Source: a virus
IMG/VR virus record: IMGVR_UViG_3300009418_000114
Location: 1-24,759 of that record
Reading direction: 5' to 3' (one strand)
Length of the DNA stretch: 24,759 nt
Shown here: positions 1-24,759 of the stretch, one piece after another
Numbering within the stretch: position 1 is the stretch's first letter
Layout of the letters: each line of letters begins with the position of its first letter
Made by a program: the position numbers and the translations under genes
The notes under the pieces: generated by a model
The model's input: the letters and a program-made list of their open reading frames with translations, nothing else
Told to the model about the DNA's origin: nothing
Database searches by the model: none

Positions 1-464
1 GGTTCCACTATGGTCGGTTCAATGGTGGGTTCGTCGTCCATGTTGACCGGGTTGCTCCATCCAGTCCCTTCAGATGCGGGGGCGGGTTGACCCTCAACTT
101 GGCGGGTTCCCCGGCAGCCAGCTTTGTACTGAGAGCAGCCCCAGAATTGCTTCCCAGAATTGTAGCCCCGTTTGGCGGTGCGGATGGTCATGGTCGCTGA
201 ACATACCGGGCAGTACGTGTAGCCAGCCCCAGGGTTTACGGATTGGACTGGGGCCGATTGTGGGGTGGTGGACTCAACCAGTTGACCTAGCTTGTACGTC
301 CGTGGGGCGGTGGTGGGGTCTATCGCACAAGTGTGACTGCCACCAATGTAGCTTTTGGCACCGATTTCCTGGGTGTAATCATAGTACCGTCCGTGGCGGT
401 AGATTGTGCGCTTGTTGCATATCAGGCAAGGTTTGCTATTGGTCTGGCCTTTAACTCGTCCCAT
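1..464 (-). CDS. Zinc-ribbon protein with topoisomerase-I-type C4 finger (partial, runs off left edge)
   Basis: The reading frame opens at an ATG (complement of 462-464) preceded by a strong GGAG site at 471-474, and stays open to position 3 without a stop, so the C-terminus lies outside the window. About 154 residues are visible. An N-terminal CxxC pair (C13, C16) may pair with H45/C46. A second cluster (C85, C88, C110, C117), with the FWGCSxYxxGCRG spacing, matches the zinc-ribbon repeat at the C-terminus of bacterial topoisomerase I, also found alone in nuclease-like and phage proteins. The visible tail is Pro/Glu/Thr-rich and low in complexity. It is the third gene of a leftward group. 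No topoisomerase or nuclease catalytic domain is seen, so the role is open; single-strand DNA binding is the family expectation. Gene call sure, function unsure. Confidence 0.82.
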   Translation of the reverse strand, partial: MGRVKGQTNSKPCLICNKRTIYRHGRYYDYTQEIGAKSYIGGSHTCAIDPTTAPRTYKLGQLVESTTPQSAPVQSVNPGAGYTYCPVCSATMTIRTAKRGYNSGKQFWGCSQYKAGCRGTRQVEGQPAPASEGTGWSNPVNMDDEPTIEPTIVE

Positions 465-496
465 CGTAGTCTCCTTTCTCAACCCGTTTTATTTTT

Positions 497-547
497 AGCT
501 GGGCTTGCCGCCAGCTTGCGGGTTACGCCCCGCCCGTTGTGGCGGGG
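497..547. other. Two hairpins in the gap between leftward small genes
   Basis: Between the zinc-knuckle and zinc-ribbon genes lie two inverted repeats. One is a perfect 7-bp stem (CCCCGCC 528-534 with GGCGGGG 541-547, 6-nt loop). The other is a 6-bp stem (AGCTGG 497-502 with CCAGCT 511-516, 8-nt loop). On the leftward transcript the second is followed by an A-rich run, not U, so neither is a standard intrinsic terminator. They may be processing or stability elements in the leftward message. Confidence 0.4.
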
Positions 548-557
548 TGGCTCACCA

Positions 558-641
558 TTACTTCCTGCAATCCCGGCATATCCCAGTCTTGCGATTCCCA
601 TATCCAATCAATCCGCAGAGTTTACAGACCACTTTAGTCAT
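558..641 (-). CDS. 27-residue zinc-knuckle miniprotein
   Basis: This very short frame reads MTKVVCKLCG at the start and has two CxxC pairs (C6, C9, C22, C25) separated by 12 residues, with basic residues around them. That is the minimum for one zinc-binding treble-clef or ribbon knuckle. The start is an ATG at 641 (an in-frame ATG at 644 is an alternative), with a GAGGAGG site just upstream. The start overlaps the last codons of the 634-879 gene in another frame, which is typical of translational coupling. Function unknown; a nucleic-acid-binding or host-interaction peptide is possible. The four spaced cysteines and the good ribosome site are the reasons to call it. Confidence 0.6.
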   Translation of the reverse strand: MTKVVCKLCGLIGYGNRKTGICRDCRK

Positions 642-879
642 CATTGTCCTCCTCGTGGTGGTATTCGTTCATGGTGTTGGTCAAGGATGGGACACTCCCA
701 ATCTGTCGTTCGTCATCAACCCAGGCCTGTAGATGTGGTATCAGGTAGGCTTCCATCTCGCTCTCCAGGTTTCTCATGTCATTGCACCCTGCCCGTCGGG
801 CGATGTCCTCGGCTATTCCCACCGCATTGCGTATTGCCATTTCCAGTTCTTCCATGTCGTCCATTGTGATTTCGTCCAT
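634..879 (-). CDS. Acidic hypothetical protein (81 aa)
   Basis: I chose the ATG at 879 because AAGGAG (889-894) lies 9 nt upstream of it. An in-frame ATG at 897 would put that site inside the gene. The product is strongly acidic (MDEITMDDMEELEM at the N-terminus, EEDNDD at the C-terminus) and mostly predicted helical, with one Cys and no recognisable family. It is the first gene of a leftward group and overlaps the zinc-knuckle gene at its 3' end. A small acidic phage protein could be a DNA mimic or an inhibitor of a host enzyme, but nothing in the sequence decides this. Gene call good, function unknown. Confidence 0.7.
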   Translation of the reverse strand: MDEITMDDMEELEMAIRNAVGIAEDIARRAGCNDMRNLESEMEAYLIPHLQAWVDDERQIGSVPSLTNTMNEYHHEEDNDD

Positions 880-911
880 CGTCGTCGTCTCCTTCATATA
901 TACCCTCGTTT

Positions 912-936
912 TGACCTGGCCTTGGCACCCAGGTCA
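912..936. promoter_or_regulatory. 8-bp inverted repeat upstream of leftward genes
   Basis: TGACCTGG at 912-919 and CCAGGTCA at 929-936 form a perfect 8-bp dyad with a 9-nt centre, 33-57 nt upstream of the ATG of the 634-879 gene. It is not followed by a U run in either direction, so an operator or 5'-UTR hairpin is more likely than a terminator. Confidence 0.4.
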
Positions 937-946
937 GGGGGTTAAA

Positions 947-966
947 GGAGCGGTGGTTACCGCTCC
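947..966 (-). terminator. Hairpin, probable leftward terminator
   Basis: GGAGCGGT (947-954) and ACCGCTCC (959-966) form a perfect 8-bp G+C-rich stem with a 4-nt loop. On the leftward transcript it is followed by UUUAA, a short U run, so it would be a modest intrinsic terminator. It sits just after the possible 42-residue leftward ORF and before the 634-879 gene, which would separate two leftward transcripts. Confidence 0.45.
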
Positions 967-1037
967 CTGCCTCACCGTTGTCTCTCAACCTGTTACCATG
1001 GCTAGAGCGATAGGGCCATTGTAGAGGCCTCTCGATG

Positions 1038-1166
1038 TCATCGTGGTCTAGCAGGGGCAGTGAGGTTGGCGGCCAGTTTGTGCGCTCTGGTCGCTATTTG
1101 GTTAACCCGCCTTTGAAATCCGGGGGCTATGAGGTTACCACCCTGTTGGTCTACCTCCCCTACCAT
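1038..1166 (-). CDS. Possible 42-residue leftward protein
   Basis: A frame from ATG (1164-1166) encodes 42 residues beginning MVGEVDQQGG, with a basic, alanine-rich C-terminal helix (QIATRAHKLAANL). No convincing Shine-Dalgarno site precedes the ATG; only AGAAG abuts it. The stop overlaps the ATG of an 18-residue frame at 985-1041 (ATGA overlap), and a hairpin terminator follows at 947-966. The order ORF, coupled ORF, terminator supports a real leftward message, but the proteins match nothing I recognise and the frames are short enough to be chance. Confidence 0.3.
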   Translation of the reverse strand: MVGEVDQQGGNLIAPGFQRRVNQIATRAHKLAANLTAPARPR

Positions 1167-1539
1167 CTTCTGATGTGGCTTACACAACCTCGGGAGAGGC
1201 CCTAACACCCGAACTTGAGGAAGAGAGTCGTTCGGGGGACTCCACTTATTTCGTTTTGTCTCGGTTCAGTCTGTTTCGTTTGCCTCCTGTCGGTTGGGTT
1301 CGGGGGTGGGTTCCAAAGGGAACCTTATCCATCAAATTGTTACATTGCAACCCCTTCAGTAGGTGAATTTGGGGCAATCTTCACCAATCTTGGCAAATCA
1401 CGCCAAAAACGACGGTTTTCAGGCAATTCACAGAAAAGATGGTCAGTTTACCGGCAGAACTTTTGTTCCAACTTGTCAGATAGATGTCCCTGCGAGTATG
1501 CTATTCGGGGGTTAAAAGGGCGGAACTACACCGAAACTT
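1167..1539. promoter_or_regulatory. Intergenic control region between divergent gene groups
   Basis: No convincing gene is seen in these roughly 370 bases between the leftward genes and the rightward helix-turn-helix gene. Frames present here lack ribosome sites and have unlikely compositions. The region holds a dyad TTGGC/GCCAA (1390-1394 and 1402-1406) and a direct repeat GGCAA(A/T)TCAC at 1392-1401 and 1422-1431, exactly 30 nt apart (about three helical turns), with a looser copy at 1373-1384. G-rich TTCGGGGG motifs recur near 1231, 1299 and 1504. This is the expected place for the operators of the downstream regulator. Confidence 0.45.
1473..1502 (+). promoter_or_regulatory. Candidate sigma70-like promoter for the HTH gene
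   Basis: TTGTCA (1473-1478, one mismatch to TTGACA) and TATGCT (1497-1502, two mismatches to TATAAT) are separated by 18 nt. They lie about 40 nt upstream of the GGGGGTG ribosome-site-like sequence of the HTH gene, so spacing and placement fit, but the match is only moderate. Confidence 0.4.
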
Positions 1540-1569
1540 TTGGGGGTGAAATTGGCGCAAAATAACGCA

Positions 1570-1821
1570 ATGGCCCAACCGGAAACAGTGGCCTATCTAT
1601 TGGAAGAACTCCACAGTGCCGGGGTGACGTACCAGAAAGTAGCCGATACCATCGGCGTGACCTGGATGACAGTGCATCGCTGGGCGTATGGGACATCCCA
1701 TCCTCGCCCTGCTTTACCCGTCAATGTGGAACTGTCCCGGCTGTTAATCGGGGAGCATATGGCAGCAGACGTTAAGACCCATCATCAGACTGAGCCTGCT
1801 TTAACGGATTTAACACGTTAA
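1570..1821 (+). CDS. Small helix-turn-helix DNA-binding protein (Cro/repressor-like)
   Basis: The 83-residue product has a clear helix-turn-helix at about residues 19-46: VTYQKVADTIGVTWMTVHRW, with the conserved A-x3-G-V-x4-V-x2-W pattern of Cro/CI- and XRE-type domains. The rest is short, so it is a DNA-binding domain without a sizeable dimerisation or cleavage domain. The start is uncertain. ATG 1570 is used, but TTG 1552, 5 nt after GGGGG (1542-1546), is better placed relative to a ribosome site, and GTG 1546 is in frame. It stands between the leftward and rightward gene groups, and its stop codon is inside the palindrome at 1816-1829, so autoregulation or control of the rightward genes is likely. 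Family level is sure; its operator is inferred. Confidence 0.8.
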   Translation: MAQPETVAYLLEELHSAGVTYQKVADTIGVTWMTVHRWAYGTSHPRPALPVNVELSRLLIGEHMAADVKTHHQTEPALTDLTR

Positions 1822-1882
1822 ATTTAACGGTTAAAAGCCCGTTTTTAATTTTTAATTTAACCTATATAAAGGGGTTGTTAAA
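1800..1882. promoter_or_regulatory. Cluster of seven TTTAAC/GTTAAA sites with a 14-bp palindrome
   Basis: TTTAAC occurs at 1800, 1809, 1823 and 1856 and its complement GTTAAA at 1817, 1830 and 1877: seven hexamers in 83 bp. CGTTAAATTTAACG (1816-1829) is a perfect palindrome covering the stop codon of the HTH gene. The tract is far richer in A+T than its surroundings and contains TATATAA at 1863-1869, a possible -10 box without a clear -35. Repeated sites in both orientations in an A+T-rich island suggest operators for the adjacent regulator or an iteron-like replication start; the sequence does not decide which. Confidence 0.55.
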
Positions 1883-1920
1883 TTAAATCTCAAGACACGG
1901 GGACAAGTGGGCGCAGGGGC

Positions 1921-1939
1921 GCACACGTTGTGCGTGTGC
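1921..1939. other. Hairpin ahead of a strong ribosome site
   Basis: GCACACG (1921-1927) and CGTGTGC (1933-1939) form a perfect 7-bp stem with a 5-nt loop, ending 12 nt before the GGAGG at 1952-1956. It has no U run, so a 5'-UTR stabiliser or control hairpin for the small gene at 1964 is more likely than a terminator. Confidence 0.4.
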
Positions 1940-1963
1940 CGCTAGTCTGGTGGAGGAGTAGCT

Positions 1964-2029
1964 GTGATTACACCCGCCGGAAACGCTATGGAATCCACTG
2001 GGGGGAATCCGAACCGGAATGTCACCTAA
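1964..2029 (+). CDS. Possible 21-residue leader peptide
   Basis: A GTG at 1964 follows GGAGG (1952-1956) by 7 nt, one of the best ribosome sites in this part of the window, and opens a 21-residue frame (MITPAGNAMESTGGNPNRNV..., stop 2027-2029). The peptide resembles no family I know. It may be a leader that couples translation into the following gene, or a chance frame behind a ribosome site that serves another purpose. Confidence 0.3.
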   Translation: MITPAGNAMESTGGNPNRNVT

Positions 2030-2112
2030 TCATGTTCGAGTGTCTCGGCCTGATAAGTAGCCGCTCCCGTTCATTCAATATAGAAGGGGTCACATTGGAA
2101 GGACAACTGCCG

Positions 2113-2232
2113 ATGCTCACCGACGATGAGAAGCTGGCCCTGGTGAAAGCATTGCGTTCCCAGGTGGAATCCCGAACCGGGTGGACAGTCAACGGATTAC
2201 GCCAGGAATTGATAGACTGGGAAGGGGTATAA
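2113..2232 (+). CDS. Small hypothetical protein (39 aa)
   Basis: From ATG 2113, preceded by AAGGA (2099-2103) at 9 nt, the frame encodes 39 residues (MLTDDEKLALVKALRSQVE...). It has a charged amphipathic helix and a second helix (VNGLRQELIDW). In-frame starts further up exist (TTG 2095, ATG 2032), and the frame is open from 1930, but the upstream translation is Arg/Ser-rich and unlike a conserved protein. The stop is followed after 4 nt by the start of the 2237 gene. No family is recognised; helix-rich phage accessory proteins of this size are common. The gene is likely, the start moderately sure. Confidence 0.5.
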   Translation: MLTDDEKLALVKALRSQVESRTGWTVNGLRQELIDWEGV

Positions 2233-2236
2233 CAGA

Positions 2237-2410
2237 ATGATTGAGCTTGGGAATGTCTGCCAAGATTGCGTTAACGCATGGGTTCAAATCTATATGCAGG
2301 CCGGAGGAGTACAGTCAAGCCAAGACATAACCTACGAGTTAGTTGGGCCTGATGATTGCGAGGAATGTGAAGGCGAAATCGCCGAATACAACGCATCGTT
2401 TGAGGGGTAG
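2237..2410 (+). CDS. Small Cys-pair protein (57 aa), putative zinc-binding
   Basis: ATG 2237 is preceded by AAGGGG (2223-2228) at 8 nt, reaching back into the end of the previous gene. The 57-residue acidic product begins MIELGNVCQDCVNAW and has two CxxC pairs (C8/C11 and the DDCEEC pair near residue 42), which would form one zinc site across a 30-residue loop. It ends 3 nt before the ParB-domain gene and is surely in the same transcript. The function is unknown; the Cys pairs, ribosome site and tight packing support a real gene. Confidence 0.65.
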   Translation: MIELGNVCQDCVNAWVQIYMQAGGVQSSQDITYELVGPDDCEECEGEIAEYNASFEG

Positions 2411-2413
2411 AAG

Positions 2414-3472
2414 ATGGTCACGTTCAAAGACCGGATAATAGACTTACGCCGTATCCCGGCCCAGGAATTGCAGGCCAATCCAAAGAACTGGCGGCGCCAT
2501 CCAGCCAGTCAACGGGCAGCTTTGCAGGGCATCTTGGAGGATGTGGGCTTTGCCGACGCTGTCATCGCCAGAGAAACGCCCGATGGCCTGGAATTGATAG
2601 ATGGACATCTGCGCCAGGAAGTCATGGGCGACCAGCTTATCCCGGTGTTGGTGTTGGATGTCACCAAAGACGAAGCTGACAAGATGCTGGCAACCCTCGA
2701 CCCTCTGGCAGCGATGGCCCAGAGCGATAAGCAGGCTTTGAGTTCATTGCTGACCAATATCCAGACTGACAATGAGAAACTGTCGGCGATGCTCTCCACG
2801 CTGGGGATATTCGACACTGAACACGTCGCCATTGATGAACTGCATCCCCATCCCCGCAATTATGTGAAACATCCCGAAGCCCAATTGGAACACCTGGCCC
2901 AAAGCATTAAAGATTATGGGTTATACCGGAACGTGGTGATAGCCCAGGATGGTACGATACTGGCAGGGCATGGAGTGGTTGAGGCAGCCAGGAGGACGGG
3001 ATTAGTGACCATCCCAGTCGTCCGATTGGGGATTGGTGCCGATGACCCGAAAGCATTGAAGCTATTGGCAGGGGATAATGAGACTTCCAACCTTGCGGCA
3101 GTGGATGATAGAGCGTTGACGGATATGCTCAAAGAGATTTATTCAACCGGCCCCGGTGCGTTGGTTGGCACAGGATACGATGAGCAGATGCTTGCCAGCC
3201 TTGCGATGGTCACACGCCCCCAAGAGGAGATTGAAGACTTCGACGAGGCCGCTGAATGGTTGGGGATGCCTGACTTTGAATCATCGGACGAATTTGAAGG
3301 TCAACGGCTCCTTGTCCGGTTCGATTGTGAAGCTGACCGTGACGCCTTCATGGAAACATTGCGCACCCTTGACCCGAACTTCAAGCCTGTTATACGCTCA
3401 AAGAAAGTCTGGTCTACATGGTGGCCCTGGCACGATAAGGACGATGTGATGTCGGTACGCCTTGAAAGTTAA
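2414..3472 (+). CDS. Protein with two tandem ParB/sulfiredoxin-like domains
   Basis: The 352-residue product contains two ParB N-terminal-type domains. The first is at about 8-100, with LQANPKNWRRHP and the LIDGHLRQEV motif at 61-70 (GHxR at 64-67). The second is at about 138-228, with DELHPHPRNYVKHP and ILAGHGVVEAARRTG at 182-196. The second domain's GHG lacks the Arg of the first. A C-terminal module (about 295-340, LLVRFDCEADRDAF then KKVWSTWWP) resembles the small domain that ends many phage ParB-like proteins. ParB-fold domains bind or hydrolyse CTP, or act as nucleases; in phages they often stand near terminase and DNA-modification genes. Chromosome partition is unlikely since no ParA is present. 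GAGGGG (2402-2407) is the ribosome site. Domain assignment is firm, reaction unknown. Confidence 0.85.
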   Translation: MVTFKDRIIDLRRIPAQELQANPKNWRRHPASQRAALQGILEDVGFADAVIARETPDGLELIDGHLRQEVMGDQLIPVLVLDVTKDEADKMLATLDPLAAMAQSDKQALSSLLTNIQTDNEKLSAMLSTLGIFDTEHVAIDELHPHPRNYVKHPEAQLEHLAQSIKDYGLYRNVVIAQDGTILAGHGVVEAARRTGLVTIPVVRLGIGADDPKALKLLAGDNETSNLAAVDDRALTDMLKEIYSTGPGALVGTGYDEQMLASLAMVTRPQEEIEDFDEAAEWLGMPDFESSDEFEGQRLLVRFDCEADRDAFMETLRTLDPNFKPVIRSKKVWSTWWPWHDKDDVMSVRLES

Positions 3473-4376
3473 AAACACCGCCAATCTATTGCCTCGCTAC
3501 CCGGTATACGTCCCGTCCAAGGGCCGGGTGGATGTCAACACCACAGCGAAACTATTATTACGGGATAGCGTCCCATTCTATCTGGTGGTGGAGCCACAAG
3601 AAGCAGACATATATGCAGCGAGATTCGGGCGTGACCGATTGCTGGTATTGCCAGCTAACGACCAGGGCTTGGTATATGTCCGTAATTGGATTAAGGGCCA
3701 TGCTACCGATGCGGGATACGAACGGCATTGGCAACTGGACGATAACCTCACCGAGACATTTCGGGCGTATCGCCCCACTGGGTTGAAATTGTCCAAACGG
3801 CTCCCCTGTCAGGCTGGCATAGCGTTGCGGGTCACTGAAGATTTCGTTGACCGCTACACCAATGTCGCCATCGCTGGGCTGAATTATGATTTCTTCGTCA
3901 GCCAGGTTAATGAAAAACCCTTCCGGTTGAATTGCCACGTCTATTCCTGTACGTTGGTGTTGAATAGTCTGCCGCACCGATGGCGGTTGAGATACAACGA
4001 CGACACGGATTTCTGCCTCCAAGTCTTGGCTGATGGTTGGTGTACCGTCCAGATGCAAGCCTTCCTCGTCCACAAGAAAAGAACCATGACGGTCAAGGGT
4101 GGGAATACGCCGATATATCAGCAAGACGGGCGATTGGAGATGGCTCGCTCACTTGAACGAACATGGCCTGGGGTGGTTAAGACTGGGAGGCGGTTCAAGA
4201 GGCCTCAACATCTTGTCCACAGTTCATGGGGCAAATTCGACACGCCATTACAACGCCGCACCGATATTGATTTCGACAACCTATCGGCTGATGCTTATGG
4301 GATGTCCCTCCGGCAAGCGGCCCCGGAGATTAAAAGCGAGAGACTGAAACGGCTAGTAGCTGAAGATGAGAAGTAA
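3462..4376 (+). CDS. Putative TET-associated-type glycosyltransferase (TAGT-like)
   Basis: The 304-residue protein has the layout of the glycosyltransferase family first described beside phage TET/JBP oxygenases: YVPSKGR at 16-22, a Rossmann-like strand FYLVVEPQEADIY at 39-51, RNWIK at 74-78, a DxD-like W-x-L-DDN at 90-95, and RYNDDTDFCLQVL at 177-189. Family members are thought to put a sugar on a modified DNA base. The start is a TTG at 3462 overlapping the ParB-domain gene by 11 nt; no ATG upstream or before the conserved YVPSKGR exists, so a TTG start (3462 or 3489) is needed. Neighbouring methyltransferase and epimerase genes fit a sugar pathway. No TET-like or hydroxymethylase gene is in the window, so the acceptor is unknown. 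Assigned from memory of family motifs; a glycan substrate is the alternative. Confidence 0.68.
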   Translation: MKVKNTANLLPRYPVYVPSKGRVDVNTTAKLLLRDSVPFYLVVEPQEADIYAARFGRDRLLVLPANDQGLVYVRNWIKGHATDAGYERHWQLDDNLTETFRAYRPTGLKLSKRLPCQAGIALRVTEDFVDRYTNVAIAGLNYDFFVSQVNEKPFRLNCHVYSCTLVLNSLPHRWRLRYNDDTDFCLQVLADGWCTVQMQAFLVHKKRTMTVKGGNTPIYQQDGRLEMARSLERTWPGVVKTGRRFKRPQHLVHSSWGKFDTPLQRRTDIDFDNLSADAYGMSLRQAAPEIKSERLKRLVAEDEK

Positions 4377-4381
4377 GATTT

Positions 4382-5260
4382 ATGTATTTAGTAAGCACTC
4401 CTCCTAGCCGATTCCTTAACGACTTCTTGAACAAATACGCCAGGATGTATCCGATAGATAAGCAATGCGCTAAACATATTATTGACCAAACTATCCAGCA
4501 CAGGCGAGCGAGCAAACGGTATCCGGTGCCATTACCACAGTATACGGTGGAGCAAGAAGACCGGTGGTACGCTTCGATTCAGCGAGGTGAGCCAGATTAT
4601 ACGATATACGATGACGATTACGCCTTTACGGAGATGTGGGTTTGCTGGGCGGTATATAGCCGAAATTATCTGCGTACTCTATTAAAACCTTTCGTATATC
4701 CTCTTGTCGAAAACGTCAAGACTATCGCTGACTTGGGCTGTGGCATCAGCTATACAACGGCGGGCCTCAAGCAACTTTTCCCTTGGAGTGAGGTTGTAGG
4801 CACCAATTTAGAGGGAACGAAACAGTATGATTTCTGTTCGGCTATGGGTCAATCTTACGGGTTCAAGATGGCGTCGGACATAAAAGGACTTGGACAGGTT
4901 GATTTGGTCTTTGCATCGGAATACTTTGAACATATTCTTGCGCCGATAACTCACTTAGAGAATATATTGACTACACTTTGCCCCAAGTTCTTATACATCG
5001 CCAATTCGTTTAATACTTGCTCAGTAGGCCACTTTGACCATTATTCGATGGAGCGAAGTGGGACGCTCAAGCAAGATTGGTTGCCTGCATCAAAATTATC
5101 GTCGGTATTTAATAAGACGCTCCAAGATTATGGTTATACACGTCTTGAGATTAAAGCCTGGAATAATAAGCCTGCATTGTGGGCGAAAGATGGAGGTAAT
5201 GATGTAACAGTGGAAAATGTACCTGATAAAAGTGTACCTGTTGCGAAGCCCAAAAAATAA
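4382..5260 (+). CDS. Class I SAM-dependent methyltransferase
   Basis: The 292-residue protein has SAM-binding motif I IADLGCGIS at 115-123 (D117, G119, G121), an acidic residue after strand 2 (NLEGTKQYD, 142-150), and a motif-IV-like VDLVFASEYFEHI at 173-185, typical of small-molecule or sugar methyltransferases. The N-terminal 110 residues are helical and not recognised. There is no DPPY/NPPY or PCQ motif, so it is not a standard DNA adenine or cytosine methylase. The gene is clearly A+T-richer than its neighbours (two sampled 60-nt lines about 38-42% G+C against about 60% in the terminase), suggesting separate acquisition. It follows the glycosyltransferase by 5 nt. Methylation of the transferred sugar or its precursor is an inference. 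Confidence 0.82.
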   Translation: MYLVSTPPSRFLNDFLNKYARMYPIDKQCAKHIIDQTIQHRRASKRYPVPLPQYTVEQEDRWYASIQRGEPDYTIYDDDYAFTEMWVCWAVYSRNYLRTLLKPFVYPLVENVKTIADLGCGISYTTAGLKQLFPWSEVVGTNLEGTKQYDFCSAMGQSYGFKMASDIKGLGQVDLVFASEYFEHILAPITHLENILTTLCPKFLYIANSFNTCSVGHFDHYSMERSGTLKQDWLPASKLSSVFNKTLQDYGYTRLEIKAWNNKPALWAKDGGNDVTVENVPDKSVPVAKPKK

Positions 5261-5269
5261 GAGAGGCTC

Positions 5270-6265
5270 ATGATGGCGAACGTTTATATAGTCGGCGGTG
5301 CCGGGTTCGGTGGTTCTGGATTGGCGAAGCATTTACTGGAACGGGGTCATAAAATCACAGTCATGGACAGGGTTGGCCCGTTGCAAGCCCCATTATTGCG
5401 TCCAATCATTGACCGGATAGATTATCAGTGGTCGAGTATGCTTGATGTTACTCCGGCCCATTTGAAAGACCAGGACATCGTCATCCACTTGGCAGCGCAA
5501 GCAGACGTGCCGTACGGGTTCGTTGGGCCACGCCAGACAGTCATGGATAACGTCTTGGGAACGGTCTGTTTATTGGAAGCATTGAAGGATGCTCCGTGGG
5601 TCGAGCGGGTCATATACGCCGGGTCAGGTAATGAGTTCGGACGGGCCGAATATTTGCCTATAGACGAGAACCACCCACTGACACCGCACAACCCTTATTC
5701 GTTCTCCAAAGCCGCTGCTGAGATGGCTTTCCGTGCGTACCGGCTCAGTTATGACATCCCAGTAGTCTATATGTCCAACGGGGCTGTCATAGGGCCGAAT
5801 ATGCGCCGGGAGATATTCATCTACAAGTGGCTCCGTCAGATTGCCTTGGGCAAACCTTTGCTTATCGAAGGGGGCGACCAGACACGAGACGTCACGCACG
5901 TAGATGATGTCGTCCAAGCATGGATTGCGGCAGTAGAAGCCCCGGCTGATGATGTCATCGGGGAAAAGTTCCAAGTCTCCTACGGCGAAGAACACAGCAT
6001 CGATGACTTGGCTACGATGTGCATCCAGGTCGCTTGGAAAGAGGCGAAGCGCAACGGCGGCCCAGGCCTTGAACGAACCGGAATGTCCCGTGTTCCTCAT
6101 CGCCCAGGTGAGAAGGGCCAGCGAGAACTATTCACCAATGAAAAGGCCCGGCGGGTGTTGGGTTACGACCCCGTTATTTCCCCGGAAGAAGGCATCGCCA
6201 GGACTTGGGAATGGGTCAAAGCTGAAGTGATAGCAGAGAATAGCGGCCTTGCTATTGCGAGGTAG
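5270..6265 (+). CDS. NAD-dependent nucleotide-sugar epimerase/dehydratase (extended SDR)
   Basis: The 331-residue protein is an extended short-chain dehydrogenase: the NAD loop GGAGFGGSG at 9-17 fits GxxGxxG (with Gly where most have Ile, GFIGS), followed by HLAAQADV at 73-80, the catalytic Ser in YAGSGNEFG (S119), and YxxxK (Y143, K147). The C-terminal half holds RDVTHVDDVVQAW, the usual sugar-binding segment of GalE/GDP-mannose dehydratase-like enzymes. It would change the sugar of a UDP-, GDP- or dTDP-sugar in the cytoplasm. GAGAGG is the ribosome site and the gene starts with two Met codons (5270 or 5273). It follows the methyltransferase by 9 nt. Together with the two genes before it, it would supply and tailor a sugar; the exact reaction cannot be read. 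Confidence 0.88.
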   Translation: MMANVYIVGGAGFGGSGLAKHLLERGHKITVMDRVGPLQAPLLRPIIDRIDYQWSSMLDVTPAHLKDQDIVIHLAAQADVPYGFVGPRQTVMDNVLGTVCLLEALKDAPWVERVIYAGSGNEFGRAEYLPIDENHPLTPHNPYSFSKAAAEMAFRAYRLSYDIPVVYMSNGAVIGPNMRREIFIYKWLRQIALGKPLLIEGGDQTRDVTHVDDVVQAWIAAVEAPADDVIGEKFQVSYGEEHSIDDLATMCIQVAWKEAKRNGGPGLERTGMSRVPHRPGEKGQRELFTNEKARRVLGYDPVISPEEGIARTWEWVKAEVIAENSGLAIAR

Positions 6266-6272
6266 GGTGCAG

Positions 6273-6425
6273 ATGGATGACGCAGAAATCATGGCAGTGT
6301 TCGACCGAATCGCCGAGAAGATAGTTGATGCGATAGAGGCGAATACCATACAGCAAATCGAAATCGTTGGGAGATTGGAACGTATCATCTTTGCCCTTGG
6401 GAATTTAACGGTTGATGATGATTAG
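6273..6425 (+). CDS. Small helical hypothetical protein (50 aa)
   Basis: ATG 6273 follows GGTAGGGTG. The 50-residue product (MDDAEIMAVFDRIAEKIVDA...) looks like one long amphipathic helix with Ile/Ala heptad-like spacing, suggesting a coiled coil, and ends in three Asp residues. It lies between the epimerase and the small terminase, ending 5 nt before the latter, so translation is probably coupled. Function unknown; a small partner of the terminase or of the modification genes is possible. Confidence 0.6.
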   Translation: MDDAEIMAVFDRIAEKIVDAIEANTIQQIEIVGRLERIIFALGNLTVDDD

Positions 6426-6430
6426 CAACC

Positions 6431-6931
6431 ATGCCTGAGAGTAAGTTATCACCACGGCGTATTGATGCCAAGAACAAGCAGCGGCAGGCCTTGGAGTTGC
6501 GGATGGCTGGTAGAACCTGGCAAGAGATAGCCGACAATCTGGGCTATGCCAACCATACCGGGGCGATTGCCGCTGTTAAAACCGCCCTTCAATCAACGCT
6601 CCAACCTCCGGCAGACCACTTCCGGTCTTTAACACTAGAACGGTTAACAAAGATACTGCAAGTGCATTGGCCCTTGATGCTCCAAGCTGATGCGGCTTCC
6701 ACCCGACTATGCTTGCAGGCCATCGGAGACATCCGGCAATTGATGGGAATGGATTCCCCCGCCAAGATGGAGCATACCGGCGCAGATGGTGCGCCCATCA
6801 AGCATGAGGTGTTAACGCTAGATATTGGTGACATCAGCGAAGCCATATCCGTCTTGCGAGATGCTGGGGCAGTCCGGGTGGAGTCCAATGGACACACTCC
6901 AATTATCGTGGACGGATTACATACCGCATAA
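6431..6931 (+). CDS. Terminase small subunit
   Basis: This 166-residue protein immediately precedes, and overlaps by 44 nt, the large terminase gene. It has an N-terminal helix-turn-helix at about 25-53 (MAGRTWQEIADNLGYAN...AAVKTAL), a central helical region (LERLTKILQVHWPLMLQ) for ring assembly, and a C-terminal tail (EVLTLDIGDISEAISVLRDAG) that would contact the large subunit. Small subunits recognise the packaging site on concatemeric DNA and stimulate the motor. The ribosome site is weak, so expression probably depends on coupling to the 50-residue gene ending 5 nt upstream. Assignment rests on position, HTH and size. Confidence 0.85.
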   Translation: MPESKLSPRRIDAKNKQRQALELRMAGRTWQEIADNLGYANHTGAIAAVKTALQSTLQPPADHFRSLTLERLTKILQVHWPLMLQADAASTRLCLQAIGDIRQLMGMDSPAKMEHTGADGAPIKHEVLTLDIGDISEAISVLRDAGAVRVESNGHTPIIVDGLHTA

Positions 6932-8225
6932 ACCAACTCCGAAGCAGCTTGCCTTTCTGTTATTGACCAATCAGGAAGCCCTGTATGGTGGGGCGGCTGG
7001 CGGTGGCAAAAGCGATGCTCTACTTATGGCTGCATTGCAATACGCCGACGTACCAAGGTATTCAGCCCTGCTCCTAAGACGCTCGTACACTGATTTATCT
7101 TTGCCAGGTGCATTGATGGATAGAGCCAAGGCTTGGCTGATGCCTTCATCGGCCCATTGGCGGGATTCTCTGAAGACATGGGAGTTCCCCAGCGGGGCAA
7201 CCATCACGTTCGGTTATCTGGAAAGGCCGGGAGACGAATACCGCTACCAGTCCACTGAGTTCCAGTTCATCGGCTTCGATGAATTGACCCAATTCACGGA
7301 GGCCCAATACCGCTATCTATTCAGCCGGTTACGCCGTCCCAGTGATGTGGAAGTTCCACTCCGTATGCGTTCCGCTAGTAACCCTGGCGGCGTGGGCCAT
7401 GAGTGGGTGCGTGAGCGGTTCATAGATGCGAGAGGGTCAATCGAGAGCCGTATCTTCATCCCGGCATCATTACCGGATAATCCTTACCTTGACCAAGCAG
7501 CTTATCTGGAATCGCTGAACCAACTCGACCCGGTAACTCGTCAGCAATTATTGGTCGGGGATTGGACAGCCCGACAACCTGGAAGTCTATTCAAGAGAGA
7601 ATGGTTCACCGTCGTGGACGAATTGCCCGTTGTCATGAACCGCAGCGTCCGTTATTGGGACTTGGCAGCGACTCCATTACGGGGCGGGAACGACCCAGAC
7701 TACACCGCCGGGGTCAGGGTGGATTACGGAGCCGATGGACTATATTACGTGGTGGATGTGCAGCGGATGCGTGGCACTCCCGGTGAGGTTGAAGCACTTA
7801 TCAGGCAGACGGCGATGATGGATGGGAGCGGGACACAGATATACATCGAACAGGAACCAGGCTCCAGTGGGGTCAATACCATCTACCATTATGTGACCAG
7901 AGTCTTGGCAGACTTCACGGTGCGGGGGCAACGGGCCACCGGCTCCAAAGTGGAACGGGCAGGCCCAGTTAGCAGCCAGGCTGAAGTGGGGAATGTTCGT
8001 CTATTCCGTGGGGCGTGGCTGGGGCCATTCCTTGATGAAGTGGAAGCGTTCCCGCTGGGCCGCCATGACGACCAAGTGGATGGGCTATCGGGGGCGTTCA
8101 TGCGGTTGCGTGGGATGCGGCCCGTGGAGCCATTGGTGCATCAATTGGTCGGCACCCGGCGCATGAACCGAACCGACAACCCATTGGGACTTGACCCAGA
8201 CAACCCGATATATTGGGATGCGTAG
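6888..8225 (+). CDS. terL: Terminase large subunit (packaging ATPase-nuclease)
   Basis: I start at ATG 6888, directly after GGTGGAG (6878-6883); an in-frame start 63 nt upstream lacks a better site. The 445-residue protein has Walker A GGAAGGGKS at 34-42, Walker B FIGFDE at 127-132 (D131, catalytic E132) and the coupling motif SASNPGG at 162-168. The RNase-H-like nuclease follows with acidic residues in YWDLA (D258), IYIEQEPG (E321) and HDDQVDG (D395, D398). All motor and nuclease residues are present. Length is typical of the terminase_6 type. It drives ATP-dependent DNA packaging through the portal and cuts the concatemer. Confidence 0.96.
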   Translation: MDTLQLSWTDYIPHKPTPKQLAFLLLTNQEALYGGAAGGGKSDALLMAALQYADVPRYSALLLRRSYTDLSLPGALMDRAKAWLMPSSAHWRDSLKTWEFPSGATITFGYLERPGDEYRYQSTEFQFIGFDELTQFTEAQYRYLFSRLRRPSDVEVPLRMRSASNPGGVGHEWVRERFIDARGSIESRIFIPASLPDNPYLDQAAYLESLNQLDPVTRQQLLVGDWTARQPGSLFKREWFTVVDELPVVMNRSVRYWDLAATPLRGGNDPDYTAGVRVDYGADGLYYVVDVQRMRGTPGEVEALIRQTAMMDGSGTQIYIEQEPGSSGVNTIYHYVTRVLADFTVRGQRATGSKVERAGPVSSQAEVGNVRLFRGAWLGPFLDEVEAFPLGRHDDQVDGLSGAFMRLRGMRPVEPLVHQLVGTRRMNRTDNPLGLDPDNPIYWDA

Positions 8226-8233
8226 GTGGAATG

Positions 8234-8434
8234 ATGGATACAGTGAGTTGGAGCAAGAAATACTATTACACTTTGACCGAATTTCAGCATCAAAGAAACG
8301 ATGAATGGTTCAGCAAGATGCTGGGACTTTTAACTCCTACCGGAGTGTTGGTAGTCCCTGGCCTTGGGATAGTGTTCAATAAGCAAGGAGAGGAGATAAC
8401 CAGCGCAACTCCTGGTTTTGGTGGACACCATTAG
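8234..8434 (+). CDS. Hypothetical protein between terminase and portal (66 aa)
   Basis: AGGTGG (8224-8229) precedes two adjacent Met codons (8231 and 8234); the second gives better spacing. The product (MDTVSWSKKYYYTLTEF...) has an aromatic, basic N-terminus and a hydrophobic segment (TGVLVVPGLGIVF) of about 13 residues, too short for a sure membrane helix. It lies 8 nt after the terminase. No family is recognised; the reading frame, ribosome site and position support a real gene. Confidence 0.6.
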   Translation: MDTVSWSKKYYYTLTEFQHQRNDEWFSKMLGLLTPTGVLVVPGLGIVFNKQGEEITSATPGFGGHH

Positions 8435-8540
8435 GTAAGCAGGGTATTCAATGACGCACGGAGAGCGTTTTAAGGGCGGTTAAAGTCTTTAGTTGTATAA
8501 TCCCCACCACTGACCCGAACAATCGGTAAAGGAGACAGAT
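8435..8540 (+). promoter_or_regulatory. Gap with perfect TATAAT, possible promoter for portal and head genes
   Basis: This 106-nt gap upstream of the portal gene has a perfect TATAAT at 8496-8501, preceded by an A+T-rich stretch but with no good -35 hexamer at 16-18 nt (the bases there are G-rich). It could be a weak or activator-dependent promoter starting about 33 nt before the strong AAAGGAG ribosome site of the portal gene. No terminator is seen. Confidence 0.35.
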
Positions 8541-9926
8541 ATGGTACTGATGAGGGTTAACGGCCTTGACCCGGTAGCGGAGTCCATGATGCGGTGGGTT
8601 CAGCAGCAGGCCGACGATAGGCGGGCCGATTATGAACTGGCCCGACGCTATTATGGCGGCGACCATGACACCGCCCTCACTGACCGCCTCAAGAAGTTCT
8701 TACCGCCCAGGCTACAGTTCCGTGACAACTTTATGAACGTGGTAGTGGACAGCTTATCGGAGCGATTAAGCGTGATTGGTTTCGAGGTTGAGAATGACGC
8801 CGTTGCGGAATGGGCCTGGGATTTGTGGAATCGCAACCGCATGGACTATATCCAGAATGTAATCCATGCCGAAACCATCATGCTGGGCGATAGCTACCTG
8901 TTATGCGATTGGGATGAGGACAACCAACGGCCCCGCTGGACTCACCAGATGGCCGAAATGATAATGCCGCACTATAACGAGGCCAGCCGGGAGATAGATT
9001 GGGCCAGCAAGAAGTGGATACAACGCCCCCACCTCGGGGAAGAACCAGAAACTCGACTGAACTTATATTACCCTGACCGGGTTGAGAAATACGTCGCCAA
9101 GGGTGGCGTGTGGGGGAAATACCAGGACGATATGGACGAGACTTGGCCTGTGCCTTGGCTGGATGGGTCGGGCCAACCCTTGGGAGTTCCCCTTATACAT
9201 TTCCGCAACCGCCCGATGGGTTCAGACTTCGGTCAGTCCGAGATAATCAACGTGATTCCTATGCAGGATTTATTGAACAAGACCCTGATTGATTTGACCA
9301 TGATATTGGACACGCTGGCCTTCCCCCAGCGGTACACTTTGAACGTCAACCACGGGGCAAGCCGATTAGATATATTGCCAGGGAGCGTCACAGAGTTCCA
9401 TAGTGAATACGATGGCGGCTCAGTGGGTCAATGGAGCGCAGCCAACGTGGACGGCCCTCTACGAGCGATAGAGTCGCTTGTGCAACATATCGCAGGCACC
9501 ACCCGCACCCCACAACATCTGTTTCAGATAATGGGTGGTGCGCCCAGCGGAGAAGCCTTGAAGACGGCTGAATCGGGGCTGGTCAACAAGGCCCGACAAC
9601 GCATGGTCAACTTCGGTAATTCATGGGAAGACTGCATCATGACAGCGATGCGCATCCAAGCAGCCTTCGGGCAGGCCCAACCAGAGATAGATGAAGGGTC
9701 TATCCGCACCACATGGGACGACCCAGAGACTCGCAACGAGATAATGCACCTTCAATCCTTGGTTATCAAAAGAGACTTGGGCGTGAGCAAGACCCAGATA
9801 TTGCGAGAGATGGGATACAACCAAGAGCAGATAGATAGCATGGGGGAAGATGTCCAAGCCGAGCGAGTCTCCGAGACTAATATCGGGGCTGAGATATTGC
9901 GGAACTTCCAAGCCGGGACGGTCTAA
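8541..9926 (+). CDS. Portal protein (SPP1 gp6-like)
   Basis: The 461-residue protein has the length and layout of the SPP1-type portal family: an N-terminal segment (MMRWVQQQADDRRADYELARRYY), FRDNFMNVVVDSLSERL, a conserved core (PLIHFRNRPMG...GQSEIINVIPMQDLLNKTLIDL) and a helical C-terminal crown. It forms the dodecameric ring at one head vertex through which DNA enters and to which the connectors bind. AAAGGAGA is an excellent ribosome site. Its place directly after the large terminase and before the MuF-like gene is the standard order. Nothing is missing. Confidence 0.95.
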   Translation: MVLMRVNGLDPVAESMMRWVQQQADDRRADYELARRYYGGDHDTALTDRLKKFLPPRLQFRDNFMNVVVDSLSERLSVIGFEVENDAVAEWAWDLWNRNRMDYIQNVIHAETIMLGDSYLLCDWDEDNQRPRWTHQMAEMIMPHYNEASREIDWASKKWIQRPHLGEEPETRLNLYYPDRVEKYVAKGGVWGKYQDDMDETWPVPWLDGSGQPLGVPLIHFRNRPMGSDFGQSEIINVIPMQDLLNKTLIDLTMILDTLAFPQRYTLNVNHGASRLDILPGSVTEFHSEYDGGSVGQWSAANVDGPLRAIESLVQHIAGTTRTPQHLFQIMGGAPSGEALKTAESGLVNKARQRMVNFGNSWEDCIMTAMRIQAAFGQAQPEIDEGSIRTTWDDPETRNEIMHLQSLVIKRDLGVSKTQILREMGYNQEQIDSMGEDVQAERVSETNIGAEILRNFQAGTV

Positions 9927-9928
9927 TC

Positions 9929-10303
9929 ATGCCAGCAACCTATCGGCCTCCAAGGGCAATCTCAACGCAGGGTTCAATGTTGCCTGACGTAATGGAAAAG
10001 GTCGCAGGGGATAACCGGGATAAGATTTGGCATCTTTTCCAACAGACACCAGAAATCGCCCATGATGACGCCCTCCTTCAGCTTCGCTACTGGGAAGAAT
10101 TTGATGGTCTAAAAGAAGTTCTGGGCGATGGTTATGACAGTTTTGTTAAGTGGTATCTTCACAAGGCCACCAATGCGGAATCGTTACGCCGCTCTCGCCA
10201 GAGTATGACTGAGCATGGAACATTGCCCCAGCGTACTCCCGTCAAGGAGAGGCGTGCATGGTTGGCTGAGATTTGGAGAAAATACTGGGGGCCGTATAGA
10301 TAA
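9929..10303 (+). CDS. Hypothetical protein between portal and MuF-like gene (124 aa)
   Basis: This gene starts 2 nt after the portal stop and its own TAA overlaps the ATG of the next gene by one base. The product is rich in Trp and charged residues (IWHLFQQTPEIAHDDALLQLRYWEEF; RRAWLAEIWRKYWGPYR at the C-terminus) and mostly helical with a basic end. No family is recognised. Packing inside the head cluster makes a head-assembly or ejected minor protein plausible, but that is inference from position. Confidence 0.72.
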   Translation: MPATYRPPRAISTQGSMLPDVMEKVAGDNRDKIWHLFQQTPEIAHDDALLQLRYWEEFDGLKEVLGDGYDSFVKWYLHKATNAESLRRSRQSMTEHGTLPQRTPVKERRAWLAEIWRKYWGPYR

Positions 10304-11334
10304 TGCCACCACCTGAAGCCCAGAAAGCCGTGGAGGAATTGGCCCGTCAAGTGGCAGCACTCGACCAGGCTACCGCCGCTCGTATCATCAACGAGTACGG
10401 GGTGGTTTACACGGAACTCCAAAAGGAAGCCGCCAACGTAGTCAGAATCGGGCAGCAGCGTAATCTCAAAATCTGGGAAGTAAATAAGATGACCCGCCTC
10501 GCTGAATTGGAAGGCCAGCTAGTCGCCAATGTGAACCAATTCAGCCGGGTCGCAGGAGCAGCGGTGACAGAAGGCCAACGGGCGGCTGTGGGATTATCCG
10601 TCAAGGGTGCGCCATTGGTCGCTAATGCGAGCCTCCCGACTGGGATTACGTTAAATAATCTAGCCAATGTCGGGCTGGGGTGGAACCGTCTCCCAGAAGA
10701 AGCCTTTGAAGCCTTTGTCGGTATCAGTGGCGATGGGAAACCAATCGGGAATCTCCTGGCTGAATTGGGTCAACCAGCCGCCAATGAGGTCAAGGCTGGC
10801 ATCAGAACAGGCATCGCCACCGGACAAGGCCCACGGGAAGTCGCCAATGTAATCCGTAAAGCTGCCGGGATGCCATTAACCAGGGCATTGACCATCAGCC
10901 GCACAGAGATAAATAGGTCACATCGGGAAGCGACCAGGCTCAATTACGCAGCGAATAGCGATGTGGTGAAGGGATACCGCCGATTGGCGAGCAAGGATGC
11001 GACCACCTGTATGGCTTGCATCGCCTTGGACGGCACACTGTATGAGACTAACGAGCCGCTGGATTCCCACCCGAACTGCCGTTGTACGATGGTGCCGGAG
11101 ACTCTGACCTACCAAGATTTGGGTTTGGACATCCCAGAGGAACCCAGGCCGCCCAGCGGGCAAGACTGGTTCAATGGTCAAAGCAAATCTACCCAAGAAG
11201 GCATGATGGGAGCCAAAACCTTCGCCGCCTTCCAGCAGGGCAAGGTGGGATTAAGTGACTTGGTGACTACATCCACCAGCACAATTTGGGGCAAAAGTTC
11301 CACCGTTAAATCCGTTAAAGCATTGGGATTGTAG
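10303..11334 (+). CDS. MuF-like minor head protein (SPP1 gp7 family)
   Basis: The 343-residue protein has the MuF signature in its C-terminal half: ALTISRTEINRSHREATRLNYA (195-216), then VVKGYRRLASKDATTCMACIALDG with C236/C239, and HPNCRC at 256-261, the conserved Cys/His cluster. MuF-type proteins bind the portal inside the procapsid and may be ejected with DNA. The N-terminal 190 residues are Ala-rich and helical. No toxin or enzyme domain is fused; the last 70 residues are Ser/Thr/Lys-rich with TFAAFQQGKVGLSDLV. Start overlaps the previous stop (TAATG), so translation is coupled. Confidence 0.92.
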   Translation: MPPPEAQKAVEELARQVAALDQATAARIINEYGVVYTELQKEAANVVRIGQQRNLKIWEVNKMTRLAELEGQLVANVNQFSRVAGAAVTEGQRAAVGLSVKGAPLVANASLPTGITLNNLANVGLGWNRLPEEAFEAFVGISGDGKPIGNLLAELGQPAANEVKAGIRTGIATGQGPREVANVIRKAAGMPLTRALTISRTEINRSHREATRLNYAANSDVVKGYRRLASKDATTCMACIALDGTLYETNEPLDSHPNCRCTMVPETLTYQDLGLDIPEEPRPPSGQDWFNGQSKSTQEGMMGAKTFAAFQQGKVGLSDLVTTSTSTIWGKSSTVKSVKALGL

Positions 11335-11341
11335 GAGTGAC

Positions 11342-11614
11342 ATGGAAGCCGTATTGCGAGATGAAACTAAGACAGTGATACGCCAACACCGGGGAGTGCT
11401 TTGGTGTCCATTTTGTGACCGGAGCCGCCAGGAGTCGAGGCCGACTTCATTCTGTGAAGGATGTGGGGCTGAGTTCGTTGGGATAACCGTGGAAACCACC
11501 CCAGTACCGGAACCCGATGGGGTGGATAGATTCATCACCCAATACAACGATGAGCATCCCGACCAGATGGTGCCGTTGCGCCGAACCCGTGGTCGCCCAC
11601 GCAAACAAGCATGA
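11342..11614 (+). CDS. Zinc-ribbon protein with C-terminal AT-hook
   Basis: The 90-residue product has CPFC (C22, C25) and CEGC (C38, C41), a compact zinc ribbon, followed by an acidic linker and the C-terminal RTRGRPRKQA, which contains the GRP core flanked by basic residues typical of an AT-hook that binds the minor groove of A+T-rich DNA. A zinc ribbon with an AT-hook suggests a small DNA-binding or transcription-modulating protein. It lies between the MuF-like gene and another zinc-ribbon gene, whose ATG overlaps its stop (ATGA). The molecular role is unknown; both motifs are read directly from the sequence. Confidence 0.75.
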   Translation: MEAVLRDETKTVIRQHRGVLWCPFCDRSRQESRPTSFCEGCGAEFVGITVETTPVPEPDGVDRFITQYNDEHPDQMVPLRRTRGRPRKQA

Positions 11615-11817
11615 AGTGCTATCGCTGTGAATCTAGCGAGTTATCCTTGGCGGCTTTGTGGCCTCAAGACCGGAAGACATATGCTGCCATCGGCATCGTG
11701 ATGCGGCTTTGTAAGAATTGCGGCTTGGAGCAAAACCATTGCGGGGATGATGAAACCACCGACCCGGCAGAGGCCGCTCAGATGGCCCCTTCCGTCCCGA
11801 TACCGTTCCTGATATAA
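11611..11817 (+). CDS. Small zinc-ribbon protein (68 aa)
   Basis: The frame starts MKCYRCESSEL with CxxC (C3, C6) and has a second pair, CKNC at 34-37, with a further Cys at 44: one zinc ribbon of about 40 residues and a Pro-rich acidic tail. Its ATG overlaps the stop of the preceding zinc-ribbon gene (ATGA), so the two are made together. Position in the head cluster does not fit a known structural part; regulation of late genes or host transcription is possible but unproved. Confidence 0.7.
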   Translation: MKCYRCESSELSLAALWPQDRKTYAAIGIVMRLCKNCGLEQNHCGDDETTDPAEAAQMAPSVPIPFLI

Positions 11818-11999
11818 CCGGGCAACATCCCCTAGAAAAATTGGGCGGGGTGGCGTAATATGCAAAATTGCCCTGCCGGAAGGTATCGGCAGAGCAATTG
11901 AGAAGTGGTGGAACAGATGACTGGATTTAGTGTACTGAGTGGCTTATGCTAAGTCAATACACTTATACCGCAACCCTGCGGGTCTAAATAGGGGAGGAT
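11818..11999 (+). promoter_or_regulatory. Structured leader of the scaffold/capsid genes
   Basis: This 182-nt gap has no sizeable gene but three ordered inverted repeats. Hairpin 1 (11866-11899) has 12 pairs with one C/A mismatch and an 8-nt loop. Hairpin 2 pairs AGTGTA (11929-11934) with TACACT (11958-11963). Hairpin 3 pairs CCGCA (11968-11972) with TGCGG (11977-11981). None is followed by a U run. A 12-codon frame (11917-11952, MTGFSVLSGLC) with GGTGG upstream runs into hairpin 2. The GGGGAGGA ribosome site of the scaffold gene follows. The gap precedes the most highly expressed genes, so a message-stabilising or control leader is likely. Confidence 0.5.
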
Positions 12000-12608
12000 A
12001 TGGTAACAGAGAATACGGGACTAACAGGAGATGAGGGGAACCAAGCGGCTCCACCGGCCACCCAGTCGGAACCGGAAGGAGAGGGCCAGCATCGGACATT
12101 CACCCAGGAAGATATGAACCGAGTCCAGGCCCAAACCAGACGGGAAGTGCGTAATCAATTTGCCGATTACAACCAATTGAAAGACCGGGCCGCTAAAGCA
12201 GACGAACTGGAGCAAGCACAACTCAGTGAGCAAGAGAAACTGGAAACAAGGGCTGCTGAAGCTGAACGCAAAGCCGCCTCCGCTGCCGACCAAATATCCG
12301 CAGCGATGATTGCTTCTGAAGTCAAAGTGCGAGCGACCCAGTTGGGAATCATTGACCCTGATGCTGCGTTACTTTTGGTTGACCGGGCGAATGTCCGGTA
12401 CAGTGAGGAGGACGGGGTCACTGGGGTGGATGCAGCCTTAACTCAACTCATGGAAGACAAGCCGTATCTCAAAGGTTCGCCGAATCGTGCGCCGAATCTG
12501 AACCCGCAATCCGGGGAGGTTGCTCCCACGATGCGGTTATCAGAAGGCCAGCGTGAAGCGGCGAGACTCATGGGGATGACTGAAGAAGAATATTCCCAAG
12601 GAATTTAA
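12000..12608 (+). CDS. Capsid scaffolding protein
   Basis: The 202-residue protein is highly charged and predicted helical: an acidic, low-complexity N-terminus (EPEGEGQHRTFTQEDMNRV), a long coiled coil with Ala/Glu/Lys repeats (about 50-105, ELEQAQLSEQEKLETRAAEAERKAA in parts), and a C-terminal segment (MRLSEGQREAARLMGMTEEEY) that would bind the capsid protein. This is the pattern of GP20-type phage scaffolds. It lies just ahead of the decoration-like and capsid genes, as expected. No protease domain is fused and none is encoded nearby, so the scaffold probably leaves intact or is removed by another route. GGGGAGGA is the ribosome site. Confidence 0.88.
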   Translation: MVTENTGLTGDEGNQAAPPATQSEPEGEGQHRTFTQEDMNRVQAQTRREVRNQFADYNQLKDRAAKADELEQAQLSEQEKLETRAAEAERKAASAADQISAAMIASEVKVRATQLGIIDPDAALLLVDRANVRYSEEDGVTGVDAALTQLMEDKPYLKGSPNRAPNLNPQSGEVAPTMRLSEGQREAARLMGMTEEEYSQGI

Positions 12609-12644
12609 ACTCTGACCTGCGGATAGAACGCATAGGAGGATGAC

Positions 12645-13112
12645 ATGGCAGCCAATGGATTTGAGTGGCGATACAATATCTCAGGGGGGCGGCCCCTGAT
12701 TCTGACGTTCATCATGAAGGACAGTGAAACCCTGACTCGTGGTGATATGCTGAATCTGGAATCCGGTGAAGTAGACTTACTCGCAACGGGTGACACCGCT
12801 GCGGTTGGCATCTTTGTCGGGCCAGAAAACCCCGACGATGCGACAGATGGACAACCCGGTGTCGTGAGCGGCACAGACAGCACCACAGTGGTGAAATCCA
12901 TCGCCAACCCAGACGCTGTTTACGCTGACCGCAACGATACTAGCGCACGATTAGCTGGCGCATTATTGGATGTTTCCGGTGCAACCGGGGCGCAAACTAT
13001 AGCGTCAGCCAGCAACAACGAGTTCGTCGTAGTGGAGAGGAAAAGACAATCGTCCGACGAGACTCGTGTCCAATTCACAGCCCCAACCCATTATTTGAGC
13101 AAGGTTCAGTAA
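12645..13112 (+). CDS. Probable head decoration (capsid-stabilising) protein
   Basis: The 155-residue product is beta-rich with no membrane or signal segment. It contains LTRGDMLNLESGEVDLLATGDTAAVGIFVG in parts, resembling the small beta-barrel decoration proteins that sit on the capsid surface, and lies between scaffold and capsid genes, the usual slot for such a gene. TAGGAGGA is a strong ribosome site, as expected for a protein needed in hundreds of copies. Assignment is from position, composition and fold-like pattern; sequence identity to a named decoration family was not tested. Confidence 0.72.
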   Translation: MAANGFEWRYNISGGRPLILTFIMKDSETLTRGDMLNLESGEVDLLATGDTAAVGIFVGPENPDDATDGQPGVVSGTDSTTVVKSIANPDAVYADRNDTSARLAGALLDVSGATGAQTIASASNNEFVVVERKRQSSDETRVQFTAPTHYLSKVQ

Positions 13113-13123
13113 GGAGATAGATA

Positions 13124-14050
13124 ATGCCTCTCACGAGTGGCAATTTTGCCGACCTTCTAAAACCAGGGCTGCGGCGGATTTTCGACATCGGGATGTCCCG
13201 CCCCCGCCCCATGATGGAGATGCTATTCGGGCAAGAAGTCTCCACCCGGTACGAAGAACAGTACCAGGGGATGGGCGCACAAGGCCTAGTTCCCCCATTC
13301 GACGGCACGGTTCCTTACCACGATTTCGACGCCGGATATCGGACGGATATTCGGAACTATGAGTTTGCGATGGGGATGCAAGTCGAGCGCAGACTGGTGG
13401 ACGATGACCAGTTCAACCAGATTCGCCGCCGAGCCTCCAACATGACCGACAGTTTCAATACAACGATTGAAGCAGATGCGGCTAATATATTTATTAACGG
13501 CTTCACGGATTCGGGCACGAATCGGATGGGAGCATCCACCAATGGGGGCGATGGAGTGGGCCTGCTTAGTACGGCTCACCCGCACGGCCCTGCCAACACC
13601 AACAACACCCAAGCAAACGAGGCAACGTTGGCCCTCAACATCGGAAATCTGGATACGACCAGACAAGCCATGCGGAATTTCACGGACGATAAAGACCAAC
13701 TATTAGGGGTCAACCCTGACCTTTTGCTGGTTCCACCGGAACTGGAACGCACGGCTACTCAACTGGTGAATGAACGGGCTATCTATGAGCCTGGTTCGGC
13801 CCAGTACGATGTGAATATGTTTTCGGGCCGGTTCCGTCCTGTGGTTTGGGACAGACTCACCGACTCTAATGCCTGGTTCTTGATTGATTCTGTGCTGATG
13901 AAGCAACACCTTATCTGGCAATGGAGAATTAAACCAGAGTTCGCTGAAGCCGAAGACTTCGATGGCCTCACAGCCAAATTTAGGGGCTATATGAGGTACG
14001 GCATCGGTTGGACAGACTGGCGGTGGATTTACGGCCAGAATCCCAGCTAA
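13124..14050 (+). CDS. Major capsid protein (HK97 fold, Mu gpT/SPP1-like)
   Basis: The 308-residue protein has features of the HK97-fold family: an N-terminal arm, a spine-helix region with QVERRLVDDDQFNQIRRRASNMTDSF, the LLSTAHPHGP segment of the E-loop/P-domain region, then LDTTRQAMRNFTDD and NPDLLLVPPELERTATQLV, a strongly conserved strand-helix of the A-domain. The C-terminus (YMRYGIGWTDWRWIYGQNP) is aromatic and forms the closing strand. There is no N-terminal delta domain of 100 residues, which agrees with a separate scaffold. AGGAGATAG is the ribosome site. It is the shell building block. Confidence 0.94.
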   Translation: MPLTSGNFADLLKPGLRRIFDIGMSRPRPMMEMLFGQEVSTRYEEQYQGMGAQGLVPPFDGTVPYHDFDAGYRTDIRNYEFAMGMQVERRLVDDDQFNQIRRRASNMTDSFNTTIEADAANIFINGFTDSGTNRMGASTNGGDGVGLLSTAHPHGPANTNNTQANEATLALNIGNLDTTRQAMRNFTDDKDQLLGVNPDLLLVPPELERTATQLVNERAIYEPGSAQYDVNMFSGRFRPVVWDRLTDSNAWFLIDSVLMKQHLIWQWRIKPEFAEAEDFDGLTAKFRGYMRYGIGWTDWRWIYGQNPS

Positions 14051-14068
14051 ATAATCTAAGGCAAGCTG

Positions 14069-14108
14069 GCAGCGGGTGTCCCATGCGTTAATGCACCGGC
14101 CCCGCTGC
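14069..14108 (+). terminator. Hairpin after the capsid gene (possible weak terminator or processing site)
   Basis: GCAGCGGG (14069-14076) and CCCGCTGC (14101-14108) form a perfect 8-bp stem. Inside it GGTG/CACC and TGC/GCA can also pair, giving a long branched or extended hairpin. It is followed by UGGUUUCUUG, a broken U run, so termination would be partial. It lies 18 nt after the capsid stop and could set the ratio of capsid to downstream message or protect its 3' end. Confidence 0.45.
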
Positions 14109-14133
14109 TGGTTTCTTGAAGGAGAAACTGGTT

Positions 14134-15075
14134 ATGCCTACGAATTTTCCCAGTGGAATAAAAAGCCGTGGAGTCCCGGTGGAAGGGTTGGGCGGTATCG
14201 GTAGCCCATTACTCACTACGGGGAATGTGTACCACGTTGATTCGGGAGCGGATTCGGCTAGCAATAACAATGCTGCCACCAATCCCAGCCAGCCAGCCGC
14301 TACCCTGGACGGTGCTATCGGAAAGTGTACCGCTAATAACGGCGATGTAATTCTCATTGCCCCCGGTCACAGTGAGACTATATCTGCCGCTGCTGCCATT
14401 ACATTCGACGTGGCTGGTGTAACCGTTATCGGGATGGGAGTGGGCAATAGCCGCCCCACCATTACCCTGGACACTGCTGCGACCACAGACATAAATGTAA
14501 CAGCAGCCGATGTGCAGATACACAACTGCATTTTTTCCATGAACTACGCCGACATCGTGGAGGTTTTTGACCTGAGTGCAGCTGGGTTCGTGGTCAATAA
14601 GTGTCGCTTCGTGGACACAGCGACGAGTATGAATTTCGTTGACCTCATTAAGATGACCACCACCAACAACGAATGTGACCGGCTGGAGTTCACCAACAAC
14701 GTGGTGATATCGCCAGACACCGGGAACAACGGCGTCCTCGACATCGGCGGCGACATTGATGGACTGGTCTTCAACAACAACTACATCAGCATGGGCGTTC
14801 AAAACTCGGAGGCCATCATATCAGTAGCCACCGGAAAAGACGTCACCAACTGCGAGATTGCTTACAACCACATATACCGGCTGAATACTGCGGGAGACTT
14901 GCTGATTGACAGCGATACGACAGCCAATTCGGGCATCATTGCCCACAACCGAATCGGTCACGCTGACACAGCATCGGAAGTTCTGATTGACGCTGATGGG
15001 GTCAGGCAGTTCGACAACCTGGGAAGCGCAGTTGATACGGCTTCCGGCTACGTCCTACCAGCCATAGACAGTTAA
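14134..15075 (+). CDS. Parallel beta-helix (pectate-lyase-fold) structural protein
   Basis: I start at ATG 14134 because AAGGAG (14119-14124) lies 9 nt upstream; an in-frame start at 14116 would include that site. The 313-residue protein opens with a Gly/Pro-rich arm and VYHVDSGADSAS, then LDGAIGKCTANNGDVILIAPGHSETI, the usual first rung of a right-handed beta-helix, followed by rungs with Asn ladders (CDRLEFTNNVV, DGLVFNNNYI, NCEIAYNHIY, SGIIAHNRIG). No catalytic residues are recognisable. It follows the capsid gene and precedes the head-tail connectors, so a capsid-surface fibre or cement protein is more likely than a tailspike. Fold confident, role inferred. Confidence 0.75.
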   Translation: MPTNFPSGIKSRGVPVEGLGGIGSPLLTTGNVYHVDSGADSASNNNAATNPSQPAATLDGAIGKCTANNGDVILIAPGHSETISAAAAITFDVAGVTVIGMGVGNSRPTITLDTAATTDINVTAADVQIHNCIFSMNYADIVEVFDLSAAGFVVNKCRFVDTATSMNFVDLIKMTTTNNECDRLEFTNNVVISPDTGNNGVLDIGGDIDGLVFNNNYISMGVQNSEAIISVATGKDVTNCEIAYNHIYRLNTAGDLLIDSDTTANSGIIAHNRIGHADTASEVLIDADGVRQFDNLGSAVDTASGYVLPAIDS

Positions 15076-15096
15076 ATGTAGGGCTGCCTACGGGCA

Positions 15097-15155
15097 GACA
15101 TCTAACTGTCACAGGGTGGATGTCCTGGGTGCTTGCCCCATCGCAAGCACTCAGG
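15097..15155 (+). other. Two consecutive hairpins in the gap before the 15174 gene
   Basis: GACATC (15097-15102) pairs with GATGTC (15119-15124). A much stronger stem follows: 15124-15136 pairs with 15143-15155 in 13 consecutive pairs (one G-U) around a 6-nt loop. The bases after it are GAAAAC, not U, so it is not an intrinsic terminator. It ends 18 nt before the next ATG, with GGAGGG between. A message-processing or stabilising hairpin is likely. Confidence 0.5.
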
Positions 15156-15173
15156 GAAAACTAGGAGGGCTGA

Positions 15174-15578
15174 ATGGCATACGGATACGAATCGGTCACT
15201 ATTAACAGTGGGGCCGCCGTTGGTGGTGACGGCTCTGCTACGGCAAACAACACCAGCGGCCACGTTATCACCGGGCAGATATGCTCCATCGGGGTGACCT
15301 ATGGGGATTCCCCGCCTGGAACGACGGATGTGACCATCGCAACGGCGGGGAACAACGGCCCAGCCTTAACCATCCTGACACTCACGAACGCCAATACTAG
15401 CGGATGGTTCCATCCACGCCATGTCATAGACGATGAAACCGGGGCTGACATCACCTACGATGGCACCGAAGAAGTCTACGATAAGGTGTGCATAGCCGAT
15501 AATATCAAGGTGACGATTGCCCAGGCGAACAGCCCCGACACGGCTGAAGTGGTGGTCGTCTATTACGCTGGTCGTTGA
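15174..15578 (+). CDS. Beta-rich head-associated protein, paralogue A (134 aa)
   Basis: The product is Thr/Ala/Gly-rich and beta-rich (SGHVITGQICSIGVTYGDSPPGTTDVTI; LTILTLTNANTSGWFHPRHVIDDETG; DNIKVTIAQANSPDTAEVVVVYY). The following gene encodes a protein alignable over its whole length, with the shared patterns TxDxTI, LTxTNxxTxxWxxP, ID-D-TG/D-N-TAS and a final strand ending in VVYY/FVRV, so the two arose by tandem duplication. Proteins of this pattern are found among phage head and neck genes. Function is not known; a capsid-surface or neck protein is likely from position. GGAGGG is the ribosome site. Confidence 0.72.
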   Translation: MAYGYESVTINSGAAVGGDGSATANNTSGHVITGQICSIGVTYGDSPPGTTDVTIATAGNNGPALTILTLTNANTSGWFHPRHVIDDETGADITYDGTEEVYDKVCIADNIKVTIAQANSPDTAEVVVVYYAGR

Positions 15579-15949
15579 TGGCTATAGAACGCTACGTCAT
15601 CAAGGTTAGCACCACCGGGTCTGATGCTTCAGCGACGGGTTCCTTGGTGACAGCGTTGCCGTATTCTGAACTGCTGGCGGCTTACTTTAACTTCCATGCG
15701 TCAGCACCAAGCACCACCGATACAACCCTTTCGTCTCCTGGCGACCCCGTATCTGTGACGTTGTTGACCATCACCAACAGTGCCACGGATGCGTGGGTCT
15801 ATCCGTCCATCCAGATGGACGACAATACAGCTTCAGCCATAACCGGGGCTTATGTGCCAGCATTGATACATGGGAATCTGTTAGTGGAACTGGCTGGCTC
15901 CGATGCCCTGACTGATGCTTTGACATTGACCATATTCGTGAGGGTCTGA
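15578..15949 (+). CDS. Beta-rich head-associated protein, paralogue B (123 aa)
   Basis: The ATG at 15578 overlaps the stop of paralogue A (TGATG), and its own stop overlaps the next ATG (TGATG), so the three genes are translationally coupled. The 123-residue product parallels paralogue A: ASATGSLVTALPYSEL for the first strand pair, APSTTDTTLSSP for the loop, LLTITNSATDAWVYPSIQMDDNTAS for the centre and DALTDALTLTIFVRV for the end. Similarity is in pattern rather than identity, so the duplication is old. It probably forms a joint assembly with paralogue A. Confidence 0.72.
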   Translation: MAIERYVIKVSTTGSDASATGSLVTALPYSELLAAYFNFHASAPSTTDTTLSSPGDPVSVTLLTITNSATDAWVYPSIQMDDNTASAITGAYVPALIHGNLLVELAGSDALTDALTLTIFVRV

Positions 15950-16359
15950 TGGCTTTCTCATACACTGCCGGTAGCACAGCAGACAGGGATAGGGTTCGAT
16001 TGGAAATCGGCGACACCGATTCTGACCGGGTCTTATTCCAAGATGCCGAACTGGATGATTTCTTATCCCAAGAAGGCGACAGCGTCCTCAAATCAGCGGC
16101 ACGGGCGTGCGAGACTTTGGCTGTTCGGTTCGCCAGAGATTTCTCATTCTCTGCTGACGGGGCCAGTTTCCAGAAAGGCCAAGTGGCCCAGATGTATATG
16201 ACCCAGGCCAAACGATTACGCCGCAAGGCCAGCGGCACCACTACAGTCATGCCTCGGCGCAAAGACGGGTTCAGTGTTTACACCGATTCCGATGAAGTGA
16301 CTGGGCTGAATATTCTGGACTCTGGCACCGGGCAATTCGGACGGTATTCAGACGGATAA
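15949..16359 (+). CDS. Head-tail connector (adaptor, HK97 gp6/SPP1 gp15-like)
   Basis: The 136-residue protein has an N-terminal motif DRDRVRLEIGDTDSDRVLFQDAELDDFLSQEG typical of the adaptor family (short helical bundle in which the first helices read 'VR-x-IGD...F-D-E-I'), then KSAARACETLAVRFAR, a second long helix, and a C-terminal RRKDGFSVYTDSDEVTG tail that would insert between portal subunits. Adaptors form a ring under the portal. It is followed by the stopper/completion gene. The family is recognised by pattern and by position. Confidence 0.82.
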   Translation: MAFSYTAGSTADRDRVRLEIGDTDSDRVLFQDAELDDFLSQEGDSVLKSAARACETLAVRFARDFSFSADGASFQKGQVAQMYMTQAKRLRRKASGTTTVMPRRKDGFSVYTDSDEVTGLNILDSGTGQFGRYSDG

Positions 16360-16361
16360 TC

Positions 16362-16727
16362 ATGGCAGATAAGTTATTGCAAGGGTTGGATTTGACCTAT
16401 ATGAGGGCAGCGATGAAGACCGCCATGCCCGACACGGTAAACATCCAACGAGAATCACAGGAGGCCGACGGACAGGGCGGCTTCATAACAAGTTGGGGGA
16501 ATGTGTACCAAAACATCCCAGCCCGGCTTAATGCGAAAGGAGCGAGCGAATCTATCGCTGCTGAGAGACTGGATACCCAGTTGGATTTCACCTTGACGGT
16601 AGCGTATGACCAATCCATCGACCCAACCGATAGGGTGGTTCACTCCAGTGGGACTTATGCTGTACAATCAGTGGACACCGGCAAATCCTGGACGCTGTCA
16701 AAGCGATGCCAGATGCGCCAACTGTAG
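16362..16727 (+). CDS. Head-completion/stopper protein (SPP1 gp16-like)
   Basis: The 121-residue protein is beta-rich with the pattern of head closure proteins: PDTVNIQRESQEADGQGGFITSWGNVYQNIPARL, then TLTVAYDQSIDPTDRVVHSSGTYAVQSVD near the C-terminus (a small SH3-like barrel in this family). It lies 2 nt after the adaptor and is followed by the Com-like gene, which overlaps its end by 22 nt. It would plug the portal after packaging. Assignment is by pattern and gene order. Confidence 0.82.
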   Translation: MADKLLQGLDLTYMRAAMKTAMPDTVNIQRESQEADGQGGFITSWGNVYQNIPARLNAKGASESIAAERLDTQLDFTLTVAYDQSIDPTDRVVHSSGTYAVQSVDTGKSWTLSKRCQMRQL

Positions 16728-16924
16728 GGCTGCAAGAGGCCCGATGCCGCAGAATAGAATGCCGGAGTTTACTAGCCCGAATCCGATTGGATGGGAGTAG
16801 CCTAGTCGAGATTAAGTGCCGCCGATGCCAGGCTGTCAGCACTTTTGCACCCGAAACAGCGAAGGTCAAGCTGAAAGCTGACGGACAAGGTGGCTACATC
16901 CATGTCCCGGTGGGCGACAATTGA
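16706..16924 (+). CDS. Com-like zinc-finger protein
   Basis: The 72-residue product contains ARCRRIECRSLLARIRLDG...EIKCRRC, the arrangement of the Mu Com family (Cys pair, LLA, a loop, then EIKCPRC), with Cys at 14, 19, 38 and 41. The first pair is C-x4-C rather than the usual C-x2-C, so the zinc site is slightly altered. Com binds its own message upstream of the mom gene and opens a stem that hides the mom start. No mom homologue is seen here. It overlaps the stopper gene by 22 nt. The placement, 30 nt before the leader ORF and terminator at 16958-17053, would fit an RNA-binding regulator of them, an inference. Confidence 0.68.
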   Translation: MPDAPTVGLQEARCRRIECRSLLARIRLDGSSLVEIKCRRCQAVSTFAPETAKVKLKADGQGGYIHVPVGDN

Positions 16925-16957
16925 CACAACCCCGTCTTGGAGGCCCAGAGAGGCCCA

Positions 16958-17017
16958 ATGAGCGGCCTGACCGCTAGCAGGGGTGGGAATATATGGGAGG
17001 CTCAAAGAAGCCCTTAA
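16958..17017 (+). CDS. Possible 19-residue leader peptide ending in a terminator arm
   Basis: ATG 16958 follows GAGAGG (16948-16953) by 4 nt and opens a 19-residue frame (MSGLTASRGGNIWEAQRSP). The stop TAA (17015-17017) is inside the left arm of the terminator stem 17011-17020. A ribosome at the stop would cover the left arm and stop it pairing. That is the geometry of a leader-peptide attenuator, but the frame is short and lacks runs of a single amino-acid codon. Confidence 0.35.
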   Translation: MSGLTASRGGNIWEAQRSP

Positions 17018-17053
17018 ACGACGTTAGAGTGCGTTTAAGGGGTTTTTGTTTTT
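17011..17053 (+). terminator. Intrinsic terminator between head and tail genes
   Basis: CCCTTAAACG (17011-17020) pairs perfectly with CGTTTAAGGG (17032-17041), an 11-nt loop between, followed by a T-rich run (T5 G T5, 17043-17053). It is the strongest terminator in the window. The T run abuts the ATG of the next gene, and the right arm contains AAGGGG (17037-17042), its only ribosome-site candidate, so folding would both end transcription and hide the site. Confidence 0.88.
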
Positions 17054-17383
17054 ATGGAATTTGCAGCTAAAATCGTAGTGAAGCTGAATCCGAAGTGGCG
17101 AGAAGTGGAGGAGATGCTTGAGAAAGCCATTCGGATTGCGGCGTTCACCATTGAACGAACATCCAAGGAGGATTGCCCGGTGGACACCGGAACCACCCGT
17201 AACAGCATCACAGCACGGGAGGCCGGGAAGCTGGCCTGGACTGTTGGGCCAACAACCCACTACGCCCCGCACTTGGAATACGGAACTATTCACATGACAG
17301 CCAGGCCGTTCATGATTCCCAATGCGGAGAAGGAGCGACCCCGGTTCACCAAGGCCGTCGAAGATATAACCAGGGAATTATAG
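17054..17383 (+). CDS. Head-tail joining / neck protein (HK97 gp10-like)
   Basis: The 109-residue protein begins MEFAAKIVVKLNPKWREVEE and continues AIRIAAFTIERTSKEDCPVDTGTTRNSITA, then HYAPHLEYGTIHMTARPFMIPNAEKERPRFTKAVEDI. The 'CPVDTGxxRxSI' and 'YAxxLEYGT...RPFMxPA' motifs are hallmarks of the HK97 gp10 family, which completes the neck or tail-terminator complex. ATG 17054 has only AAGGGG (17037-17042), inside the terminator stem, as ribosome site, with 11 nt of spacing. Translation is therefore expected to respond to terminator folding. No alternative start gives the conserved N-terminus a better site. Confidence 0.9.
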   Translation: MEFAAKIVVKLNPKWREVEEMLEKAIRIAAFTIERTSKEDCPVDTGTTRNSITAREAGKLAWTVGPTTHYAPHLEYGTIHMTARPFMIPNAEKERPRFTKAVEDITREL

Positions 17384-17797
17384 ATGGCTAATCTGAGGGT
17401 AAATCTGGATACAGCGGTATATGCGGTGCTGAACGTAGCGGCAGTGACCAATGAGGCCACGGGTGGCGTGTTCAACCTCCTCGCCCCAGCTAACACTGCA
17501 CCGCCTTATGTGGTGTTCCAGGCTATGTCCAAAGTGGACGAATATTGGTCGTACACCGGGCGGGGTGGAGCCGCCGTTTACATGATTAAAGCCATAGACC
17601 GGAGTCCCTGGCCCAAATCGGCAGGGGATATAGACACCCAGATTGATTCAGTCATGCAGGATGCTTCGTTGAGCATCACGGGCCATGCGTTACTTATGTG
17701 CCGCCGGGAATCTGATATTTACTTAACAGAAGACCAAGATGGAGTCGTGTATCAACACGTTGGAGGGCTGTATCGCATCATCGCAGACCAAAGCTAA
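17384..17797 (+). CDS. Tail terminator protein (DUF3168-like)
   Basis: The 137-residue protein directly follows the gp10-like gene (stop TAG, then ATG with no gap). It has the DUF3168 pattern: an N-terminal helix (LDTAVYAVLNV), a GGVFNLLAPANTAPPYVVFQAM strand with PPYVV, then YMIKAIDRSPWPKSAGDIDTQIDSVMQDASLSI and a final strand YQHVGGLYRI. These proteins cap the tail tube at the head-proximal end. Order (gp10-like, terminator, tube) is standard. Its 3' end overlaps the zinc-finger gene by 59 nt. Confidence 0.85.
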   Translation: MANLRVNLDTAVYAVLNVAAVTNEATGGVFNLLAPANTAPPYVVFQAMSKVDEYWSYTGRGGAAVYMIKAIDRSPWPKSAGDIDTQIDSVMQDASLSITGHALLMCRRESDIYLTEDQDGVVYQHVGGLYRIIADQS

Positions 17798-17963
17798 AGG
17801 ATGTATTCACCATTGGATGATTGAAGCTGCTAATGGCAAACTGAGCCAAGGCCGGTGTGAGAAATGCCAGGAGACAAGGCAGTTCGATAATTCTATATCT
17901 GAGGACATATTCTCATTTTCCAGGAAAGAAAACTTCCATGCCAGACACCACGAAGACAACTGA
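17739..17963 (+). CDS. Small CxxH/CxxC zinc-finger protein
   Basis: The core CIHHWMIEAANGKLSQGRCEKCQETRQF (residues 22-49; read as C-x2-H-W ... NG-x-L/S-x-G-x-C-x2-C) is a mini zinc-finger pattern seen in many small phage and actinobacterial proteins. The start is uncertain: ATG 17739 overlaps the tail-terminator gene by 59 nt and has only AGAAG upstream; later Met codons would remove the first zinc ligands. The 3' end overlaps the next gene by 26 nt. The domain is firm; its job is unknown, and the first 20 residues may not be translated. Confidence 0.6.
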   Translation: MESCINTLEGCIASSQTKAKGCIHHWMIEAANGKLSQGRCEKCQETRQFDNSISEDIFSFSRKENFHARHHEDN

Positions 17964-18204
17964 AGAAGAACCAATCTGGTATCTGGCCTTGAAGAAACTG
18001 CTGATGGCTCAAGGGCCGGGGGTTACGCCATCGTCTATCCGCATCCACCGGGGCCAGCGATTCGCCTTGGATGGGGACGAGCCGGTGGACGTAGAAGAAT
18101 TGATACGGTTGCGAGCCGTCAAGGTGTATGAAGAATCCGACGCTGAATGGGCGCAAGGGGAATTAGCTAAAGCACCCAAACCCAAGAGGAGGAACCGTGG
18201 CTAG
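17938..18204 (+). CDS. Hypothetical protein between tail terminator and tail tube (88 aa)
   Basis: I start at ATG 17938, with AGGAAAG (17921-17927) about 10 nt upstream; the frame opens earlier (17857) but that part overlaps the zinc-finger gene and is basic and unlikely. The product has EEEPIWYLALKKLLMAQGPGVTPSSIRIHRGQRFALDGDEP, then VEELIRLRAVKVYEESD and a Lys/Arg-rich end (PKPKRRNRG). The 'IRIHRGQRFALDG' strand followed by 'V-L-I-R-L-R-AV' resembles small neck/tail accessory proteins. Role unknown. It overlaps the tube gene by 8 nt. Confidence 0.7.
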   Translation: MPDTTKTTEEEPIWYLALKKLLMAQGPGVTPSSIRIHRGQRFALDGDEPVDVEELIRLRAVKVYEESDAEWAQGELAKAPKPKRRNRG

Positions 18205-18958
18205 AATCCATGCAAAGTCTGCCGGTTTATTGGTGGATGAATTTGACTTCAGCGGAATATCCAACTCCATGACGCTGAACTTTGCTGAGACCCCGGCTGA
18301 CGTAACAGCTTTCGCCGATACTGACATGACTTACGTCCAGGGAAAGCCAACATTCACCTTCGATGTAAACGGGCTTTGGAGTACGTCCAGCCCGAACTAC
18401 GACGGTGAAATGTTCACTGACCTTACCGCCACAGCGAGGCGGGTTGGAATCTATCCCGGCGGGTTGACCCAAGGCAATGTGGGCTATGAAGGGCCAACTC
18501 TAATCAGCGCATCTCCCCGTGTCAGCAGCGTTGGGGATGCCATCGCCTGCAACGTCACCTGGCAGGGTGCAAGCGCACCGTTCCGCTCCCAAATCATTCT
18601 CGCCAACACGATAACCTGCAACGGCTCGACAGTGGTCGTCAACGGCACTGGCTATAACAGCGGCGTGATAGCCGCAACCAACACGATTTTCGGTGTCTGG
18701 CGAATGGTCGAAATGGGTGGCTCTGGGACAAATACGATTGCCCTGGAAATCCAGAGCGAGACGAATGATACCTGGGGTTCCCCCACGACCCGCATCAACT
18801 TCGGGACTATTACGCATAGCACCGGGGTATCGTTCCTTACTGCGTCTGCCACAGGGCCAGGAGCATCTGAATCTTGGTGGCGGGTGAAGATACAGTCGTC
18901 CGGCACAGGAAGCCGAACGTTTCAGAATTACGTCAGTTTCGGTTACTTCGTAACGTAG
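18197..18958 (+). CDS. Tail-tube-like protein 1, with extra C-terminal beta domain
   Basis: This gene starts with GTG 18197, preceded by GAGGAGG (4-nt spacing), and overlaps the preceding stop. Residues 1-130 match the other two tube proteins in pattern: MARIHAKSAGLLVDEFDFSGI, TLNFAETPADVTAFADT, GKPTFTFDVNGLW, VTWQG near 125. Residues 130-253 form an additional beta-rich, Gly/Thr/Ser-rich domain (STVVVNGTGYNSG, TNTIALEIQSET, ESWWRVKIQSSGTGS) absent from the others. Tube proteins polymerise as stacked rings; extra C-terminal domains decorate the tube surface or bind glycans. Assigned by pattern and position; which of the three is the main tube protein cannot be told. Confidence 0.78.
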   Translation: MARIHAKSAGLLVDEFDFSGISNSMTLNFAETPADVTAFADTDMTYVQGKPTFTFDVNGLWSTSSPNYDGEMFTDLTATARRVGIYPGGLTQGNVGYEGPTLISASPRVSSVGDAIACNVTWQGASAPFRSQIILANTITCNGSTVVVNGTGYNSGVIAATNTIFGVWRMVEMGGSGTNTIALEIQSETNDTWGSPTTRINFGTITHSTGVSFLTASATGPGASESWWRVKIQSSGTGSRTFQNYVSFGYFVT

Positions 18959-18967
18959 GAGATAGAC

Positions 18968-19402
18968 ATGGCAAGAACCCACGGGAAAGATAGTAATTTC
19001 AGCTTCAATTCGGTGGCGATTGAGGATGAACTGACCAGTATCACCATGACTGCATCGGTTGCAGAGGGCGATATCACTGCCTTCGGGGATGCGTACCAAA
19101 ATTTCCTGGCAGGGAAGAAGGACATATCTTTCGATGTGACGGGGGCGTTGGACATGGATTTCGCATCGGATGGGGATGCAACTATCTTCGACCACATCGC
19201 CTTGACATCGGGGCCGAAGACGCTGGTCTATGACCCGGACGGAGCAGGGCCAGACACCAATTCCCCAGAATATACTTGTACGTCCAGCGGTTTGACCGGA
19301 GCGTTGGTGTCGTCGTATACCATCAATCTACCAGTGGGGGATGCTGCCACGTACACCGCCACTTTCCAATGTAGTGGGTCAACTACACGGGCCGTTTCAT
19401 AA
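18968..19402 (+). CDS. Tail-tube-like protein 2
   Basis: The 144-residue product begins MARTHGKDSNFSFNSVAIEDE and has TMTASVAEGDITAFGDAYQNFLAGKKDISFDVTG and a C-terminal strand (SYTINLPVGDAATYTATFQ). It shares its start and the 'DITAFGD.YQNFLAGK' block with protein 3 almost exactly and the pattern with protein 1, so the three genes arose by duplication. AGGAGATAG is the ribosome site. Size and fold-like pattern fit a siphovirus major tail protein; a second subunit type within the tube or a tip/neck ring is possible. Confidence 0.8.
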   Translation: MARTHGKDSNFSFNSVAIEDELTSITMTASVAEGDITAFGDAYQNFLAGKKDISFDVTGALDMDFASDGDATIFDHIALTSGPKTLVYDPDGAGPDTNSPEYTCTSSGLTGALVSSYTINLPVGDAATYTATFQCSGSTTRAVS

Positions 19403-19456
19403 ATCGCCTTAAACCGGCTCTGAGGGCCAAATAAACCATACTGAGGAGGGACTATC

Positions 19457-19864
19457 ATGGCACGAACTCATGGGAAAGATGCTGACTTTACGTTTGACTC
19501 GGTAGCGATTGAAGATGAGTTAAACTCAGTCACGCTGAACTTTACCGTACCGGAAGCCGACATCACCGCTTTCGGTGACTCGTATCAAAACTTCTTGGCA
19601 GGCAAACCAACCGCCACCATCGACGTTGCGGGGTTCGCTGACCTGGCCTCCAGCCAGGGCGATGCAACCATATTCGGGGAACTGGGGCTGGAAGGCGAAG
19701 AATGGGATTTCGAGCCTGACGGCAGCACGGGCTACAACGGTTTTGCCATCGTCACAAGCTATTCTATTACCAGCACGGTTGGTGGGCCGATAACCTATTC
19801 GGCTTCGTTCCGACACAACGGTGGGTCTGCCGCTGCTGACGCTGCTGCGCCGACCAGAGGGTAA
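19457..19864 (+). CDS. Tail-tube-like protein 3
   Basis: The 135-residue product begins MARTHGKDADFTFDSVAIEDE and continues VTLNFTVPEADITAFGDSYQNFLAGKPTATIDVAG, ending YSITSTVGGPITYSASFRHNG. It is the closest paralogue of protein 2. GAGGAGGG (6-nt spacing) is a strong ribosome site, and the gene is preceded by a 54-nt gap, so it may be the most highly made of the three. It directly precedes the tail chaperone gene. Assigned by pattern, paralogy and place. Confidence 0.82.
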   Translation: MARTHGKDADFTFDSVAIEDELNSVTLNFTVPEADITAFGDSYQNFLAGKPTATIDVAGFADLASSQGDATIFGELGLEGEEWDFEPDGSTGYNGFAIVTSYSITSTVGGPITYSASFRHNGGSAAADAAAPTRG

Positions 19865-19881
19865 TCATTACCCTGTCTCTT

Positions 19882-19899
19882 TCCCCCTTTAGAGGGGGA
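19882..19899 (+). other. G+C-rich hairpin after the tube genes
   Basis: TCCCCCT (19882-19888) and AGGGGGA (19893-19899) form a perfect 7-bp stem with loop TTAG, 18 nt after the stop of tube protein 3. The bases after are TTGGGATGGGG, without a U run, so it may only slow polymerase or protect the upstream message. It could lower expression of the chaperone gene relative to the tube. Confidence 0.45.
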
Positions 19900-19925
19900 T
19901 TGGGATGGGGAACAAGGAGAGGCTC

Positions 19926-20390
19926 ATGAAGCCCAAGGGAAAGCTGAAAATACCCGCCGTTAGGGTCACATCCGACGACTGTTCTATCAGCATCGGTCAG
20001 GTCATGGAGGACGGGGAAATCACCGTCCCAGGCACGCCGCACTACGTCCACGTTGACGAGTGGATTGAAGTCATGCCGGTCATCGCTGTCAAGGAAGTAA
20101 TGCAACTATCCCGGCTCCAACGGGGCGGTGAGGAGAGTGGTGCATTGGGGGAAAGCCTGGGACAGTTGTGCCAGGAATTATCCAAGCGGCTCCTGGCCTG
20201 GAACTGGACAGACCTGATGGGCGAGAAGATGGAACAGCCCTACAACCGGCCCGACATTCTGGAGAATCTATCTGCCGACGAACTGCTGTGGTTGGTTAAC
20301 GCTACATCAGAACAGGAGAAGCCGGAGGCACGTTTAAAAGACTCCGAACCCTCGGAGAGCATATCCTTGGCGATGGGCCGCAGCCAGTAG
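19926..20390 (+). CDS. Tail assembly chaperone (G-type, upstream frame)
   Basis: I start at ATG 19926 with AAGGAG (19914-19919) 6 nt upstream; an in-frame ATG at 19905 includes that site. The 154-residue product is mixed (MKPKGKLKIPAVRV..., then WTDLMGEKMEQPYNRPDILENLSADELLWLVNA). It lies between tube and tape-measure genes, exactly where lambda G stands, and the canonical -1 slip site is in its last 20 codons. G-type chaperones bind the tape measure and recruit tube subunits. Sequence similarity to named families is low, as usual; the frameshift and location carry the assignment. Confidence 0.85.
   Translation: MKPKGKLKIPAVRVTSDDCSISIGQVMEDGEITVPGTPHYVHVDEWIEVMPVIAVKEVMQLSRLQRGGEESGALGESLGQLCQELSKRLLAWNWTDLMGEKMEQPYNRPDILENLSADELLWLVNATSEQEKPEARLKDSEPSESISLAMGRSQ
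20333..20357 (+). promoter_or_regulatory. Programmed -1 ribosomal frameshift site in the tail chaperone gene
   Basis: T TTA AAA (20333-20339) is a canonical X-XXY-YYZ heptamer, in the right phase: TTA (20334) and AAA (20337) are codons 137 and 138 of the upstream gene. Two bases later CTCCGA (20342-20347) and TCGGAG (20352-20357) form a perfect 6-bp hairpin with a 4-nt loop. The -1 frame is open from the slip to 20596. Confidence 0.9.
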
Positions 20391-20596
20391 CGGCTACCGT
20401 GAGCATCATCTGTGAAAGTTTCGGGTGCTTGCCCGATGAGGCGATGGAGCAGAACTGGAACTTGGTGCGAGAGATTCTGGATTATAGATTATTGATGAGC
20501 GCAAAAGACCAACATAATCAGGACGCAAGCCAGATGCAACCGGCCCAGGTAGCCTTATGGCGGGAGATGGTTGAGGCGGCAGAGAGCGATGGCTGA
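20339..20596 (+). CDS. Tail assembly chaperone T-type extension (made by -1 frameshift)
   Basis: After the slip at 20333-20339 the ribosome reads AGA at 20339 and continues for 85 residues to TGA 20594-20596. The fusion is 138 + 85 = 223 residues. The extension contains VSIICESFGCLPDEAMEQNWNLVREILDYRLLMSAKDQ and ends WREMVEAAESDG, helical and charged, as in T domains of other phages. An independent start at GTG 20399 would give 65 residues but has no ribosome site. The stop overlaps the tape-measure start by 8 nt. The fused form would be minor relative to the G form. Confidence 0.85.
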   Translation, partial: RLRTLGEHILGDGPQPVAATVSIICESFGCLPDEAMEQNWNLVREILDYRLLMSAKDQHNQDASQMQPAQVALWREMVEAAESDG

Positions 20597-23168
20597 AGCA
20601 ACGACGGTATCAGTTCTACTCCAAGCCAAAGACCAGGCTTCCGCTACCATCGACAAGGTTGAGGGACGCATGGGGCGTCTCGCCGGGAACTTCGGCAAGC
20701 ACCGGCAAAAGATTGGGATGGCTGCGGCTGGCATCGGTGCCGGGATAACCGCCATCGGTGTCGCTGCTATGAAGTCGTTCCAAGAAGAACAGATTGGCAT
20801 CAAGAAGCTGGATGCAGCCTTGAAAGGGGCCGGGTCTAGTTATGATGCTCAGAAGAAATCCATCGAGGCGGTGGTTGCCGCCCAGCAGAACAAGACGAAC
20901 TTCGGGGACGAGCAGCAACGGGATGCCCTCCGTCAACTGGTGTTAGCGAGCGGGGATTACGAGAACAGCATCAAGGTTCTACCGGCCTTGCTGGATACGG
21001 CGGCTGGGTCTGGTAAAAGCCTGGAAGGTGTAGCCCTTGCCGTTGGGAGGGCCATCGGTGGGGAAGCCACAGCCTTGAAGGGTTTCGGGGTTACGTTGGA
21101 CAATACCGCTGGGCCATTGGAAGTCATCACGGCCCTGCAACAAAAGTTTGGAGGACAAGCTGAAGCGTCGGCTGACCCGATGACCCAACTGACCAACCGG
21201 CTGGGGGATTTATCCCAGGAGTTCGGTAAGGTGTTGCTACCCATCTTGGAATCTGTCATACCGAAGATAGAACTATTCGTACGCCAAATCATCGAATGGA
21301 CATCAGCCCACCCAGAACTAACGAAGGTGCTTGCCCTCACCGCCGCCGCCATCGGTGCGATATTGTTGGTCGTTGGGCCAATCCTTATAGCCCTGCCGTT
21401 GCTGGCTGCCGGGTTCACTATGGTGATGGCATCCATCTTCCCCATCACGGCTACCATCCTTGCCATTACTGTCGCCATAGCTGCGACTATTATCATCTGG
21501 AAGAAATGGGAGGACATGGGGCTGAAGATGAAAATCGCCCTTGGCCTTCTCATGCCGCCGTTAATCATCCTGATTGCCGTCATCAAGAACTGGGACAAGA
21601 TTGTGGACACCGTCAAGAAAACGGTTTCGTCATTCATCAAGTCGATTCTTGATTTAGCGAAAGGATTCCTACAAGGCATCAAGGCCATGACTAGCTGGCA
21701 CCCTGCGTTACGAGGCTGGGGTGCTGCCATTGACGACGCAATCCGCAAGATAGACGATATGGATTTCACCATGACCAAATGGGCGGCTTCCGGCGGTGCG
21801 GCGATGGGAGACATGAGCGATGAGATGAATCATACGCTGATACCCGCCGTGGAAGAAACTGACCGGGCGTTTGCCACAGGAACCGGAAGCATCGCTGAAG
21901 ACATCAAGAAGCTGGAAAACGAAATCGCCGGGGCGACGGAGGGCGTGAAAGAGTCCGTTAAAGGCTGGGGATTTGAGATAGACAAGACGAATGGCATAGT
22001 CGTAGAAAAGGCCGTCGCTATGGCAGAAGCTATCCGTAACACAGCCGAAGCCTTCCAAGAAGCCGGGGATGTAATCGTGACCGAATCCCAGAGAAAAGCG
22101 AAGGCTGTACGGGATGCGGAGGCTGAGATACAGAAATCGTTAAAGGAAACCACCACCGCCTTGGAATTAAACGCTGAGATTGACGCCTTCCTGTCCCGGC
22201 AAAAAGTCGAAAATATGGAAGAAGAATTTGAGGGTGTGCGAAGGACGACTGATAAGATTCTGGAACAAATAGAGCGGAGCAATCGTGGTCTTGATGAACA
22301 TGGAAAGAAGTGGGAGGAATTGCCGGACGCAATCGGTCATGCCCTCGATAAAATCCCCCCGCTTCTTGGTGACGCTGATTTTGCAATGCAGCAAACGCTT
22401 GACCGTATGGGTGACAAGCTCACTGACAATATCCATTCGTGGGGCGATGAACTAGAAGGGTTTTCAGCGGAACAAAACAAGAGGATACAAGACGAAATAA
22501 ACAGGGAAAAAAAGAAAAGAGAGGACGAAGAAAAAGACGCAGCCGAAGCAGAGCGGCAAAGGATGATTGAAAAATTTAAGGGGACACCGCAGTTTGCCAG
22601 TATGGCAGAACAGCGGGAGAAATTACGCTCTGTAGAACACGCCCTTGAAAGCCAAAAGGGTGCTTTGCCGTCGATGCGGCAAGCAATCACACAGGCCGAA
22701 GCCGGGATGCAAGAATACGCTGGTACAGGGTATGGCGCATCCCAGCGTAGGCAACAATACTGGACTGGTAGTGTCAGGCCTTTGCAAGACCAATACCAGC
22801 GTCAGACTGAACGAATAAGGGCAACAAGGTATCAGATAGAAGCTCTGCAATCTCAAATAGCAAAGAACGTGATTCCTTTGGAGTATAGAGGTATTGCGGA
22901 GAACGTGTTGTCGAATGAGTGGATGCGGCCCATGCAAGGCGGCGGCGTATCTGGTGGAGGCTTGGCCCTGGTTGGTGAGCGTGGGCCGGAAGTGGTATCC
23001 CTGCCCGGTGGGGCCAGGGTGCATCCCAGTGGGAGCGGCCCCGGTACGAATAACTTCATCTTCCACGGAGCCGTATATGGACTTGAAGATTTGCGCCGGG
23101 TGGTGGTGGAGGCGGTTCGTGACCATGCCCTGTCCGGTGGATTCCGTGGCGTGTTTGGTGAAGCCTGA
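20589..23168 (+). CDS. Tape measure protein
   Basis: I start at ATG 20589 (8-nt overlap with the chaperone stop) rather than an upstream TTG. The 859-residue protein opens with a coiled-coil segment (VSVLLQAKDQASATIDKVEGRMGRLAGNFGKHRQKIGMAAAGIG), has a hydrophobic stretch around residues 243-345 with at least three membrane-like helices (LTAAAIGAILLVVGPILIALPLLAAG; ILAITVAIAATIIIW; ALGLLMPPLIILIAVI), then long charged helices (545-680), and ends with GLALVGERGPEVVSLPGGARVHPSG, the typical tape-measure C-terminal motif. At about 0.15 nm per residue the tail would be near 130 nm. No peptidoglycan hydrolase domain is seen. Confidence 0.94.
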   Translation: MAEATTVSVLLQAKDQASATIDKVEGRMGRLAGNFGKHRQKIGMAAAGIGAGITAIGVAAMKSFQEEQIGIKKLDAALKGAGSSYDAQKKSIEAVVAAQQNKTNFGDEQQRDALRQLVLASGDYENSIKVLPALLDTAAGSGKSLEGVALAVGRAIGGEATALKGFGVTLDNTAGPLEVITALQQKFGGQAEASADPMTQLTNRLGDLSQEFGKVLLPILESVIPKIELFVRQIIEWTSAHPELTKVLALTAAAIGAILLVVGPILIALPLLAAGFTMVMASIFPITATILAITVAIAATIIIWKKWEDMGLKMKIALGLLMPPLIILIAVIKNWDKIVDTVKKTVSSFIKSILDLAKGFLQGIKAMTSWHPALRGWGAAIDDAIRKIDDMDFTMTKWAASGGAAMGDMSDEMNHTLIPAVEETDRAFATGTGSIAEDIKKLENEIAGATEGVKESVKGWGFEIDKTNGIVVEKAVAMAEAIRNTAEAFQEAGDVIVTESQRKAKAVRDAEAEIQKSLKETTTALELNAEIDAFLSRQKVENMEEEFEGVRRTTDKILEQIERSNRGLDEHGKKWEELPDAIGHALDKIPPLLGDADFAMQQTLDRMGDKLTDNIHSWGDELEGFSAEQNKRIQDEINREKKKREDEEKDAAEAERQRMIEKFKGTPQFASMAEQREKLRSVEHALESQKGALPSMRQAITQAEAGMQEYAGTGYGASQRRQQYWTGSVRPLQDQYQRQTERIRATRYQIEALQSQIAKNVIPLEYRGIAENVLSNEWMRPMQGGGVSGGGLALVGERGPEVVSLPGGARVHPSGSGPGTNNFIFHGAVYGLEDLRRVVVEAVRDHALSGGFRGVFGEA

Positions 23169-23308
23169 TGCCGTTGAAGAAGGGGAAATCCAAGAAGGCC
23201 GTAAGCTATAACATCACAGAACTAAAGAAGTCCGGCTACCCGCAGAAGCAAGCCGTGGCGATAGCGATGGCGACAGCGAAGAACCAGCGTAAACGGAAGG
23301 CGAAATAA
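23168..23308 (+). CDS. Small basic protein (46 aa), conserved phage type
   Basis: The ATG overlaps the tape-measure TGA, and the TAA overlaps the next ATG (TAATG). The product MPLKKGKSKKAVSYNITE...SGYPQKQAVAIAMATAK matches the family of small phage proteins beginning 'MPLKKGxSKKxIsxNI' with 'pQKQAvAIA'. It is strongly basic at both ends with a short helix. It is common in phages and prophage regions but has no assigned function; DNA binding or packing is possible. The family is recognised from memory. Confidence 0.82.
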   Translation: MPLKKGKSKKAVSYNITELKKSGYPQKQAVAIAMATAKNQRKRKAK

Positions 23309-24759
23309 TGGCCCGTGGGACATATGTCTTGGCGGTGGATTGGAACGGGGACGGCGACTTCTCCGATACAGGAGAGGACGTGACGGCTCGCACGTTGTCA
23401 TGCGAGTGGCGGCGGGGGAATGATTACGCATCCCAGCTTGTCGGGAAGGCAATCGCTGGGGTCTTGAACGCCGAATTGAACAACGAATCGGGCGACTATT
23501 CCACGTTCAATACGTCCAGTCCATTAACCGGGAATCTGGTGCCGGGGCGCAAGGTGAAGCTGACCGGGAATGATGGGTCTACCACCACTACGCTATGGGC
23601 CGGGTTCTTGGATTCTATCGAACCTATCCCCAGTGTCGGCGGGGCGAACAAGGCCCGGCTCAAGGCCATTGGGCCGCTTGGATTCGTCAACAAGTTCGAG
23701 GTTTCAACCACCATGTTCGCCAACAAGAAGGCGGGGGAATTGGTTGGTGAAGTGCTGGACGCAGCCGGGTGGGATGATGACGATAGAGACTTGGATACCG
23801 GCATCGTGACGTTCCCCCGGTTCTGGACTGAGCGGGTTAAGACGTTTGATGCTTTGCGCATCATCGAAGAAACTGAAACCGGGCTGCTTGAAGAATCGGC
23901 TGATGGGAAAATTGTCTATCGTGACCGTCACGCCCGTTCCACGGACACCCGTTCTACGACCTCACAAGCCACGTACAGCGACGCAAGTGGTGCAGCCCTA
24001 TCATATTCCCACATCGCCCAAATCGACCCTTTAAAGTTCATCTTCAACGAACTTCGGGCCAAGGTTCAACCTCATTCGGGAGCATGGATTCTGGGCAGTT
24101 CAGCCCTTGGAACCCAGACTGAACTGGCTGATGATGCTGAAGTCCTGTGGACGCATCCAGAAACCGGGTCAGCTTCGCCCAGCATATCGGCGGGAGCCAC
24201 CAGAATCTTCACGGCGGCTTACCCAACCAGCGGGACAGCTAGTACGTCGAGGGCGGTGGATTTCTGGACAACCCTGACCGCCACTACAGATTATATAGCC
24301 AACGATTCGGCTGACGGTAGTGGCACCAATCGCACGAGCGACATCACTGTGAGCCTGAGTAAACGGGCGCAAAGCATGGACATCAGCCTGACCAATGGAC
24401 ACTCCGGTGCGGTTTATATCACGAAACTGCAAAGCCAAGGGCATAAGGTAACGGTCAAAGACCCGGTGGAAATAGTGGCAACGGACGCAACCAGCCAGAC
24501 GGCTTTCGGGAAGCGCACGTACCCGCACCCCGGCAAGTTCATCCCAGACAGCACGGAAGCCCAGAACTGGGCCGATTTTCACGTTGCCGCTTGGAAAGAC
24601 CCGGTTCCCCTGTTACGCTTGACGATGGTTGGCAACCGTTCCACGGCTACGCTGACCGACATCTATGCCAGGGAGATTTCCGACCTGGTGACCGTGACCG
24701 CATCCAATGATGCCGGGCTAGGCATCGCCGAAGACTTCTTCGTGGAACAAGTGCATCAC
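23308..24759 (+). CDS. Distal tail / minor tail protein (partial, runs off right edge)
   Basis: The frame is open from ATG 23308 to the last base: 484 codons, with no stop. The N-terminus has a calcium-loop-like DWNGDGDFSDTGED (11-24), followed by VTARTLSCEWRRGNDYASQLVGKAIAGVLNAELNNESGDY, a pattern seen in tail proteins encoded after the tape measure; the loop's D-x-N-x-D-G-D fits an EF-hand-type loop. Later parts are beta-rich, with LTATTDYIANDSADGSGTNRTSDI near the middle of the second half. The likely site is the distal tail or tip. Its start overlaps the preceding stop by one base (TAATG). The C-terminal domain and possible receptor-binding part are not in view. Confidence 0.78.
   Translation, partial: MARGTYVLAVDWNGDGDFSDTGEDVTARTLSCEWRRGNDYASQLVGKAIAGVLNAELNNESGDYSTFNTSSPLTGNLVPGRKVKLTGNDGSTTTTLWAGFLDSIEPIPSVGGANKARLKAIGPLGFVNKFEVSTTMFANKKAGELVGEVLDAAGWDDDDRDLDTGIVTFPRFWTERVKTFDALRIIEETETGLLEESADGKIVYRDRHARSTDTRSTTSQATYSDASGAALSYSHIAQIDPLKFIFNELRAKVQPHSGAWILGSSALGTQTELADDAEVLWTHPETGSASPSISAGATRIFTAAYPTSGTASTSRAVDFWTTLTATTDYIANDSADGSGTNRTSDITVSLSKRAQSMDISLTNGHSGAVYITKLQSQGHKVTVKDPVEIVATDATSQTAFGKRTYPHPGKFIPDSTEAQNWADFHVAAWKDPVPLLRLTMVGNRSTATLTDIYAREISDLVTVTASNDAGLGIAEDFFVEQVHH

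What the first reader, a model, noticed from the sequence alone, without database searches (positions are those of the whole stretch)
2414..6265. Putative sugar-modification cassette just before the terminase: double-ParB, TAGT-like glycosyltransferase, methyltransferase, epimerase
Four tightly packed genes carry ParB-like domains (LIDGHLRQEV; ILAGHGVV), a glycosyltransferase with YVPSKGR, RNWIK and WxLDDN, a class I methyltransferase (IADLGCGIS) and an SDR epimerase (YSFSK). TAGT-type glycosyltransferases are known mainly beside phage DNA-base oxygenases, where they are thought to glycosylate hydroxymethylated bases. Here no oxygenase or hydroxymethylase is in the window, so the acceptor is unknown. 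A phage that makes its own nucleotide sugar, adds and methylates it near packaging could protect its DNA from restriction. Alternatively the cassette could act on a host or capsid glycan.
Basis: partly seen in the sequence, partly recalled or inferred. Interest (0 to 1): 0.82.

Follow-up and report, generated by a model that had tools for sequence, protein, structure and literature searches.

The report
Phage ParB–TAGT–methyltransferase sugar-decorating cassette
This uncultivated phage carries, next to its DNA-packaging genes, a DNA-binding-type protein, a TAGT-family sugar transferase, a new methyltransferase family and a sugar-nucleotide enzyme; in sister phages the transferase and methyltransferase are one fused protein, so they probably put methylated sugars on DNA, although no enzyme that would make the expected DNA attachment point was found in any relative searched.

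Summary
The window is a whole 24,759-b IMG/VR record. 2414-3472 encodes two ParB-like domains plus a small C-terminal domain; 3462-4376 is a bona fide TAGT (PF20691, E 1.5e-46; predicted GT-A fold); 4382-5260 is a class-I methyltransferase (MT) of an undescribed family; 5270-6265 is an extended-SDR nucleotide-sugar enzyme. ParB, or only its small C-terminal domain, lies directly upstream of TAGT in 82 of 94 related viral loci, often followed by terminase. The small domain is also fused to the N-terminus of TAGT in isolates (Aeh1, POP12, PTm1, Kuja). All 11 loci found with MT alone carry TAGT, fused in one ORF in sister phages (L009-L011) and, with a very different TAGT, in L012. Other loci add UDP-xylose synthase, RGP, FkbM methyltransferase or extra TAGTs. 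The module most likely builds a tailored, here methylated, sugar on phage DNA. The acceptor is open: thymidylate-synthase/dCMP-hydroxymethylase and Tet_JBP genes are absent from all 39 records searched (positive controls ring), though these are fragments. New variant of a known kind.

The parts
2447..2785 (+). first ParB-like domain (partial, divergent)
   Evidence: profile hit, positions 2-116
2819..3256 (+). second ParB-like domain (ILAGHGVVEAARR), type found fused to phage DNA methylases
   Evidence: Pfam ParB_N E 4e-6; PHROG 498/620; PADLOC MTase_II residues 137-279
3257..3469 (+). small C-terminal domain (LLVRF...STWWP); in other phages a stand-alone ORF or fused to the N-terminus of TAGT
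2414..3472 (+). double-ParB gene, 352 aa
3462..4376 (+). TAGT-family glycosyltransferase, 304 aa, TTG start overlapping the ParB stop
   Evidence: PF20691 E 1.5e-46; GT-A fold; R22, R74, D93, D94, N134, D181, D183 invariant across 46 homologues
4382..5260 (+). TAGT-linked class-I methyltransferase (undescribed family), likely sugar O-methyltransferase
   Evidence: fused to TAGT in L009-L012
5270..6265 (+). extended-SDR nucleotide-sugar epimerase/dehydratase-type enzyme
   Evidence: Pfam Epimerase E 1.2e-43; PDB matches to sugar-nucleotide epimerases and dehydratases; alignment
6249..6425 (+). short ORF overlapping the end of the SDR gene, no family (context)
6431..6931 (+). terminase small subunit candidate (context)
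   Evidence: position before the large subunit and HTH-type weak hits
6825..8225 (+). terminase large subunit (context; ORF as listed, the real start may lie downstream)
   Evidence: PHROG 979 E 8e-119

Best explanation
A post-replicative DNA-hypermodification module. (1) Shown by homology: the 3462 product is a GT-A glycosyltransferase of the TAGT family. (2) Inferred: the ParB-like protein and its small C-terminal domain bind phage DNA or bring TAGT to it; TAGT transfers a sugar from a nucleotide sugar to a hydroxyl on a DNA base, or on a sugar already there. (3) Inferred: the SDR at 5270-6265 makes or alters that nucleotide sugar; it keeps a Glu where UDP-glucuronate decarboxylases have one, so its product need not be a simple 4-epimer. 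(4) Inferred, supported by fusion and linkage: the methyltransferase at 4382-5260 O-methylates the transferred sugar. The product would be a bulky methylated-sugar base that hides DNA from host nucleases before packaging. The acceptor base is unknown and may not be made by the usual thymidylate-synthase-type or Tet_JBP enzymes.
For: TAGT membership and fold. ParB or its small domain directly upstream of TAGT in 82/94 viral loci; 84 of 116 ParB matches in 1.13 Mb lie there; same order in 13/18 MAG contigs. The ParB type is that of DNA-methylase fusions; ParBc genes also accompany the phage DNA-modification gene CmoX (PMC12783734). Small domain fused N-terminally to TAGTs of Aeh1, POP12, PTm1, Kuja and Vibrio phage 1.124.O. 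MT: 11/11 loci found with MT alone carry TAGT next to it or fused; fusion in records from three samples (L009-L011) and with a very divergent TAGT in L012; more MT loci in L006, L050, L082, L130. MT fold matches small-molecule methyltransferases including the sugar enzymes EvdMO1 and TylM1; no DNA MTase in the top 50. Interchangeable sugar genes at the same site: UDP-glucuronate decarboxylase (L057, E about 1e-123 to UXS1; motifs in L020, L061, L066), RGP (L049, L058), FkbM MTase (L084), up to four TAGTs (L058). MT dN 0.16 against dS 2.3. Precedents for phage-supplied pentoses on cytosine: RB69 (PMC6024577), Thanatos (PMC12838424).
Against: No enzyme that would supply a hydroxylated base was found: PF00303 0/39 records although the same search finds T4/T6 gp42; Tet_JBP 0/39 (it rings in P12024L); 2OG-FeII_Oxy_3 0/41. 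Vibrio phages 1.124.O and 1.076.O (about 47 kb) carry TAGT and lack all three. In 1.076.O TAGT lies between portal and head-morphogenesis genes, which would also suit virion-protein glycosylation. The sugar-methylation step has no direct evidence; fold matches are only TM about 0.4-0.5. All data are sequence and prediction.
Confidence: 0.55

Rival explanations
1. Ordinary hydroxymethyl-pyrimidine glycosylation: the acceptor is 5hmC or 5hmU made by a hydroxymethylase or dioxygenase encoded in the missing part of this genome or by an unrecognised enzyme, and the cassette is a T6- or P12024L-type pathway with extra tailoring.
For: P12024L has Tet_JBP next to TAGT; T2/T6 TAGT acts on glucosylated hmC (PMC13216743). 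The IMG/VR records are fragments.
Against: 0 of 39 ParB-TAGT records, the largest 142, 129, 96, 90 and 82 kb, have PF00303 or Tet_JBP. Aeh1 and POP12 carry TAGT with a thymidylate-synthase-type gene but no gp42-like match over the cutoff; Petrov 2010 does not list Aeh1 or 65 among gene-42 phages (PMC2993671).
Confidence: 0.2
2. The module glycosylates and methylates a virion protein (portal, capsid, tail) or ParB or terminase itself, not DNA.
For: Location beside head genes; no base hydroxylase; structure matches include protein glycosyltransferases such as LH3/ColGalT1 and SunS.
Against: The constant partner is a DNA-methylase-type ParB, not a structural gene; the small domain is shared with T4-like TAGTs; the reported TAGT activity in T2/T6 is on DNA (PMC13216743).
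Confidence: 0.17
3. The enzymes alter a host surface glycan (LPS or capsule), for example to block superinfection.
For: Epimerase plus glycosyltransferase plus methyltransferase is a common surface-glycan toolkit (general knowledge).
Against: Tight coupling to ParB across many phages; no flippase, polymerase or similar surface-glycan family among the families listed for 98 neighbours.
Confidence: 0.06
4. A variant of the best explanation: the MT methylates the acceptor base or a protein rather than the transferred sugar.
For: The substrate of this family is unknown; in P12024L the methyltransferase beside TAGT is an N6/N4 DNA-methylase type.
Against: MT motif IV is FASEYFEH, not DPPY or PC; not related by profile to the P12024L enzyme; fold neighbours are small-molecule MTases; kept at 66% identity when fused to a very different TAGT (L012), as expected if it works on the product.
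Confidence: 0.2

Closest known systems
T2/T6 beta-glucosyl-HMC-alpha-glucosyltransferase (TAGT, PF20691) pathway
   Same: Same Pfam family; the T6 protein matches PF20691 (E 5e-11); GT-A fold per PMC13216743
   Different: T6 uses gp42-made hmC and an alpha-GT; the window group has ParB as constant partner plus MT and SDR, and no gp42-type gene was seen
TET/JBP-TAGT cluster of Nonlabens phage P12024L
   Same: TAGT next to a base-acting enzyme and a methyltransferase
   Different: Has Tet_JBP; its MTase is N6/N4 DNA-methylase-like; TAGT about 30% identical; no ParB annotated beside it
Isolates with small-domain-TAGT fusions (Aeh1, POP12, PTm1, Kuja, Vibrio 1.124.O/1.076.O)
   Same: Same small domain plus TAGT; for Aeh1 the base is listed as unknown (PMC8056088)
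   Different: Domain fused to TAGT rather than to ParB; no MT or SDR annotated beside it in the regions inspected
Pentose-cytosine phages RB69 and Shewanella phage Thanatos
   Same: Phage-encoded UDP-pentose supply for base decoration (PMC6024577, PMC12838424), like the UDP-xylose synthase and RGP genes beside related TAGTs
   Different: RB69's candidate transferase is GT-B-like; Thanatos has a TS-family hydroxylase candidate; the window SDR is not a UDP-xylose synthase by motif
ParB-DNA methylase and ParB-CmoX phage modification loci
   Same: ParB-like domain beside or fused to a DNA-modifying enzyme (PHROG 498)
   Different: Here the enzyme is a glycosyltransferase

Membership tests
TAGT (PF20691) | sequence match over the curated cutoff, full model | tested here: met
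   159 bits vs 27.5, positions 1-205/205
TAGT (PF20691) | GT-A fold with acidic metal/donor motif | tested here: met
   pLDDT 90.8; Foldseek matches to GT-A enzymes, E down to 1.7e-6 but TM below 0.5; LDDN and D181/D183 invariant or nearly so in 46 homologues
TAGT (PF20691) | transfer of sugar to a modified base in DNA | not testable with these tools
   needs an assay or LC-MS
TET/JBP-associated modification cluster | Tet_JBP dioxygenase in the locus or genome | tested here: not met
   none in the window; 0/39 records including the window; control P12024L rings. Records are fragments, so genome-wide absence is not shown
T-even type glucosyl-hmC pathway | dCMP hydroxymethylase (PF00303) | tested here: not met
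   0/39 records including the window; T4/T6 gp42 found as control. Same limit as above
T-even type glucosyl-hmC pathway | alpha- or beta-GT (PF11440/PF09198) | not tested
   not searched in the relatives
DNA methyltransferase (N6/N4/C5) | DPPY-type or PC catalytic motif in the 4382 product | tested here: not met
   FASEY-EH conserved in 9 homologues instead; no DNA MTase among the top 50 folds
Sugar O-methyltransferase | sugar substrate | not testable with these tools
   fold and fusion only
UDP-xylose synthase (UXS) | HLACPASP / STSEVYGDP / CYDEGKR motifs in the 5270 product | tested here: not met
   window has HLAAQADV / GSGNEFG / PYSFSK; relatives L020, L057, L061, L066 have the motifs or close variants
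ParB-like domain of the DNA-methylase-associated type | sequence match to ParB_N and to ParB-MTase families | tested here: met
Chromosome-partition ParB (CTP clamp) | CTPase motifs, parS binding, ParA partner | not tested
   ParA and parS not searched for; CTPase motifs not checked

The most novel reading that the evidence does not exclude
ParB-TAGT is a large, almost uncultivated class of phage DNA hypermodification that uses an acceptor not made by thymidylate-synthase-type hydroxymethylases or TET enzymes (for example a 5-hydroxy base or a directly glycosylated base), with ParB giving sequence or strand targeting, and with sugar O-methylation by a dedicated enzyme that can be fused to the transferase. 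Methylated-sugar DNA bases would be a new kind of modification.
Probability: 0.3. Interest if true: 0.85.

Novelty: new variant of a known kind. Interest (0 to 1): 0.6.

Why it matters
Hundreds of phage genomes carry a TAGT without the partner glucosyltransferases and with no known acceptor. This locus and its relatives give a concrete, testable architecture: a constant ParB/small-domain plus TAGT core with swappable donor-making and sugar-decorating genes, and a fusion that ties a new methyltransferase family to TAGT. If it acts on DNA, it predicts a new class of base modification (methylated or pentose sugars, perhaps without hydroxymethylation) and a counter-defence route now annotated as hypothetical.

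Tried and rejected
No match: DNA-level search of the phage collection, TAGT in plasmids, MT in phage isolates, MT in bacterial genomes (one MT was later seen in MAG contig L130). Considered that the P12024L methyltransferase or the L084 FkbM enzyme might be the same family as MT: not supported by profile comparison. Considered that the Rhizobium phage RHph_I4 ParB next to a DNA MTase carries the small domain: not supported. Considered the TS-family hits in Aeh1 and henriette as hydroxymethylase evidence: their Asn (LGLPFN, GNPYNM) is that of thymidylate synthase (residue rule from general knowledge). Considered a TAGT swap between the window's phage and its sister L010: window TAGT is nearer L004 (68%) than L010 (60%), although TerL is 83% identical to L010 and 30% to L004; suggestive, not proven. 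My first neighbourhood table missed ORFs hidden by longer antisense frames (for example MT in L006); repeated with a six-frame scan. Iyer et al. 2013, which as I recall defined TAGT, is not in the library, so its neighbourhood figures could not be checked; the ParB or MT link may have been noted there.
Full report
Setting. The window is the whole of an IMG/VR record of 24,759 bases holding terminase, portal, head, tail and tape-measure genes of a tailed phage. No replication genes were recognised in what was annotated, so absence from the window says little on its own.

Observation. All four genes are real, co-directional and nearly overlapping. The 3462 product matches Pfam TAGT over the whole model at 159 bits against a cutoff of 27.5. 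With 46 homologues AlphaFold gives pLDDT 90.8, and the PDB neighbours are GT-A glycosyltransferases and nucleotidyl-sugar enzymes. The ParB protein contains two ParB-like domains and a C-terminal module. The 4382 product reaches no curated family cutoff but folds confidently as a class-I methyltransferase. The 5270 product is an extended SDR. Two other records carry the same locus.

The core is ParB plus TAGT. In the 94 loci examined a ParB-profile match ends within 400 nt upstream of TAGT in 82, and 88 have enough upstream sequence to show it. Of 116 ParB matches in 1.13 Mb, 84 lie at that place. A terminase large subunit of this type follows within 3 kb in 34 of 77 loci, a lower bound because other terminase types are not seen by that profile. 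A scan of bacterial and archaeal genomes returned 18 MAG contigs, 13 with ParB (or its small domain) directly upstream of TAGT; the closest are from a Chloroflexi MAG (63% identity).

The small domain. In many loci only the last 60-90 residues of the ParB protein are present, as a short ORF before TAGT or fused to it. The same domain precedes TAGT within the TAGT proteins of isolated phages: Aeh1 (E 1e-15), POP12 (1.6e-15), PTm1 (4e-9), Kuja (4e-7), Vibrio 1.124.O (8e-5). This ties the window's ParB to TAGT itself and to TAGTs of T4-like phages.

The methyltransferase. Scanning with MT alone gave 11 loci, every one with TAGT beside it or fused. In sister phages L009-L011 (TerL 83% identical to the window) TAGT and MT are one 585-aa protein; L012 fuses the same MT (66%) to a very divergent TAGT and has a radical SAM/SPASM gene where the window has the SDR. 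MT also occurs in L006, L050, L082 and L130. On the TAGT tree well-supported branches force at least three changes of the MT label, so it came or went repeatedly. It has no DNA-MTase motif; structural neighbours are small-molecule methyltransferases, among them sugar enzymes, though at TM 0.4-0.5. Low dN against dS points to purifying selection (synonymous sites are near saturation).

The sugar side. Other ParB-TAGT loci carry UDP-glucuronate decarboxylase (L057, E about 1e-123 to UXS1; motifs in L020, L061, L066), RGP (UDP-arabinopyranose-mutase family) in L049 and L058, an FkbM methyltransferase in L084, radical SAM/SPASM in L012, L049 and L082, and several TAGTs in a row, four in L058. So genes that make or decorate sugars are swapped at this site. 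The window's SDR is not a UXS by motif but keeps a Glu at the matching position; its product is undecided.

The acceptor. The usual enzymes are not found: thymidylate synthase/dCMP hydroxymethylase in 0 of 39 records, by a search that does find gp42 in T4 and T6; Tet_JBP in 0 of 39, found in P12024L; another 2OG oxygenase family in 0 of 41; C5 methylases above cutoff in 3 of 40. The records total about 1.7 Mb but are fragments. In isolates the pattern is similar: Aeh1 and POP12 carry TAGT and thymidylate-synthase-type genes but no gp42-like match over the cutoff, in line with PMC2993671, and PMC8056088 lists the base for the Aeh1 glucosyl transferase as unknown. Linkages without hydroxymethyl are reported: in Thanatos a deoxypentose bound O-glycosidically straight to cytosine (PMC12838424).

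Mechanism. Established by homology: a TAGT glycosyltransferase, a DNA-methylase-type ParB, an SDR, a methyltransferase. Inferred with good support: these act in one pathway, and MT acts with TAGT. Inferred with moderate support: the acceptor is DNA and MT methylates the sugar. Unknown: the acceptor atom and the sugar.

Comparison. It is a TAGT by membership test; it is not a TET cluster nor a T-even pathway by the features tested. The solitary-TAGT puzzle is already in the literature (288 of 753 phages, PMC13216743). What appears new here is the ParB/small-domain partnership across uncultivated phages, the MT family and its fusion to TAGT, and the swappable sugar genes. I could not read the 2013 paper that defined TAGT, so part of this may have been noted there.

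Noticed in passing
L008:690-1838 (128-kb contig): An adenylosuccinate-synthetase-like gene (PF00709 E 2.4e-35) in a TAGT phage: possibly PurZ-like, i.e. a 2-aminoadenine genome that also carries a TAGT.
   Followed up: partly
L058:6000-15000: Four consecutive TAGT genes with ParB-like genes on both sides and an RGP (UDP-arabinopyranose mutase family) gene; suggests stepwise building of an oligosaccharide.
   Followed up: partly
L020:2924-4657: Two TAGT domains in one 577-aa ORF near a UDP-xylose-synthase-like gene.
   Followed up: partly
window 18197-19864: Three consecutive genes for tail-protein-like products; those at 18968-19402 and 19457-19864 start almost identically (MARTHGKD...).
   Followed up: no
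window 11611-11817, 16706-16924, 17739-17963: Three short ORFs with CxxC motifs (zinc-ribbon-like) scattered among head and tail genes.
   Followed up: no
L128, L129: Closest TAGTs outside viral collections (62-63% identity) are in contigs binned as Chloroflexi; a weak hint at the host group.
   Followed up: no
L012:7404-8393, L049:10842-11852, L082:7582-8847: Radical SAM/SPASM enzymes inside ParB-TAGT loci; could be part of acceptor or sugar chemistry.
   Followed up: partly
window 1-1500: No obvious gene was recognised in the first 1.5 kb, and its base skew differs from the rest (AT skew -0.25).
   Followed up: no

Follow-up and report, generated by a model that had tools for sequence, protein, structure and literature searches.

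A conserved leader RNA with predicted Com-binding hairpins and a terminator at the head-tail gene junction of an uncultured phage

Results

Gene organization at the head-tail junction

The window, that is, the whole stretch of DNA analyzed here, is the IMG/VR viral contig IMGVR_UViG_3300009418_000114 (24,759 nt), derived from an uncultured virus of bacteria. In this window, a head-completion gene (16362-16727) overlaps a gene for a 72-amino-acid Com-like zinc-ribbon protein (16706-16924, plus strand), which was recognized by family and profile matches. After a gap, it is followed by a gp10-like tail-completion gene (17054-17383, plus strand; Pfam HK97-gp10_like and phrog_5) and a gp17-like tail completion gene (17384-17797). 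Three adjacent major-tail-protein-like genes (18197-19864), apparently paralogues, and a 154-amino-acid gene (19926-20390, plus strand), whose function is assigned from its position only, then precede the tape measure gene (20571-23168). The gp10-like gene and the 154-amino-acid gene are the two genes that we propose to be regulated. A search of phage records found no similar DNA and no similar gp17.

Related contigs were collected by scans with the gp10, Com-like, major capsid, and gp17 proteins. The gene order of Com-like gene, gap, gp10, and gp17 was common to many of them in these protein scans, and the gap between com and gp10 measured 100-165 nt in almost all relatives and was alike as a folded RNA. 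One relative, L140, is a contig of a Chloroflexota MAG, which points to hosts among the Chloroflexota, with the usual caution about binning. In two relatives, L061 and L202, genes have been inserted after com, yet the leader RNA still adjoins gp10; in L202 the inserted gene encodes an HNH protein and the leader RNA stands before gp10. Additional genes land in the com-gp10 gap and bring terminators or promoters of their own (L061 and L067/L165).

A conserved structured RNA precedes gp10

The interval between the head and tail genes contains a conserved structured RNA of about 125 nt (16929-17053), which ends at the gp10 start. In this RNA, a stem P1 encloses hairpins P2 and P3 as a closed junction, and a further hairpin P4 and then a terminator T come after it, all on the plus strand. 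The 5' arm of P1 (ACCCC, 16929-16933) pairs with its 3' arm (GGGGU, 16980-16984), P2 is GGCC-(CAGAGA)-GGCC (16942-16955), P3 is AGCGG-(CCUGA)-CCGCU (16961-16975), and P4 is GGCU-(CAAAGA)-AGCC (16999-17012), of which 17011-17012 are shared with the stem of T. The general forms across the relatives are GGCY-loop-RGCC for P2 and AGCGR-loop-YCGCU for P3. An earlier reading of the window from its letters only (hereafter, the sequence-only reading) had its local sequence facts right and missed this main feature, the folded RNA at 16929-17012 with its three Com-type hairpins.

The structure is borne out by comparison. In 28 elements, the cognate arms of P1 paired better than those of all 2000 permutations. 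In P2 and P3, 92.9% of the positions were paired and six pairs were changed on both sides, a result that 0 of 500 shuffles equaled; the last pair of P2, for example, occurs as U-A, C-G, A-U, G-C, and U-G. A Com-type loop in P4 is kept in about half of the relatives. We obtained 27 distinct P2-P3 cores, none of which occurred elsewhere in the related loci searched. A search of the window against Rfam gave no match to a known riboswitch or any other family at the gathering score and none credible at a loose threshold, and the leader RNA is a putative regulatory RNA family without an Rfam entry.

Several other signals were considered. A match of the RNA model in a Chloroflexota genome (L320) lies beside a CRISPR-like repeat array without such com or phage genes and was discarded as a false positive. 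A 16S-like string, GAACGCUGGCGG, found in many relatives, is accounted for by the P3 and P1 stems and is missing from the window. Some relatives have an AUG within the P4 loop; considered as the true gp10 start, it was generally out of frame when inspected by eye. A short string, ACAAYYGAAUA, is kept before P1 (in the region of 16916-16927 in the window) and is clear in L042, L053, L054, L058, L140, and L202. Its frame relative to the end of com differs among relatives, and in L140 and L202 it does not code for protein at all; it is possibly a promoter or an RNA element. In a close relative (L005, 2653-2922), the com stop codon is lost and P3 is degraded, and the frame extends into the RNA.

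The Com-like protein and its predicted target motif

The Com-like protein of the window matches the translational regulator family phrog_6417 (E value, 1.5e-4). It has no Pfam match itself; Zn_ribbon_Com (PF10122) was matched by 6 of the 12 Com-like family members (best E value, 2e-5), with L074 and L140 exceeding the cut-off, and profile-profile comparison with known Com proteins of Mu, B3, and others gave a probability of 96.4 and an E value of 1.4e-9. The zinc cysteines of the window protein are C14, C19, C38, and C41, and among the 12 members three of these four are invariant and one is nearly so. The first knuckle of these Com-like proteins is C-x4-C, not C-x2-C, which, like the sub-threshold Pfam score of the window protein, counts against the explanation proposed below. 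A fold search with a model of the protein gave no significant match. Judged from its sequence, the gene directly upstream of the leader RNA is a diverged com homologue.

SELEX with the zinc-finger domain of H. sputorum Com yielded two motifs, CC(N)2-3GAG placed in a hairpin loop and the bipartite NGAGNNCC(N)2-3GAGNNCCNN, and the GA of the loop was protected by Com (PMC6483171). The loops of P2, P3, and P4 all read C-N(2-3)-G-A, which is the loop type bound by Com in phage Mu. P2 with its flanking GA (16940-16956, GAGGCCCAGAGAGGCCC) matches the bipartite motif GAGNNCC(N)2-3GAGNNCC exactly, and this motif has no other match in the window when both strands are read (0.08 expected per strand). Across related loci amounting to 1.34 Mb, it was found in 16 contexts, all inside the leader RNA, and the L140 leader carries three such motifs in tandem. 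Hairpins with C-N2/3-GA loops numbered 54 in 28 leaders vs 2.25 in shuffled sequence. When the window and 17 related contigs (307 kb) were scanned with strict settings, all 34 Com-type hairpins lay at the leader or at the site described below for 19921 (0.9 in shuffles), counts that are not independent events because the contigs are related. The terminator is kept without a clear C-N2/3-GA pair in the more diverged relatives L084 and L201, a point against the proposed role of Com.

As a positive control, B3, Phipami28, Baskent_P5, and Mcat3 each had a pair of these hairpins between com and the next gene, separated by about 20 nt as are P2 and P3; the next gene is mom or a methylase gene in three of the four. 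One Com-type hairpin follows com of phage Mu, and none of at least 4 bp follows com of the E. coli phage Chuche. Because these four known com genes are followed by two hairpins spaced by about 20 nt, a tandem pair looks like a common Com target. Together, these comparisons suggest that the Com-like protein very probably binds the RNAs of the leader and of the second site, and the proposal of the sequence-only reading that this protein is a candidate RNA-binding partner thus gains support from independent motif evidence.

Apart from these sites, the window contains two neighboring genes at 2414-4376, the first ParB_N-like and the second coding for a TET-associated glycosyltransferase (TAGT), a pair that suggests hypermodified DNA. 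A hairpin in front of these genes (2328-2341), considered as a Com site, was at chance level.

The terminator and the gp10 ribosome site

T (17011-17053, plus strand) has a stem of 10 bp (17011-17020/17032-17041; -15.0 kcal/mol) followed by a U-run, TTTTTGTTTTT, at 17043-17053, and the gp10 ATG lies at 17054, so that the terminator ends on the base before the start codon just as the sequence-only reading had described. With its stable stem, G+C-rich at the base, and its U-run it is a predicted intrinsic terminator, which a simple terminator scan misses solely through its 11-nt loop, and it represents more than chance because all relatives examined have a stem and U-run at the same place. AAGGGG (17037-17042), 11 nt from the gp10 ATG, forms part of the right arm of T. 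In the window, as in most relatives, gp10 has no purine-rich ribosome site other than the one in this arm. The earlier placement of the gp10 ribosome site in this arm therefore stands for these, and fails for L202, in which a separate ribosome site for gp10 follows T. In L201 the terminator is kept and the gp10 start lies further downstream. These two relatives indicate that what all relatives share is the terminator and not burial of the ribosome site, and the arrangement in L202 makes the terminator look like the older feature.

Losing the two pairs that overlap with P4 would weaken T of the window from -15.0 to -9.7 kcal/mol, and free-energy folding alone gives no choice of P4 over T. Two further com loci of Chloroflexota, L324 and L323, each have a Com-type hairpin whose 3' arm doubles as the 5' arm of a strong terminator, which is situated away from a start codon (-32.9 kcal/mol in L324 and -22.2 kcal/mol in L323). 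The hairpin in L324 is GGCC-CAACGA-GGCC, and that in L323 has a 7-nt loop, which lies outside the strict motif. A major tail protein gene comes next in L323, and an unnamed gene and then a major head gene in L324. Because the arms are shared, Com-type hairpin and terminator would be mutually exclusive at these loci; together with the 2-nt overlap in the window, this supports Com as an antiterminator, with the sign of its action not proven.

A second Com-type hairpin at a start codon

The P2-P3 covariance model also finds a single hairpin near 19919. This second Com-type hairpin, GGCU-(CAUGA)-AGCC (19921-19933, plus strand), has in its loop the start codon of the 154-amino-acid pre-tape-measure gene (AGGAGAGGCUC-AUG-AAGCCC). 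It is kept in 21 distinct contexts, in which conservation amounts to about 0.2 bits per position in the upstream noncoding flank vs up to 2.0 in the hairpin, and two compensatory changes alter both sides of a pair, in L005 (GACU/AGUC) and L254 (GGUU/AACC). Its shuffle control, with nine distinct hairpins, is weaker (20/500).

The 19-codon leader ORF

A 19-codon ORF runs from an ATG at 16958 to a TAA at 17017 (plus strand) and stops inside the left arm of T. The sequence-only reading had proposed that a ribosome finishing this ORF would control the terminator. The ORF exists as described; its ATG, restricted to the clade of the window, is found in 1 of 28 distinct elements, no more than chance, whereas a leader-peptide attenuator would call for a conserved leader ORF. 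What looked like its ribosome site belongs to P2, as the conserved 3' arm of that hairpin, and the region varies as RNA stems and not as codons. Although the spacing to a GAGG and the stop inside the left arm speak for ribosome-coupled attenuation, this explanation is refuted as a conserved mechanism and retains a negligible probability, and we regard the ORF as a chance feature with no part in the mechanism.

Discussion

Comparison of sequences shows the conserved structure, the terminator, the loop motif, the homology to Com, and the presence of predicted Com sites at exactly two places per genome. The leader is likely a Com-responsive transcription attenuator before the tail genes, with an additional Com operator on a tail-assembly gene. 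The leader RNA would act in cis and sense the Com-like zinc-ribbon protein that the phage itself encodes. This Com, expressed together with the head genes, would bind the C-N(2-3)-GA loops of P2 and P3 (and of P4 where present), and binding would alter whether T forms before gp10, so that tail-gene transcription might be held at T until Com accumulates. Opening of T would also free the gp10 ribosome site in most relatives. At the second hairpin, Com may switch translation of the pre-tape-measure gene, most simply by blocking it. The parts of this proposal differ in strength. T is probably regulated rather than constitutive, and a conditional terminator before gp10, as already suggested by the sequence-only reading, is supported. 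Repression by Com at the second site is somewhat favored, and we lean, a little less firmly, toward Com opening rather than closing T. Against the proposal, P4 overlaps T by only 2 nt in the window and a Com-type P4 is missing in about half of the relatives, which leaves a gap between Com at P2 and P3 and an effect on T.

It is possible, though rather unlikely, that Com acts on translation only, as in Mu, with T being a terminator-like stem that inhibits translation and that Com melts, which would make the ribosome site of gp10 accessible. In its favor, the sole purine-rich ribosome site of gp10 indeed lies within the right arm of T, both in the window and in most relatives, and a Com hairpin immediately precedes the stem, an arrangement also known from Mu mom; however, the stem is followed by a U-run in all relatives, the terminator is kept where the ribosome site lies after it (L202) or the start lies further downstream (L201), and the strong terminators of L323 and L324 are away from a start codon. 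Similarly doubtful is that Com represses at both places and, bound to P1-P3, favors termination as a feedback on the tail genes late in infection. The hairpin whose loop holds the ATG at 19926 does resemble a repressor operator, and nothing in the present data fixes the sign at the leader, whereas the 2-nt overlap of P4 with T and the shared arms in L324 and L323 predict that Com hinders T, and Com is an activator in Mu (PMC6483171).

The RNA might instead be a free small RNA, either the 3' end of the head transcript or a separate transcript stopped at T, that acts elsewhere, for example, as a sponge holding Com on P2 and P3. In the clade of L056, L057, and L061, a promoter-like TTGATT-17-TATAAT directly 5' of P1, with an inverted repeat TTTGAG..CTCAAA between its hexamers, would suit such a transcript; against it, the RNA stays with gp10 despite the insertions after com (L061 and L202) and immediately precedes that gene in every relative of the clade, and we consider a small RNA improbable.

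The proposed attenuator resembles Com-mom of phage Mu in that a Com homologue is encoded directly upstream and a hairpin with a C-N2/3-GA loop precedes a stem burying the start signals of the next gene (PMC6483171). Unlike in Mu, the targets would be tail genes (gp10-like and pre-tape-measure) and not mom or a DNA-modification gene, the hairpins number three, of which P2 and P3 share a closed junction, a U-run makes the stem a predicted intrinsic terminator, and a second, remote operator is predicted. In com-dam/com-mom of Pseudomonas B3-like and related phages, two Com-type hairpins likewise stand about 20 nt apart after com, but the target there is a DNA methylase gene or mom, and no terminator fused to a start codon was noted. 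In antitermination by LicT/SacY, the 3' side of the protein-bound RAT hairpin overlaps the 5' side of the terminator, as between the hairpins and terminators described here, and we know of no protein or RNA sequence relation between the two systems. The coat protein of MS2 binds a hairpin at the start codon of another gene, as Com may do at the second site, with a different protein and loop.

The annotated com genes that we checked adjoin mom or a methylase gene, the next gene in Moraxella Mcat3 being unnamed, and the open-access literature (subscription papers being outside the scope) contained no report of Com controlling structural genes. This suggests that control of structural genes by Com is new, while its control of mom and DNA-modification genes is already known. 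Tentatively, and with somewhat less than even confidence, Com proteins may be general RNA-guided timers of virion assembly in Chloroflexota phages and perhaps others. If so, Com-responsive terminators would order head and tail genes, with mom/dam as one special use, and the tail-assembly machinery would be tuned through an operator for Com placed at a start codon. The association of a Com homologue and its hairpins with tail genes and a terminator makes post-transcriptional control of the head-to-tail order testable. Com and its aptamer are in use as tools, and the leaders provide a natural set of candidate Com sites for work on Com-RNA recognition. A further hairpin of this type was seen in L046 (796-1486) and also in L047, where a gene for a 224-amino-acid protein without a family match is inserted 3' of the portal gene and GGCU(CUAGA)AGCC stands directly before its ATG.
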